53,993 nt of DNA from Candidatus Azambacteria bacterium (lineage in GTDB: Bacteria; Patescibacteriota; Minisyncoccia; GWC2-36-17; WO2-46-25): contig JACQDT010000013.1 of NCBI GenBank assembly GCA_016200965.1, positions 1-53,993 on the forward strand. The letters are read 5' to 3'. Made by a program: the position numbers and the translations under genes. Positions 1-53,993 of the stretch are shown here, in pieces (the first letter of the stretch is position 1; each line of letters begins with the position of its first letter). The notes beneath the pieces were generated by a model. It was not told the DNA's origin and searched no databases. It saw only the letters and a list, made by a program, of their open reading frames with translations.

Positions 1-57
1 TTCATCATCACAAGTAGAGAACTTGTGTCTATCGTATATTTTGGTTGTGAGAATAAA

Positions 58-1278
58 TTACGCATGTGAACGAGGCTTTACCGATAGCCTTTCAACTTCC
101 GGGAACGACCTAAGACTGACCCCCAAATAATCGGCAGCACTATCAATGGTTATTTTGCCTTCGCCTCGTGCATGGAGAACTAACTCGACAAACTTCCTAC
201 CATTATTACTGATTACCCTACGACCCGGAGTTATGATTGGAATAAATTGTTTTTCTCCTCTCTCTTCCTTCCGTTTTTTCTCCTTTTGATATTCATCCCT
301 CCATTCCTGAATTTTTGTATTATAAAAGCTATCGTCAATTAGTTTGAGAGTAAGACACTTCCGCAGAAGCACTTCACCGCTCACTTTGAATGCAGTTTTG
401 AGAGTGTTAAGGTAATCCTCAAGATTCGCCATATCAAATTCTTTTCGCGTAATTTCTAACACCCCCCAAAAGTATTCATCTGGAACTAAGAAAGAACCCG
501 CAAAGCTATTGCAGAATTTTTCGATCTTCTGGTGTGAGTAGTTAAAATCATTACAGATAGCACTTTCCCGTAAGAGAATATGTGCGAATTCGTGTAGAAG
601 CGAAAAAGTCTTTGGTGGGTAACCAAAATAACCTCCATCCTTATTGTTTATGAGAATAAGATAAGGCACTTGATCGACAAGCGAAAACGCCCTCGCATCT
701 TCTAGTGGGAAAGACGACTTTATAGTGAACACGTTTACACCTTCCAGCTTGACTCGAATTGTATCAAACAATCCTCTCGCATCTCGAACTCTCCTTTGTG
801 CATCAAGAGAAAAATCTAAAATCTCTCTGAATTTCATTCCCATCTGGGCAGGATTATCTGAAAGCGTGAATTTCTTGAATGGGAATTTGAGACTAATATC
901 TAACTCACTTGATAGGTCACGGAAGACTTCTTGTACATAACGAGCGCGACGTATTGCCAATACAGCGGCCGGAGAAATAATCTCATGAATATCAGAATCT
1001 ATCGTGCGTCTATCGTGAGGCAATACTGGTTCAATCGGTGGCTTATTCAGAAAAAATACCGCAAGTGGACGCTTATAGAAATTCGAAAGCTCTTGAAGTA
1101 AAGTAAAAGGAATTTCCTCACCACTCCTATTTTCAATTTTTGCTAGAAGTGAGCCATTGAATTTGAATTTCTGCTTTGACTTCTGATTGAAATGCATCAA
1201 AACAGCTTCTTCCGGCAAATGAAGAGACTCTCTAGCCCATTTCAATACCTCTGGTGAAATTTTTACTTTGTTAACCAT
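58..1278 (-). CDS. ImmA/IrrE-family metallopeptidase with N-terminal HTH-like region
   Basis: The protein has 406 aa. Residues 225-240 hold the zinc-peptidase motif HEFAH (229-233) in the setting LLHEFAHILL, typical of the ImmA/IrrE (DUF955) family. These proteins usually cleave a partner repressor in mobile elements or stress regulons. The first ~80 residues resemble the XRE-type DNA-binding region often fused to this domain, and the C-terminal ~150 residues match the usual tail of these fusions. No separate repressor gene lies next to it inside the window, so its target is unknown. The DNA looks AT-richer than the core genes, which suggests acquired DNA. The family call is firm; the role is inferred. 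Confidence 0.85.
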   Translation of the reverse strand: MVNKVKISPEVLKWARESLHLPEEAVLMHFNQKSKQKFKFNGSLLAKIENRSGEEIPFTLLQELSNFYKRPLAVFFLNKPPIEPVLPHDRRTIDSDIHEIISPAAVLAIRRARYVQEVFRDLSSELDISLKFPFKKFTLSDNPAQMGMKFREILDFSLDAQRRVRDARGLFDTIRVKLEGVNVFTIKSSFPLEDARAFSLVDQVPYLILINNKDGGYFGYPPKTFSLLHEFAHILLRESAICNDFNYSHQKIEKFCNSFAGSFLVPDEYFWGVLEITRKEFDMANLEDYLNTLKTAFKVSGEVLLRKCLTLKLIDDSFYNTKIQEWRDEYQKEKKRKEERGEKQFIPIITPGRRVISNNGRKFVELVLHARGEGKITIDSAADYLGVSLRSFPEVERLSVKPRSHA

Positions 1279-1402
1279 GGTTAGGGAAATCGGGACAGGG
1301 ACAATACCTTTCGCCGAAATCCCAAATTACCTCCATTCTAAAACTAAAACAAACTCCCTACAAGATGGGGCTCGTTTTGCATTGCGCTGGTGATTATTGT
1401 CT

Positions 1403-1873
1403 CTATCCTGATTTTCGATTTTTCTCATCTTCCTGATACGCTTCCAGCATGACCGGAACGATGGATGACTGGGGTGCTGGAAATTCGTTGGGTAAAAACC
1501 ATTGCGTCTCGGCGATTTCCGCTTTGGCAATCCGGAAGTCTGTGCTCAACGGCCACGCCGCGAAACAGTATACCGTGTCGCGCTTATACTCCTTCGTCGT
1601 GTAGTGCTTGCATAGCAATCGAATGTCCGCAAGCTCAACGCCAAGTTCCTCTTTTATTTCCCTCCGTGCCGCATCCTCCGGCGACTCCCCTTTTTCTATC
1701 CTCCCGCCGGGAAATGTCCACTTCCTTTTTCCGTATGCGTGCCGCACGCCGAGAATCTTGCCGCTAGCTTCAAGTACACACTTCACCCCTGCGGTTTTCG
1801 GACGAAAAAGAAACCAATATAGTTTTCTGAACGGATGAGCAACGAGATAGCTGTATCGTTCCAGCACGCTCAT
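1403..1873 (-). CDS. NUDIX hydrolase
   Basis: The protein has 156 aa. The Nudix box GX5EX7REUXEEXGU is seen at about residues 57-79 (Gly57, Glu63, Arg71-Glu72, Glu75-Glu76). It would hydrolyse a nucleoside diphosphate linked to another moiety with divalent metal; the substrate cannot be read from the sequence. Its ATG overlaps the TGA of the upstream zinc-ribbon gene by the ATGA arrangement, so the two are probably translationally coupled. The N-terminus (about residues 10-25) is aromatic and hydrophobic, but too short to call a membrane segment. Confidence 0.88.
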   Translation of the reverse strand: MSVLERYSYLVAHPFRKLYWFLFRPKTAGVKCVLEASGKILGVRHAYGKRKWTFPGGRIEKGESPEDAARREIKEELGVELADIRLLCKHYTTKEYKRDTVYCFAAWPLSTDFRIAKAEIAETQWFLPNEFPAPQSSIVPVMLEAYQEDEKNRKSG

Positions 1874-2169
1874 TTCTTAATCTTTACTATCTTTTTTATG
1901 ACTGAATCGACAAAAAGCCGGAATGCGGGCCTGTTTTCTTTTTCGTAGAGCATCTTAATTCCCACCAGATGACCTTTCGGACACGTTAGGTCTTTTCTGG
2001 TGAGGGAGATTTTCGGCTCGATAATTCGATCTCTATACATTCTGCGCAAATTCCCCGAACCGTCTTTCTGATAGAAACAAATCGGAGCATTGCACTTTTG
2101 GCAGGAAATACTCAACAGCCGGGAATATCCTCCCCGCGCTTTTTTGTATTTATCATGTTTGAGTTTCAT
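1870..2169 (-). CDS. Small zinc-ribbon-like protein
   Basis: I chose the internal ATG at 2169 (99 aa) because the 12 residues before it look like random Arg/Ser coding and run into the neighbouring repeat region. A CxxC pair (CQKC) near residue 24 and a later C-P-K-G-H segment near residue 70 suggest a zinc-binding fold. No family is recognised. The C-terminus is Lys/Ile-rich. It overlaps the NUDIX gene by 4 bp, so they form a two-gene unit. No good Shine-Dalgarno sequence is visible before either candidate start. Confidence 0.55.
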   Translation of the reverse strand: MKLKHDKYKKARGGYSRLLSISCQKCNAPICFYQKDGSGNLRRMYRDRIIEPKISLTRKDLTCPKGHLVGIKMLYEKENRPAFRLFVDSVIKKIVKIKK

Positions 2170-2291
2170 TGGCTTATGTACCCGCCGCCTGCTGGCGCTG
2201 GGCACTGCGCTCCCCTTCGAGAAATGGGAATGGAAATGTGGAAATGGGGTCAGCCACCATTCTTTAAAATGTAGCCCCTCGTTAAAATGTT

Positions 2292-2316
2292 CGTCGAAAG
2301 CGTGCTCGTTTCGACG
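2292..2316. repeat. Short palindrome at outer edge of left island repeat
   Basis: An 8-bp perfect inverted repeat, CGTCGAAA / TTTCGACG, surrounds a 9-nt loop just outside the left island repeat. It may mark the outer boundary of that repeat or act as a hairpin. The stretch 2206-2291 shows nothing else. Confidence 0.5.
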
Positions 2317-2634
2317 CGATTTTTACGCTTGAAAATCGGCTGTGTCTCCTGAACAAAATCCGAACTTTTTACCAAACGAACCCTGACTAAGGAAGCCAGC
2401 CCGCCGCCGCTCGCTACCACTCGCCACCCAGCAAAAAAGTTTTCTCTGCATTTCTGATTTTGCGCGCGCCCGATTTCTTCTAAAAGGAAAACAAAACTTT
2501 TCTTTGGTGTTCTGCTCTGAACGAGCAGGGCGGCGGGCTTGGCCTCTATTTTTTGCAAGAACACGGCGGAATCCCCCCCACACCCTTCCGCCGTGTTCTT
2601 GCGGGGACGGACGGGATTTTTGGCGGCGGCTAAC
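2316..2634. repeat. Nested-palindrome repeat A1, left end of R-M island
   Basis: About 320 bp that match 7264-7600 in reverse orientation, so the two copies form long inverted repeats around 4.6 kb of cargo. Inside are a perfect 16-bp hairpin (2555-2570 with 2587-2602), a small hairpin 2512-2528, and an outer stem GCCAGCCCGCCGCC / GGCGGCGGGCTTGGC. The inner end reads GGCGGCGGCTAA in both copies. The middle hairpin differs in sequence from the other copy, while the loop TTTTGCGCGCGC is kept. No credible gene lies inside. Confidence 0.85.
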
Positions 2635-3355
2635 TAATTCTCACTATCTCTGCCAACAAAACATCAAGGTCGTTTGAGAAATTCACCTGTGTTTTGTTTG
2701 GCAGAGATTCCTTACTCCTAATTCTTGTATGTAAATAAGAGTCGGCGATTTTTCGAGACGAATTTTCCAAATGAAGCACAGAGTCTTTAAAACTCTTCGT
2801 GCCATGATTATTCGCTACTTCTGCAAATGTATTCAGGTTAAAAACTGGTGGGACATGATCAAGAATTGCACGTACCAACAAAATGACAGAAATATAGTTT
2901 CCAATCGAGAAAGCATGGTCGAGCTCGGTCAGCATTTGAAGGAGTCTCGAAAAATCAAGTTTGCCACTTTTCTTTTTGAGGGCTTGGAAACGCTTTTTAT
3001 CTATGTAACCACCGTCTACCGCAATCAATTTCAGCTGACCTTCTTTAAAACATTGGCTAAGTTGCAATTCTTTTTCAACCTCAGCAATTTTGTCACTTTT
3101 CAGACGCCATTCATCTGTTGTGATTTTCGCTGTACGCCGATCTTTTATTATCGCTGTCCGTAATTTTGTAATATTCGGACTACCAAGTCCGGCAGTCTTA
3201 AAATCGGAAATAAGCTGCTTTAATGTTCCACCACTATCCTTTTTTACAGCGTAAAAATATAAAAATGCAACAGCCCTGTCCGATATTTTTCTAACTCGCT
3301 GGCTCATACAACGAGCGAACGATTCAATGGTGGAATTACTTTTTTTCATCTGCAT
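2630..3355 (-). CDS. Unknown protein, third gene of island operon
   Basis: 241 aa, not recognised. The N-terminal half is basic and helical. The C-terminal ~100 residues (from about 140) have a helical pattern with RAILDHVPPVF and later ADSYLHTRIR, somewhat like the C-terminal domains of abortive-infection proteins; this is a weak resemblance, not an assignment. The start overlaps the end of the upstream gene by about 20 bp, and its stop lies at the inner edge of repeat A1. The three overlapping genes 2630-4357 are therefore one operon inside the island. The neighbouring methyltransferase module suggests defence, by context only. Confidence 0.7.
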   Translation of the reverse strand: MQMKKSNSTIESFARCMSQRVRKISDRAVAFLYFYAVKKDSGGTLKQLISDFKTAGLGSPNITKLRTAIIKDRRTAKITTDEWRLKSDKIAEVEKELQLSQCFKEGQLKLIAVDGGYIDKKRFQALKKKSGKLDFSRLLQMLTELDHAFSIGNYISVILLVRAILDHVPPVFNLNTFAEVANNHGTKSFKDSVLHLENSSRKIADSYLHTRIRSKESLPNKTQVNFSNDLDVLLAEIVRIS

Positions 3356-3827
3356 TCAAGAGTGATTCAAAATACTTTGCTCCTTTCCGATTTAACTTAT
3401 AGATTACGGCCTTACCCCTCATTCGGGTTGAATCTCCTTCAAGATACTTCTGTAAAGAATCTGTGATTGCCTTAGATACATTCGGGGTTTTTATCCCCAC
3501 CCGTAATTCAGAGGTTATCTTTGACACGTCACCAGTCGTGAGACCTTGTTGCGGAAAGTATTTGTAACAAATGTAAAATGGCAAGAGGACTCGACCTGGG
3601 ATCGAGATTTTATCAAGAATCTCTTTTTCGATTTTCTCATTCTCCCCACAATTCTTAATCTTGTTTACGGTTGACAGCACATAATTATCTGAGTCAGTGT
3701 CCTTTTTAACCGTCTTCTTTGTGCCAGACAATTTCGGTTTTGATGAATGACTAGATAAGGCGGCAAGACACTCATCCGCCAATACCTTTATTTCATTCAG
3801 TTTTGAAATCAATTTGTCGTTGCTCAT
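3336..3827 (-). CDS. Unknown protein with winged-helix-like C-terminus, second gene of island operon
   Basis: 163 aa. The first ~65 residues are polar and Lys/Ser-rich. Residues ~75-160 read like a winged-helix or restriction-subunit HTH (GLTTGDVSKITSEL, then NVSKAITDSLQKYLE, ending in NRKGAKYFESLL). No family is recognised. It overlaps the upstream gene by the ATGA arrangement (3824-3827) and the downstream gene by about 20 bp, so the three products are probably made together. Confidence 0.7.
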   Translation of the reverse strand: MSNDKLISKLNEIKVLADECLAALSSHSSKPKLSGTKKTVKKDTDSDNYVLSTVNKIKNCGENEKIEKEILDKISIPGRVLLPFYICYKYFPQQGLTTGDVSKITSELRVGIKTPNVSKAITDSLQKYLEGDSTRMRGKAVIYKLNRKGAKYFESLLNADEKK

Positions 3828-4357
3828 ATTTGTTCAGAAGTCCTAGATTTTTTACGACGACTTCCACCTTTATATTTGCTTTTCTTCACTAAGTCATCGG
3901 GGAAGCCACCTTGCAATACTTTCATACCAGTGTTGGTGATGTAAAAACTTCCTTTTTTAGCGGGATCCGGAGCAATCCAGCCACTACTTACAACCCACTT
4001 AAAATCACGGGTAAGATTGGCGGGCAATAATTCTCCAGCATCTCGGAAAAGACTTTTAATTTCACCTTGCTGGAACAAATCCTTGTTGTGTGATTCTTTT
4101 AAAAAACCGGCAATGGTGAGAATTTTATCAGGATTACGCTTTGGAGCGTGCCGATTAAGATATTCTGCCGCGGATTCTCTTTGAGAACCCTGCCGGCGAT
4201 TAGGTAATCCAACCCCAGACTTTACGGTATCGAAGCCACCATCTTGAGAAGAAAGACACAATGCCATAACTTGGCCAGCCGTATTTTCATCTATCTCTTT
4301 CTCATAAGATAGACCCGCACCTTTAATGCTTATCTTTATTTTGTTGTGTTTATCCAT
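3824..4357 (-). CDS. Unknown protein, first gene of island operon
   Basis: 177 aa. A short N-terminal beta-rich part (KIKISIKGAGLSYEKEID) is followed by a polar linker. A helical region from about residue 60 (SAAEYLNRH, KILTIAGFLKE, EIKSLFRDAGE) ends in a GSFYITNTGMKVLQGGF segment, which together look like tandem winged helices. The tail is strongly basic (KKSKYKGGSRRKKSR), compatible with nucleic-acid binding. A TATAAT lies at 4361-4366 on this strand, only 3 nt before the ATG, so either transcription starts at the ATG or an internal start is used. No family is recognised. Confidence 0.7.
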   Translation of the reverse strand: MDKHNKIKISIKGAGLSYEKEIDENTAGQVMALCLSSQDGGFDTVKSGVGLPNRRQGSQRESAAEYLNRHAPKRNPDKILTIAGFLKESHNKDLFQQGEIKSLFRDAGELLPANLTRDFKWVVSSGWIAPDPAKKGSFYITNTGMKVLQGGFPDDLVKKSKYKGGSRRKKSRTSEQI

Positions 4358-4476
4358 ATGATTATATGTTAGTCTGTTTGTAATCGTTTGTCAACTTGTC
4401 TACATATTAGCAAATTGGTAATCAAAGTCAATGGCTAGTCGGCACCTAATTTTAGCCCCTGTGGATAACTACCACT

Positions 4477-4504
4477 TTCACACTTTCGATTTACTTTCTA
4501 TAAT
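4477..4504 (+). promoter_or_regulatory. Promoter of the LexA-methyltransferase gene, leaderless
   Basis: TATAAT sits at 4499-4504, with TTTCAC at 4477-4482 and 16 bp between. The ATG is at 4511, so transcription should start at or next to the start codon and no ribosome-binding site is visible. No classical LexA box (GAAC-N4-GTTC or CTGT-N8-ACAG) is seen in 4358-4510. A direct repeat GTTTGT-AATC-GTTTGT lies near 4395 in the shared divergent region. Confidence 0.6.
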
Positions 4505-4510
4505 ATCAGT

Positions 4511-5953
4511 ATGGTAACAAAAAGGCAAAAACAAGTCCTTGATTTTATAACCGATTATCAAGGGAGCAAAGGATATGCCCCTTCTCTTGACGAGATACGC
4601 AAGAAATTAAAACTCTCGTCAGTTTCAACGGCCCATTTTCACGTTTCTAAACTTCGCGACTTGGGACTTTTATCCAAAGAAGAAAACAAGCCGCGCTCTA
4701 TTGAAGCGTTTGGTCGCGAGACAATGGTAAAAATTCCTCTTTTGGGAACTATTGCTGCCGGTCAGCCGATAGAGGCAATACAAACCAAAGAAATGATCGC
4801 TGTTCCTAAAAGTAAAATCCCTTCTTCGTCCGAGGTGTACGCTCTCCGTGTGGTCGGAAGCAGTATGATTGATGAAAATATAAACGATGGCGATGTGGTT
4901 TTAGTGCGCCAACAAGAAACTGCCGAAAACGGACAAAAAGTGGTGGCCCTCATAGATAATCACGAGGCAACCTTAAAAAAATTCTATAGAGAAAGGGGGC
5001 ATATCCGCCTACAACCGGCAAACAAAAATATGGAACCGCTTATTTTCAGAAATGGACGGGATGTTTCAATACAAGGAATTGTACTCGATGTTATTCGCGA
5101 AGAAGTAAGATCGCCGATACAATTTCCCGAATATAAAGAAATTCAAAAATATAGCGAGTTGCCGTTAAATAAAATTCTTTGCGGCGATGCGGTTGAGGTT
5201 TTGAAGAAAATCCCGTCAAATTCTATAGATTTAGTTGTAACATCTCCGCCCTACGATGACATCAGAACTTACAACGGCTTTTCGCTCAATTTGCCTGCTA
5301 TCGGAAAGGAGCTTAGCCGTATTCTAAAAGACGGGGGCATCGCTGCCATGGTTATTCAAGACTCAACTCGTAATTTCGGGAAAACTCTAACATCGTTCAA
5401 AACAATTATAGATTGGTGTGATAATGCTGGCTTTAAACTTTTTGAAACAGTAATTTACAGAAAATATGGAACGGAGGGGGCGTGGTGGACAAAACGCTTC
5501 CGTGTTGACCACGAATATATGCCAATTTTTCTAAAAGGAGAGCGTCCCGCTTATTTCAATAAAGAACCGCTAAAAGTACCTTCAAAACATGGAGGAAAAA
5601 CAATGACCGGAAGTGGTAATCGCCGAACGGACGGAACGACAACCAAAACTATCACCAGAGAAATAAACGGAATGAAATGCCGCGGCACCGTATGGGATTA
5701 TCTAAATGCAGGAGACAAAAACCCACTTAAACGAAAACACCCAGCAACATTCCCCGATAAAATCCCAACCGATTTCATTCAATGTTTCTGTCCGCCTAAG
5801 GGGGTTGTTCTTGACCCGTTTATTGGATGTGGATCAACTGCAGTCGCCGCCAAACAACTTGGCCGAAATTATATCGGCATTGATATTTCAAAAGAATATT
5901 GCAAGCTGGCAGAAGAACGTATTAAAACCGTACCGAGTTCGCTTTTTAGCTAA
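4511..5953 (+). CDS. LexA-like repressor fused to a DNA methyltransferase
   Basis: 480 aa in one uninterrupted frame. Residues 1-65 are a LexA winged helix. Residues 75-198 are a complete S24/LexA latent protease: Ala83-Gly84 cleavage site (IAAGQPI), Ser118 in GSSM and Lys156 in ATLKKF, all at the expected spacing. Residues 215-475 are a beta-class amino-methyltransferase with TSPPY at 244-248 (catalytic motif IV, typical of N4-cytosine or N6-adenine enzymes) and DPFIGCGS at 435-442 (SAM binding). The LexA part should allow DNA-damage-triggered self-cleavage, which would separate the DNA-binding head from the methylase. It overlaps the convergent 342-aa gene by 4 bp. The domain calls are firm; the regulatory logic is inference. 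Confidence 0.93.
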   Translation: MVTKRQKQVLDFITDYQGSKGYAPSLDEIRKKLKLSSVSTAHFHVSKLRDLGLLSKEENKPRSIEAFGRETMVKIPLLGTIAAGQPIEAIQTKEMIAVPKSKIPSSSEVYALRVVGSSMIDENINDGDVVLVRQQETAENGQKVVALIDNHEATLKKFYRERGHIRLQPANKNMEPLIFRNGRDVSIQGIVLDVIREEVRSPIQFPEYKEIQKYSELPLNKILCGDAVEVLKKIPSNSIDLVVTSPPYDDIRTYNGFSLNLPAIGKELSRILKDGGIAAMVIQDSTRNFGKTLTSFKTIIDWCDNAGFKLFETVIYRKYGTEGAWWTKRFRVDHEYMPIFLKGERPAYFNKEPLKVPSKHGGKTMTGSGNRRTDGTTTKTITREINGMKCRGTVWDYLNAGDKNPLKRKHPATFPDKIPTDFIQCFCPPKGVVLDPFIGCGSTAVAAKQLGRNYIGIDISKEYCKLAEERIKTVPSSLFS

Positions 5954-6978
5954 AGCATTTTATCGGGTCCCTCAAGAGTATATTCGATGTTTTGAGTACT
6001 TGTCATAGCAAACGAAAGCGGATTTTTTGCGATAAACTCGTCAAAGGTTCTATTGCTCAAACGAATTTTTGCCCCGACAAAATCTCCTTTTGTAAATTGA
6101 GATAATTGCCACCTATTCCACGACCAACTCTTTTCTTCATATTTCCATCCAGTCAATCTTGATAACAGTCTCAAAAATCTTTCGGCTCGCTTTTTTGCAT
6201 CTTCATTTAAGAGGTAAAAATTCTCTTCCTCGATGACAAGGTTGTGCGGCGTGCCTTCTCCTCCTCTGAGAGTAATAGTAACCCTGTCGCCGCGTTCGCG
6301 AGGGATACTAATCGCATCTCGTTCACGCAAAAAATCGTTCATAGTCAGCATCAGCTCGTGCAAGGAGTAATGCTTGTTGAGAAAAACTTCATTGAGTGGA
6401 GTACCTTCTTCATCAGCTCGCAAATATTTCAGCCAACTCAATGAGTTTTCAGTATAGCCGAGCAAATTCATCCATGTGCCATCGGTGAACAGAAGTGGAG
6501 CTATTGCGCTCTTTGGAATATCAATTTTTTGTTTGGTTCCGAGTACGCCAATTAAAAAATGAATTGTGCCGAATGGGTATTTTAAGCGAAAGTCATGGTA
6601 TCCATCGTGTCCGCGAATATTATTGATGGAAACGCAATCATCGAAATTTTTCCAGTTCGTGGGAAGCCGGTCTTTATTAAACATGACCATATGCTGTCCA
6701 ACACTCCGAACCCCTTTTCTAAAAACTTCCATATCTAGGAAAATACAATCTTTGGGATTAAATCCTTTTTCTAAAACCATAATTTTCCCGTCGTAAAAAC
6801 CGCGTATTTTCCAATTTAGATAGTGAGATACAAACAATCCACAAAGAAGCCCATCACTATCGGGACTTAATACGCAGTTTTGATCTTTTTGCACTAGCCA
6901 AAGATATTTCTTAATTACGGCAGGGTAATCTATAACATCATCTCTACCGGCTAGCATTTCTTGTATTCGTGAAGTCAT
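5950..6978 (-). CDS. Unknown 342-aa protein, candidate restriction endonuclease
   Basis: Not recognised as a known endonuclease family. Residues ~38-60 read VLSPDSDGLLCGLFVSHYL, followed by IFLDMEVF and VGQHMVMFN. The order Asp-x-Asp-Gly, Asp, then His loosely recalls DHH-type phosphoesterases, a weak similarity only. The C-terminal half is mixed, with no PD-(D/E)xK pattern that I can place. The gene follows the XRE regulator by 1 nt (same operon) and converges on the methyltransferase with a 4-bp stop overlap. That is the classical layout of controller-restriction genes facing a methyltransferase, so a nuclease partner is the leading inference. Confidence 0.6.
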   Translation of the reverse strand: MTSRIQEMLAGRDDVIDYPAVIKKYLWLVQKDQNCVLSPDSDGLLCGLFVSHYLNWKIRGFYDGKIMVLEKGFNPKDCIFLDMEVFRKGVRSVGQHMVMFNKDRLPTNWKNFDDCVSINNIRGHDGYHDFRLKYPFGTIHFLIGVLGTKQKIDIPKSAIAPLLFTDGTWMNLLGYTENSLSWLKYLRADEEGTPLNEVFLNKHYSLHELMLTMNDFLRERDAISIPRERGDRVTITLRGGEGTPHNLVIEEENFYLLNEDAKKRAERFLRLLSRLTGWKYEEKSWSWNRWQLSQFTKGDFVGAKIRLSNRTFDEFIAKNPLSFAMTSTQNIEYTLEGPDKML

Positions 6979-6979
6979 A

Positions 6980-7201
6980 TTATTTCAAAAAGTAATCAGC
7001 TGACTTATTATAAATCGTTGCGAATTTCTTCATTTCAGCAACGTCAAGCCGTCTTTCGCCGGACTCGATTTTTGAGATATAGGATTGCGGTTTTCCAAGT
7101 TTATCGGCCACCGCTTGTTGGGATAAATTGGCCTCAATACGGGCTTTTTTCAAGCGTTCTATAATCTCTTTATAGTCTTTTGAGTAAATTGATCTGCTCA
7201 T
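6980..7201 (-). CDS. XRE-family HTH regulator, controller-protein-like
   Basis: 73 aa, nearly all a Cro/C1-type helix-turn-helix (LSQQAVADKLGKPQSYISKIESGERRL at residues ~28-54 covers helices 2-4). Its size and position directly before the putative nuclease match C proteins of restriction-modification systems, which activate then limit nuclease expression. Two palindromic sites lie just upstream. The stop codon is 1 nt from the next start, so the two are coupled. Confidence 0.85.
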   Translation of the reverse strand: MSRSIYSKDYKEIIERLKKARIEANLSQQAVADKLGKPQSYISKIESGERRLDVAEMKKFATIYNKSADYFLK

Positions 7202-7218
7202 AATGTATTTCTATGATA

Positions 7219-7250
7219 TATCCTATTGTGGTATAATCCCAAAATGGGAT
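7219..7250. promoter_or_regulatory. Tandem operators upstream of the XRE gene
   Basis: A perfect palindrome ATCCCAAAATGGGAT lies at 7236-7250, and a weaker dyad TATCCTATTGTGGTATA at 7219-7235. They overlap the only room for the promoter of the XRE-nuclease operon (ATG at 7201). Two adjacent sites of unequal quality are what C-protein autoregulation uses, so these are candidate C-boxes. Confidence 0.6.
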
Positions 7251-7263
7251 ATACTATATTTAT

Positions 7264-7600
7264 GAATTTAGCCGCCGCCAAAAATCCCGTCCGTCCCCGT
7301 AAGAACACGGCGGAAGGGGGGTGTGTGGGGGGGGGGGAAATTCCGCCGTGTTCTTGCAAAAAATAGAGGCCAGCCCCGCCGCCTTGCAAGTCATTGCAAA
7401 GCACCACAGAAAAATACTCTTTTCATTAGGAGAAAAAGAAATCCGGCGCGCGCAAAATGAAAAGAGCAAAGAGTATTTTTCTGTGGTGCGGCGAGTGTTA
7501 GCGAGCGGCGGCGGGCTGGCTTCCTTAGTCGGGATTCGTTTGGTAAAAAGTTCGGATTTTGTTCAGGAGGGACAGCCGATTTTTAAGCGTAAAAATCGGC
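7264..7600. repeat. Nested-palindrome repeat A2, right end of R-M island
   Basis: Inverted copy of 2316-2634. It contains a 15-bp perfect hairpin (7301-7315 with 7341-7355) around a long G-run, a 21-bp perfect hairpin (7403-7423 with 7468-7488), the outer stem GCCAGCCCCGCCGCC / GGCGGCGGGCTGGC, and a 10-bp hairpin 7575-7600 (GCCGATTTTT / AAAAATCGGC). That last hairpin touches the 3' end of tRNA-Gln and may end its transcript. ORFs read through this stretch are spurious. Confidence 0.85.
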
Positions 7601-7670
7601 TGCGGGACTTGGATTCGAACCAAGGTGACAGCTTTCAGAGAGCTGCATCCTACCGCTAGATGATCCCGCA
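7600..7670 (-). tRNA. tRNA-Gln (CUG)
   Basis: The cloverleaf reads clearly: acceptor TGCGGGA / TCCCGCA, anticodon loop CTCTGAA (anticodon CTG), T-arm CTTGG-TTCGAAT-CCAAG, and discriminator G at 7600 as expected for glutamine. CCA is not encoded. The island repeat A2 begins exactly at the 3' end, a common site for integrated elements, but no duplicated tRNA 3' end was seen at the far side of the island. Confidence 0.95.
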
Positions 7671-7689
7671 AAATGTGGCTATATATACC

Positions 7690-8592
7690 CTACACCCTCA
7701 AATATTTCCTGATGGCGAACATGCTGCCGAACACGCCGATGACCGTACCGGCCACAAGAAGAATAAGCCACAATAGTACAAAATTTGAGACGAAGTAGTC
7801 AAGCAGGTTCACGCCCGGGAAAAAGCGCGCGAGCGAAGGAGAAAGCGCGAACACGAGAGGGTAAAAAAGTACCATGGTGACAAGCGACGATACGATGCCA
7901 TACGCGAACCCTTCCACCAAAAACGGCCCGCGCACGAACCAGTTGGTGCCGCCCACGAGCTTCATGATGTTCACTTCGTCGCGGAGCGTGTAGATCGCCA
8001 TGCGGATGGTGTTGAAGCAGATGAGCACGGCGACCGCCGACAGCATGATGCTTACCCCGAACCCCACCACGCGAATGCCCGTGATGACCGCCGACAAGCG
8101 GTCTATCACATCTCTGTTTTCCTGGACCTTGCTTTCAAGCGGTACGAAACGCGGATCTTTGATGAAATCCACGATGGGCTGGAAATCCTCCGGATTGCGC
8201 GCGCCGATATTCAAACTCGCTTCAAAGATCTTCCCGTCCAGCTCGTCAAGCGACGCGAGGATGGTCTGGTCTTCTTTATAACGGTCTTTGAAGCGCGCAA
8301 GCGCGTCGTCGGACGACACGTACTCCACGCGCTTCACCTCCGGCCGCGCGAGCACGTCATTCTTCATTTTCAGAATTTCCTCCTCGGGCGTGTCCAGCCG
8401 GAAATACACCGACACGTCCAGCTTGCTTTTAAGATTGTCCAGCAAGGCGCCCATAAGGACGGACACCAACAGCACGCCCAAGATCATGGCGAGCGCGAGC
8501 GCCATGACGGAAATGGTCGCCGTGGAAAGCCAGCCATTGCGCCAGAAATGCCTCATCCCCGTTTTGAACACCCTTCCCAATGCGTTTACCAT
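7690..8592 (-). CDS. ftsX: Cell-division ABC transporter permease FtsX
   Basis: The start is placed at ATG 8592 (300 aa); the upstream extension is Arg/His-rich and overlaps ftsE. The layout is typical FtsX: one N-terminal membrane helix (residues ~22-47), a large extracellular domain, then three C-terminal helices ending near RKYLRV. With FtsE it forms the ABC-type complex that activates peptidoglycan hydrolases at the division site. It starts 8 nt after the ftsE stop, forming an ftsEX operon with prfB upstream. Confidence 0.93.
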   Translation of the reverse strand: MVNALGRVFKTGMRHFWRNGWLSTATISVMALALAMILGVLLVSVLMGALLDNLKSKLDVSVYFRLDTPEEEILKMKNDVLARPEVKRVEYVSSDDALARFKDRYKEDQTILASLDELDGKIFEASLNIGARNPEDFQPIVDFIKDPRFVPLESKVQENRDVIDRLSAVITGIRVVGFGVSIMLSAVAVLICFNTIRMAIYTLRDEVNIMKLVGGTNWFVRGPFLVEGFAYGIVSSLVTMVLFYPLVFALSPSLARFFPGVNLLDYFVSNFVLLWLILLVAGTVIGVFGSMFAIRKYLRV

Positions 8593-8600
8593 GGAAAAAA

Positions 8601-9278
8601 TTAAAGTATGTACCTTCCCCCTTCCTCGTCCCTGACCACGCGCCCCTTGTCGAAGCTGATGACGCGCTTGTTGATGGTGTTGATGATTTCGCGGTCGTGG
8701 GTGGCTAAAATGATGGTCGTGCCCAGCTCGTGGATCTTCATGAGAAGCCGTATGACGTCCCATGTGTTGAGCGGATCCAGATTTCCGGTCGGCTCGTCGG
8801 CGATGATGATGTCCGGCTGGTGCACGAGCGCCCGCGCGATCGCCACCCGCTGCTGTTCCCCGCCCGAAAGCTCTCTGGGAAACTGCCCCGCTTTTTGCTC
8901 AAGGCCGACCAGCTGCAATATCTGCGGCACATCCTGCGCGATTTCCTTGCGCGGACTCCCCGCAACCTCCATGGCGAACGCCACGTTTTCAAACGCCGTG
9001 CGGTTGGCAAGAAGCTTGAAATCCTGAAACACCGTTCCTATCCTTCTGCGCAAATACGGCAGTTCTGTGCGGCTTATGCTCGTGATCTCTTTGTCGTCCA
9101 GATAAATCCTTCCCTGCGTGGGCGCTTCTTCCGCGATGAGCAGTTTCAACAGCGTGGACTTCCCCGCGCCCGACTGCCCGACGATGGACACGAATTCCCC
9201 CTGCGATATTTTTAAATTTATTCCTTCAAGCGCGGGGTGGGAATTATAATACTTGGACACGTTGCTGAAAAGGATCAT
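8601..9278 (-). CDS. ftsE: Cell-division ATP-binding protein FtsE
   Basis: 225 aa, the normal length. Walker A GQSGAGKST (residues ~35-43), signature LSGGEQQRVAIARAL, Walker B IIIADEPTG and the switch histidine in ILATHD are all present. It is the cytoplasmic ATPase partner of FtsX. It lies 5 nt after the prfB stop, so prfB-ftsE-ftsX read as one transcript. Confidence 0.95.
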   Translation of the reverse strand: MILFSNVSKYYNSHPALEGINLKISQGEFVSIVGQSGAGKSTLLKLLIAEEAPTQGRIYLDDKEITSISRTELPYLRRRIGTVFQDFKLLANRTAFENVAFAMEVAGSPRKEIAQDVPQILQLVGLEQKAGQFPRELSGGEQQRVAIARALVHQPDIIIADEPTGNLDPLNTWDVIRLLMKIHELGTTIILATHDREIINTINKRVISFDKGRVVRDEEGGRYIL

Positions 9279-9283
9279 GTCTT

Positions 9284-10394
9284 CTATTGTAACTCAGCTT
9301 CGATGAATAAATCCAGCTCTCCGTCCAGAACCGCCTGCGCGCCTGACGTTTCGGCGCCCCTGCGGTGGTCCTTCACCATCTGATACGGATGGAGCACATA
9401 GGAGCGGATCTGGCTTCCCCATTCGATATTGACCCGTTCGCCTTTGAGCTGGGACAGTTCTTTCGTCTTTTGCTTTTCAAGTTCCGCGACCAGCCGCGCC
9501 GCCAGCAACTTCATCGCTTCGTCTTTATTGGCCTGCTGGTTGCGCTGGGACTGGCAGGCGACCACGATGCCGGTCGGCTTGTGCCTGATCCGCACCGCCG
9601 TTTCGCGCTTGTTGACGTTCTGGCCGCCCGGACCGGACGAACGGAACGTATCTATTTCCAGATCCTCGCGCGGAATTTCGGCGATTTCCTGTTCTTTGGT
9701 TTCGGGAAGCGTTTCCACGTGCGCGAACGACGTGTGGCGGAGTTTTTGCCCCGAGAAAGGAGAAACCCGCACCAGCCGGTGCACGCCCATCTCTTTTTTC
9801 AGATACCCGTACGCGTATTTGCCTTCTATTTTAATCGTGGCGTTTTTGGTCACCGGCCCTTCCGTTCCCGCGCCTTCGCCGAAGTGCTGATGTAAAACGG
9901 TCGCCTGCCATCCGCGCAGGGCGGCATAGCGCAGATACATGCGCAAAAGCATGGACACCCAGTCCTGCGCGTCTTGCCCCCCTGCGCCCGCGACAATGGA
10001 AAGTATCGCGCCGTTTTTGTCGTATTTCCCGCCAAGAAGCGCCTCCCGCTTCGCCCGTTCAAAATGCCGTTCCCATCCGCCTATGCGCGAGAGAAGTTCC
10101 TGCTCAAAATGCTCCCGTTCTTTTTCGTCGGCAAGCGACACCACGAATTCGGCGTCTTTTTCCATCGCCAAAAGGGCCGTCTCTATCTCCTCCCAGCGCT
10201 TCAGCTCCTCTTTTTTCGCGGAGAGTTCCGAGCCGACCGCCGCGGCTTTTTCGCGGTCATTCCAGAATCCTTCTTTCTGGGTCTCCCTTTCCAGCTCCAT
10301 GATTTTGACCAGCGTTGCGCCCAAGTCAAAGACCGTCCTTCATCGTCTGAAGGCCCTCCTTGAGTTTACTGATTTTTTCTCCGATGTTGACCAT
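9284..10394 (-). CDS. prfB: Peptide chain release factor 2, with programmed +1 frameshift
   Basis: RF2 recognises UAA and UGA. The GGQ motif sits in [14 protein letters not shown]. The main frame alone starts too late. An upstream 22-codon ORF (ATG at 10394, [11 protein letters not shown]...) ends in CTT TGA C at 10325-10331, the classical RF2 frameshift site, preceded by a Shine-Dalgarno-like AAGGA four bases before CTT. Slipping +1 joins the two frames into ~369 aa, matching the usual RF2 length. Production is therefore autoregulated by RF2 level. The start is 6 nt from the tRNA-Thr 3' end, so they may share a transcript. The site also argues that UGA is a true stop in this organism. Confidence 0.95.
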
Positions 10395-10400
10395 GTTTTC

Positions 10401-10476
10401 TGGAGCCGAAGGTGGGAGTCGAACCCACGACCTTCTCGTTACGAGTGAGATGCTCTGCCAACTGAGCTACTTCGGC
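10401..10476 (-). tRNA. tRNA-Thr (CGU)
   Basis: Acceptor GCCGAAG / CTTCGGC, D-arm GCTC..GAGC, anticodon loop CTCGTAA (anticodon CGT), T-arm GTGGG-TTCGACT-CCCAC, with TCCA encoded at 10401-10404. The last base pair of the anticodon stem (A-C) is a mismatch. It overlaps the end of the PAP2 gene by 10 bp. Confidence 0.95.
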
Positions 10477-11132
10477 CTATGCAATTTTCTTTCTGCCTGG
10501 GCGATCACAAAAAAAAGCCACGTGCCCCCGATCACATAACTTGCCGCGATATCCGACGGCCAGTGCACTCCCAGATACAGCCGCGAGAAACCGATGAGCG
10601 CCACCACACACGGCGCGACGAACGCAAGCAGACCCTTGGTCCACAGCGAAGACGCGCGATGTATCAAAAAATAAACCACAATGCCCCAAAACGCAAGAGC
10701 AAGCGCGCCGTGCCCCGACGGGAAACTGTATCCGTTCTCCGGCATCAGCTGGGCCACGTGCGGACGCGCGCGCTCAAAAAGATATTTCAGGAACATGACG
10801 ATTGCGGACGCGCCCGCCATGGAAAGCAGAAGCGCGGAAAAATACACCGCACGCCGTTTTATCCAGAACAACGCAAGAAGCGCGATCGTGCCCGCCCAGA
10901 GCACTTTCGCGTCCCCGAACTCGGTGACCGCTCGCATGAGAACGGTGAGCGATTCCGTCCGTATCGCAATGACATTGCGCAGTATGAGCTCGTCAAATCC
11001 TTCGTACACGCTCGCTTCTTTCATGGCCACGGTGACACCTATCGCCGTCAAAAAAAATATCCCGTACGCAAGAAGCCCCGAAAAAAACCTCCTGTCGAAA
11101 AACGCCGAAATTTCTTTCAAAAATGGCCGCAT
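10467..11132 (-). CDS. PAP2-family membrane phosphatase
   Basis: 221 aa with about six membrane helices. The three phosphatase motifs are present: K-x6-RP (KYLFERARP), PSGH (FPSGHGA) and SR-x5-H-x3-D (SRLYLGVHWPSD). Likely substrates are undecaprenyl pyrophosphate or lipid phosphates at the outer membrane face. It follows dgkA by 3 nt, so a lipid phosphate-handling pair is likely. The last codons run into tRNA-Thr. Confidence 0.9.
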   Translation of the reverse strand: MRPFLKEISAFFDRRFFSGLLAYGIFFLTAIGVTVAMKEASVYEGFDELILRNVIAIRTESLTVLMRAVTEFGDAKVLWAGTIALLALFWIKRRAVYFSALLLSMAGASAIVMFLKYLFERARPHVAQLMPENGYSFPSGHGALALAFWGIVVYFLIHRASSLWTKGLLAFVAPCVVALIGFSRLYLGVHWPSDIAASYVIGGTWLFFVIAQAERKLHRPK

Positions 11133-11135
11133 AGG

Positions 11136-11483
11136 TCAGGCGAAAAGCACCCACGCAAATACCACCACCCACGCGATCGACGCCACCAGCGCGGCCCCCG
11201 CCGTCATGTCTTTGATCTTGCGTATTTCTTCCAATGAATCGGGCGAAAGCGCGTCCATCGCTCGTTCCGCCGCCGTATTAAGAAGCTCTACGGCAAGCAA
11301 AAGCCCGCCCGCAAGCACGATTGCCGCGCGATACGAAAGCGGCATGGGCTTCAGAACAATCACCACCAAGGAAACCGCAACGGCAAACGCCATAAGCTTA
11401 AAATTCTGCTCTTCGACAAACGCGGTCTTTAGCCCTTCAAAAGCGTGACGGAAACTTTTAATCAATCTCTTTGTGCTTATCAT
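11136..11483 (-). CDS. dgkA: Diacylglycerol/undecaprenol kinase (DgkA type)
   Basis: The start is placed at ATG 11483 (115 aa); the 19 residues before it run into the aminotransferase gene and lack family character. The small three-helix kinase fold is clear: FRHAFEGLKTAFVEEQNFK, then VELLNTAAERAMD (catalytic Glu) and KDMTAGAALVASI. It phosphorylates a lipid alcohol in the membrane, complementary to the adjacent PAP2 phosphatase. Confidence 0.92.
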   Translation of the reverse strand: MISTKRLIKSFRHAFEGLKTAFVEEQNFKLMAFAVAVSLVVIVLKPMPLSYRAAIVLAGGLLLAVELLNTAAERAMDALSPDSLEEIRKIKDMTAGAALVASIAWVVVFAWVLFA

Positions 11484-11493
11484 ATGGTTATAA

Positions 11494-12336
11494 TTATGCC
11501 GTATCGGCGCGCCAGGCGTCCACAAAATAACAAAACGCATTCATTAAACGCTTGGTACGCTCCCCCACCTTGCCGCCGCCTATTTTTTTACCATTCACCG
11601 AAACTACCGGCACGATGTCTTTGTTGGTCGCGGTAAGAAACGCTTCTGTGCCGGCAAAAAGCTCGCGTACGGACACATCCCTTTCTTTCAGCTTGAATTC
11701 TTTCTTGGCGAGCTTGATGACAAGATTTCTCGTTGTGCCGATAAGCACATCGCGCGCGGGGGTAACGAGCGTATCGCCTGAAAACATGAAAAAATTGCTG
11801 GTGGCCGCCTCAAGCACCCTTCCCTGCCACGTGTACAGGATTTCAAACGGCGCCTTCCCTTTCAAAGGATTATTTGCTTTCACCGCGGTAAGATAATTCA
11901 GCGATTTCACTTCAGGGAATTCGCGCTTGTGTTCACGGGTTTCAAGCGCCGCACCTTTTGCGTGCGCCGACGCAGGCAACTCATAAAACGGGGAAATCAA
12001 AATAAAAAAGGTCGGGGTGGCGCGATTGAAATGCACGCTGTCGGCCGCTTTCCCTCCCGTGAGCACGAAACGCACGGTGGATTCGGGAAGCTTGTTCTTC
12101 AAAAGCAGTTTTTTCACGATAGTGAACGCCTGCTGACGCGAAACCGGCACTTCCAGCCCCAGCGCGGCGGCGGAGCGCACAAGCCGCCCAAAATGCTCGT
12201 CAAACAAAAAAGGCCTCCCGCCATATGTCCGCAGTAGATCAAACACGCCGTATCCCCTCAGCACGCCCACGTCGCGGATTGAAACCCCCGCTTCGCTTTC
12301 CGGCATGATCTTCCCGTTGAAATAACAATAGGCCAT
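11494..12336 (-). CDS. Class IV PLP-dependent aminotransferase
   Basis: 280 aa, branched-chain/D-amino-acid aminotransferase fold. The PLP-binding lysine is in KSLNYLTAVKA, the conserved Glu and Asn in LEAATSNFF, and the phosphate-binding region in TPARDVLIGTTRNLV. It could be a branched-chain aminotransferase, D-alanine aminotransferase or 4-amino-4-deoxychorismate lyase; the specificity loops are not decisive. In a genome of this kind a D-amino-acid role in cell wall synthesis is plausible, but this is inference. Confidence 0.88.
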   Translation of the reverse strand: MAYCYFNGKIMPESEAGVSIRDVGVLRGYGVFDLLRTYGGRPFLFDEHFGRLVRSAAALGLEVPVSRQQAFTIVKKLLLKNKLPESTVRFVLTGGKAADSVHFNRATPTFFILISPFYELPASAHAKGAALETREHKREFPEVKSLNYLTAVKANNPLKGKAPFEILYTWQGRVLEAATSNFFMFSGDTLVTPARDVLIGTTRNLVIKLAKKEFKLKERDVSVRELFAGTEAFLTATNKDIVPVVSVNGKKIGGGKVGERTKRLMNAFCYFVDAWRADTA

Positions 12337-12385
12337 TTTTATATTCTACCTTTAAAAGGAAACAACGGCAATTCCGTGAAAGCTC

Positions 12386-12459
12386 TGGAGCGAGTAGCGG
12401 GAATCAAACCCGCGTCTTATCCTTGGGAAGGATACATAATGCCATTATACTATACTCGC
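12386..12459 (-). tRNA. tRNA-Gly (CCC)
   Basis: Acceptor GCGAGTA / TACTCGC, anticodon stem TATCC / GGATA with loop TTCCCAA (anticodon CCC), T-arm GCGGG-TTTGATT-CCCGC, and CCA encoded (12386-12388). The gene looks complete. Confidence 0.94.
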
Positions 12460-12476
12460 AAAATTTAACGGGATTG

Positions 12477-12577
12477 TTCCCGTTTTGTCTCCGAAATGTG
12501 CCGGAGCTACAAAACGCAATCCCGAGTATTCCCGAGGGACGTTTTATAACTTCGCTGCGCTTCAGACAAAACGGGAA
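12477..12577. repeat. 101-bp palindromic element B next to truncated tRNA-Gly
   Basis: Perfect 14-bp terminal inverted repeats TTCCCGTTTTGTCT (12477-12490) and AGACAAAACGGGAA (12564-12577) enclose smaller dyads, for example TCCGAAATGTGCCGGA and AAAACG/CGTTTT. Just outside, AACGGGA-TTGT-TCCCGTT can also pair, using part of the left arm. It carries no ORF. The right end joins the broken tRNA-Gly directly. Confidence 0.75.
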
Positions 12578-12610
12578 GAAGGTCGCGTTCTACCACTGAA
12601 CCATACTCGC
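12578..12610 (-). pseudogene. 5' half of a second tRNA-Gly
   Basis: Read on this strand, positions 12610-12578 give acceptor GCGAGTA, D-arm GTTC..GAAC and the 5' anticodon stem CGACC, then TTC, where the tRNA stops and palindrome B begins. The 3' half (GGTCG, T-arm, TACTCGC) is not present downstream. The likely history is a tandem tRNA-Gly cut at its anticodon loop by the palindrome. An intron is unlikely because no 3' exon follows. Confidence 0.7.
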
Positions 12611-12618
12611 AAAAAAAA

Positions 12619-13026
12619 TTAATTCCCAAACAACACGTCAAACCATTTCTTGGAATTGGAAATCCAATTCGGGGAAGCGATGTTCCTCGCGGGGATCGCC
12701 GCTCCGTTTTTTGTCTGCGGCGCGCCCGAGGTGATGATCACGGCTTTCTCCCCTTCCTTTACGAAATTCAGCTTTTTACGCGCTTCTTTTTCTATCACGT
12801 CTTTATCCTGCAAGCGGGTCACTAGTGTTTTAAGACCCTCGCTTTTTTGAGCCAACGCCCGCAGTTGGTCGTCAAGATTTGAAATTTGTTTGTTTATCTG
12901 GTATTTTTGGTAGGAGACGGCGTATACTTTATATGCCAAAAATCCGACCGCAACAATAAGCAGAGCGGCGGCCGTCTTTGAGAAAAAAGAGTAAAATCCC
13001 CTCCCGCGCTTGCGTGAACGTATCAT
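12619..13026 (-). CDS. FtsB/DivIC-like septum formation protein
   Basis: 135 aa. A basic cytoplasmic N-terminus (RSRKRGRG) is followed by one membrane helix (residues ~16-37), a short extracytoplasmic coiled coil (QINKQISNLDDQLRALAQ) and the conserved segment EKEARKKLNFVKEGEKAV, the hallmark of DivIC/FtsB (in E. coli FtsB forms the FtsQLB complex that activates septal synthesis). The polar tail after residue ~100 is a lineage extension. Confidence 0.88.
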   Translation of the reverse strand: MIRSRKRGRGFYSFFSKTAAALLIVAVGFLAYKVYAVSYQKYQINKQISNLDDQLRALAQKSEGLKTLVTRLQDKDVIEKEARKKLNFVKEGEKAVIITSGAPQTKNGAAIPARNIASPNWISNSKKWFDVLFGN

Positions 13027-13052
13027 TTGTATATTCTAACAACTTTTGTGTT

Positions 13053-13154
13053 ATGTTCAAGATGAAAAAAATAGCAAAGATGTTCTGGATCGTTTCGGTC
13101 GTTCTCGTCATCCTCGGCATGATCGCCTTCACCATCTTTCCGCTTCTTCTTTAA
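13053..13154 (+). CDS. Small 33-aa single-span membrane protein
   Basis: Begins MFKMKKIAKMFWIV, then a continuous hydrophobic helix of ~20 residues (VVLVILGMIAFTIFPLLL) to the stop. It lies on the opposite strand from ftsB and lepA, divergent from the former, and fills its intergenic gap. The basic N-terminus predicts a cytoplasmic N-terminus. No family is assigned; coding is supported by the amphipathic start, the clean membrane span and the lack of an alternative use for this gap. Confidence 0.6.
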   Translation: MFKMKKIAKMFWIVSVVLVILGMIAFTIFPLLL

Positions 13155-13179
13155 AGCCCGCAGCCCTTTGGCCGGAATA

Positions 13180-14970
13180 CTATTTCTGCAGTATTTTGAA
13201 ATACACTTCCGGAGGGATATGCACTTTCCCCGAGGCCTTCATGCGTTCCTTGCCCTTCTTCTGCTTTTCAAGCAGTTTTTTCTTACGCGTGTAGTCGCCG
13301 CCGTAGAGATACCCTGTCACGTCCTTGCGCATAGCGGCCATGGTCTCGCGCGCGATCACCTTGCCGCCAATGGCCGCCTGCAAAGATACGGCAAACAGCT
13401 GGCGCGGGAGCACCTCCTTTAATTTTTCCACGAGCGTGCGCCCTCTTTTTTCCGCCTGCGCGCGGGGCACTATCTGCGCGAACGGTTCCACCAGATCGCC
13501 GGCAACCAAAATATCCATCCGCACCAGATCGCCGGGCACAAAACCGGTAACTTCATAGCTGAGCGACGCATAGCCGGACGTCACCGACTTGAGCCGGTCG
13601 TAGAAATCAACGATGATCTCGGCAAGCGGCGCATCGTATGTCAGCAATACCTTTTCTGCCGTCACATATTGGGTTTCACAATACGTGCCGCGCGACTCGT
13701 CAAGCAGTTTCATGACCGGGCCAAGATAGGACGCATCGGTTACAATCTCAAGCCGCACGAACGGTTCCGCGATTTCGGCCACTTGCCCCGCGTCCTGTAT
13801 CTGGCTCGGCGCATACACCACCATTTCTTTGTTGTTGCGCATTTTTATTTTATACGACACCGAAGGAATCGTAATGAGCGGCGCGATGTCGTATTCGCGC
13901 AGAAGCCGCTCTCTAATGATGTCCATGTGGAGCACGCCCAGAAATCCGCACCGGAATCCTCTGCCCAATGCGTCGGACTGCTCCGGCTCGAAATGAAACG
14001 ACGCATCGTTGAGCTTTAATTTCGAAAGCGCGTCGCGCAATACGTCAAAATCGTCGGCGTCCTGCGGAAAGAAACTCGCGAACACCACGCGCTGGGGCTC
14101 TTTGTATCCGGTAAGCGCCGCTGAACCGCCTCCCTCCCGCGCTATAGTATCTCCCACCCGCACACGCTGAATTTCCTTCAAGCCGGTGGCGATATACCCT
14201 ATTTCTCCCGCCAACAGTATTCCGGAACTTTCAAAGTGCGGCTTGAACACTCCCGTCTCAAGCACCTCCGCTTTCGCATCCCCCGCCATGAAACGCACCG
14301 TTTCGTGCGTCTTGACCGATCCGTCGATCACGCGAATGTTCGCCACGACTCCTTTATACGCGTCGTACGAAGAATCAAAAATGAGCGCCGTAAGCGACCC
14401 TGCGGGATTGCCGCGGGGAGCCGGGACCAATGCCACCACTTTTTCCAAAAGCTCGAGCGTACCTTCGCCCGTTTTTCCGGAAATGGAAAGGATCTCATCT
14501 TCTGAAATCTCAAGGAGCTTCGCGATTTCTTCTTTCGTTTCCGGAACCCGCGCGTTTTGCAGATCGATTTTATTGACCGCCGGAATGATGCGAAGATGCT
14601 GTTTCTGCGCCTGCTCCAAGTTGGCGAGCGTCTGCGCCTGCACGCCTTTGGTCGCGTCCACAAGCAGAATCGCCCCTTCCACCGCCGCAAGCGAGCGCGA
14701 CACTTCGTAGCCGAAATCCACATGCCCGGGCGTATCAATGAGGTTCAATATATACTGCTGCCCGTCGCGCGCCGTGTACTCCATCCGCACGGGCTGCATT
14801 TTGATGGTGATTCCCCGCTCGCGCTCGATGGACATGGTATCCAGCATCTGCTCTTGCATCTTGCGTTTCTGGACCGTGCCGGTCAATTCCAAAAAACGGT
14901 CCGCGAGCGTGGACTTGCCGTGATCGATATGCGCGATAATCACAAAATTGCGGATGTGCTTCTGATCCAT
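13180..14970 (-). CDS. lepA: Elongation factor 4 (LepA)
   Basis: 596 aa, full length. The GTPase motifs AHIDHGKST (G1), DTPGHVDF (G3) and NKID (G4) are followed by the LepA-specific C-terminal domain (LSYEVTGFVPGDLVRMDI, KRMKASGKVHIPPEVYFKIL). It is a ribosome-bound GTPase proposed to back-translocate or remodel stalled ribosomes. The start ATG directly abuts palindromic element C1, so its promoter must lie within that repeat; a TATACT lies 4 nt before the ATG. Confidence 0.97.
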   Translation of the reverse strand: MDQKHIRNFVIIAHIDHGKSTLADRFLELTGTVQKRKMQEQMLDTMSIERERGITIKMQPVRMEYTARDGQQYILNLIDTPGHVDFGYEVSRSLAAVEGAILLVDATKGVQAQTLANLEQAQKQHLRIIPAVNKIDLQNARVPETKEEIAKLLEISEDEILSISGKTGEGTLELLEKVVALVPAPRGNPAGSLTALIFDSSYDAYKGVVANIRVIDGSVKTHETVRFMAGDAKAEVLETGVFKPHFESSGILLAGEIGYIATGLKEIQRVRVGDTIAREGGGSAALTGYKEPQRVVFASFFPQDADDFDVLRDALSKLKLNDASFHFEPEQSDALGRGFRCGFLGVLHMDIIRERLLREYDIAPLITIPSVSYKIKMRNNKEMVVYAPSQIQDAGQVAEIAEPFVRLEIVTDASYLGPVMKLLDESRGTYCETQYVTAEKVLLTYDAPLAEIIVDFYDRLKSVTSGYASLSYEVTGFVPGDLVRMDILVAGDLVEPFAQIVPRAQAEKRGRTLVEKLKEVLPRQLFAVSLQAAIGGKVIARETMAAMRKDVTGYLYGGDYTRKKKLLEKQKKGKERMKASGKVHIPPEVYFKILQK

Positions 14971-15188
14971 CCCAGTATATCAACCTCGACTAATGAAACG
15001 TTAGGGTGCGCCGTTGGATTGTCGTGGTCTGCGATATTTGGTCTCTATTGGGATAATCAATGCAAACGAGACGTTTCATCAAACGGCATGCCCAGATAGA
15101 GGACTTCGGCTGACTTCGTCATCATGCCGCTTCGCGGCTGCCGAAGTGCTTCTACTGGGCGTGCCCAGTCGAGGTTGTATTACTGGGC
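14971..15188. repeat. Nested-palindrome element C, first copy (C1)
   Basis: Outer arms of 21 bp (14971-14991 and 15168-15188) match at 18 positions around the core CAACCTCGACT / AGTCGAGGTTG. Inside are ACTGGGC-GT-GCCCAGT (15154-15169), ACTTCGGC / GCCGAAGT and other dyads. The window end (53875-53993) carries a second copy in the opposite orientation without the inner ACTTCGGC hairpin block. No gene lies inside. Confidence 0.8.
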
Positions 15189-15258
15189 ATCCTACAAACG
15201 TATCATACGAAAGACGAAAAGTGAAGCGCTCCGAAAGCGGAGCGCGAAACCCCGTACC

Positions 15259-15309
15259 GTCCCGCCCTTTTGGTAAAGAAAGTTCTTTTCCTAACCAAAA
15301 GGGCGGGAC
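15259..15309. repeat. Palindromic repeat D1 (51 bp)
   Basis: Perfect 16-bp arms GTCCCGCCCTTTTGGT and ACCAAAAGGGCGGGAC lie around a 19-nt loop. The same repeat occurs within the RNase P RNA gene (23757, 24048 and, interrupted, 24118). It stands just downstream of the first 7TM gene (stop at 15323), where it could also work as a terminator, although no T-run follows. Confidence 0.85.
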
Positions 15310-15322
15310 TGGTGCGCGGGAT

Positions 15323-15967
15323 CTATTCGTTCTTGTGCGATGAGGTGACAACAAACAAGGCAGTGAAAACGAATGTGATCAAAAGCAGGGAGTAACCAAA
15401 AAACAGGAAACCGAACGTATTGAAATTGTGAATAACCACTCCACTTGAACCTCCGATGAGAAAAGCAAGGCCTAAAAATAACATCGGTTTTTTATGTTTC
15501 TGAATGTTTCTGATGTTAGAAAGAAGGGTAAAGGCAGCTGCAAGCGTGGAACAAAAGAGTATCGCGCCGAATGTCGCGCTGTTCTGAAGCGGATAATGCC
15601 AGTAAATAAGCCAATTATCCATCACGGGCTTCCCTGGAAAATATAGCGCTAAAGTGAAAAACATGCCTGATATGACATTCACCACGGTAGTGACGACGGA
15701 GGGAGACAGCGGAAGGTCTTGAAACCTCACGAACGCCCTTAAGACAAATGCAAACGCGAATAAAACCAAGGAATCACCTAAAACACCGGCAAAGTCGGAA
15801 ATAATCAAAAAGGTTGGATAAATCAGAAAAGCTATCCCAAGTATGGAAAAGAACATGCTGAACTCCCAGTACGGATCGTACTGATTTTTCTTCCATATCG
15901 TGAAAAAATACCTGCCTGTCCAAAGTGCTATCACTGCGGAAAACAAATACACAAAAATAGAAAACAT
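15323..15967 (-). CDS. 7TM membrane protein, paralogue 1 of 4
   Basis: 214 aa with seven hydrophobic segments. Characteristic stretches shared with its neighbours are MFS-fVYLFSAVIALW at the start, KKNQYDPY after helix 1, LFAFAFVLRAFVRFQ at helix 3, YWHYP before helix 5 and LLSNIRNIQKHKKPMLFLG before helix 6. The fold resembles 7TM sensor modules found ahead of histidine kinases, but no signalling domain is attached. Function unknown. The start overlaps the previous paralogue's stop by 1 bp, so it is the last of a four-gene array. Confidence 0.8.
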   Translation of the reverse strand: MFSIFVYLFSAVIALWTGRYFFTIWKKNQYDPYWEFSMFFSILGIAFLIYPTFLIISDFAGVLGDSLVLFAFAFVLRAFVRFQDLPLSPSVVTTVVNVISGMFFTLALYFPGKPVMDNWLIYWHYPLQNSATFGAILFCSTLAAAFTLLSNIRNIQKHKKPMLFLGLAFLIGGSSGVVIHNFNTFGFLFFGYSLLLITFVFTALFVVTSSHKNE

Positions 15968-16626
15968 TATTCTTTTTTATTGGATGAAGTAATAAGAAAC
16001 AGCGTAGCAAGGACAAAAGTAAGCAGAAGGAGGACATAGGACGTCAGAAGCAATCCGAAGGTGTTGCAACTCACCAGCAATACCCCGCCCACTCCTCCTG
16101 TAATAAATCCCGTACCCAAAAAGAGGATCTGCCTCTGATGTTTCTGTATATTTTTCAGATTAGAAAGAAGGGTGATCGCCATGATAATCGTAAAGAGAAA
16201 AATGAGCACACTGTAGACGATATAGTTGGCGGGCGGGTAATGCCAATAGATGAGGTTGTCCGCAAGCACCGGCGCGGTGGGAAACAAAAATGCCACAAAC
16301 GCCTCCGTGGCTGAAGCAAGCGTCACGAGCGCGGTGATCACATTAGGAGAGAATGAAAGCCCCTGAAATCGCACAAACGAACGCAGGACGAACGCAAACG
16401 CGAACAAAGTAAAGAAGTTTCCCACTTGCGCCCATATCCCCGAAACAGGAGACAACCCGAATATGAATGGGGTGATATATATGATAAAGGATGTTGCAAG
16501 CAGAAAAAAGAATATGGAGAACTCGCCGTATGAGGAAAGGGCGTTTTTCTTCCACAGCGCGAAGAAATATCTGCTCGCCCACAACGCTATCACCGCGCAA
16601 AAAAGATAGACGAGAACGGAGAACAT
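15967..16626 (-). CDS. 7TM membrane protein, paralogue 2 of 4
   Basis: The start is placed at ATG 16626 (219 aa), where the sequence MFSVLVYLFCAVIALW aligns with the other paralogues; the longer reading adds 34 residues of frame-shifted neighbour. It has seven helices with the family signatures FAFVLRSFVRFQ, YWHYPPANY and LLSNLKNIQKHQRQILFLG. It follows paralogue 3 by 2 nt. Function unknown. Confidence 0.8.
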   Translation of the reverse strand: MFSVLVYLFCAVIALWASRYFFALWKKNALSSYGEFSIFFFLLATSFIIYITPFIFGLSPVSGIWAQVGNFFTLFAFAFVLRSFVRFQGLSFSPNVITALVTLASATEAFVAFLFPTAPVLADNLIYWHYPPANYIVYSVLIFLFTIIMAITLLSNLKNIQKHQRQILFLGTGFITGGVGGVLLVSCNTFGLLLTSYVLLLLTFVLATLFLITSSNKKE

Positions 16627-16628
16627 AT

Positions 16629-17297
16629 TTATGGTTGTTCTTCTTTCTTTAAAAGCGAACTTAGTACGAATAACGCAACGAGAACGAAGGTAATAAGGAG
16701 GAGCACAGAACCCCACAACATCGGCCAAAACGAGTTAAAACCGATGATGAGAATTCCGGCAGCGCCGCTCAGTAAAAACGCGGTACCAAGATATAAGATC
16801 AGCTTCCTATTTTTTTGAATGTTCCTCAAATTAGAAAGTAGAGTCACGCCCATGGCGGCGGTATAGAATGTGAGCAATGCGAGATATATCGCTATGTTGG
16901 GCGGTGGGTAATGCCAATAAATAAGGCCCTCCTTTATTTGCGGCGCACACGAATAATACATCCCCATGCCGAGCTTTGCCAGAGAAGCAAGCATGGCAAG
17001 CACCATGATGGTGTCGGGAGATATCGCACTCATTTGCTGGAAACGCACAAACGCCCGGAGCACAAACGCAAAAGAAAAAAGAATGAAAAAGCTGATCAAT
17101 TCGCCCGCTACGGAAGAGAGCGCGGGGTTTCCAAACAACAAAAGCGCGGGAATGACAAACCCCAGACCCAGAAAAAGAAAGAATGCCCCGAATTCCCGAT
17201 ACGGATCGTACTGATTTTTCTTCCATGCCGCAAAGAAAAACCTGCTTGCCAAAAATGTTATCACTGCGGAAAAAAGATAAACGAAGGTGGAGAACAT
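16629..17297 (-). CDS. 7TM membrane protein, paralogue 3 of 4
   Basis: 222 aa, seven helices, shares KKNQYDPYREF with paralogue 1 almost exactly, as well as FAFVLRAFVRFQ, YWHYPP and LLSNLRNIQKNRKLILYLG. The near identity of the first loop at both protein and DNA level suggests recent duplication or gene conversion. Function unknown. Confidence 0.8.
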   Translation of the reverse strand: MFSTFVYLFSAVITFLASRFFFAAWKKNQYDPYREFGAFFLFLGLGFVIPALLLFGNPALSSVAGELISFFILFSFAFVLRAFVRFQQMSAISPDTIMVLAMLASLAKLGMGMYYSCAPQIKEGLIYWHYPPPNIAIYLALLTFYTAAMGVTLLSNLRNIQKNRKLILYLGTAFLLSGAAGILIIGFNSFWPMLWGSVLLLITFVLVALFVLSSLLKKEEQP

Positions 17298-17368
17298 GGG
17301 ATTACCTATATGATATCAGATATCACCCCCTGCCATAATTTCAAAAAAGCAACCGTTTCATATACATA

Positions 17369-18025
17369 CTACGGATTGCGCGAAACGTTCATCACGAATA
17401 GAGACACCAAAAGAAATGCCGCAAAGAGAAGCGTGTTTCCCGCCCACAAAAGCTCCATATTCATCGCGGTCGGCAGTAAAACCCCGCTCATGCCGCCCAC
17501 AAAAAACGCGAAACCCAAAAACAACAGCGGGCGCCTATGTTTGCTGACGCCGACCGAATGAGTAATAAGCGTAAAGGCAATGGAAAACGAGAAAATGAAC
17601 ACGAGCGCGCCGAACACGAGCGAGTCAATGACAGGATAATCCCACCGCACCAGCGCATTGTTCAGCGCCGGCCACAGAAACCACGGCACGCTCCACACCA
17701 TAAGTTTCAACCCAATCAGCGCGACGACCGCGATGCTTAACATATTGGGGGAAAAAGGAAGACGCGCAAAATGAGCGAACGCCCGTAGCACAAACGCAAA
17801 CGAAAACAGAACGACGAGCAACCCGACTTCCGCGACCACGCCCGCAAGCGGCACAAAAAACACTGGCGCCAAAAGGTATATCACAAATCCGAGTCCCAGT
17901 ACAAAGAAAAACAGCGCAAATTCCAGATGGTCGGCATTACGGCTTTTTTTCCATACCGCATAAAAATATCTTCCCGTCCACAACGAGACCACGCTACAAA
18001 ATGTATATAACACAATGGAAAACAT
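17369..18025 (-). CDS. 7TM membrane protein, paralogue 4 of 4 (divergent)
   Basis: 218 aa, seven helices. It keeps MFSIVLYTFCSVVSLWTGRYF, FAFVLRAFAHFARL and HRRPLLFLGFAFFVGG but has replaced YWHYP by RWDYP. It is separated from the next copy by 71 bp, unlike the tight spacing of the others, and is probably the oldest or a differently specialised copy. Confidence 0.78.
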   Translation of the reverse strand: MFSIVLYTFCSVVSLWTGRYFYAVWKKSRNADHLEFALFFFVLGLGFVIYLLAPVFFVPLAGVVAEVGLLVVLFSFAFVLRAFAHFARLPFSPNMLSIAVVALIGLKLMVWSVPWFLWPALNNALVRWDYPVIDSLVFGALVFIFSFSIAFTLITHSVGVSKHRRPLLFLGFAFFVGGMSGVLLPTAMNMELLWAGNTLLFAAFLLVSLFVMNVSRNP

Positions 18026-18059
18026 ATGGCATATTCAGCATACCATATCCGCTCTTGGC

Positions 18060-19748
18060 TCACAATTTATCCTCCCAGTTTATTTGAATAAATGGAATAC
18101 GGGAAATGAGACGCCGCGCCGGAAGTGGAACCGCCTCCCGCAACGCAAAAAACTCGGGTATTTTCAAGAAATAGGACGCCGCAGAGTACGCCAGAAAACC
18201 GGCAAAAAACGCCACCATTCCCTGACTGAAAATGCCTGTAAATTTTTGCATATTCACATGCGGAGCGATGCTATAGAGCGCACCATACACCGCAAGGGCC
18301 ATGACACACGCCGCGAGATTTATCTTAAGCAAAGAAGAAACGATACGCGATCCGTCAAATTGCTCCACACGGCGCGAAAATGCGATATATAACCACGCAA
18401 AATTCACGATTGCGGAAAGTGAAAATGCGATAGGGAGCGCAAGCACTTCGGCTCCCCGAACGTCGGACACCCGAAACGCCGCGCCAACCGCAGAAGCGAA
18501 CACTCCTCCCTCCCGCATGAGACCGAGAAAGAAAAAACTCAACACGACGTTAAGCATCGCCGAACTGACGTTGATGAACACCGGCGTTTTCGTATTTTCA
18601 AGGGCGAAAAAAGCGCGGGAAAATAAAGGAACGAGGGATTGCGCAAACACGGAGATCGCGAACGCACCAAGGGCCGCCGCGGTCAGGCGGGTGTCTTCCC
18701 AGGAGAACTGCCCGTATCCCAAAATCACGCGCACAATCTGCGCGCGCTCAAGAATGAAAAATATGGAAACAGGAATCACAAAAAACAAAATCTGGTTTAC
18801 TGCGCCGTATAAGCGCCCGAGAAATGCCTTTATGTCTCCGGCGGCGGCGTGCACGGCAAGAAACGGGAATACCGCGCTTGCAAACGAGAATGCGACAATA
18901 CCGATGGGCACGAATTGCAGATCGTTCGCAAAATTGAAAATCGCCACGCTTCCCGGCGTGACCGTGGACGCAATCGCCGTAATCACCACGAAATTGATTT
19001 GGGTCGCGGCAAGGCCGACGATGCGCGGCAGAGAAAGCCACGCGATTTTCCGGACCCCCTTATGCGCAGTATCAAATGCAGGCCTGAACGAAAAACCGAT
19101 CTTAAAAAGCGGGGGGAGTTGAATGGCAAGATGCAAAAGCGCGCCCAGCACCACTCCCATCGCAAGCCCGATGACTCCAAAATATTTTACAAAAAAAACC
19201 GCGCCGATGATGATACCCGTATTGTACATAATGGGCGCAAGCGCGAAGCTGAAAAACATTTTATGGGCCTGTAAAATACTCCCCACCACATGAGATATTC
19301 CCAACAATACAGGACTTAAAAACATGACGCGCATCAGCGCCACGGCGCTTTTTTGTTTTTCCGGACTAAATCCCGGAGCAACCAGCGAGATAAGCTCCGG
19401 CGCAAACGCCATCGCGACAAGCGCGGCGCATGCCACTGCGGTCACAAATACCGTCAGCACGATGTGCGTAAGATGCCACGCCTCCTGCAAAGATTGCCTG
19501 CGATAGTGCGCGAACACGGGAATGAACACGGAACTCAACATGCCGACAATGAACAGATTGTACACAAAATCCGGAATAAGAAATGCCGCGAAGTAGGTGT
19601 CCATCACGTCCCCCGCCCCAAATTCTCCGGCAAAAATCCTATTGCGAACAACTCCGAGTAATTTGGATAAAAAAGAAAAAAAGCCGATGGTAAAAGCGGC
19701 TGAGGCGACGATAGTGAACTCTGTATTCAAAAAATACTTCAGCTTCAT
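18060..19748 (-). CDS. murJ: Lipid II flippase MurJ
   Basis: 562 aa, about 14 membrane helices. The N-terminus SKLLGVVRNRIFAGEFGAGDVMDTYFAAFLIPDF carries the conserved MurJ Arg-containing loops. It flips lipid II across the membrane for peptidoglycan synthesis. Its ATG overlaps the end of the DUF4012 gene upstream by 4 bp, so the two are co-translated. Confidence 0.95.
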   Translation of the reverse strand: MKLKYFLNTEFTIVASAAFTIGFFSFLSKLLGVVRNRIFAGEFGAGDVMDTYFAAFLIPDFVYNLFIVGMLSSVFIPVFAHYRRQSLQEAWHLTHIVLTVFVTAVACAALVAMAFAPELISLVAPGFSPEKQKSAVALMRVMFLSPVLLGISHVVGSILQAHKMFFSFALAPIMYNTGIIIGAVFFVKYFGVIGLAMGVVLGALLHLAIQLPPLFKIGFSFRPAFDTAHKGVRKIAWLSLPRIVGLAATQINFVVITAIASTVTPGSVAIFNFANDLQFVPIGIVAFSFASAVFPFLAVHAAAGDIKAFLGRLYGAVNQILFFVIPVSIFFILERAQIVRVILGYGQFSWEDTRLTAAALGAFAISVFAQSLVPLFSRAFFALENTKTPVFINVSSAMLNVVLSFFFLGLMREGGVFASAVGAAFRVSDVRGAEVLALPIAFSLSAIVNFAWLYIAFSRRVEQFDGSRIVSSLLKINLAACVMALAVYGALYSIAPHVNMQKFTGIFSQGMVAFFAGFLAYSAASYFLKIPEFFALREAVPLPARRLISRIPFIQINWEDKL

Positions 19749-21895
19749 TTGATACTCACGATAAATGATTTGTCGGCGGCGAGGTCGCCTGAAAATTCAG
19801 TGGACACACTACCTTGTACATCAGAAATAACTTCTTTTCCCTCCGGCGGGACCAGCGTGAAATGAAGAAACGCGTTTACTCCCGGCTGTTTTTGGAACAC
19901 AAACGAAAGATCGCGCTCGGCCCGGAACGGGAGTGTGTACGTGTAAATGATCCTTGCGTCTTTTTCCGGGATCCATCCCCCAAACACCGTTTTCCCGGAT
20001 TCCTTGAATATGTCCGTGTGCGACGCTTCGTCCGCGCGTAGAGTCGCCCGCGCGAGCGCAAGATCATCGTCAACCCTGAACCCTTCTTTTGCATAATCAA
20101 TCTGCCCAACCACGCCTCCGGAAATGTTTCCTGACGCCTCAAGCAGTTTTGATCCTTCAGGCACATACACGCGCACGTAACGCGACGGACCGCCGTCTTC
20201 TTTCGCTTCTCTGTTTTTAAATTCAATAACCACAGTATTTACGATTTCATCTTCTTTGGTTATGTGCGTTTCCTTCAAAATGCGGGGGGCATCCGCGCCG
20301 CTTTCCCCGCGCACGGCGCCAATATCGCTTAACGTCACGGCTAAATAATCCGCACCTTCGTCTTTCGCGATTCTCCCGTCCCATCCGTTTTGCTCGACCA
20401 TGCTCTGACGCGCCTGATCCTTCGTCCACAGCATAATGTTTTTCTCTTTAAAGCTTGTCGCCATAACAGAAAGCGCCGCCGCCACGCGTTCCTGCGGCAT
20501 GTGTTCGAGCTCGCCCGCAAGCGCGAACACGACATCTTCAAGTGCCTTGGAAGGATCGCCCGATGTCTTTGGGGAAAAATCGATTTCCGTCCGCGCCGCC
20601 ATCAACTCCCCCACATTGAAGGAACTGACGATCACTCCCTCGTTGCGCGGCACCGAGATCGGACCGGTAATATCCAAAAGACGCTTGAACATTTTTTCAT
20701 CCACAGCAATAACTCCGTCTATGTCTTTTCCTCCCGCCTGCGCATAAAAATAGGCGATCTTTTGCGCAGAAAGCGGAAAATCCAAAAACCAATTCGCGTT
20801 GCGAAACGCCCATACGGTAGTCACTTTCTGCAACGGTTCCGGAGGAACCGTGTTGACCAAAAGCTCCCCGTCCAAATTATAGACGTCATCAAACGCCACC
20901 TTAACGATAGCTCCTCCCGCGGTCTCTATAACCCCATATGATCCGATGAGTCCGCCGGTGGCCCGCGGCACGGAAACGTCCTGGACCGCCACGAGAAACC
21001 GGCGCGGCCGGTCAACACCAAGCGCCCAGGAAGCAAGCTCAAAACGCGAAATGAGAAAATCCGTGTTTGCGGCAACGAGCGAAAGCCGCGGCCCGATGAT
21101 AGAGAGACGATCGCGTTCTTCCTGCGTCATATCCCCTTGGGAAACGCGCTCAAGCGCATCCCGCGCGGATGCAAGTTTTTCCTTTGCCTCTTTCATGCGC
21201 GCCAATGATTCCGCTAAGAGCGCGCCTACGGCCGGCACCCGCTTATCTGTTCCCACATGTGCCAAAAGCGACGCCTGGGAAAGCTTAAAAAGCGGGTCTG
21301 CCGCGTCAATCGCCGACTGAGCCGCCTCGGAAAAAATACGGTCAAATTTTGATGCGTTGTTTTCTTCTCCTAATTCCAGAAACGGAATAAAAGAAAGGAG
21401 AGAGGGCACCGCATGCGAAAACGAACTGGAGCGCCGTGCGTCCCCCGCGGCGCGATATGCGTCGTGAAAAGAAAATACCGCTTCGGAAAAATGAAGTCCG
21501 AGAAACGCGTTTTGCGCGGCGATAATGCGGTCGTACGTTTCCGCGGTCGTCGCAAACGGTGCGCCGGAGCGCGGAAACATCCCCCACGCATACGCAAACA
21601 ACAGCGCGATCACCGCGCACGAAAACACGGCCGTACCGATGTTTCCCATGTTCCTAAAAGAAAATCCGCCGCGCACCGAATGACCCGGAAGCACCTGATA
21701 ATACACCGTCATACGACGACTGCTCCGCTCTCTGCGTTCGCGGGTTGCCGTCACCCCTTCTTGCGTCTTCGCCGCGCGATCGTCGGAAGCGAAATACACG
21801 TTGCTCCCCTTGTTTTCATGCTCAAGATAAAACTGAACGAATTCTTCTTCGTCCATATGTTCCGCACGATGAGATTTGTTTTTATCAGTTGGCAT
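19745..21895 (-). CDS. DUF4012 surface protein
   Basis: 716 aa. A cytoplasmic N-terminus of ~85 residues is followed by one membrane helix (about 85-108) and a long extracytoplasmic part. The DUF4012 core is recognisable around VPRATGGLIGSYGVIETAGG and the following ~200 residues (DIDGVIAVDEKMFKRLLDITGPI). The domain is related to LytR-CpsA-Psr type surface enzymes by general form. Linkage with murJ and a sugar transferase suggests envelope polymer assembly or attachment; the exact reaction is unknown. Confidence 0.88.
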   Translation of the reverse strand: MPTDKNKSHRAEHMDEEEFVQFYLEHENKGSNVYFASDDRAAKTQEGVTATRERRERSSRRMTVYYQVLPGHSVRGGFSFRNMGNIGTAVFSCAVIALLFAYAWGMFPRSGAPFATTAETYDRIIAAQNAFLGLHFSEAVFSFHDAYRAAGDARRSSSFSHAVPSLLSFIPFLELGEENNASKFDRIFSEAAQSAIDAADPLFKLSQASLLAHVGTDKRVPAVGALLAESLARMKEAKEKLASARDALERVSQGDMTQEERDRLSIIGPRLSLVAANTDFLISRFELASWALGVDRPRRFLVAVQDVSVPRATGGLIGSYGVIETAGGAIVKVAFDDVYNLDGELLVNTVPPEPLQKVTTVWAFRNANWFLDFPLSAQKIAYFYAQAGGKDIDGVIAVDEKMFKRLLDITGPISVPRNEGVIVSSFNVGELMAARTEIDFSPKTSGDPSKALEDVVFALAGELEHMPQERVAAALSVMATSFKEKNIMLWTKDQARQSMVEQNGWDGRIAKDEGADYLAVTLSDIGAVRGESGADAPRILKETHITKEDEIVNTVVIEFKNREAKEDGGPSRYVRVYVPEGSKLLEASGNISGGVVGQIDYAKEGFRVDDDLALARATLRADEASHTDIFKESGKTVFGGWIPEKDARIIYTYTLPFRAERDLSFVFQKQPGVNAFLHFTLVPPEGKEVISDVQGSVSTEFSGDLAADKSFIVSIK

Positions 21896-21932
21896 AAGAT
21901 ATCCTGATATTGCATGGAATTTTTATCATTTC

Positions 21933-22205
21933 CATTCCGCATGATTCGTTGAAAAAACCGTTCGCAGGATGAGCGGGCATGGTGTCCGCCGTACATCGGT
22001 CCGTTAATCCGCCGACCGCTCCAGCGGCGGCCTTGCTTATCCCCGCTACGGTGAGGTTTTGGTGTCGGATTGTACCAAAACCACCGAGCTCGCCTGCTCC
22101 GAAGATTTCCTGACCGATGTACGGCGGACGAGCGAAGCCGAGAGCCGAGCGGCGCGCTCTCGCCGGGAGCGCGAACGCGTGTTTTTTCAGCGAATCATGC
22201 GGAAT
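21933..22205. repeat. Nested-palindrome element E (273 bp)
   Basis: Terminal inverted repeats of 26 bp (21933-21958 and 22180-22205) have one mismatch and begin CATTCCGCATGATTCG. Nested inside is a perfect 18-bp pair, GTCCGCCGTACATCGGTC (21984-22001) with its complement at 22112-22129, and a GGTTTTGGT/ACCAAAACC pair at the centre. It fills the gap between the sugar transferase and the DUF4012 gene. ORFs here are by-products of the symmetry. Confidence 0.85.
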
Positions 22206-22238
22206 GAAAAACATAATGTAATGTTAAAATTTTATCCT

Positions 22239-23663
22239 TTAACATGCGGAGCGGTCGCGGAACAACACCACACACGTCCGAAATAAAATTTTTATATCCA
22301 GCAACAACGACCAATTTTCTATGTAATACGTGTCCAATTTTACCTCTTCCTCGAAAGGAAGATCGGACGAGCCGGAGGTCTGCGCCATGCCGGTCATCCC
22401 GGCTTTTATCACCAGCAGCTTCTTATGATGCGCTTCGTACCGCGCGACCTCTTCCGGCTCATGCGGCCGCGGCCCCACCAAACTCATTTCTCCCTTCAAT
22501 ACATTCCATAATTGCGGCAACTCATCAATGCGCGTTTTGCGCAAAAACCTCCCCGCGCGCGTCACGCGCGGGTCATTGTGGATTTTAAACAATGGACCGC
22601 CGTCTTTGCGTTCGTTGTATCGCATAAGCTCCGGCTTAAGCTCGTGCGCGTTATCTACCATAGAACGGAATTTGTACATGGTGAACCGGCGGCCCAGCGT
22701 CACGCGGTCAAGCGCCACCATGACCGGCCCCTTGGAATCCAGCTTGATCCACACCGCCACCACGCCGAAAAACGGCGCGCACAGCGCAAGCCCGAGCGCG
22801 GAACCGAAAAGATCCGCCACGCGCTTAGCCACCCTCCCCCACCCGTCAAGCGCGGTATGCTTGACTTCAATGAGCGGAACGCCGCCGATCACATTCATTT
22901 CCACATGCGTCGTCAGCGTCTGAAACAGCGTCGGGGCGAAACGGAAATTCAAATGCATATCTCTGCAAAACTCCGCAAGCTCGGCAATGGCTTCTTTCGC
23001 GTAATCGGCGTCCCCTACCAACACCGTATCAATGTTCTGACCGGCCATCGCTCTTTTAATTTCGTCTATATCCGTCGCCGCGATGCGCCCCGCCACCGTA
23101 TATCCCAGCGATCGATCGCGCTCCATCTCGCGCGCAAGAATATGAGTGGCCTCGTTGTCGCCCACAAGCAATACGCGCTCCGTTCCCATCCGTCGGGTCG
23201 CAATGAGATACCGTTGAAAGCCCCGAAACACCCATCGCCCCACAAGCACATACACAATGGAAAACGCCCACGAGGCAATGATAATAAAACGGGAATCAAA
23301 CCATTCCCGCGTCGCAAAGATGTACACGATCACGGCCATCACGGCGAACGAACAGGAAGCGATCACATGAAAAAATTCCTGCAAAACATCACTGCGCTGA
23401 GTGCGGTATAAACCGGTCAGCGCGAATACCAACAGCCAGAACGGAATAATGGCGGCGAGCATGAGCGCGTATCGTTCAAACGGTAAATTGAGATAAAAAA
23501 GCACCGGCCGCCATTCGGCAATAAAGGAACTCGTGCGCAAAAAATACGCCGACAATCCCGCGCAAAAAAGCATGAGCGCATCAAGCGGAACCAGCGCGAA
23601 CACAAAAAAAAGAGACGGCTTTCTCATGCCATCCATCATACAGAACACACGGTATTTTTTCAA
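22239..23663 (-). CDS. Polyprenyl-phosphate sugar-1-phosphate transferase
   Basis: 474 aa. There are five N-terminal membrane helices (to residue ~155), a middle nucleotide-binding-like domain (ERVLLVGDNEATHILAREM), then the bacterial sugar transferase domain from ~285 with KFRSM, DELPQLWNVLKGEMSLVGPRP and a C-terminal membrane-associated end. It starts lipid-linked glycan synthesis by moving a sugar phosphate from a nucleotide sugar to undecaprenyl phosphate. An internal Met at residue 9 or 13 may be the true start. Confidence 0.92.
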   Translation of the reverse strand: MKKYRVFCMMDGMRKPSLFFVFALVPLDALMLFCAGLSAYFLRTSSFIAEWRPVLFYLNLPFERYALMLAAIIPFWLLVFALTGLYRTQRSDVLQEFFHVIASCSFAVMAVIVYIFATREWFDSRFIIIASWAFSIVYVLVGRWVFRGFQRYLIATRRMGTERVLLVGDNEATHILAREMERDRSLGYTVAGRIAATDIDEIKRAMAGQNIDTVLVGDADYAKEAIAELAEFCRDMHLNFRFAPTLFQTLTTHVEMNVIGGVPLIEVKHTALDGWGRVAKRVADLFGSALGLALCAPFFGVVAVWIKLDSKGPVMVALDRVTLGRRFTMYKFRSMVDNAHELKPELMRYNERKDGGPLFKIHNDPRVTRAGRFLRKTRIDELPQLWNVLKGEMSLVGPRPHEPEEVARYEAHHKKLLVIKAGMTGMAQTSGSSDLPFEEEVKLDTYYIENWSLLLDIKILFRTCVVLFRDRSAC

Positions 23664-23756
23664 TTGGGCAAACTAAAACCTCAACTGGATAGCTAAGGTC
23701 GAAACATGCGAACATTCAGAGCAAACGCGCAAGATAACTATAAGCCGGATTCTGTA

Positions 23757-23806
23757 TCCCGCCCTTTTGGAAAAGAATGTTTTTATTCCATGCCAAAAGG
23801 GCGGGA
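23757..23806. repeat. Palindromic repeat D2 inside rnpB
   Basis: Arms TCCCGCCCTTTTGG and CCAAAAGGGCGGGA, loop with AAAGAAT and TATTCCAT. It is inserted between GAAATGATTGCC and ACAGAATCCGG of the RNase P RNA, where a short loop is normally found. Confidence 0.85.
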
Positions 23807-24047
23807 CGGCAATCATTTCTCTTGGCGCGCCGTTACCGGCGCGCTCGTGCGACTACCTTGCCCCTCGACGTCGCCTAGGGGCAATTTTGTCTTGCACCTC
23901 GTAAGGATTTGGCCGTTTCACCCCCTCACTTGCAAGCAAGTGAGGGGCTACGCCCCGAATAATCAGGGCGCCCGAATATCGTTTCCAATATCGGCGTCTC
24001 TGTTCGCACCTCTGGGGTCGCCCCCGACGGCCGTTAGCCGCTACGTT

Positions 24048-24099
24048 GCCCAGCCCTTTTGGCAAAGAATAATTCTATTCCATACCAAAAGAGCTGGGC
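24048..24099. repeat. Palindromic repeat D3 inside rnpB
   Basis: Arms GCCCAGCCCTTTTGGC and ACCAAAAGAGCTGGGC surround an A/T-rich loop. The loop shares AAAGAA and TATTCCAT with copy D2, so this is a repeat and not merely a similar stem. It forms a stem after the first conserved region of RNase P RNA. Confidence 0.8.
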
Positions 24100-24117
24100 A
24101 GGAGTCCGGACTTTCCT

Positions 24118-24436
24118 CCCCGCCCTTTTGATGTTATAGGTTTTGTTGATATTATGATAAGCATGTACTATGTATATCTTATCAAAAGTACAAAGGCGGA
24201 TTTTCTCTATGTTGGAGTAACTGATGATCTCCGCAGGAGATTTTCCCAACATAACTCCAAAAAAGAAATATCAACAAAACCCTACGCACCTTTCAAACTG
24301 ATTTACTACGAGGCCTATTGTAGTAAAAAAGATGCTCTCATCCGCGAAATCAAGTTGAAACATCACGGGAGTGTGATAGGACACCTGAAAAAGCGCGTAC
24401 AGCATGGTTTGAAGGAATAGCATCAAAAGGGCGGGG
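24118..24436. repeat. Interrupted palindromic repeat D4 forming the rnpB P3 arm
   Basis: Arms CCCCGCCCTTTTGAT (24118-24132) and ATCAAAAGGGCGGGG (24422-24436) are perfect complements 289 bp apart. They match family D in the stem, but the usual 20-nt loop is replaced by the segment that encodes the GIY-YIG protein. Confidence 0.8.
24154..24420 (+). CDS. GIY-YIG nuclease inside the RNase P RNA gene
   Basis: 88 aa (or 85 from the second ATG at 24163). It is a minimal GIY-YIG domain of the UPF0213 type: MYYVYLIKS and FLYVGVTDDLRRRFSQHN carry the tyrosine pair, the glycine and the arginine, and DALIREIKLK the catalytic glutamate; the end is LKKRVQHGL. It runs antisense to rnpB, wholly within the P3 loop. 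Small GIY-YIG proteins can act as homing or repair nucleases. Its stop codon touches the right palindrome arm, as if gene and arms move together. Base use looks AT-richer than the surrounding RNA gene. Confidence 0.9.
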   Translation: MISMYYVYLIKSTKADFLYVGVTDDLRRRFSQHNSKKEISTKPYAPFKLIYYEAYCSKKDALIREIKLKHHGSVIGHLKKRVQHGLKE

Positions 24437-24495
24437 CGATTGCCCGTTATCTTATATCGTTTGCTCTGAATATTCACATTTCAAAGAATACATAC

Positions 24496-24524
24496 ACAAT
24501 ACAGAGAATACGCTATATTGTCAA
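24496..24524 (-). promoter_or_regulatory. rnpB promoter
   Basis: TTGACA (24524-24519) and TATTGT (24501-24496) are separated by 17 bp on the minus strand. Transcription would begin near 24489, about 10-15 nt before the P1 helix. Confidence 0.8.
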
Positions 24525-24527
24525 CAT

Positions 24528-24947
24528 CTAATTGTCCAACGCTTCATTTACCATTTTATCGGCAAGCGTGTTCTGCTCGCGCCGGACGTGCATGAACGCC
24601 ACGCCCGCGAAATCCGTTTTGAGATTCCATACCTCTATGAACAGCTGTTGGATGTGCGGCGTGGAAAGCTTGTACTGCCCGTTTAACTGGCGCACGGCGA
24701 GCTCGGAGTCCATGCGCATATCTATAATCATTTTTTTTGCTTTTTCTTTGCCGTACAGTTGCTTGGCTTTTTTGAGCGAGAAAATAATCGCTTTGTATTC
24801 GGCTTCGTTGTTGGTGCCGTCCTGGACGCGCTCGCCGTACGTATGAAGCGGCTGTCCCGTGCGCGCGTCCACGAACGCCACCCCGATTGCCGAAGGCCCC
24901 GGATTCCCCCGCGACCCCCCGTCGGTATAGATGATGAGTGTATCCAT
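24528..24947 (-). CDS. Ribonuclease HI-family protein
   Basis: 139 aa. Catalytic acids are seen in YTDGGSRGNPG (Asp), NNEAEY (Glu), MDSELAV (Asp) and the C-terminal NTLADKMVNEA (Asp). It cleaves RNA in RNA-DNA hybrids, for example primers and R-loops. It lacks extra hybrid-binding domains and is close to the minimal length. Confidence 0.92.
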   Translation of the reverse strand: MDTLIIYTDGGSRGNPGPSAIGVAFVDARTGQPLHTYGERVQDGTNNEAEYKAIIFSLKKAKQLYGKEKAKKMIIDMRMDSELAVRQLNGQYKLSTPHIQQLFIEVWNLKTDFAGVAFMHVRREQNTLADKMVNEALDN

Positions 24948-24979
24948 GCAGATATGGTATCACACCATTTCGGAGAAAC

Positions 24980-25015
24980 AAAAAGAGGCCGGATTTTATC
25001 CGGGCCTCTTTTTTA
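24980..25015 (-). terminator. Rho-independent terminator
   Basis: AAAAGAGGCC and GGGCCTCTTTT pair around a GGATTTTATCC loop with one bulge, flanked by A- and T-runs on both strands. It lies 22 bp beyond the stop of the transporter remnant and can act in both directions. Confidence 0.75.
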
Positions 25016-25036
25016 AAAGCGAATCTCGTACACATC

Positions 25037-25432
25037 CTAACGCTTCAGAGCGATAAGTGCGACGCCAATCACTGTAAGAACGATACCAATAAAGTGATAG
25101 GTGTCGAAGCGAATGTGATCGAACCACTTCGGCAATATAGTCGCGCATACCATAATCGCAAGAAAGGCGAGTGCGCTTGAGGCGTTGATGATCGCCACTG
25201 GGAGCGCTGGGTTTGGCGCGGTCGCAATGGCTTGGAAAGCAAGAATATTGTCCGATTTTATATCAACAAAGTCGCGAAAACAAAAACCCGGAGAGTGAGT
25301 AGTGGAAGGTGTGATGCTCCCATGTGCTCCGGCCGGGATGAGGATCCTTGTAAGGCTCCTTGGAAGGCGCCGCTTTGGAAGAGGCGCGCGTATGAAAACC
25401 GCGTATTTAATTTGAGAGAAGTCTTGATTCAC
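25037..25432 (-). pseudogene. C-terminal remnant of an EamA/DMT-type transporter
   Basis: Only the last ~75 residues look like a transporter: SDNILAFQAIATAPNPALPVAI, a hydrophobic helix, then YHFIGIVLTVIGVALIALKR, the usual final helix of EamA permeases. The preceding ~55 residues are unrelated and the other eight or so helices are missing. It ends with a proper terminator, so the gene was probably truncated at its 5' side. The stretch 25433-25599 holds nothing recognisable. Confidence 0.65.
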
Positions 25433-25599
25433 CGCTTGTCAGCGCCGAAAATAGAGAACTTTTATCCCCCCAAGCGGCATAATCGGCATTCTCCGAACTT
25501 TTTCAAGTCCAGTATTATTAATGAACACCCCTGTTCAAGGTCAGCTCGACCGCGCCGCCTTCTGCACTAGAATATAACAACTAATGGAGAAGAAAGGTG

Positions 25600-26217
25600 T
25601 CACCTTTCGCGTACGCGCGCAATAAACCGAAACGACTGCTGACGCACCGCACGAAACGTGCCGATAGTGTAATGCATGTGGCGTAACGCGGGATGCGCGG
25701 CGAGTTTTTTACGGCCCCGCGATAAACCAAGCTTTATCGCATTTTCAGTTTTATGCAGGGCGTGCGCGATCTCCTTTACGCTTTGCCCTTCCTGATATTT
25801 CAGAGACAATATATGCCTGTGGACCGGCGCGATATCCGAAGCCGCGCTCCATACTTGTTGCGTATCAAATCGTATAGTACGCGCTTGAGCTTCTTTTTCG
25901 CCTTTCTCGTCGGGAATCTGATCTGCCCCCTCAAAGGCTGATTCCTTTTTTTTCCTGTAATAATTTACACAAATGTTATGGGCAATCGTGAAAAGATAGT
26001 TGAGATAGGATCCGCCGTGATGCCTATAGTGAGACAAGTGTGCAAACGCGTGCAAAAACGTGTCCTGCGTAAAGTCCTCTGCCGTTTCTTTCCTACCGAC
26101 ACGCCGGAGCATATATCCTTTCACCCTTTGGACATACTTTTGGTATAGCAGGCCGTAGACCTCTTTGTCATTTTGCGATCTCTCGATTAAGAGAAGATCG
26201 TCGTCATATCGCTCCAT
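25600..26217 (-). CDS. ECF-type RNA polymerase sigma factor
   Basis: 205 aa. Region 2 is clear (AEDFTQDTFLHAFAHLSHYR, then YLNYLFTIAHNICVNYYRKKK, the -10 binding part). Region 4 is HRHILSLKYQEGQSVKEIAHALHKTENAIKLGLSRGRKKL. No anti-sigma gene is adjacent. The ~25-residue basic tail is unusual. A 10-bp perfect palindrome stands 3 bp before the start codon. Confidence 0.9.
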   Translation of the reverse strand: MERYDDDLLLIERSQNDKEVYGLLYQKYVQRVKGYMLRRVGRKETAEDFTQDTFLHAFAHLSHYRHHGGSYLNYLFTIAHNICVNYYRKKKESAFEGADQIPDEKGEKEAQARTIRFDTQQVWSAASDIAPVHRHILSLKYQEGQSVKEIAHALHKTENAIKLGLSRGRKKLAAHPALRHMHYTIGTFRAVRQQSFRFIARVRER

Positions 26218-26220
26218 ATG

Positions 26221-26249
26221 CTTTTGTCATTTCAAGTGTATGACAAAAG
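26221..26249. promoter_or_regulatory. Palindrome at the sigma-factor start
   Basis: CTTTTGTCAT and ATGACAAAAG are perfect complements with a 9-nt spacer, ending 3 bp from the ATG (26217). It could be an operator, or an mRNA hairpin that controls initiation if transcription starts upstream. Confidence 0.55.
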
Positions 26250-26364
26250 CCAATGTGCGATCTGATACTTTATATTATCCCGCAAATACCATTTGCCTGT
26301 CCATGTTTTTCATCACAATTTATCAACTGCTTGTACACCTGTTTATGCACATAGTTATCAACAA

Positions 26365-26394
26365 AGAAGCAGTCGCTTAAGGCGACTGCTTCTT
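26365..26394 (-). terminator. Terminator of the FN3 surface-protein gene
   Basis: A 13-bp stem AAGAAGCAGTCGC / GCGACTGCTTCTT with a 4-nt loop, followed by TTTG on the minus strand, 25 bp beyond the stop of the surface-protein gene. Confidence 0.7.
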
Positions 26395-26418
26395 GGTAAG
26401 ACAAATAACGTCTTTCTG

Positions 26419-27744
26419 CTACTGGAGATTGCCTCCGTCCTGATAGTTGTCTCTTTCGGTCTCGTCAACGGTCACAATGTCTTCCCATTTGAATCCACGG
26501 CGGTTAAACACGCTTTCAGAGGGAATCCATTGCCGCTTGCCGCCGGAGATAAAGTATACCTTTGCATCTCCCGAGGCGCGCAAAAGTGTTACGTTTGATA
26601 CCGTGGAATAATAAGCGAGTTCGCGCGGGCTTATCACGGTAACATCGGACCAATCCAACCCCTGCGCTTCAAACGCGGACGGATCGGCAACATGGCGTTT
26701 CTTGCCACCCGAGACAATATATACGGCGGGATTGTCACTGCTTCTGATGAGCGAACTATCCGCGTAAGCATCCACAACGGCTTGCGACATAATATTAATG
26801 TTGTCCCATTTTAAACCCATGTCCTCAAACGCCCTCGCGCTTGGGATGTGTCGCCTCTTGCCATCTTTGATAATGTAGACCTCCTGACCGTCTGATGATC
26901 TTAGAATCGTTCCGTCGGGAAGATCCGTCGCCTGCCTGAACCGAACCATTGTTGAACCGCCAAACGTCTGTCCGCTGATGACACCCGAGATAATAATTTG
27001 TTTGGGCGTGAATATGGGATTGGTTGAGGTGGCGGCCTGCGGTGAGCTTGTCGAACCCGTAGAAGTGGTTGTCGTTCCCTGCGCGAGCAGATCAATCACC
27101 GCGCGGCGCGAGAATTTCAGATGCAAGCGGCTTTCGCGGTCGCGATCTTCATCGTCATGCTTTTTGTCTTTCTTCGCTTTCACTTTCACGCGTTCCGGCG
27201 AGAGCGTGCCGTTGAGTTTCACCGATGACATGTCCGCATCACGCGCGTCGTATCCTTCCGGAAACATCACGCGAACCTCAACCCATCTGCCCTTGCTTCT
27301 TCCATTTATGGTTTTTGGTTCAACTTTAACACCCACAGTGATAATCCCCACCACTGACGGCGTGGTGGTCGCGGGAGCTGAAAACGTGGTAAATGACTGA
27401 TCGGTGAATGTGGCAAGATTGCCCGCCTCATCCCGTGACTTCACGATGAAATGGTAGGTGGTGGACGCGGTGAGTCCGGACAAGTTCACCGTGTGCGCGG
27501 TGGTCGTCGCCGTCTGCAATGCGCTTGAAAAACCGTACGCGGTGGTGGTGCCGTAATCCGCCTGCGTGTCTGAGGGCTCGTCGGTCGTCCATGAAATAGT
27601 GGACGTGGCATGCGTAACGTCCGAAACCCCTACGCCGCTGATAACAGGCGGGGTCATGTCTGCCGCATGAGCAAACATCGCAAGAGTTCCCACAAACGCA
27701 AACACCAAAAGAGCGTTTGCCGCAATCAATATACGTTTTGACAT
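26419..27744 (-). CDS. Secreted surface protein with FN3 domain and three VYIIKDG-type repeats
   Basis: 441 aa. It has a signal peptide (residues 1-28, cut near AHA), then a fibronectin type III-like domain (ISGVGVSDVTHATSTISWTTD to ~125), a polar linker rich in Thr/Ser, and three C-terminal repeats of ~55-60 residues. Each repeat has the pattern [VI]Y-[FI]-x-[SD]GGK[RK]x[WH]-[IV]-x-S/D-x-x-x-F-x-x-x-G-[LF]-x-W-x-[DN]-[IV]. The repeats also occur in the next protein upstream. It is probably exported and cell-wall associated; its role is unknown. Confidence 0.85.
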   Translation of the reverse strand: MSKRILIAANALLVFAFVGTLAMFAHAADMTPPVISGVGVSDVTHATSTISWTTDEPSDTQADYGTTTAYGFSSALQTATTTAHTVNLSGLTASTTYHFIVKSRDEAGNLATFTDQSFTTFSAPATTTPSVVGIITVGVKVEPKTINGRSKGRWVEVRVMFPEGYDARDADMSSVKLNGTLSPERVKVKAKKDKKHDDEDRDRESRLHLKFSRRAVIDLLAQGTTTTSTGSTSSPQAATSTNPIFTPKQIIISGVISGQTFGGSTMVRFRQATDLPDGTILRSSDGQEVYIIKDGKRRHIPSARAFEDMGLKWDNINIMSQAVVDAYADSSLIRSSDNPAVYIVSGGKKRHVADPSAFEAQGLDWSDVTVISPRELAYYSTVSNVTLLRASGDAKVYFISGGKRQWIPSESVFNRRGFKWEDIVTVDETERDNYQDGGNLQ

Positions 27745-27762
27745 ACGAATAAATTTAATAAT

Positions 27763-27781
27763 GAGCCCTTTTAAAGGCTCT
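27763..27781. other. Hairpin between the two surface-protein genes
   Basis: GAGCC and GGCTC pair around CTTTTAAA, with near-palindromic flanks. It may end the upstream surface-protein transcript or serve as a processing site. No T-run follows, so the call is weak. Confidence 0.35.
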
Positions 27782-27825
27782 CGCTACATGAGACGATATG
27801 ATTCCTTTTGTGTTACATGTTACAT

Positions 27826-29244
27826 CTAATACGAAAACCGCGCCACCAAAAGGCCGTCTTTGTCGCGCAATATGATCGCGTCGCTGTCGTTGGGCCATAT
27901 TTCCTTTGACTGGTTCATATACACCCTCCATTCGTCCAGCAAAAAATCATAATACGTATGATTTCTCTCCACGCACTGGGAATAGCTGAACCGCTCTTTC
28001 ACATAATCATGGCACTCCGTATCCAAAAGCGGATCGCCCGCGTTCGCTTCCTTGCAGGACGAAAGCCCCGCAATCACCTTTTGGCAGTATGTGCTTAACC
28101 GCTTTACTTCATCCTGATTCGTCTGCGGACACATATTGGGAAGCGCTGGGGTGAATTTATAATATGTATTGAGATACCCGACGCATTTATTCAGACGAAA
28201 ATTAACGCCCGACGGGCTGACGCCGCTATATAAAATTATCTTGCTTTTTGAAGTGAGCATAAGCGGAACTTTGTATTCATACAATGGCTGATTGGATATT
28301 TCGTACGCCTCGGACGGGATCGCAAACCCCGTATTGCGCCTTTCGCTCCCCAGCATCCACCCGCCGATGGCGATAGGGTCGTTTGCGCCTATGGACGCAA
28401 GCGTTATCTGTTCCTGCAAAGGATCCGTCGCGCGCGGAGAACCGGAAAGAGAAATTTTTCCGAAATACGGTGATATTTTCAGCTCAAATGAATACCATTT
28501 GGGAATTTTATCCACGTTGCCGTCGGGATCTTTCGCGCGCGCGAAAAAACGGTATACGCCGTTCTTTTTAGGAAGCGTGATCCGCCGCTCCTGCCCAGAG
28601 GTAACCCATCCCGAATCCACGCCTTCAAGGAACGTTTCAAAGGTAAGCGCGCGGTTGTCCTGGCGCGCCACCACGCCGGTAATTTTAAATTTCACGGAAA
28701 CATCTTCCGCCATCGCCGGCGGGGTTTCCTGTATCACGGTCAGTGGCCGCGCCGTGAACTGCGGGGCGCTTATCAGCTTCCCTTCAGATATGCTCTTGAG
28801 TTTCTTGGGGGACACATCATGAATGGAATACCACTCAAGTCCGAGACGGCCGAAATCCTGTTCTGTTTGAATCCAGCGCCGCGCGCCCCTCTCAACGAGA
28901 TACACCTTCACTCCGTCGCCTCCTTCTGCCTTGTTTGCGCGCACAAGCGCTCCGTCGGGGTATCTGCTTTTTGAGTCAAGATTTTTTCCCGTCGGATATC
29001 CGAGCAGATCCTCATCGGAAACGGTCTGGATCGCGTCCCAGTTGAATTCAAATGAGTTGAATGCGGCCGCATCGGGCACCCATCGCTTCATGCCGTTTTC
29101 AAGAAAATATACCCGCTCGCCGCTTCCTTTCATCAGGGTTCCTTCGTTCTGTGCAAAAAACGCATATCCTTGAAAAGGAAACACAAAAAAACCAACGGAG
29201 AGGAAAGCAGTTACATAAAGGGTTCTAAATGCAGGGGTCTTCAT
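27826..29244 (-). CDS. Secreted surface protein with VYFLENG repeats
   Basis: The start is placed at ATG 29244 (472 aa), where a signal peptide follows at once (MKTPAFRTLYVTAFLSVGFF, ending near GYAFF). Two repeats (VYFLENGMKRWVPDAAAFN and VYLVERGARRWIQTEQDF) match those of the neighbouring surface protein. A beta-rich, Ig-like middle (res ~190-270) follows, then a cysteine-bearing C-terminal domain (C in NKCVGYL, ALPNMCPQ, STYCQK, LSSCKEA, TECHDY, SQCVERN), with the last ~50 residues predicting a lamin-tail-like beta fold. Exported, role unknown; probably works with the FN3 protein. Confidence 0.82.
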   Translation of the reverse strand: MKTPAFRTLYVTAFLSVGFFVFPFQGYAFFAQNEGTLMKGSGERVYFLENGMKRWVPDAAAFNSFEFNWDAIQTVSDEDLLGYPTGKNLDSKSRYPDGALVRANKAEGGDGVKVYLVERGARRWIQTEQDFGRLGLEWYSIHDVSPKKLKSISEGKLISAPQFTARPLTVIQETPPAMAEDVSVKFKITGVVARQDNRALTFETFLEGVDSGWVTSGQERRITLPKKNGVYRFFARAKDPDGNVDKIPKWYSFELKISPYFGKISLSGSPRATDPLQEQITLASIGANDPIAIGGWMLGSERRNTGFAIPSEAYEISNQPLYEYKVPLMLTSKSKIILYSGVSPSGVNFRLNKCVGYLNTYYKFTPALPNMCPQTNQDEVKRLSTYCQKVIAGLSSCKEANAGDPLLDTECHDYVKERFSYSQCVERNHTYYDFLLDEWRVYMNQSKEIWPNDSDAIILRDKDGLLVARFSY

Positions 29245-29369
29245 AGCCCTCAATGATACAATGCGTGGGGAATAAGTCAAGATGAAACGCATCGCTTTTT
29301 GTGGTAGAATAGGAATTCCAAGAGAAACCAAAGGTCGAAGAAACTCAATTATAGTGTAACATATTTTAT

Positions 29370-29663
29370 ATGGCTATCGTAAAAACAAAAAAGAGCGCAA
29401 CGGCCGCCAAAGCCCCCAAACCAATCGGCGCAGTCACCCACTATTACGGCGGCGTCGGCGTCGCGATTGTGAAGTTCAATCGCGCCGTGAAAGTCGGGGA
29501 AACGGTGCACTTCAAAGGAGCGAACACCGACTTCACGCAACCCATCTCTTCCATGCAATTTGACCACAAGGACATACAAAGCGCGAAAAAGGGGCAGGAG
29601 GTCGGCATAAAAGTTGACGACAAAGTCCGGGAAGGCGACAACGTATACGAAGCGGAAAAATAA
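29370..29663 (+). CDS. Translation-factor domain-2-like small protein
   Basis: 97 aa. After a Lys/Ala-rich start it reads as a single beta-barrel like domain 2 of EF-Tu type GTPases (PIGAVTHYYGGVGVAIVKF, VKVGETVHFKG, GQEVGIKVDDKVREGDNVYE). No GTPase domain is present. TATAGT lies 14 nt before the ATG. It is followed 18 bp later by the NMD3-like gene, so the pair may work in translation. The partner and target are unknown. Confidence 0.75.
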   Translation: MAIVKTKKSATAAKAPKPIGAVTHYYGGVGVAIVKFNRAVKVGETVHFKGANTDFTQPISSMQFDHKDIQSAKKGQEVGIKVDDKVREGDNVYEAEK

Positions 29664-29681
29664 TAATTAAATAAGGAAGAT

Positions 29682-30191
29682 ATGAAAAGGGGAAGAAACG
29701 CTTACACTCCCGGGCAAAGGCCGTTGCGCGGGCATACGAATGAATTCCCCAAAGGAAAAGGGGGCGTGGTGTTTTGCAAGGTATGCAACATCGTATACTT
29801 TAAAAAATCGTGGCATCACAATCTCCGCCGCCACAAAAACCTCCACGAAGACCTGGCGGTGGCGTTCGTCGTCTGCCCCGCCTGCGCGATGATACAAAAC
29901 GGGAAGTATGAAGGGAGGGTCGTCCTTACCAATATGCCTCCGCTTGTCCGGGAAAATCTTGAAAATCTCATCCATGCGTTTACCCATCGCGCATATCAAA
30001 GAGACCCGCTGGACCGTTTGATAGCGATCAAAAAGCAGAACGCCACATTTGAAATCACGACCACCGAAAACCAGCTCGCGGCGAAACTTGCCAAAAAAAT
30101 CAAAGACGTGTACAAAAAAGTACGCGTGAACGTCTCATACGGCCACGCGAAAGACAAAGCGTCTGAAATCACCATCGCGTTTCTCTCGTGA
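29682..30191 (+). CDS. NMD3-like zinc-ribbon protein
   Basis: 169 aa. The zinc ribbon uses CKVC (near residue 32) and CPAC (near 66), separated by a basic His-rich region (SWHHNLRRHKNLH). The second half (FEITTTENQLAAKLAKKIKDVYKKVRVNVSY) looks like the single domain that follows the ribbon in NMD3/BCAM0308-type proteins. NMD3 is a 60S export and assembly factor in eukaryotes and archaea; bacterial relatives are uncharacterised. A ribosome link is inference, supported by the adjacent domain-2-like protein and tRNA. Confidence 0.65.
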   Translation: MKRGRNAYTPGQRPLRGHTNEFPKGKGGVVFCKVCNIVYFKKSWHHNLRRHKNLHEDLAVAFVVCPACAMIQNGKYEGRVVLTNMPPLVRENLENLIHAFTHRAYQRDPLDRLIAIKKQNATFEITTTENQLAAKLAKKIKDVYKKVRVNVSYGHAKDKASEITIAFLS

Positions 30192-30194
30192 AGC

Positions 30195-30267
30195 GTCCCT
30201 ATAGCTCAACTGGATAGAGCGCAGCCCTCCGAAGGCTGAGATTGAGGTTCGAGCCCTCATAGGGACA
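30195..30267 (+). tRNA. tRNA-Arg (CCG)
   Basis: Acceptor GTCCCTA / TAGGGAC, D-arm GCTC..GAGC, anticodon stem CAGCC / GGCTG with loop CTCCGAA (anticodon CCG), discriminator A. CCA is not encoded. It stands 3 bp after the NMD3-like gene and at the left edge of an AT-richer block carrying DpnI. Confidence 0.95.
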
Positions 30268-30284
30268 CTAAGGTTCAATTTTTA

Positions 30285-30313
30285 CCCCGCACCGAACTTG
30301 TTCTGGTGCGGGG
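30285..30313 (+). other. GC hairpin after tRNA-Arg
   Basis: CCCCGCACC(GAAC) pairs with (GTTC)T-GGTGCGGGG, 18 nt after the tRNA. No T-run follows, so it is a processing or weak termination hairpin, or an edge of the adjacent acquired block. Confidence 0.45.
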
Positions 30314-30354
30314 CCTGTCGAGAGCACAATTCATAACTTGGTCGGAAAATTTAT

Positions 30355-31125
30355 ATGAGATTAGCTCTTAATGCGACATTAGCAAAAAACTATACAAGCC
30401 AATCACAAAAGGTTCGTGTTTTAACTGAAGCATGGGTTGATAATGCTGTCTTTTGTCCAAACTGTGGGCACCCCGATATTGATAAATCTCCGAATAATCA
30501 GCCCGTTGCCGATTTTTACTGCTTAAATTGCCGAGAAGAATATGAATTGAAAAGCAAGCAAAATACAATCGGTACGAAAATTGTGGATGGCGCGCATCGC
30601 ACGATGCTCGAACGGCTTACAAGTAGCAACAATCCGAATTTTTTTCTGCTAAACTATGACCCATCGAATCTCGAAGTAATAAATTTTCTTGTTATTCCAA
30701 AACACTTTTTCGTACCAGAAATTATCGAGAAAAGGAAACCTCTTTCGACGATGGCTCAGCGTGCTGGTTGGATTGGTTGCAATATTCTTCTACGAAGTAT
30801 CCCACAAACCGGCAAAATATTTTTCATAAAAAATAAACAGGTTGAGCCAAAAAAGAAAGTGCTTGCTGAATGGCAAAAAACACTTTTCTTGCGCGAGGAA
30901 AAGGAAATTTCGGCGAGGGGTTGGCTACTTGATGTAATGCGCTGCGTAGACAAGCTCGAGAGAAAAGAATTTAAACTCGATGACATATATACGTTTGAAA
31001 AAGAGTTGAACCAGTTACATCCCGACAATAAACACATTAAAGATAAAGTTCGCCAACAGCTACAAGTCTTGCGCGATAAAGGATACCTTGATTTTGTAGA
31101 GAGAGGAACTTATCAACTGCGATAG
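30355..31125 (+). CDS. DpnI-type methyl-directed restriction endonuclease
   Basis: 256 aa, collinear with DpnI (type IIM, cuts Gm6ATC). The PD-(D/E)xK site is visible as Asp53, Glu64 and Lys66 (VADFYC ... EEYELKSK), and zinc is held by Cys34, Cys37, Cys56 and Cys59. The C-terminal winged helix that reads methylated DNA is present (KIRQQ-like DKVRQQLQVLRDKGYL). It would destroy Dam-methylated incoming DNA, so the host must not methylate GATC adenine. No DpnD-like partner follows. AT-rich DNA next to a tRNA suggests acquisition. Confidence 0.93.
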   Translation: MRLALNATLAKNYTSQSQKVRVLTEAWVDNAVFCPNCGHPDIDKSPNNQPVADFYCLNCREEYELKSKQNTIGTKIVDGAHRTMLERLTSSNNPNFFLLNYDPSNLEVINFLVIPKHFFVPEIIEKRKPLSTMAQRAGWIGCNILLRSIPQTGKIFFIKNKQVEPKKKVLAEWQKTLFLREEKEISARGWLLDVMRCVDKLERKEFKLDDIYTFEKELNQLHPDNKHIKDKVRQQLQVLRDKGYLDFVERGTYQLR

Positions 31126-31183
31126 TTGACTTTTATTCATATTCGATCAAAGATCAGATCATTAATAATTAGATGATTTTTTT

Positions 31184-31657
31184 ATGAAAATCTCTAGAGA
31201 ACTTGCAATACAAATTTTAAAATATTGTCACGAACACAAAGACTTTTATTTTCCATTTTTAGTGGTGTGCAAAGAATATACTCCGGAAGATGATGATTTT
31301 GTAGAAATTGAATCTGAAGAATGGGAGACCATATTGGGAGATAAAACGTATGAAACTTTTGAACTTTGGGAAAATCTGCAAGATTTAAGAGAAGGAACCG
31401 TAGAACATCTTACAAATGGTTTCATCCAAATCATTATTGGGCAGTCGCTTGAAAAACATATTTATACTCTTGCAAAAAATTACCGAAGACAATGGCAAAA
31501 TGGTTTGTGTGAAAGTGAAAAAATTGAGAAATATGGACTGAATGAATTTATTGGGGGGAAGGCGGACGCATATGAGGATTGCTTGTATTTAATCAAAAAA
31601 TATCAGGGCATCTCTAGTAATCAGAATTCAATTTTCATAAAATACGAAGATGAATAA
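31184..31657 (+). CDS. Unknown acidic protein
   Basis: 157 aa, strongly acidic in the first half (EYTPEDDDFVEIESEEWETI), helical, with no recognised domain. It lies between the DpnI-type gene and the Panacea pair. The first ATG is preceded by a weak TTTTT rather than an SD. It may be an accessory gene of the same acquired block; function unknown. Confidence 0.6.
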   Translation: MKISRELAIQILKYCHEHKDFYFPFLVVCKEYTPEDDDFVEIESEEWETILGDKTYETFELWENLQDLREGTVEHLTNGFIQIIIGQSLEKHIYTLAKNYRRQWQNGLCESEKIEKYGLNEFIGGKADAYEDCLYLIKKYQGISSNQNSIFIKYEDE

Positions 31658-31706
31658 ACAATTAAAAGTGAGTTAATTAAGTGTGTATAACTTCTTTACA
31701 TTGCAA

Positions 31707-31735
31707 TTGACAAAAAATCCTTCATTATCTACACT
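31707..31735 (+). promoter_or_regulatory. Promoter of the Panacea gene, leaderless
   Basis: TTGACA (31707-31712), 17-bp spacer, TACACT (31730-31735); ATG at 31742. The start site should coincide with the ATG. Confidence 0.75.
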
Positions 31736-31741
31736 GGCTGT

Positions 31742-32533
31742 ATGCTTGCTAAATTCATTCGCGAACAACGCAAAAAGCGGAGTCTGACACAAGAATTTTT
31801 GGCGTCCGCGCTCGGCGTTTCCCGCCCCACCTATCTCCAAATAGAGCAAGGCGGGCGCGATTTGACTGTTACCGAAGCAAGAAAGCTAGCGGAAGTTTTT
31901 GATATTTCGTTTGAGAGTTTTTTGCGTGAAAAAGAAGGATTTAAAACAATCGTGAAAATAGGGGTTGGAAAGAAACGGGTACGTGAAGCTGAAAATGAGA
32001 TTCGTATCAGCATACCGCAAGAGAAAACGGATAAGTTCCGACAAGTACTTCTTTACATTTTGAAAAAAGTTGGCGGCAAACCGAATGTCGGTATGACAGT
32101 GCTGTATAAATTGCTCTACTTTATTGATTTTGATTACTACGAGAAATACGAAGACCAGTTGATGGGTTTGGTATATCTCAAGAATCATCGGGGACCAACA
32201 CCGCTTTTATTTGAAAACCTTATCGATAATATGGTGAAAAATGGAGAAGTGGAGATTATTAAGAGTAAGTTTTATCAATACCCTCAGACGAAGTACTTGG
32301 TGAACCCAAAAGTTGAGCCTGATTTAAGCATCCTGAACGGAAAAGAGCAGGAACATATTGATTGGGAATTGCAACGGCTTTCCGACATGACGGCGAGCCA
32401 GCTTTCCGATTTATCACATAAAGATGTGCCTTGGGTAAGCGCAGAGAGCAGTAAACCGCTTGATTACGAATCGGTTTTCTACCGTACGCCTGAGACGTCA
32501 GTACGCGAATATGGCAACACCGACGAAGATTGA
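31742..32533 (+). CDS. HTH-Panacea (DUF4065) antitoxin-like protein
   Basis: 263 aa. Residues 1-65 are an XRE helix-turn-helix (LTQEFLASALGVSRPTYLQIEQGGRDL). From about residue 100 on is the Panacea/SocA-like domain (VGMTVLYKLLYFIDFDYYEKYEDQLMGLVYLKNHRGPTP, FENLIDNMVKNGEVEI). Panacea domains are found as broad antitoxins beside diverse toxins. It overlaps the following toxin-like ORF by 23 bp, as expected for a toxin-antitoxin operon with translational coupling. Confidence 0.88.
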   Translation: MLAKFIREQRKKRSLTQEFLASALGVSRPTYLQIEQGGRDLTVTEARKLAEVFDISFESFLREKEGFKTIVKIGVGKKRVREAENEIRISIPQEKTDKFRQVLLYILKKVGGKPNVGMTVLYKLLYFIDFDYYEKYEDQLMGLVYLKNHRGPTPLLFENLIDNMVKNGEVEIIKSKFYQYPQTKYLVNPKVEPDLSILNGKEQEHIDWELQRLSDMTASQLSDLSHKDVPWVSAESSKPLDYESVFYRTPETSVREYGNTDED

Positions 32534-32816
32534 GTACGACGCGACTGATGTCTTTCAAAAAGATCTCAAACAACTCCTCAAGAAATTCCAAACGCTTGAA
32601 GAAGATTTGGAAACCGCCAAACGCAACGCGATAGAACTTTACCACCTCAAAAATATAAACAATCGGGGTGTCTTTCCTATCCCTAATTTTTGCAACGAAA
32701 CGATACTGGTTTGCAAAATCAAGAAGTTTGCCTGCAAGGCCCTCAAAGGACGAGGAGTGATGAGCGGCATCCGTATTATTTATGCATATCACAAAGAGTA
32801 TTTGAAAAATTTCTAA
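32511..32816 (+). CDS. RelE-like toxin partner of the Panacea protein
   Basis: The start is placed at ATG 32511 (101 aa), inside the end of the antitoxin gene. The pattern FQKDLKQLLKKFQTLEEDLETAK, then KIKKFACKALKGRGVMSGIRIIYAY, matches RelE/ParE-fold toxins, which cleave ribosome-bound mRNA. The end (YHKEYLKNF) comes early: family members usually have a final beta strand, so the C-terminus may be lost or changed by a frameshift. Activity is uncertain. Confidence 0.7.
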   Translation: MATPTKIEYDATDVFQKDLKQLLKKFQTLEEDLETAKRNAIELYHLKNINNRGVFPIPNFCNETILVCKIKKFACKALKGRGVMSGIRIIYAYHKEYLKNF

Positions 32817-32919
32817 CTTTTCGTATTTTTTGTCGATCGATTCTAAGGATTCCCCTTGCGTCAACGATACTATAATGTATAGTACAGAAACATGCTCTTA
32901 ACACGAAAGGAGGCGCGAC

Positions 32920-33108
32920 ATGACTTCTGTGAGTCGGATAGAAAAACGGAAAACGTTCTGCCAGTACTGCGGTGCCACGGTGACAGGCGAAAGCGATTTG
33001 TTTGAATGCCCCGGATGCGGACAGCTGTATTGCAAAGACCACATCGTCGTCGTGAAAAGCGAAATCGGCGACATCCTCTGTACCTTTTGCGCAGGAGACC
33101 AAATATAA
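32920..33108 (+). CDS. Small zinc-ribbon protein
   Basis: 62 aa with CQYC, CPGC and a C-terminal CTFC, plus H42 of CKDH, enough for two zinc sites (RING or AN1-like spacing). A strong Shine-Dalgarno AAAGGAGG stands 7 nt before the ATG, unusual in a window with many leaderless starts. A terminator follows directly. Function unknown; regulatory or protein-binding adaptor is plausible. Confidence 0.75.
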   Translation: MTSVSRIEKRKTFCQYCGATVTGESDLFECPGCGQLYCKDHIVVVKSEIGDILCTFCAGDQI

Positions 33109-33142
33109 ACCGCTTTGATTTCAAACCTCGAGCGGTTTTTGT
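33108..33142 (+). terminator. Terminator after the zinc-ribbon gene
   Basis: AAACCGCT and AGCGGTTT pair across a 16-nt loop, followed by TTTGTTTT. Confidence 0.75.
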
Positions 33143-33145
33143 TTT

Positions 33146-34384
33146 CTATTCGTATCGCAACGCTTCAATAGGATCCTTTCTTGCGGCTTGCCTTGCAGGA
33201 TACAAACCAAATACAAGGCCGACCGCGGCGGACACGCCAAGCCCGAGCAAAGCCGCCGACACGGGGAATGAGAACGCCCACCCCACCGCAAGCACCCTGC
33301 TTAATATGAATGAAACGGCAAACGAAAGCCCCGCCCCAAACGAAATGCCGATGACGCCGCCGATTCCGGTGAGTATGATGGATTCCAAAAGAAACTGGCT
33401 CAGCACGTCATTCTCTGTCGCGCCGAGCGCCTTGCGGAGACCGATTTCGCGCGTGCGCTCCGTGACGGAGACCAGCATGATATTCATGATGCCGATGCCG
33501 CCCACCACCAAAGAAATCGCCGCAACCGACGCCAAAAAGAGAGTAAGATTGTCGGTGATGCTCCCCAGGCGTTTCGCGAGATCGGCCTGGGTTTCCACGA
33601 AGAAATCGTCCTTGCTCGGATTGTCTATGTGATGTGCTTCCCGCAAAGTCGCCTGAATATCCCTGACCGTTTGCGGGATCTCTGCCGTTGATTTCGCCTC
33701 AACGATAAAACGATGAAAATACTTGATGCCGAATACATACTGCTGGGCGGTGCTGTAAGGAATGAGCGCCGCTTCATCAAAATTGAAAAAGGACACCTGC
33801 CCCTTTTTCGCAAGGATCCCGATGACGCGCAAACTTCTGTTTTTTATCTTGATCTTCTGCCCGAGCGCGTTTGAAGACCCGAATAATTGATCCTTCACTT
33901 TGGAACCGATCACCACCACGTCGGCGCGGCCTTTCACGTCGTCTTCGGTGAAAAACGCTCCTTCGGACAAAGATATGTCGAAAATCTTCGCGATCAGATC
34001 GGACGCGCCGAAGATCGTGAGCCGGTATGTTTCCGAACCGTACGCCCCCGTGTCGCCACCGAACACGATTGGCATGATTTCAGAAAGGGCGGGCACGTTT
34101 GATTTTCTCTTGAGCGCCTCCAGGTCGCGCTCTTTGAGCGAGTCGGAAAACACCTGCGGCGCATCGCTTGGCCCCTTAGGCTCTCTGCCCGGGATGACAA
34201 CGATGGTATTGGAGCCGAGCCCCTGCACCTGCCCCAAAATCAGATCCTGCGCGCCCGCCCCCAAAGCCATCACCACGATAATGGAGGTAATGCCGATGAC
34301 AATGCCAAGCACGGTGAGCGCCGAGCGCGATTTGTTCACCCTAAGCCCCCGAAGCGCGGTTTTGAATGTGTGTGCGAGCGTCAT
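33146..34384 (-). CDS. MacB-type ABC transporter permease
   Basis: 412 aa. One N-terminal helix (SALTVLGIVIGITSIIVVMALG), a periplasm-type MacB core domain of ~220 residues (GLGSNTIVVIPG...), and three C-terminal helices ending NMKARK-like YPARQAARKDPIEALRYE, the standard FtsX-domain end. It works with the adjacent ATPase and HlyD-like adaptor as a tripartite-style exporter (drugs, peptides or lipids). Its start overlaps the ATPase stop by 4 bp. Confidence 0.92.
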   Translation of the reverse strand: MTLAHTFKTALRGLRVNKSRSALTVLGIVIGITSIIVVMALGAGAQDLILGQVQGLGSNTIVVIPGREPKGPSDAPQVFSDSLKERDLEALKRKSNVPALSEIMPIVFGGDTGAYGSETYRLTIFGASDLIAKIFDISLSEGAFFTEDDVKGRADVVVIGSKVKDQLFGSSNALGQKIKIKNRSLRVIGILAKKGQVSFFNFDEAALIPYSTAQQYVFGIKYFHRFIVEAKSTAEIPQTVRDIQATLREAHHIDNPSKDDFFVETQADLAKRLGSITDNLTLFLASVAAISLVVGGIGIMNIMLVSVTERTREIGLRKALGATENDVLSQFLLESIILTGIGGVIGISFGAGLSFAVSFILSRVLAVGWAFSFPVSAALLGLGVSAAVGLVFGLYPARQAARKDPIEALRYE

Positions 34385-35100
34385 TTTTTGAAATGATCCT
34401 TTGCTTCGCGGCGATGATTGACCGCGGTGTCGCTTTCCACCTTCCCGTCGCGCATGCGCACGATGCGGCGCGCGAGTTCGGCGGTGTAGGTCTCGTGCGT
34501 CACTAAAATCACGGTGTGGCCGCGCTCTTCGTTGAGCCGTTGGATGATTTCCATGACGAGCTGTCCCGATTTGGAATCAAGGTTTCCCGTCGGCTCGTCG
34601 GCAAAAATAACTTCGGGTTTGTTTACCAGCGCGCGGGCGATCGCCACGCGCTGTTTTTCTCCGCCCGAAAGCTGCGAGGGTTCATGGAACATGCGGTGCG
34701 CAAGCCCCACCGACTCAACCGCTTCGCGCGCGAACTTGTCCCACAGCGATTCTTTCACGTCCGAATACAAAAGCGGGAGCTTCACATTCTCAAACACGCT
34801 GGTCCGGGGCAACAGATTGAACGCCTGAAACACGAAACCCGCCTTTTTATTGCGCAGGTGGGCGATTTCCTCTTTTGAATACTCCGCTATCTTTTTCCCT
34901 TCAAAACGATATTCACCCGCGGTGGGAACATCCAAAAATCCAAGCATGTGGAGCAATGTTGACTTACCCGAACCCGAGGGCCCCATAATGGCAAGGAACT
35001 CCCCCTTCTCAATGTGCAAAGACAGGTCATCCAAAGCGACCGTATCGACTCCCTCCATGGAATATATTTTTTTGAGATGAGAGATTTCTATGAGGGCCAC
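34381..35100 (-). CDS. MacB/LolD-type ABC transporter ATPase
   Basis: 239 aa. Walker A GPSGSGKST (residues ~39-47), signature LSGGEKQRVAIARAL, Walker B VIFADEPTGNLDSKSG and H-loop VTHE are present. It energises the adjoining permease. The last ~20 residues are a charged extension. Confidence 0.94.
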   Translation of the reverse strand: MALIEISHLKKIYSMEGVDTVALDDLSLHIEKGEFLAIMGPSGSGKSTLLHMLGFLDVPTAGEYRFEGKKIAEYSKEEIAHLRNKKAGFVFQAFNLLPRTSVFENVKLPLLYSDVKESLWDKFAREAVESVGLAHRMFHEPSQLSGGEKQRVAIARALVNKPEVIFADEPTGNLDSKSGQLVMEIIQRLNEERGHTVILVTHETYTAELARRIVRMRDGKVESDTAVNHRREAKDHFKK

Positions 35101-35123
35101 GGCTTTTAGAACTCATTATTTTT

Positions 35124-36782
35124 TTATTCTTTCACAAACGTGATGACCCTGTCCCCTTCCTGTATGCCTTTGAGGATTTCAATATTGCCGTCGTTTCCCC
35201 GCAGGCCCGTTTCCATTTCTCTTTCGCTCATGCTGTTGTTCGCGCCGGGAATTCGTACTATTTTCTTTCCTTCCTTGGTAATCACCGCGCGCTGAGGGAT
35301 GACGATCGCTCCCGTCCGCTTGCCGGTGACGATATCGATATTGGCAGTCATTCCCGACTTGATGCGTTCGTCTTTCTTTGTGAATTGCAGGGTCACTTTA
35401 TAGGTAGGGACTCCTTCCACAATCGTCTCCGCCGGATCAATCGCGCTTGTGACGGCGTCAAAGAACGTATCATTTCCATACGCATCAAGCGTGACTTGCG
35501 CTTCGTTGCCGATTCTCACTTTAGCAACGTCCGCCTCAGGCACATACGCTTCCATTTCAAACTGCGCCTCGGAAATAAGGGAAACAACCGATACCCCCGC
35601 GGAAACGATCTCTCCTTCCTTCGCGTCCTGGCGCGTGACTACGCCCGCAATGGGAGCCGAAAGGACGGATTTGGCGAGCTGGGCCTTGATGGTTTCTGCG
35701 TGCGCCTCCGCCTGCAAAGCGCTTGCTTCCTGCGCCGAAATTTGCTCTTTGGTATATCCCGCATATTTGAGCGCAAGCTCCGCTTCGGCGGCCGCGCGCG
35801 CATTTGCCGCATCGTTTACGCCCGCCTCCGCGGCGGAAATACTTGATTGGTTTGCCGCTTTCTGCACGGCGATCGCCTGCTGTTTGCCCGCGATCGTAAT
35901 GGCCTCCGCGCTCACGTTATTTTTTTCCGTATTCAAATTGCCCGCGTCCGCTGAAGTAAACTTGGAAAGCACCGGCACCCCGTCCAGCGCCGCCTTTACC
36001 AAAGAAAGCGCCCCCTTCATATCGCCGAGCGCTTTGTCTATGTTCTCAAACGCAGGATTGGCCTGCGCCGCGACGACGCTTCCCTTCGCTCCACCGGAAA
36101 ACTGGCTTAAATAGTCCTTGCCCGCCCGGCCCGCCCCCTGGACTCCGAGCAACGCCAGGACCGCGGCGGCTTTTCCGTCCGACACCTGTATGCCCTGCTG
36201 ATCAAGTCCAGAAAAATAAGCGTTTTGCAGATCGGTGAGCACGAACAAGGAATTAAGCGCGATGCTCGCCGATTTGACCGCGGCGGAAAGCGCGCTGTCA
36301 TAATCGTCTTTTATATCCGCATCCGCTTTGCTTTTCGCATTTTCAAGATTCACCTGCGCATCGGCAAATGATTTTTTCGCGCTTGCCGCTTTCGTTTCGG
36401 CAAGCGCTATTTCTTCAGGTCTGGTCCCGAGGCGCATCTCGTCCAATTTTGCTTCCTGGACCTCCCGCGCGGCGGATGCCTCGGCAAGCTGGGAACGCAG
36501 CTCGCTTGCGTCAAGTTCAACAAGCATTGCGCCCTGCGCAACGCGATCGCCCACAGCCGCGCGCGCGCGGACCACTCTTCCTCCTTTTTCAAATGCGAGT
36601 TGCACGCTGTGTGCCGCCTTCACCTTCCCTGTCACGCTCACTTCTTCAACAAGGTCGGCGCGCGCAGCGACCGCAAATTCATACGGCACCGTCTTGGGTG
36701 CGGCAAAATACCGCCACGCAAAAACGGCGATAAAAACCACTGCAATCGCTATTACCGCATATTTTAGGGTGAACATTTTCAT
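35124..36782 (-). CDS. HlyD/MacA-family membrane-fusion protein
   Basis: 552 aa, longer than usual. N-terminal membrane anchor (residues 8-28), half-motif of the biotinyl-lipoyl domain (RARAAVGDRVAQGAMLVELDASELR), then a very long helical hairpin with an insertion (res ~150-330, including a SALSAAVKSASIALNSLF stretch), the second half-motif (RQDAKEGEIVSAGVSV), and beta-barrel and membrane-proximal domains to the C-terminus (IVIPQRAVITKEGKK). It should link the MacB-like pump to the outside. No outer-membrane channel gene is nearby, consistent with a monoderm-type envelope. Confidence 0.9.
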   Translation of the reverse strand: MKMFTLKYAVIAIAVVFIAVFAWRYFAAPKTVPYEFAVAARADLVEEVSVTGKVKAAHSVQLAFEKGGRVVRARAAVGDRVAQGAMLVELDASELRSQLAEASAAREVQEAKLDEMRLGTRPEEIALAETKAASAKKSFADAQVNLENAKSKADADIKDDYDSALSAAVKSASIALNSLFVLTDLQNAYFSGLDQQGIQVSDGKAAAVLALLGVQGAGRAGKDYLSQFSGGAKGSVVAAQANPAFENIDKALGDMKGALSLVKAALDGVPVLSKFTSADAGNLNTEKNNVSAEAITIAGKQQAIAVQKAANQSSISAAEAGVNDAANARAAAEAELALKYAGYTKEQISAQEASALQAEAHAETIKAQLAKSVLSAPIAGVVTRQDAKEGEIVSAGVSVVSLISEAQFEMEAYVPEADVAKVRIGNEAQVTLDAYGNDTFFDAVTSAIDPAETIVEGVPTYKVTLQFTKKDERIKSGMTANIDIVTGKRTGAIVIPQRAVITKEGKKIVRIPGANNSMSEREMETGLRGNDGNIEILKGIQEGDRVITFVKE

Positions 36783-36829
36783 GTGCTATCCTTGCATCAT
36801 AAACGCGTTATGCAATTCTGTAAACCGCA

Positions 36830-37288
36830 TTATTTCAACGACAACGACTTGATGGGCACCATGACTGCGCGCGGATCTTTTTTCCACGCGTCGGACACGT
36901 CCGCGTATAGCTCAAGCTCGTTGCCGTCCGGATCAAGCACGTACAAACTATGCGTCACGCCGTGATCGCTCGCGCCGACAATGTGCACGTCTTTTTTGCG
37001 GAGCTCGCGCCATACCGCGCGAAGCGCTTCCGGCCCGTCGCCGATTTTAAAACCAATGTGATAGAGACCGGGCTTCGGCGCCCGATGTGGCTCCGGCTCT
37101 CCGCCTATTTCAATAAGTAAAAGCTCGTGATGCGTCCTGCCCGAAGAAAAAAGCGCGATTCCCGCTTGGCCAAGCGCGTGCTCGTCCCGCGCGATCTCAT
37201 GAAACCCCAGCGTGTCGCGATAAAAGTCGGCGGAACGCTTCAGATCGCTTACATACAGCACCACATGCCCCAACTCTTTGATAGTCAT
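36830..37288 (-). CDS. VOC-family (glyoxalase/dioxygenase-like) protein
   Basis: The start is placed at ATG 37288 (152 aa), where MTIKELGHVVLYVSDL begins the first beta-alpha-beta-beta-beta module. Metal ligands are probably the His of ELGHVV, His of GLYHIGF and Glu of DGNELELYAD. Such proteins act on glutathione adducts, catechols or bind antibiotics; the substrate cannot be told. Confidence 0.88.
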   Translation of the reverse strand: MTIKELGHVVLYVSDLKRSADFYRDTLGFHEIARDEHALGQAGIALFSSGRTHHELLLIEIGGEPEPHRAPKPGLYHIGFKIGDGPEALRAVWRELRKKDVHIVGASDHGVTHSLYVLDPDGNELELYADVSDAWKKDPRAVMVPIKSLSLK

Positions 37289-37365
37289 GTAATCAGCATA
37301 CACTGGTTTTTAAAAAAGAAAAATCTTTGTCAAAACTTTTATTCTATACTACAATAAGCGTCATT

Positions 37366-38370
37366 ATGTCATTTTCCATCGGCATCGTCGGGCTTCCGAA
37401 CGTGGGTAAATCAACGTTGTTTAAAGCGCTCACGAAAAAACAGGTGGACATCCAGAATTATCCGTTCTGCACCATAGACCCAAACGTGGGCGTGGTGACG
37501 GTTCCCGATGAGCGGCTGGACAAGCTCGCGGCGTTCTCGCATTCAAAAAAAACAGTGCCGACGGTGATAGAATTTTTCGATATCGCGGGTCTCGTGAAGG
37601 GCGCGCACGAGGGTGAGGGGCTTGGCAACCAGTTTTTGTCGCACATCAAAGAAACCAAAGCCATCGCGCACGTGGTGAACCTTGAGCTGATATTTGCCGA
37701 CCTTGCCGCAACAACGAGGCGGCTCGAAAAAAACGCGCGCGACGCACGGGCCGGCGTTAAAGAAGCCGTTGCCCAAAAAGCGACGCTCGAAAAAATAAAA
37801 ACCGCCCTTGAAACCGGGGCGCTCGCCCATACACTATCGTTTACCGACCAAGAAATACCATTCGTAAAAGAGCTTAATCTTCTTACCTCAAAACCCATCC
37901 TCTACGTGTTAAACAAAAAAACAGGCGCCAAAAACGTTGAGGGGGTAACCGCGTATCTTTCCAAAAACAATCTCGCGTGGGTAATGCTTGATGCCAACAC
38001 CGAGCTGATGCTCGGCGAGCTTCAAGAAAATGACCGAAAAGAATATCAAAAAGAATTCGGGCTTTCGGAACAATCGGGGCTGGATGATCTTATCAAAAAA
38101 AGCTACGAGCTTTTGGGGCTTATCACGTACCTCACCACCGGCGAAGACGAAACGCGGGCATGGACGATACGGCGCGGCACTAAAGCGCCGCAGGCGGCTG
38201 CCGAAATCCACACCGATTTTGAAAAGAAATTCATCCGCGCCGAAGTTATCAACTGGCAAATACTGCTAGATGCCGGCTCCTACGCCGCCGCACGCGAAAA
38301 AGGCCTGCTCCGCACCGAAGGGAAAGAGTACGTCGTGAAAGACGGCGACGTGATGGAGTTTAAGATTTAA
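37366..38370 (+). CDS. ychF: Ribosome-binding ATPase YchF
   Basis: The start is placed at ATG 37366 (334 aa), where MSFSIGIVGLPNVGKST begins the nucleotide-binding fold; the earlier reading adds 13 non-conserved residues. Asn in the G4-like NKKTG motif and the C-terminal TGS-like domain (EVINWQILLDAGSYAAAREKGLLRTEGKEYVVKDGDVMEFKI) are present. It is slightly shorter than the usual ~363 aa. The last 67 bp recur twice downstream, which marks this 3' end as an insertion target. Confidence 0.96.
   Translation: MSFSIGIVGLPNVGKSTLFKALTKKQVDIQNYPFCTIDPNVGVVTVPDERLDKLAAFSHSKKTVPTVIEFFDIAGLVKGAHEGEGLGNQFLSHIKETKAIAHVVNLELIFADLAATTRRLEKNARDARAGVKEAVAQKATLEKIKTALETGALAHTLSFTDQEIPFVKELNLLTSKPILYVLNKKTGAKNVEGVTAYLSKNNLAWVMLDANTELMLGELQENDRKEYQKEFGLSEQSGLDDLIKKSYELLGLITYLTTGEDETRAWTIRRGTKAPQAAAEIHTDFEKKFIRAEVINWQILLDAGSYAAAREKGLLRTEGKEYVVKDGDVMEFKI
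38304..38370 (+). repeat. ychF 3' end, native copy of a triplicated 67-bp segment
   Basis: Encodes LLRTEGKEYVVKDGDVMEFKI-stop. It recurs at 39153-39217 (diverged, mostly synonymous changes) and at 40331-40397 (64 of 67 identical). These look like attachment-site or gene-end duplications made when elements entered the ychF end. Confidence 0.85.
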
Positions 38371-38414
38371 GCATGCGTATGTTGATAGACATGCGCTAAC
38401 CTTACAATTTCCAT

Positions 38415-38452
38415 CATGTCGTTATTCCCGCTATCGCTGGAATAACGACATG
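38415..38452. repeat. 38-bp palindrome G1
   Basis: 14-bp perfect arms CATGTCGTTATTCC / GGAATAACGACATG around CGCTATCGCT. It stands 13 bp beyond the stop of the Cas2-like gene and 44 bp beyond ychF. The same outer arms occur at 39071 and 53181. Confidence 0.9.
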
Positions 38453-38465
38453 ACTGCTACAATCA

Positions 38466-39038
38466 TCACACATGGAAACGACGCTTCAAATCAAGCTCAT
38501 TATCCACTTCTTTCGCCGTCACAAATCGAACATACGGCTTCACTTCAAATAGCTCCGCAAGAAAATCTATTTCATCCCTGCAGGGATACGGATGCACAAA
38601 AACGCTTTTCTGCATCTGGAGAAAACCGGCGCGCTTCAGCTTCCCCGCAAGCGCGTCCCTTCCCTTTTTATGCCGCTCGGGGATATCAAACATCACCAGC
38701 CGCCACAAACCATCCCAGCGCGCGGGTTTTTTAACACATACCGCCTCCGGATGATACTGAAGCGCGCGGCGCTTCCCTTGCTCGTTCAAAACAAGCGTGA
38801 GGGTGCCGTCTTCGTGTTCTTGGTAATCAATAAGCTTTGATTGATAAAGTCGCCGTATGGAGTCCCGCAAGCTCCGCTGATTGATCTTTTGCCACTCCTT
38901 CACCGCAGATTTGATAAGGAAAATAGTCCTGTCCGGACGGCGAGAAAATGAAAGCGCGAAACCGGCGTACAGCAACAACAGTGTTTTCTGCGCCACCTGC
39001 CCCATCTTTTCCCTCTGTTTCGTCTTGGTGATCATCAT
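38466..39038 (-). CDS. Cas2-like/PaaX-like protein
   Basis: 190 aa. An N-terminal basic winged-helix part (WQKINQRSLRDSIRRLYQSKLIDYQE, then GTLTLVLNEQGKRRAL) is followed by a ferredoxin-like domain WRLVMFDIPERHKKGRDALAG, KSVFVHPYPCRDEIDFLAELF, as in Cas2 and the PaaX C-terminus. Proteins of this type are frequent solo genes in Parcubacteria genomes and are often annotated as Cas2. No cas1, other cas gene or CRISPR array is present. The gene is bracketed by two copies of a 38-bp palindrome and followed by a copy of the ychF end, so it looks like a mobile unit. Confidence 0.85.
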   Translation of the reverse strand: MMITKTKQREKMGQVAQKTLLLLYAGFALSFSRRPDRTIFLIKSAVKEWQKINQRSLRDSIRRLYQSKLIDYQEHEDGTLTLVLNEQGKRRALQYHPEAVCVKKPARWDGLWRLVMFDIPERHKKGRDALAGKLKRAGFLQMQKSVFVHPYPCRDEIDFLAELFEVKPYVRFVTAKEVDNELDLKRRFHV

Positions 39039-39070
39039 AGAAAATCATGTAAAATCGTTGATTGAAACCC

Positions 39071-39108
39071 CATGTCGTTATTCCCGCTATCGCGCGAATA
39101 ACGACATG
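39071..39108. repeat. 38-bp palindrome G2
   Basis: Same outer sequence as G1 (CATGTCGTTATTC / GAATAACGACATG, 13 bp) with a CGCTATCGCG centre, 33 bp before the Cas2-like start codon. Confidence 0.9.
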
Positions 39109-39152
39109 AATGTAGATATAGAGTAATATAAATTTCCGGGTAAAACAAAAAA

Positions 39153-39217
39153 TCCTCCGCACCGAGGGAAAGGGATACGTCGTAAAAGACGGGGATGTTA
39201 TGGAATTCAAAATCTAA
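39153..39217 (+). repeat. Diverged second copy of the ychF 3' end
   Basis: Encodes LRTEGKGYVVKDGDVMEFKI-stop. Differences from the native copy are mostly at third codon positions, as if it came from another strain's ychF rather than arising by decay in place. Confidence 0.8.
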
Positions 39218-39231
39218 AGCGACTCTTATAT

Positions 39232-39269
39232 TCCACCCATTTTCCCGCATATGCGGGAAAATGGGTGGA
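39232..39269. repeat. Perfect 38-bp palindrome H
   Basis: Arms TCCACCCATTTTCCCGC and GCGGGAAAATGGGTGGA around ATAT; every base is paired. Its length and central -GC-ATAT-GC- plan match family G though the arms differ. It lies 14 bp after the second ychF end. Confidence 0.85.
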
Positions 39270-39355
39270 CATGGATACTTGTCACGCGCAAGAGAAAATA
39301 CTGTTTCAGAAGTCCGACTTCTGAATATCTAATCGAGCTTAGCCACTATCAAAAC

Positions 39356-39679
39356 TTAATCTTCAACCAGCTCTATTGATTCGATACCTCTTACAGGAAC
39401 ATAATTATGACGACCACTATCACTTTCAGTAATGCTCACAGTAGCACCAGTACTTCGGTGTCCTCCAATGGTTATTTCCATCTTCGGAATCCCTCCTTTT
39501 TTAGAATAGGAACCGAGCGAATCCACTATACCTTCAAGCGACCTTGTTTCACCATCTTTGATTTTTAGAGTAATCCTGATCTTCTTTTTTGATTCTTTGG
39601 CGTCCTGCAACACATCACACATTTCAAAAATACGTCTAGGTTCAATAGGGCTGGGTTCTTCGTAGTGCTCTTTTGGCAT
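39356..39679 (-). CDS. Small unknown protein, likely beta-barrel
   Basis: 107 aa. The N-terminal 30 residues are helical and charged; the rest is predicted beta with alternating charged and hydrophobic residues (KKIRITLKIKDGETRSLEGIVDSLGSY, MEITIGGHRSTGATVSI, YVPVRGIESIELV), like a small SH3 or Sm-type barrel. No family is recognised. It shares the insertion with hicBA. Confidence 0.6.
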   Translation of the reverse strand: MPKEHYEEPSPIEPRRIFEMCDVLQDAKESKKKIRITLKIKDGETRSLEGIVDSLGSYSKKGGIPKMEITIGGHRSTGATVSITESDSGRHNYVPVRGIESIELVED

Positions 39680-39801
39680 ACTTATTCAAGCTTAATGATA
39701 TGCCTCTAGTGTATCCCCCCCCTTTCACAAAGGAGTCAACATGGGCTTTTGCACAGTACAAAAACAAAAAAACGGCCATCTTGGCCGTTTTTTTGATCTG
39801 G

Positions 39802-40029
39802 CTATTTCGCGACCTGCAATTTTTCAAATTCCTCCACCGAGAGTTCGGCGTCACGGAGTATTTTTCTGATAAGAGATTTGTCTATTGCTTTATAGTCGGG
39901 AACAGTTACTGATTTTCTTCCGAAGCATTCCAAGCGAACATGGCTACCGCGCTGTCGTGTCGCGCGATAGCCCAATTTTCCTAAAATCTTGATTAAACTT
40001 TTTCCAGAGATGCTTCGCGGCTTTGGCAT
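39802..40029 (-). CDS. hicA: HicA toxin
   Basis: The start is placed at ATG 40029 (75 aa), 1 nt after the hicB stop; the longer reading overlaps hicB. It has the double-stranded RNA-binding fold with GYRATRQRGSHVRL (catalytic His in GSHV) and TVPDYKAIDKSLIRKIL. HicA is a translation-linked mRNA nuclease. Confidence 0.92.
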   Translation of the reverse strand: MPKPRSISGKSLIKILGKLGYRATRQRGSHVRLECFGRKSVTVPDYKAIDKSLIRKILRDAELSVEEFEKLQVAK

Positions 40030-40030
40030 A

Positions 40031-40288
40031 TTATACCGCAATAGTATGCAAGCTGATTTCTCGCGGATGATATTCTTTCAAAATTTGCCGCGATTTCTTT
40101 TCTTCAAGAATCAGCTCAATAACCTCTCTGATATTACGCAATGCTTCGTCAATCGTCTTCCCTTGCGTATAACATCCCTCAAAAAGCGGACATTCCACCA
40201 CATAAAAACCGTCCTCTCCCTTCTCCATTAAAAGAGGAAGCCGTGGATCGGTAGATAATATCTTTGATTTCTCCTTTTTCATACTCAC
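40031..40288 (-). CDS. hicB: HicB antitoxin
   Basis: 85 aa. The HicB fold is visible as EKGEDGFYVVECPLFEGCYTQGKTIDEALRNIREVIEL. It has a short basic N-terminus and lacks a C-terminal DNA-binding domain. It precedes hicA, and the two ORFs are 1 nt apart. A second Met at residue 3 could also start it. Confidence 0.92.
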   Translation of the reverse strand: MSMKKEKSKILSTDPRLPLLMEKGEDGFYVVECPLFEGCYTQGKTIDEALRNIREVIELILEEKKSRQILKEYHPREISLHTIAV

Positions 40289-40330
40289 ATTTTATCAAGC
40301 CGAAAAGACATTGTCAATTTAAACAAAATG

Positions 40331-40397
40331 CCTGCTCCGCACCGAAGGGAAAGAGTACGTCGTGAAAGACGGCGACGTGGCGGAGTTTAAGATTTGA
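40331..40397 (+). repeat. Third copy of the ychF 3' end
   Basis: 64 of 67 bases are identical with the native ychF end; it reads LLRTEGKEYVVKDGDVAEFKI-stop. The convergent copZ stop codon and its last codons lie inside this copy, so the pre-insertion order was most likely ychF converging on copZ. Confidence 0.85.
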
Positions 40398-40602
40398 CAG
40401 CCGCCTTGAAACCGGCTTCTTCGATTACTTTAATGACGTCCGCGTCTTTTATTTTCGTCTCGTCGTATTCCACTTCTCCCTTTTTTGTCTCATAGTTCAC
40501 TTTCGCGGAAGCGACGCCTTCCGTATTGGACAAAAACAATTCAATGCCCGTTGAGCACGCCCCGCAATGCATTCCCTCAATGTTGTATGTTTTCTTTACC
40601 AT
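40387..40602 (-). CDS. copZ: CopZ-like copper chaperone
   Basis: 71 aa, one heavy-metal-associated domain with GMHCGACSTG (copper-binding Cys pair at residues ~13-16) and a beta-alpha-beta fold. It hands Cu(I) to the CopA next to it (4 nt upstream in the same strand, start of CopZ after the CopA stop). Its last codons fall in the ychF repeat. Confidence 0.93.
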   Translation of the reverse strand: MVKKTYNIEGMHCGACSTGIELFLSNTEGVASAKVNYETKKGEVEYDETKIKDADVIKVIEEAGFKAAVKS

Positions 40603-40606
40603 ATTA

Positions 40607-43036
<2,430 letters not shown>

Positions 43037-43047
43037 GTATTTATCTT

Positions 43048-43076
43048 ATTATATCTGATATGAATAAATTTGTCAC
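43048..43076 (-). promoter_or_regulatory. copA promoter overlapping the divergent cupredoxin start
   Basis: GTGACA (43076-43071), 17-bp spacer, TATAAT (43053-43048). The two divergent ATGs are only 23 bp apart, so this promoter overlaps the 5' end of the cupredoxin gene and the two must interfere or share control. Confidence 0.7.
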
Positions 43077-43458
43077 AATGACCTTATTCGCCGTCTTTCT
43101 CGTCGTAAGCGGCATCGTCTATCAAAACTTTTACCGGCCCGCATCGATTGCTCCGGTAAAAGCATCGGGAAACATAAAGGAAGTAAAGGTGCGCGTACTT
43201 GAAAACAAATGGAAGTGGTCGCCCGATATCATTGAGGCAAAAATCGGCGACACGGTGATACTTAAAATCTTCAACGAAGATCCGTTTGATCACGGCTTCG
43301 CGCTTGAACAATTCGGCATCAACAAACGACTGTTCCCCAAACGCGAAACCACGATAGAATTCGTCGCTTCCAAGATAGGCGCCTTCAGTTTCTATTGCTC
43401 CGTCCCCTGCGGTGAAGGGCACTACGTGCAAACCGGGACTTTTATTGTGACGGAGTAG
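43060..43458 (+). CDS. Membrane-anchored cupredoxin
   Basis: 132 aa. One N-terminal membrane helix (residues 4-22) then a cupredoxin with the CuA-like end CSVPCGEGHYVQTG (Cys, Cys, His visible) and an earlier His in FDHGFAL. A canonical CuA site has a Met after the His; here it is Gln, so the site may be a mononuclear or modified copper site. Possible function: copper storage or electron transfer on the outer face. Confidence 0.88.
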   Translation: MNKFVTMTLFAVFLVVSGIVYQNFYRPASIAPVKASGNIKEVKVRVLENKWKWSPDIIEAKIGDTVILKIFNEDPFDHGFALEQFGINKRLFPKRETTIEFVASKIGAFSFYCSVPCGEGHYVQTGTFIVTE

Positions 43459-44159
43459 CGGCGTCCTTTTTTCTGTTGTCAATACTCCACTTGCCCGCGC
43501 CAAGCGCCCACAAGGCAAACGCGGCGGCAATCACTCCGATGTCCCGCGAAAGCGTCGGGTCTCATATTCCATATCATCAGCGCCACGAACAAGGGCGTCA
43601 CGTATCTCGTGAGCAGTCCCAGCAACAAAAAAACCGCCAATACAAACTCAACGGAACCGACTAACACGGCGCCGCCCGTCATCTGCTGATATCCGGACAA
43701 CAAAAGCGCAACGGTTAAGCCGGCACGCAAAATTACCGGCGCGTACGTACTCCATTTTTCTGACACAAGCGCCCACAGTCCAAGCGCTGAACCGATAAGC
43801 CCCGCGTCAAGCAGGAGCGTTTTGTCGCTGGTGTTCAAGCCGTACTTAAACGTAATGGAACCGAAAATGGCAACCACCAAAAACGCGGCCATCGGCGCGG
43901 CGTATCTGGTCATCCATCCCGCAAAAAGAGAAATCCCCAACATCCCCTCGCACAGCCCTATATAATAATTCATCGCCGACGCCATGCCCAAGCTCATCGT
44001 CCACTGCCATGATTCCAGCGTGAAAATCAACTGAATTTCGGACGTTCCCTGCTTAGGAAACATGAGCTTCTGCGCGCCAAAAAGCAAAAATACCACACCA
44101 AGTCCACACCGTAAAAGCACAGGAGAGTAGCGTTTTAATTTTTCCGCGAATTCCGTCAT
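43442..44159 (-). CDS. DoxX-family membrane protein, frameshifted near the 3' end
   Basis: The intact frame runs 44159 to 43479 (226 aa), with two DoxX-like halves and about eight helices (LLRCGLGVVFLLFGAQKLMF ... ILRAGLTVALLLSGYQQM). The expected final helix is encoded in another frame: from about 43560 the +1 frame gives TLSRDIGVIAAAFALWALGAGKWSID and ends at 43442. A one-base insertion near 43550-43565 (or a sequencing error) is therefore likely. It overlaps the convergent cupredoxin end. Confidence 0.85.
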
Positions 44160-44164
44160 ATGGT

Positions 44165-44428
44165 TTACGCCGACATTGCTTTTAGCTTTGCTATCAATGA
44201 ATTCTTATCAAACCCGCCCGTCGTGAAAAGCTCGCCATTTAAAATGATGCCCGGCGAAGCGAAAATCATGTATTTTTGCGCAAGTTCCTGCCCGCGATCG
44301 GTCGTCACATCCACGCGGTCAAACCGCACGTTCGGAAAGTCGCCTTTGATCGTTTCCCACAGCGCCTCCAATTCTTTGCAGGTGTGGCATCCGGGCGAAA
44401 ATACTTCTTCTAATAGTACTTGTTGCAT
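44165..44428 (-). CDS. Thioredoxin/glutaredoxin-like protein
   Basis: The start is placed at ATG 44428 (87 aa), where MQQVLLEEVFSPGCHTC begins the fold. Active-site CHTC near residue 14, cis-Pro in FASPGIILNG, and a short length like a glutaredoxin domain. It may reduce periplasmic or membrane partners of the DoxX and copper proteins. Confidence 0.85.
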   Translation of the reverse strand: MQQVLLEEVFSPGCHTCKELEALWETIKGDFPNVRFDRVDVTTDRGQELAQKYMIFASPGIILNGELFTTGGFDKNSLIAKLKAMSA

Positions 44429-44470
44429 TTTTTCCAGTATACCACGAAACGAAGGGTGCGCACAAAACAA

Positions 44471-45028
44471 TTAATGGTCTCCCCCGCATCCGTCGGACAA
44501 ATTCCACACCTCGGTTATTTGCTCCCCGGTAAATCCGTGATGTTGAATGAGAAACTTTGCCAAACCGCCGTACACATACCACCGCCAGCACTTACAGCAA
44601 CACGGCCCTTTTTCATTTGCATTCGCCATGGCATAGTCATATGCTTCCTGCTCTTTCGGCGTTAATGACGTGTCATAATAGCCTAGAAGTTTTTTTGCGA
44701 GCGCCGCGTCAATATCGTACGGATCAGACGGGATTTCGGAAATGGCGCTGTATTTTTTAAGTCCTTGCACCTGCTCGCTGTAACGATGAAAGCTCATCGG
44801 ACTGCAACAGGAGCCCTGCAAGCGTGCGCCGTCCGGCATGGAAAGGATGGAATCCTTGAAAAGCGCCGAACAGGACGAGTTGCCGTTTTTACTCAACACC
44901 TCAAACTTCGCGGCAAGCGCCTGACTGACTAATCCGCCTGATTCTCTTTTTGAGGAAGAAACGAAATAAAACGCTCCGCCCACAAGCACGCCGGCAATAA
45001 GAAGTGAGATAATAATCCGTATATTCAT
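44471..45028 (-). CDS. Membrane-anchored Cys-rich protein
   Basis: The start is placed at ATG 45028 (185 aa); the earlier 49 codons come from the upstream palindromic element F. One N-terminal helix (IIISLLIAGVLVGGAFYFV), then Cys-rich extracytoplasmic part with SCCSPMSFHRY, GPCCCKCWRW and the terminal DGCGGDH. The cluster suggests thiol metal binding. It loosely recalls PCYCGC proteins but I cannot assign it. The context (copper export, thioredoxin-like and DsbA-like proteins) suggests copper or thiol handling. Confidence 0.75.
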   Translation of the reverse strand: MNIRIIISLLIAGVLVGGAFYFVSSSKRESGGLVSQALAAKFEVLSKNGNSSCSALFKDSILSMPDGARLQGSCCSPMSFHRYSEQVQGLKKYSAISEIPSDPYDIDAALAKKLLGYYDTSLTPKEQEAYDYAMANANEKGPCCCKCWRWYVYGGLAKFLIQHHGFTGEQITEVWNLSDGCGGDH

Positions 45029-45034
45029 ATTGTT

Positions 45035-45218
45035 ATACTCTGCATTCCAAAACGATATTTTTTGTGCGCCTCCCTCTTGAGTGCGCGAGCAAAAAAGCAT
45101 TTTTGTTGGCTTCCCCGTTTTGGGTCCGGCAAGGCAAAAATGCTTTTCTGTCGCGCACAGCCGCAAGGTTCCCACTGCCAGCCCGATACAAAAAATATCG
45201 TTTTAGAATGCAGAGTAT
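45035..45218. repeat. Nested-palindrome element F (184 bp)
   Basis: Terminal inverted repeats of 31 bp (45035-45065 and 45188-45218) have one mismatch and begin ATACTCTGCATTC. An inner pair GCGCGA..AAAAGCATTTTTG with its complement (about 45092-45116 and 45135-45160) is nested inside. The element separates the Cys-rich gene from a membrane-protein gene and starts 6 bp before the ATG of the former. Confidence 0.88.
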
Positions 45219-45227
45219 TTATATTAT

Positions 45228-45797
45228 TTAACATGTCGGGGCGGCCGCGATGTCGCGCGAAACAAGCGCAAGCGAAACCACAAGCAAGAGCGCGCCCAGC
45301 GCTCCGAACTCCGCGCCTCCTAAAGGAAAAAGTGCGAGCACGCCCGCGCCGCCCCAAAACGCAAGAAAGGAGTTCAGCAAAAGCGATCCACACGCCGCGC
45401 ATCCTATCCCCAAGGCGCCGCCAGCAAGTCCCCCTAAACCAGCTATCGCTTCTTTTGGTTTCACCATCGTTTTTTTTCTCCTTAAACGATACACCATCAT
45501 GGCACTGTTAATGCCGAACAACGCTGAAATAGCAATGGTGGAAAAAGCGGAAAGCGCGGTGAAATTCATCCCGATGCTGCCAAGAAGCGCTCCGACAAAT
45601 TTTACTTTTGCGGCGAATGAAACCGCAGGACTTCCGAATATGTCCGCGATCAACGAGGCATTGGGAAGCAACACTGCGAGCATAAACACCGCAACGCCGC
45701 TTGCAACCGCAAGCGTCATGTACGAAGGGCGGCGAAATACTTGCATCGCCGCTTTCATTATTACTGCCTTGTGATAACGCAATCGCGCGATGATCAT
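45228..45797 (-). CDS. Integral membrane protein with CxxC
   Basis: 189 aa, four to five helices, with GIGCAACGS in the middle of a hydrophobic region and a basic loop (RLRRKKTMVKPKE). The CxxC within a membrane segment is typical of metal-transport or thiol-redox membrane proteins; no family is assigned. It starts at 45797, 12 bp beyond the DsbA-like stop, and is presumably in the same transcript. Confidence 0.75.
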   Translation of the reverse strand: MIIARLRYHKAVIMKAAMQVFRRPSYMTLAVASGVAVFMLAVLLPNASLIADIFGSPAVSFAAKVKFVGALLGSIGMNFTALSAFSTIAISALFGINSAMMVYRLRRKKTMVKPKEAIAGLGGLAGGALGIGCAACGSLLLNSFLAFWGGAGVLALFPLGGAEFGALGALLLVVSLALVSRDIAAAPTC

Positions 45798-45808
45798 GTT
45801 GTGTCCTG

Positions 45809-46636
45809 TTATTTCTCCAGAAGCGCAACGTCAATAACCGATTTTACCGCCGCGTACGGCTGGGCGCCGGAAATCACGAACTTCTTCCCGTTTTGCGCGA
45901 TTACTACGGTGTAGGGCGTTCCCTGTCCGCCCGCGCCGGTCGCATCCGCGAGATTGTCAGCCACATGCTGGGCGTATTTTCCGGAGGACAAACACTGCTC
46001 AAACTTCGCCGCATCCAAACCGACATATTGGGCGATTTTTGGAAGTTCGGCGGGGTCAAGGCCGTTGTTTGACGGCGTTACCTCAAACACGCGGTCAAGA
46101 TACGCCCAGAATGTGTCGTTGCCGCCAAGCTCGTTGGCGCATTCGGACGCCTCCGCTTCCTTGCGCGCTTTGGAATGCAGGGAATCAAGCGGAAAATGAC
46201 GGTACACCCACGCCACCTGATTTGGGTAATCCTTCACTGCCTGTTGCATGGTAGGGTGGAACCGCTTGCAGAACGGGCACTCGGCGTCCGAGAACTCCAC
46301 CACTTTCACCGGCGCGTTCAGGGAACCGCGGATGTGATCTTTGTTTGTCACCGGCGCGATATTATCCACTGAACCGGAACTTGATTTTATCTGCTGCTGT
46401 GAGGGCGGCGGCGCAGTCGGCGCGGTTTTTGACGCCCCATTTTGTGTTAGAGAAGAATTCCCGCGGGAATACATCACGGCGCCCGCAATCAGAAGGCCGG
46501 CGATAAAAATGGCCGCAGGAACAGCCCAGGGATTTTCTTGGTTGCCCTTTGCCTGCTGTTTCAACGCGTACAATCGTTCTTCAAGTTCTTTGATCTCTCC
46601 TTCGGTATTTTTTTGATCTGCGTTGTCTGTTGTCAT
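45809..46636 (-). CDS. DsbA-family thiol oxidoreductase
   Basis: The start is placed at ATG 46636 (275 aa). A coiled N-terminus (IKELEERLYALKQQ), one membrane helix (~40-62), a Ser/Pro-rich linker, then a DsbA-like domain with CPFC in SDAECPFCKRF and the cis-Pro GGQGTPYTVV. It probably oxidises or isomerises disulfides in exported proteins such as the Cys-rich neighbour. The family is common in Patescibacteria. Confidence 0.92.
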   Translation of the reverse strand: MTTDNADQKNTEGEIKELEERLYALKQQAKGNQENPWAVPAAIFIAGLLIAGAVMYSRGNSSLTQNGASKTAPTAPPPSQQQIKSSSGSVDNIAPVTNKDHIRGSLNAPVKVVEFSDAECPFCKRFHPTMQQAVKDYPNQVAWVYRHFPLDSLHSKARKEAEASECANELGGNDTFWAYLDRVFEVTPSNNGLDPAELPKIAQYVGLDAAKFEQCLSSGKYAQHVADNLADATGAGGQGTPYTVVIAQNGKKFVISGAQPYAAVKSVIDVALLEK

Positions 46637-46774
46637 AGAAGTAAAAATTTGAATTGTACACATAAGTTGCTATAGCAATTTATACGTACAATTAAATTGT
46701 TCAAAAAAAATAACATGTGATAAACATAAATCCCGCGGCGCATACGCACGGCCCTTGGCGCTTGGGCGATCCGG

Positions 46775-47095
46775 CTAAAACGCCCGCGAGTGCAAAATCC
46801 CGCGGCGGAACATGAGTAACAACGGGTCAGCAAGCGCAGTATAAAACTGGTTGCGCCGCGCCATATGCCATACTGTCATCTTTTGCCTTGGCGATACCCG
46901 CGGGGAAAACATAAAAACAAGCATCACGAAAAGCGCAAGCGAAACCCCTCTGGAATTTTGATCTCCCATATATGCGGCGGGCATGACAATACTGCACGCC
47001 GTGTTCTCCATGTCTGGCATACCCGTTGCAAATTGGAAAAATCCGCACGATACAAGTATCACACCGAGGATAATTGTTGCACTTTTTATTCCCAT
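46775..47095 (-). CDS. Small membrane protein of unknown family
   Basis: 106 aa with two hydrophobic segments (residues 5-24 and 52-66) and MPDMENTACSIVMP between them. A basic third segment follows. No family is recognised. It sits between the DsbA-like gene and the CcdA-oxidase fusion. Confidence 0.55.
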   Translation of the reverse strand: MGIKSATIILGVILVSCGFFQFATGMPDMENTACSIVMPAAYMGDQNSRGVSLALFVMLVFMFSPRVSPRQKMTVWHMARRNQFYTALADPLLLMFRRGILHSRAF

Positions 47096-47121
47096 AAAAA
47101 ATAGTAATAACTGCTCATCAC

Positions 47122-49368
47122 TTACTGAGAAAGCGGCGTATATCCTTCATAGATCACCGGTACTATCATGCCGGCGCCCGCGTGGTGCAATTCATGGCAA
47201 TGAAACACCCACACGCCGGGATTTTCCGCCGTAAATTCAATGTCATATGTCTCGCCCGGATTGAGCGCTATCGTATTTTTCGTCAACTGCGCCGCTTGAG
47301 GCACCGCATTGCCGTCAGTGGCAACTATCTTAAATTGATGTCCGTGCAAATGCATCGGATGAATCGTGGACGTGCCGGCATTGATAAGCCGCAGGCGGAC
47401 GCGCTCGCCTTTGTTCACCATAATCGGCTCACTGTCGGGAAACGAGCGCCCGTTTATCGTAAATACATTGTAGTCCATCATCGCGTGCCCGCCGCCCATG
47501 CTGTCGTGCGCAGCCATCGCAGCCATATTCATTCCGCCCGCTCCCACCGCCCACTCGTCCAGCACAAGCGTCACCTCTTTGTCAGGACGCATAAAATTTT
47601 TGGGTTCTATTATAAACGCCCCCGAAAGCCCCATATCCAACTGCATCGCCTCGGTCCCGTGCGATGAGCCATGCGTATGGTAAAAATGCGTGCCCGCGGG
47701 CCTTGCCTCAAATTCGTACACGCGCGTTTCTCCCGGCTGTGTTGCGGTCTGACTGAAACCAGGAACGCCGTCTTGCGCATAGGGAACATCGATGCCGTGC
47801 CAATGCATCGCGGTCGCGTCGGGCAGACGATTCTCCAAAATCACCCGCACTCTGTCCCCTTCCGTCACGCGGATTTCCGGCCCGGGAATCTGCCCGTTGT
47901 ATCCCCATGCGTGCACATACTTCCCCTTCGCGTACTCCCAGCGAAATTCTTCCGCCACCAGCCGAAATTCTTTTACCCCTTCTTTTATTTCAAACGGTAG
48001 CTTGGCAATGCGGTCGGCAGGCGTGCGCAAGGGCAATTTCGCAAGCGCGCTTGCGTCGGACATAGCGTGATCCATTCCCATCATGACGCTCATGCCGCTG
48101 GCCGCATCGTGCGTATGCGCCGCATCCGTACCTGCGCCTGCCTGTTGCTTCTGCATATGCCCGGCCTCATGTTCCGCCGCCTGTTTCAGGAAACGTTCGG
48201 GCAATACATAGACAAACACGAGTGCTAAAAGACCCGACAGCAACAATACGGACCACTTCTTTGAACTGAACTTTGCAAGCGGCAGGGCGCGCTCCGCCTC
48301 GGGCAAGGCGCGGATGCGATTTTGCTCACCCCCCAAATACCACCACAGCGGGATGATCATTAACAGCACGAACACCCAGTTGCCGAGCCACAAAGGCGCT
48401 CCGAAAAATCCGGTACCAGCCATAACACCATGCTCATGCGTCGTTGAAGTTCCCAGTTGCTGATTGAGCGCGCCGAGAAAAGTTTGTTCCTGCGTGATGC
48501 TTTCAAGCAGAGTGTGCTGGCCCGAATTGACCCACCAGTCATGCGAGAAAAATCCGAGCGTGAAAAGGAACGCGCCCACAAACACCATGCCCCATGCCGT
48601 CGCGCGCGCAATGGAATCCTTGTGCTTTAACAGCGTCTTGGTCGCGTTCACGCCCAAAATGCCCAGCACCGCCAAAAGCAAGAGCGGAATGATACGCCCG
48701 ATGGCGTGCACGAAGAACAAAAGCCATCCGTAAAATACGTCGCCGGTCACGCCGATCTGGCCTAAAATAATGGGCGTGGCGGGATGCGGGCACCCGATGC
48801 CGATATTGCCCAGAAAAAGCCCGAGCATGAACGCTTTGGCGACATCTTTGCGCTTTTGTATGAAACCGGGCGCCGCGCCCATGTAGCTTGGCATACGCGC
48901 CTTCACAAGGCCGAGTTCGCCCAGCGCAAACACCATCGCGAATACGCCGGCAATGGTGTAAAACACATTTTTGATTATCTCTCCGCTCCCGCCCGTCCCT
49001 GCAAAACTGTAGATCGCCTTTCCCAAAATCGCCGCGAATACGCCATATAAGGAAAGCGTGATGGAAACGCCCAATCCAAACGCAAGCGCGATGGAAAGCC
49101 CCTTCACATACCCTTTGCCCATGGAAAGCGGGACGATAACAAATGCCAAAGGCAGGGTGCAGGGAAGCACGATCATGGAAAGCCCCGCGGCGAAACTGAA
49201 CAAAAACCAGCCCGGCCCGATGGGCGAACCGGAGCTTGAAGTGAAGATCCAATACAAGCCCGAAAGAAACACGCCAAGCAAAAAGAGCGCGAACATGACG
49301 AACAAAAGCCGCCAGTGCTTGTCCTGCGCGCCGCCTTCCGCGGGAACTTGTGTTGTTTGAGATTCCAT
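47122..49368 (-). CDS. CcdA/DsbD-type membrane domain fused to a multicopper oxidase
   Basis: The start is placed at ATG 49368 (748 aa). Residues ~15-290 are a CcdA-type thiol-transport domain with PCTLP and GCPHP as the paired cysteines. Another two or more helices follow (res ~300-400), then a His-rich linker (HEAGHMQK, HTHDAASG, Met-rich MSVMMGMDHAM), and from ~470 a multicopper oxidase with all copper motifs: HWHG, HTHG, HPMHLHGH and HCHELHHAGAGM. It would bring reducing or electron flow through the membrane to a surface copper oxidase, or oxidise Cu(I). The fusion and the Met/His linker fit the copper-resistance setting. Confidence 0.92.
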   Translation of the reverse strand: MESQTTQVPAEGGAQDKHWRLLFVMFALFLLGVFLSGLYWIFTSSSGSPIGPGWFLFSFAAGLSMIVLPCTLPLAFVIVPLSMGKGYVKGLSIALAFGLGVSITLSLYGVFAAILGKAIYSFAGTGGSGEIIKNVFYTIAGVFAMVFALGELGLVKARMPSYMGAAPGFIQKRKDVAKAFMLGLFLGNIGIGCPHPATPIILGQIGVTGDVFYGWLLFFVHAIGRIIPLLLLAVLGILGVNATKTLLKHKDSIARATAWGMVFVGAFLFTLGFFSHDWWVNSGQHTLLESITQEQTFLGALNQQLGTSTTHEHGVMAGTGFFGAPLWLGNWVFVLLMIIPLWWYLGGEQNRIRALPEAERALPLAKFSSKKWSVLLLSGLLALVFVYVLPERFLKQAAEHEAGHMQKQQAGAGTDAAHTHDAASGMSVMMGMDHAMSDASALAKLPLRTPADRIAKLPFEIKEGVKEFRLVAEEFRWEYAKGKYVHAWGYNGQIPGPEIRVTEGDRVRVILENRLPDATAMHWHGIDVPYAQDGVPGFSQTATQPGETRVYEFEARPAGTHFYHTHGSSHGTEAMQLDMGLSGAFIIEPKNFMRPDKEVTLVLDEWAVGAGGMNMAAMAAHDSMGGGHAMMDYNVFTINGRSFPDSEPIMVNKGERVRLRLINAGTSTIHPMHLHGHQFKIVATDGNAVPQAAQLTKNTIALNPGETYDIEFTAENPGVWVFHCHELHHAGAGMIVPVIYEGYTPLSQ

Positions 49369-49458
49369 GTTGCTTTTTAGTATACCACGCGCCGCCTTCG
49401 CGCGCAAAGAAATGTTTTAATTTGACATCCCTCCACGCTACGCTATAATAACTGACAT

Positions 49459-49695
49459 ATGAACACCGCGACAGTACAAGTAAAGCTCACGCGAAAAGAA
49501 AAAGAACAGTTGAGCCACCTCGCGCTCCGCTACGGCTTTTCGCTTCCCGAATTTTCTCGCCGCATCCTCACTGAAATTGCATCCGAAATTCCGGAAGAAT
49601 CGCTCTCGGAATACGTGCATCCCAAGAAAATCAAAGCGTCGCTTGACCGGGCTCTGCGCGATTGGCGCCACGGGCGCGTCCGCGCGCAACTATAA
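49459..49695 (+). CDS. Ribbon-helix-helix-type antitoxin
   Basis: 78 aa. Starts NTATVQVKLTRKEKEQLSHLALRYGFSLPEFSRRIL, a beta strand followed by two helices as in RHH DNA-binding antitoxins. The overlapping downstream RelE-like gene completes a type II toxin-antitoxin pair. Confidence 0.8.
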   Translation: MNTATVQVKLTRKEKEQLSHLALRYGFSLPEFSRRILTEIASEIPEESLSEYVHPKKIKASLDRALRDWRHGRVRAQL

Positions 49696-49949
49696 ACATC
49701 CTCTTTGCGGACGAGTTTCAAAAGAAATTCAAGAAACTTCCTCCGGAAATACAGCGTCTCTACTACACACAGGAAAAACTCTTTCGGCAGAATTGGCGCG
49801 ACCCACGATTGCACACAAAAAAACTTATTGACTACCCGCTTCCTTTCTCGTTTCGCATCACGCGGCGTTACCGCGTGTTCTTTATTTTCGTAGATGGCGC
49901 CACCGCGCTTTTTGCGACTGTCGGCCACAGAAAAGATTCATATAAATAA
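49662..49949 (+). CDS. RelE/ParE-like toxin
   Basis: 95 aa, starting at TTG 49662 within the antitoxin gene; the folded part begins at INILFADEFQKKFKKLP. The RelE fold is clear: KLPPEIQRLYYTQEKLFRQNW, LPFSFRITRRYRVFFIFVDG, then ATVGHRKDSYK, the conserved C-terminal basic His-Arg-Lys patch. A terminator follows 48 bp later. Confidence 0.85.
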   Translation: MAPRARPRATINILFADEFQKKFKKLPPEIQRLYYTQEKLFRQNWRDPRLHTKKLIDYPLPFSFRITRRYRVFFIFVDGATALFATVGHRKDSYK

Positions 49950-49997
49950 TTTTCTCAAAGAACTCCTTGATTACCCGCGCACATAAATGAAAACACA

Positions 49998-50036
49998 AAG
50001 CCGCCGCATCAAATGCGACGGCTTTGTTCTTTTCCC
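49998..50036 (+). terminator. Terminator after the RHH-RelE pair
   Basis: AAAGCCGCCGCAT and ATGCGACGGCTTT pair (one mismatch) around a CAA loop, followed by GTTCTTTT. Confidence 0.8.
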
Positions 50037-50135
50037 CCTTCCTAAAAGCTCACCATTCGCAAGGCGCGAATCACGAGTTTAGTGGGAAGGGAGAGGTGCT
50101 TTTGATTTTTTTTCAAAAACAGAGCTCTCCTTTCT

Positions 50136-50294
50136 TCAACTCTTCCGCATGGTCTGCGGTGGTCTTTGAGTAAGGAGCTGGACCAACTTTCCGCTTGCGA
50201 GCATAAAGATCGCCTCGCAACCGGGACACGTGTATGTCGTCACATCAAAGCTTTCCCGGCATTGCGTTGGGACATAACAGTTCGGACATCGCAT
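50136..50294 (-). CDS. Small zinc-ribbon peptide
   Basis: 52 aa reading MRCPNCYVPTQCRE..., with CPNC (residues 3-6) and CPGC (23-26) for one zinc site. A strong SD (GAGGAGG) is 4 nt before the ATG at 50294. It follows the 57-aa membrane protein on the same strand and shares its far-upstream promoter. Function unknown. Confidence 0.75.
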   Translation of the reverse strand: MRCPNCYVPTQCRESFDVTTYTCPGCEAIFMLASGKLVQLLTQRPPQTMRKS

Positions 50295-50409
50295 GCGTCC
50301 TCCTCGTGTTGATTGGTTAAGAGCGTCTCCTTAGAGCCGACGATTCTGTGAATCGCAAGCTCGGTTGGAGGGAGATTTTTTTAGAGAATCTCCCGAAAAC
50401 TCTTGGTGG

Positions 50410-50583
50410 CTATTTAAGCCGCCTAAAGATGTGTTCCATGAGCTGAGCCACCCCAAAAACTAGATATCCTGACAAGGCCCAGAACAGTCCCGACGATACC
50501 ACCGGGAGGTTGTATACCACCCCGTAGATCACGCCTATGACCAAACCACACCCCATCGTGAATATGCAGTAATTTTTTCCCAT
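50410..50583 (-). CDS. Small two-span membrane protein
   Basis: 57 aa from ATG 50583: MGKNYCIFTMGCGLVIGVIYGVV, a short turn (YNLPVVSSG), then LFWALSGYLVFGVAQLM and a basic end (FRRLK). A strong SD AAGGAGG stands 6 nt before the ATG. Function unknown. Confidence 0.78.
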   Translation of the reverse strand: MGKNYCIFTMGCGLVIGVIYGVVYNLPVVSSGLFWALSGYLVFGVAQLMEHIFRRLK

Positions 50584-50786
50584 TTTTTCCTCCTTTGTTT
50601 TTCAGCATTCCTTACGCAAGACAATCCCGCAAAATTGCCGATGACTTTCAATGAACATTCTCTTCGTTCTTGAAGAGATCTATAGAGAAGACGTGCGAGG
50701 GGTTTATAAGAATAAGTCCTCGCGACAGATTCTCTTCCATGGATCTCGACAAGAAGCGAAAAAGGGGGAATCAATATTATGGAGAG
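50584..50786 (-). promoter_or_regulatory. ~200-nt 5' leader
   Basis: It lies between the promoter at 50787-50815 and the 57-aa gene. No convincing ORF; an 87-aa reading uses no SD and looks like chance. The length suggests a regulatory leader (riboswitch, attenuator or leader peptide). I could not assign a fold. Confidence 0.5.
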
Positions 50787-50815
50787 ATTGTAGCACATAT
50801 AAAATATCTTGTCAA
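50787..50815 (-). promoter_or_regulatory. Near-consensus sigma-70 promoter
   Basis: TTGACA (50815-50810), 17-bp spacer, TACAAT (50792-50787) on the minus strand. It would transcribe the leader, the 57-aa membrane gene and the zinc-ribbon gene. Confidence 0.85.
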
Positions 50816-50886
50816 GCCATTTTGGAAAAAACAGCTTATGTAAGCGGTTTTTTGATGTCTGTATTCATCAATTGTTTGCCACAACA

Positions 50887-51204
50887 CTATTTTCCTGTAT
50901 ACGTAAATGCGCGGAACGGCCGGTTTGCCACAAGGACAAAGACCGTTATGCGCCGATATGGTCCATGAGGGATTTCCTCATACGCATCCAACGCTTTCAT
51001 GTCTGCTTTTGACAAACCAAGAAGCAGAACTCCCCTGATGGTTGCCTTGCTCTCTTTGCGGGCAACCGGATACGCGTATCCTCGTATCCGCGCACGCCGA
51101 AATCCGGGAAGGACTGCCCGCATCCGCCCGACACGCCTCTCCAGCAACTTTCTACAGAGAGCCGAATCGCGCAAAGATCCGTAAACAAACAAAGCGTACT
51201 GCAT
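50887..51204 (-). CDS. Gamma-glutamylcyclotransferase-like (AIG2/GGCT) protein
   Basis: The start is placed at ATG 51204 (105 aa). YGSLRD near residue 8 (substrate loop), acidic residue in DAYEEIP (catalytic Glu) and the final strand RAFTYTGK are the GGCT-fold marks. It may release cyclic glutamate (5-oxoproline) from gamma-glutamyl peptides; substrate unknown. Confidence 0.85.
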   Translation of the reverse strand: MQYALFVYGSLRDSALCRKLLERRVGRMRAVLPGFRRARIRGYAYPVARKESKATIRGVLLLGLSKADMKALDAYEEIPHGPYRRITVFVLVANRPFRAFTYTGK

Positions 51205-51209
51205 CGCGT

Positions 51210-51872
51210 CTACTTTACAACGCGTTGCTTGAAACGTAGCGCTTCTTCTTTGAAAAACCGCCGCCAAACCGAAGGAGCTATTTTTTCAATCATCCGCGGC
51301 AAATCTTTTGCTGTTTCGGCCTTCACAAACTGGGTGCCGAGCTGAAGCGGGTCAATATGCCAATCAAACTTTGCTTTCGCTTTTTTGAGAAGCTCGTCCG
51401 TGCTCCATCCGTAGCGCTGTATGATGCAGTACAAATCAATATAATCTCGCGCCGCAGTGCGCTGATAGATGGTAAACAGTTTATTCACCGCGATATCAAT
51501 GGCGCTGTCCACCTTTATTCCCTCTCTGCGTTTTGGCTTTTCAATCTGCGGAAACGGGAAAAAGGTGAATTCTGTTTTTAACACCTCGTCCGAAAAATGG
51601 AGAAAGAAGAGATTCCGGTTGTAGCTTTGCTGAAAATCCACGCCGGTAATGCCCAGGGGTTTTTTGTGCTTCTGAAAAAAAACGGAAACTGCGGATATAT
51701 CAAATTCATGCTCGAAGAAAAAATCCAAATCTTCGGAAAACCGGTGGTGCAAATAGAACCCGGCAAGCGCGGTGCCGCCGGTAAGATAACCGTGGGTCGC
51801 AAGCGCCTTATCGCTTGCGACCGCCGCGAGCACGGCGCGCTGGCGCCGCGTGAGAATGTCCGTTTGTTCCAT
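51210..51872 (-). CDS. AbiEii/AbiGii-family nucleotidyltransferase toxin
   Basis: 220 aa. The nucleotidyltransferase motif LTGGTALAGFYLHHRFSEDLDF (GG then Asp-x-Asp) lies at residues ~30-52. The helical C-terminal half contains AIDIAVNKLFTIYQRTAARDYIDLY. Such toxins add nucleotides to tRNA 3' ends and block translation, protecting against phage. It starts inside the end of the putative antitoxin gene by 65 bp. Confidence 0.88.
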   Translation of the reverse strand: MEQTDILTRRQRAVLAAVASDKALATHGYLTGGTALAGFYLHHRFSEDLDFFFEHEFDISAVSVFFQKHKKPLGITGVDFQQSYNRNLFFLHFSDEVLKTEFTFFPFPQIEKPKRREGIKVDSAIDIAVNKLFTIYQRTAARDYIDLYCIIQRYGWSTDELLKKAKAKFDWHIDPLQLGTQFVKAETAKDLPRMIEKIAPSVWRRFFKEEALRFKQRVVK

Positions 51873-52062
51873 ACAATAAAAGCGCGAGAAACTTTCTTCG
51901 TGACGGATCGATGGCGATGACGTTCCAGTACTTTTTCAAAAGCCACGCGTCGATTTTTTTGCCGCCCAAACCGAAATTCACCATCTGTTCAAGTTTCCAG
52001 ACGGCGTATCGTTTCTTGTCTTTCCTCAATAATTCCCGTTCATCCACCGACCAGTTATACAT
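51808..52062 (-). CDS. Probable antitoxin partner of the AbiEii-like toxin
   Basis: 84 aa, basic, with WSVDERELLRKDKKRYAVWKLEQMVNFGLGGKKIDAWLLKKYW, which reads as a helical DNA-binding-like module. Its 3' end overlaps the toxin start by 65 bp. It does not match the usual two-domain AbiEi, so the role is inferred from position only. Confidence 0.6.
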   Translation of the reverse strand: MYNWSVDERELLRKDKKRYAVWKLEQMVNFGLGGKKIDAWLLKKYWNVIAIDPSRRKFLALLLYGTNGHSHAAPARRARGGRKR

Positions 52063-52147
52063 AAATCAATAATAACACATTTTTTATGAAGTATCCAGTG
52101 GTTTTCACGTACTGCATCGTTTTCATTTTTTATGCTACCATAGTACC

Positions 52148-53170
52148 ATGACCGTCAAAAAAATATATATCGGCGGGTGGTTTCAACGAACGACACTGCA
52201 TCTCACGGAAATGTGGGATTTTTTGAAATACGGGATGTCGCGGCTTGATTTCCCTCCTGCGGAACTTGCAAAAGCGCGCGCCTTGCTTGCCATCGCCAAC
52301 GTCACGCGCGAAAGCGGGCCGCTTGAATATCTTTTGGTGGAGACATCAGTGGGAATCAGCTACCGCATCTACGAAGACGGGCTCATCATTCTTGAAAAAG
52401 ATTTTCGTTCGCTCAAAGAGGACTTTGCCGATATCAAAGATTACTACGACAACAAGCTGTCCAAAGCGCTTTCGCTCATTTTCAGCAAGGGCGCGCCGGT
52501 GCCCAAAGAACTGGCAAGCATCCAAACCAACCTGCGCGACGAAACGCTCGCGCGGCACATCATCGAATCGCAGATATTTTTCCGCGAATTCAAATCACAG
52601 CTCGCCCGCTATCTCGCCATCCATCGGCTCGTGTGGGAAAAAATAGAACGCATCAAAGAGCGCGAAAAAATAAAGGGGAACGAGATCGACGGCCTGCGCA
52701 ACGAGCTTTCGGATTATCAAAAGACCATTCATCTCATCGGCGCGCGCATCGACCAGATGGACGCTTACCTTAAAACGCGCCAGAAACTCACTGACCTCAA
52801 AACGATGGACGAATACCTCCAGCCGCTGTTTCAATTCAAATTTGAGACGCTTGCCGATACGCACGCCTACATCAAACACCTCTAGAAGATGACGGAGGAA
52901 TATCTGAATTCCGCCATCCAGATGTTTTCCGACCTCCAGCAAAAAAGCACCAAAAACACCATTTCGTCTCTGCAACTGGTCACCACCATCGGCGTGGTGG
53001 CGGCAATCCTCGGCTACCTGGGCAAAGACACGCTCCCGAAATTCACGTCCGTGGGCATGGTGTACTTTGGCCTGCTCATGGCAATGACCTGGGCGATCAA
53101 CACCGTCATCGCGAAATTTTTCCGCAACAAAAAATACCCCGTCAAAAGCCGGGAGTTGAAGAAACTCTGA
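52148..53170 (+). pseudogene. Coiled-coil, two-helix membrane protein, split by an in-frame UAG
   Basis: The readings 52148-52885 (245 aa) and 52889-53170 (93 aa) are in the same frame with only TAG-AAG between them: ...IKHL-TAG-K-MTEEYLNSAI. The joined protein of ~340 aa would be coiled-coil (RIKEREKIKGNEIDGL...), ending in two membrane helices (TTIGVVAAILGYLG and SVGMVYFGLLMAMTWAIN), as in CorA-like transport or sensor proteins. UAG may be a nonsense mutation (TGG to TAG), a sequencing error or a read-through site. Confidence 0.75.
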
Positions 53171-53180
53171 AAATCAAGAA

Positions 53181-53218
53181 CATGTCGTTATATTTGCTAT
53201 AGCAAATATAACGACATG
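53181..53218. repeat. 38-bp palindrome G3 (solo)
   Basis: A perfect 38-bp palindrome with outer arms CATGTCGTTAT and a centre TATAGC that is fully self-complementary. It has no Cas2-like gene beside it. Confidence 0.9.
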
Positions 53219-53246
53219 TTGCAGTACACGAGAAAATTTCTTCTTG

Positions 53247-53663
53247 TTATTCTTTTTCTGTCTCGACTGCTTCTTGCTCTGTCCCTTCTTCCTTTTCCTG
53301 ATGCATACCGAGCTTCTCGCGTTCAAAAGTTTTCAGATTTTTCGAAGCTTCGGCAACGCGTGTTAAAATTTTCTTACATTCTTCTTCAATTGTACGGGCT
53401 TCTTCCTCAGTAAGATTTATCAACCCGATCTTTTTCTCCCCCGCTAAATTTCCCTGGTTTATAATTTCATTGTATAGATTCTTCCATGCATCCTCTATAG
53501 AACCTTTATGTCCTGTTGTGGGGTAATTTGTATAATCATACAACTTACACAAACGCTCTCCCAACTCATATACCTCCGAACCAAGTTCTTCAGAAGCTTT
53601 CTCTCTTTCGTCTGCTTTCTCAAACGCCTCACGAGAATATTCTTCTTTTATTTTTTCTCCCAT
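53247..53663 (-). CDS. Unknown highly charged helical protein
   Basis: 138 aa, rich in Glu and Lys, predicted coiled coil at both ends (REKASEELGSEVYEL and EEEARTIEEECKKILTRVAEA) with a short hydrophobic middle (LYDYTNYPTTGH). No family is recognised. A sensible start at ATG 53663, no strong SD. Confidence 0.6.
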   Translation of the reverse strand: MGEKIKEEYSREAFEKADEREKASEELGSEVYELGERLCKLYDYTNYPTTGHKGSIEDAWKNLYNEIINQGNLAGEKKIGLINLTEEEARTIEEECKKILTRVAEASKNLKTFEREKLGMHQEKEEGTEQEAVETEKE

Positions 53664-53874
53664 AGTTATATGTCGTTAATTGTGAGTTATGCCTCCAGCA
53701 TACCCCCGATGAGGTTTGTAAACCCCCACTGTCAACAGCTTCCACTTGGACGTGGAACATCAAGGCGGGAGAAAAAACACAAGCATCACTAAAGAAGAAC
53801 TGAGGAAGTACCTTTAAGCCACTCGCCGTTTATTGACAAAAGAAAATGGCTTATGCTACCATGCTTTTGTATGC

Positions 53875-53993
53875 CCAGTAATACAACCTCGACTGGGCAC
53901 GCCGTTCGATGAAACGTTTCACTTGCGATTGTTGTCCGCACCAAAGACGAACCAACGCAGACCATGTTTATCCAACGGCGCACCCGAACGTTT
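53875..53993. repeat. Nested-palindrome element C, second copy (C2, cut by window end)
   Basis: ATGCCCAGTAATACAACCTCGACT starts it; the following GGGCACGCCGTTCGATGAAACG and CCAACGGCGCACCC tail matches the inverse of C1 (14971-15188). It lacks the inner hairpin block that C1 carries, so one copy gained or lost it. The right arm is outside the window. Confidence 0.8.

Follow-up and report, generated by a model that had tools for sequence, protein, structure and literature searches.

In the tiny Patescibacteria, a small gene related to the CRISPR protein Cas2 repeatedly sits between two copies of its own private DNA palindrome, and gene and palindromes turn up together at unrelated genome positions, which points to a very small mobile element of approximately 0.65 kb. 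Mobility of the unit is well supported, whereas catalysis by the encoded protein is inferred. The element was first noticed in a 53,993-nucleotide stretch of DNA (hereafter the window) comprising positions 1 to 53,993 of contig JACQDT010000013.1 of a Candidatus Azambacteria bacterium (assembly GCA_016200965.1, 866 kb), where the initial annotation had proposed an approximately 0.7-kb mobile unit whose ends are the palindromes and whose single protein handles them, much as REP-associated transposases do, with a third, gene-less palindrome as a possible relic. Our analysis confirmed the observation and supports this interpretation, although it has not been shown that the protein itself cleaves or moves the palindromes. 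The relevant features of the window are as follows.

38415..39108, minus strand: the whole mobile unit, palindrome, Cas2-like gene, palindrome (694 bp)
38466..39038, minus strand: Cas2-like/PaaX-like protein of 190 aa, with a predicted N-terminal winged helix and a predicted C-terminal ferredoxin-like Cas2 domain with D118, Q143 and S145
38415..38452, no strand assigned: downstream end palindrome, 14-bp perfect arms around CGCTATCGCT, 13 bp after the stop
39071..39108, no strand assigned: upstream end palindrome, a direct repeat of the downstream one, 32 bp before the start
53181..53218, no strand assigned: solo palindrome of the same type, perfect over 19+19 bp, 10 bp after the stop of the plus-strand ORF 52889-53170
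39232..39269, no strand assigned: solo palindrome of a second type (CCACCCATT..AATGGGTGG), matching the downstream site of another family gene in this genome, on contig C35
37327..38370, plus strand: ychF, the 3' neighbour, whose last ~25 codons recur at 39145-39215 and 40325-40395

The two flanking sites, CATGTCGTTATTCCCGCTATCGCTGGAATAACGACATG (38415-38452) and CATGTCGTTATTCCCGCTATCGCGCGAATAACGACATG (39071-39108), are imperfect palindromes of approximately 38 bp in direct orientation, while the third, at 53181-53218, shares the same outer 11 bp but has another inside and is perfect over 38 bp. None is expected by chance in 100 dinucleotide-preserving shuffles, and CATGTCGTTAT occurs nowhere else in the assembly, so that only three such palindromes exist in the genome. 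The distance from the upstream palindrome to the start codon is 32 bp, rather than the 33 bp given in the initial annotation, which also missed the perfect 38-bp palindrome at 39232-39269. The copy of the ychF tail that it reported after the unit is real (39145-39215, 73% DNA identity), and there is a second at 40325-40395 (96%). These repeats of the 3' end of ychF (38298-38368) lie behind small toxin-antitoxin-like genes (HicAB in the window), and a similar arrangement occurs between small toxin-antitoxin-like ORFs in a second genome (G001, contig C6, 6090-6185), as if cassettes had been inserted stepwise into the ychF 3' end, each bringing its own ychF tail. This was seen in two of nine genomes of the order. 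The solo palindrome at 53181 follows two in-frame ORFs of 245 and 93 aa (52148-53170) separated by a single TAG stop. The first has no homologue in the three other family genomes, and no orthologue of this solo could be placed, as its upstream gene has no homologue in the family.

To determine how widely the arrangement occurs, we searched for the gene in related genomes. The source genome has six family loci, of which the others carry different palindromes, and in which one gene carries a stop and one appears frameshifted. Of 142 relatives, mostly of the same class, 88 have the gene, with up to 13 copies, and 121 of 380 genomes sampled over the phylum have it. Titles of the best GTDB loci name Azambacteria, Giovannonibacteria, Wolfebacteria, Nomurabacteria, Niyogibacteria and other Patescibacteria, and one is titled Omnitrophota. 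One viral contig carries a relative without paired sites, and no plasmid match was found for the element. We subsequently aligned the upstream and downstream flanks of each gene to each other. In 133 loci, 115 beat 99% of pairs made across loci, and with 178 genes, 157 passed a score of 15, against 4 of 187 other genes of the same loci, while 21 of the 178 lack a detectable pair. E. coli paaX did not pass (score 8-10). In loci from the phylum-wide search, 23 of 30 passed. These results indicate that paired sites are the rule for this family.

Alignment of 230 sites on their centres revealed an 8-bp core (consensus NCKATMGN; position 1 T 85%, position 3 G 94%; commonest ACGATCGT, GCGATAGC, GCTATAGC and GCGATCGC), paired at 77-94%, followed on each side by four largely unpaired linker positions (5-8, mostly 53-63%) and then ten paired positions (9-18, 68-85%) with gene-specific sequence. 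The median distance between the two centres is 650 bp. The four half-sites of a unit agree at 0.83 in the arms, a value that includes self-comparisons, against ~0.34 between units. Notably, the unpaired linkers of the two ends also agree (0.73 against 0.34 shuffled), and do so more than the two sides of one site (0.59), so the ends descend from a common template rather than from selection for symmetry alone. Among the pairs of ends, 51 are clearly direct, 18 clearly inverted and 46 undefined.

The arms also track the relatedness of the proteins. Arm identity rises from about 0.34 below 50% protein identity to 0.84 above 90%. A global Mantel test was barely above permutation because arms diverge fast below ~55% protein identity, and a test restricted to close pairs was therefore used. 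For 89 pairs at least 65% identical but with unrelated flanks, arm agreement was 0.52 against 0.34 permuted, a value never reached in 5000 permutations. For example, the window protein and its 70% relative in genome G002 share CATGT(C/T)GTTATTCCCGC, while the genomic places differ (ychF in the window, metG in G002).

Several lines of evidence support transposition-like behaviour. Copies 65-83% identical lie in unrelated contexts, and those at unrelated positions of one genome are 69-83% identical, including the loci L096/L097 (82%), L120/L121 (83%), L105/L107/L108 (78-82%) and L076/L078 (77%). Their alignments, and averages over 56 pairs, fall to background about 20 bp outside the palindrome centres on both sides, defining the boundaries of the unit. 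In genome G126, the orthologous places of four units of its sister species G011 (L047, L048, L049 and L050) carry neither gene nor matching palindrome; the ftsA-ftsZ gap, for example, is under 10 bp in G126 and about 1.1 kb with the unit in G011. Genome G063 likewise lacks the L097 unit of G124. Given that these empty sites are at roughly 77-86% DNA identity, exact junctions are not resolved and loss cannot be told from gain in a single case, but the presence of related units in unrelated places needs movement. For the window unit itself, the ychF and metG neighbourhoods differ too much between the four family genomes to give clean junctions. No target-site duplication was detectable, in that no diagonal stood out in the comparison, although many mobile elements have none.

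Solo palindromes are dispersed on their own. In 800 kb of the single-contig genome G063 and most of G126, candidate sites not next to a family gene number 29 and 22, respectively, and while some of these are terminators or chance inverted repeats, shuffled sequence gives none. Many solos are of the type of a gene resident in that genome or its sister species. In G126, ten match the two resident genes, five of them inside copies of one MITE, and two match genes found in G011 but not detected in G126. The outer arms of this repeated ~100-bp element recur in genome G040 around another centre, so the palindrome rides in an unrelated MITE in G126. At one orthologous MITE (L349 in contig C41 of G011 and L317:342 in contig C12 of G126), the central palindrome is of the L047 type in one species and of the L016 type in the other. 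Two solos are identical over 36 bp, asymmetric linkers included, with unrelated flanks, which is consistent with dispersal of the palindrome either by itself or as the scar of gene loss. Intriguingly, one orthologous solo (L312:492 in G126 and contig C42 ~17090 in G011) appears to have its asymmetric linkers in opposite orientation in the two species, as if flipped in place. In L050 (522-1959), three palindromes of the same type in a row enclose first a 173-aa secreted-looking ORF and then the Cas2-like gene, so it is possible that the sites carry cargo.

The window protein matches PaaX_M (E=1.2e-22) in its C-terminal half and, weakly, CRISPR_Cas2 (E=2.4e-4). Among 81 members, all match PaaX_M and 67 hit PF09827, while no transposase or recombinase domain was found. 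G88, W108, W112, D118, Q143, S145 and P150 are invariant in 81 of 81 sequences, whereas no His column is conserved and Tyr reaches at most 70%. W108, D109 and W112 also occur in E. coli PaaX, but D118 and Q143 do not. D118 lies at the end of the first strand, which appears to be where Cas2 nucleases keep their aspartate. The AlphaFold model (pLDDT 87) is confident in the Cas2 part (mostly 93-98) and fair in the winged helix, and Foldseek returned PaaX 8a39, then Rv0674, then Cas2-fold proteins.

Based on the data presented above, we favour, with moderate confidence, a minimal mobile element made of one gene between two direct copies of a ~40-bp palindromic site, inserted as a whole unit, and perhaps as the palindrome alone, at new, mostly intergenic places. 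The protein probably works as a homodimer, with each winged helix reading one outer arm, while the paired Cas2-like domains sit over the core and cut or join DNA there. Binding, cleavage at the core and the dimer geometry are inferred, as is a shared-template step, for example a circle with one palindrome, that would keep the two ends identical. The step from a mobile unit with a co-varying protein to the protein as the enzyme rests on the co-variation, the invariant Cas2 residues and the lack of any other gene, without binding or cleavage data. The main caution is a second kind of palindrome-flanked unit of ~320-340 bp (G063 323255-323574; L326 14077-14416 in G126), which has palindromes centred on CTG|CAG, solo copies in both genomes and a 92-99-aa ArsR/MarR-like winged-helix gene without a Cas2 domain. 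Either this is a relative using a partner's enzyme, or palindrome flanking does not need the nuclease fold.

Alternative explanations appear unlikely, but cannot be excluded. The protein could be only a PaaX-like repressor binding its own flanking operators, with gene and operators spreading passively by horizontal transfer and illegitimate recombination. The domain architecture, the best structural match and the position of the upstream site where a promoter would be (median 49 bp from the start) are consistent with this. However, a downstream site copying even the unpaired linkers is not needed for autoregulation, paralogues occupy unrelated contexts of one genome, solos are dispersed, with those at 53181 and L312:492 lying after genes rather than in promoters, and D118 is kept in all members but not in E. 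coli PaaX. Similarly, the palindromes might themselves be the selfish element, moved as hairpin repeats by host processes or another enzyme, with the Cas2-like or winged-helix gene a binder that became attached to them. Solo candidates do outnumber flanking sites in G063 and G126, winged-helix-only units exist, and a palindrome is amplified inside an unrelated MITE in G126. Nonetheless, many solos are of the type of a resident or sister-species gene and the arms follow the protein, so the gene product matters.

A lox-cre-lox kind of cassette, in which direct-repeat sites with inverted arms and an asymmetric core recombine to excise and reinsert the gene and leave solos as scars, would fit the mostly direct ends, the concerted evolution of both ends and the apparently inverted orthologous solo. 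We also consider this unlikely, as empty sites carry no palindrome, so a pre-existing site is not required for insertion, about a quarter of the clear cases are inverted, and there is no recombinase fold. Least likely is that the palindromes act as RNA hairpins, such as terminators or processing sites of the transcript. They lie just outside gene ends and G.T mismatches slightly exceed A.C (120 vs 91), but this excess is weak, the core is symmetric as DNA, there is no Rfam match, and hairpin function does not explain mobility or arm-protein co-variation.

Our literature searches, within open-access papers only, found no description of this element. A more far-reaching possibility, which we offer only tentatively, is a phylum-wide class of transposable element whose transposase is a winged-helix Cas2-fold nuclease acting on palindromic repeats. 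It would be the first mobile element known to us with a Cas2-type enzyme, and a candidate relative of the ancestral source of Cas2 in CRISPR adaptation, and the palindromes may also carry other genes as cassettes. Cas2-like proteins that profile libraries call stray CRISPR or PaaX relatives are scattered through Patescibacteria, and the present findings give them a common anatomy and a testable job. If the protein moves its palindromes, it would add a new enzyme fold to transposition, offer one of the smallest autonomous mobile elements, supply hundreds of naturally matched protein-site pairs for learning DNA recognition, and bear on where Cas2 came from.

In organisation, the element strongly resembles REP/RAYT (REP-associated tyrosine transposases, TnpA_REP), in which a single gene is flanked by two short imperfect palindromes, palindrome and protein co-evolve, and solo palindromes are dispersed (PMC2817692, PMC3733652). 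However, RAYTs are HUH/Tyr enzymes with GTAG-headed REPs in inverted orientation and tens to hundreds of copies, whereas here there is no HUH motif or catalytic tyrosine and no Y1 transposase Pfam hit in 81 members, the outer positions are A/T-rich with no fixed GTAG/GTGG head, the ends are mostly direct, and there are few copies of each palindrome and several gene/palindrome types per genome, so this is not a RAYT. IS200/IS605 Y1 transposons are likewise small single-gene elements with subterminal hairpins, and they lack a target duplication, as may the present element, but the protein described here has no Y1 transposase domain or catalytic residues, and the palindromes are the ends themselves. 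The PaaX phenylacetate repressor shares the winged helix followed by a PaaX_M Cas2-like domain, but the window protein has 190 aa instead of 316 and scores far below the TIGR02277 cut-off (37 against 264.55 bits), and no paa genes were recognised among the ORFs around it. CRISPR Cas2 and VapD nucleases share the ferredoxin-like domain and the DIP and QxSVF motifs, while the family has an extra winged helix and is multi-copy and palindrome-bounded; no cas gene was recognised among the neighbouring ORFs, although neither the window nor the genome was searched for cas1 or arrays. Finally, lox/dif-type recombination sites also have inverted arms around a short, sometimes asymmetric core, in direct repeat around a gene, but in the element described here there is no tyrosine or serine recombinase, the arms differ for every gene, and empty sites lack the palindrome.
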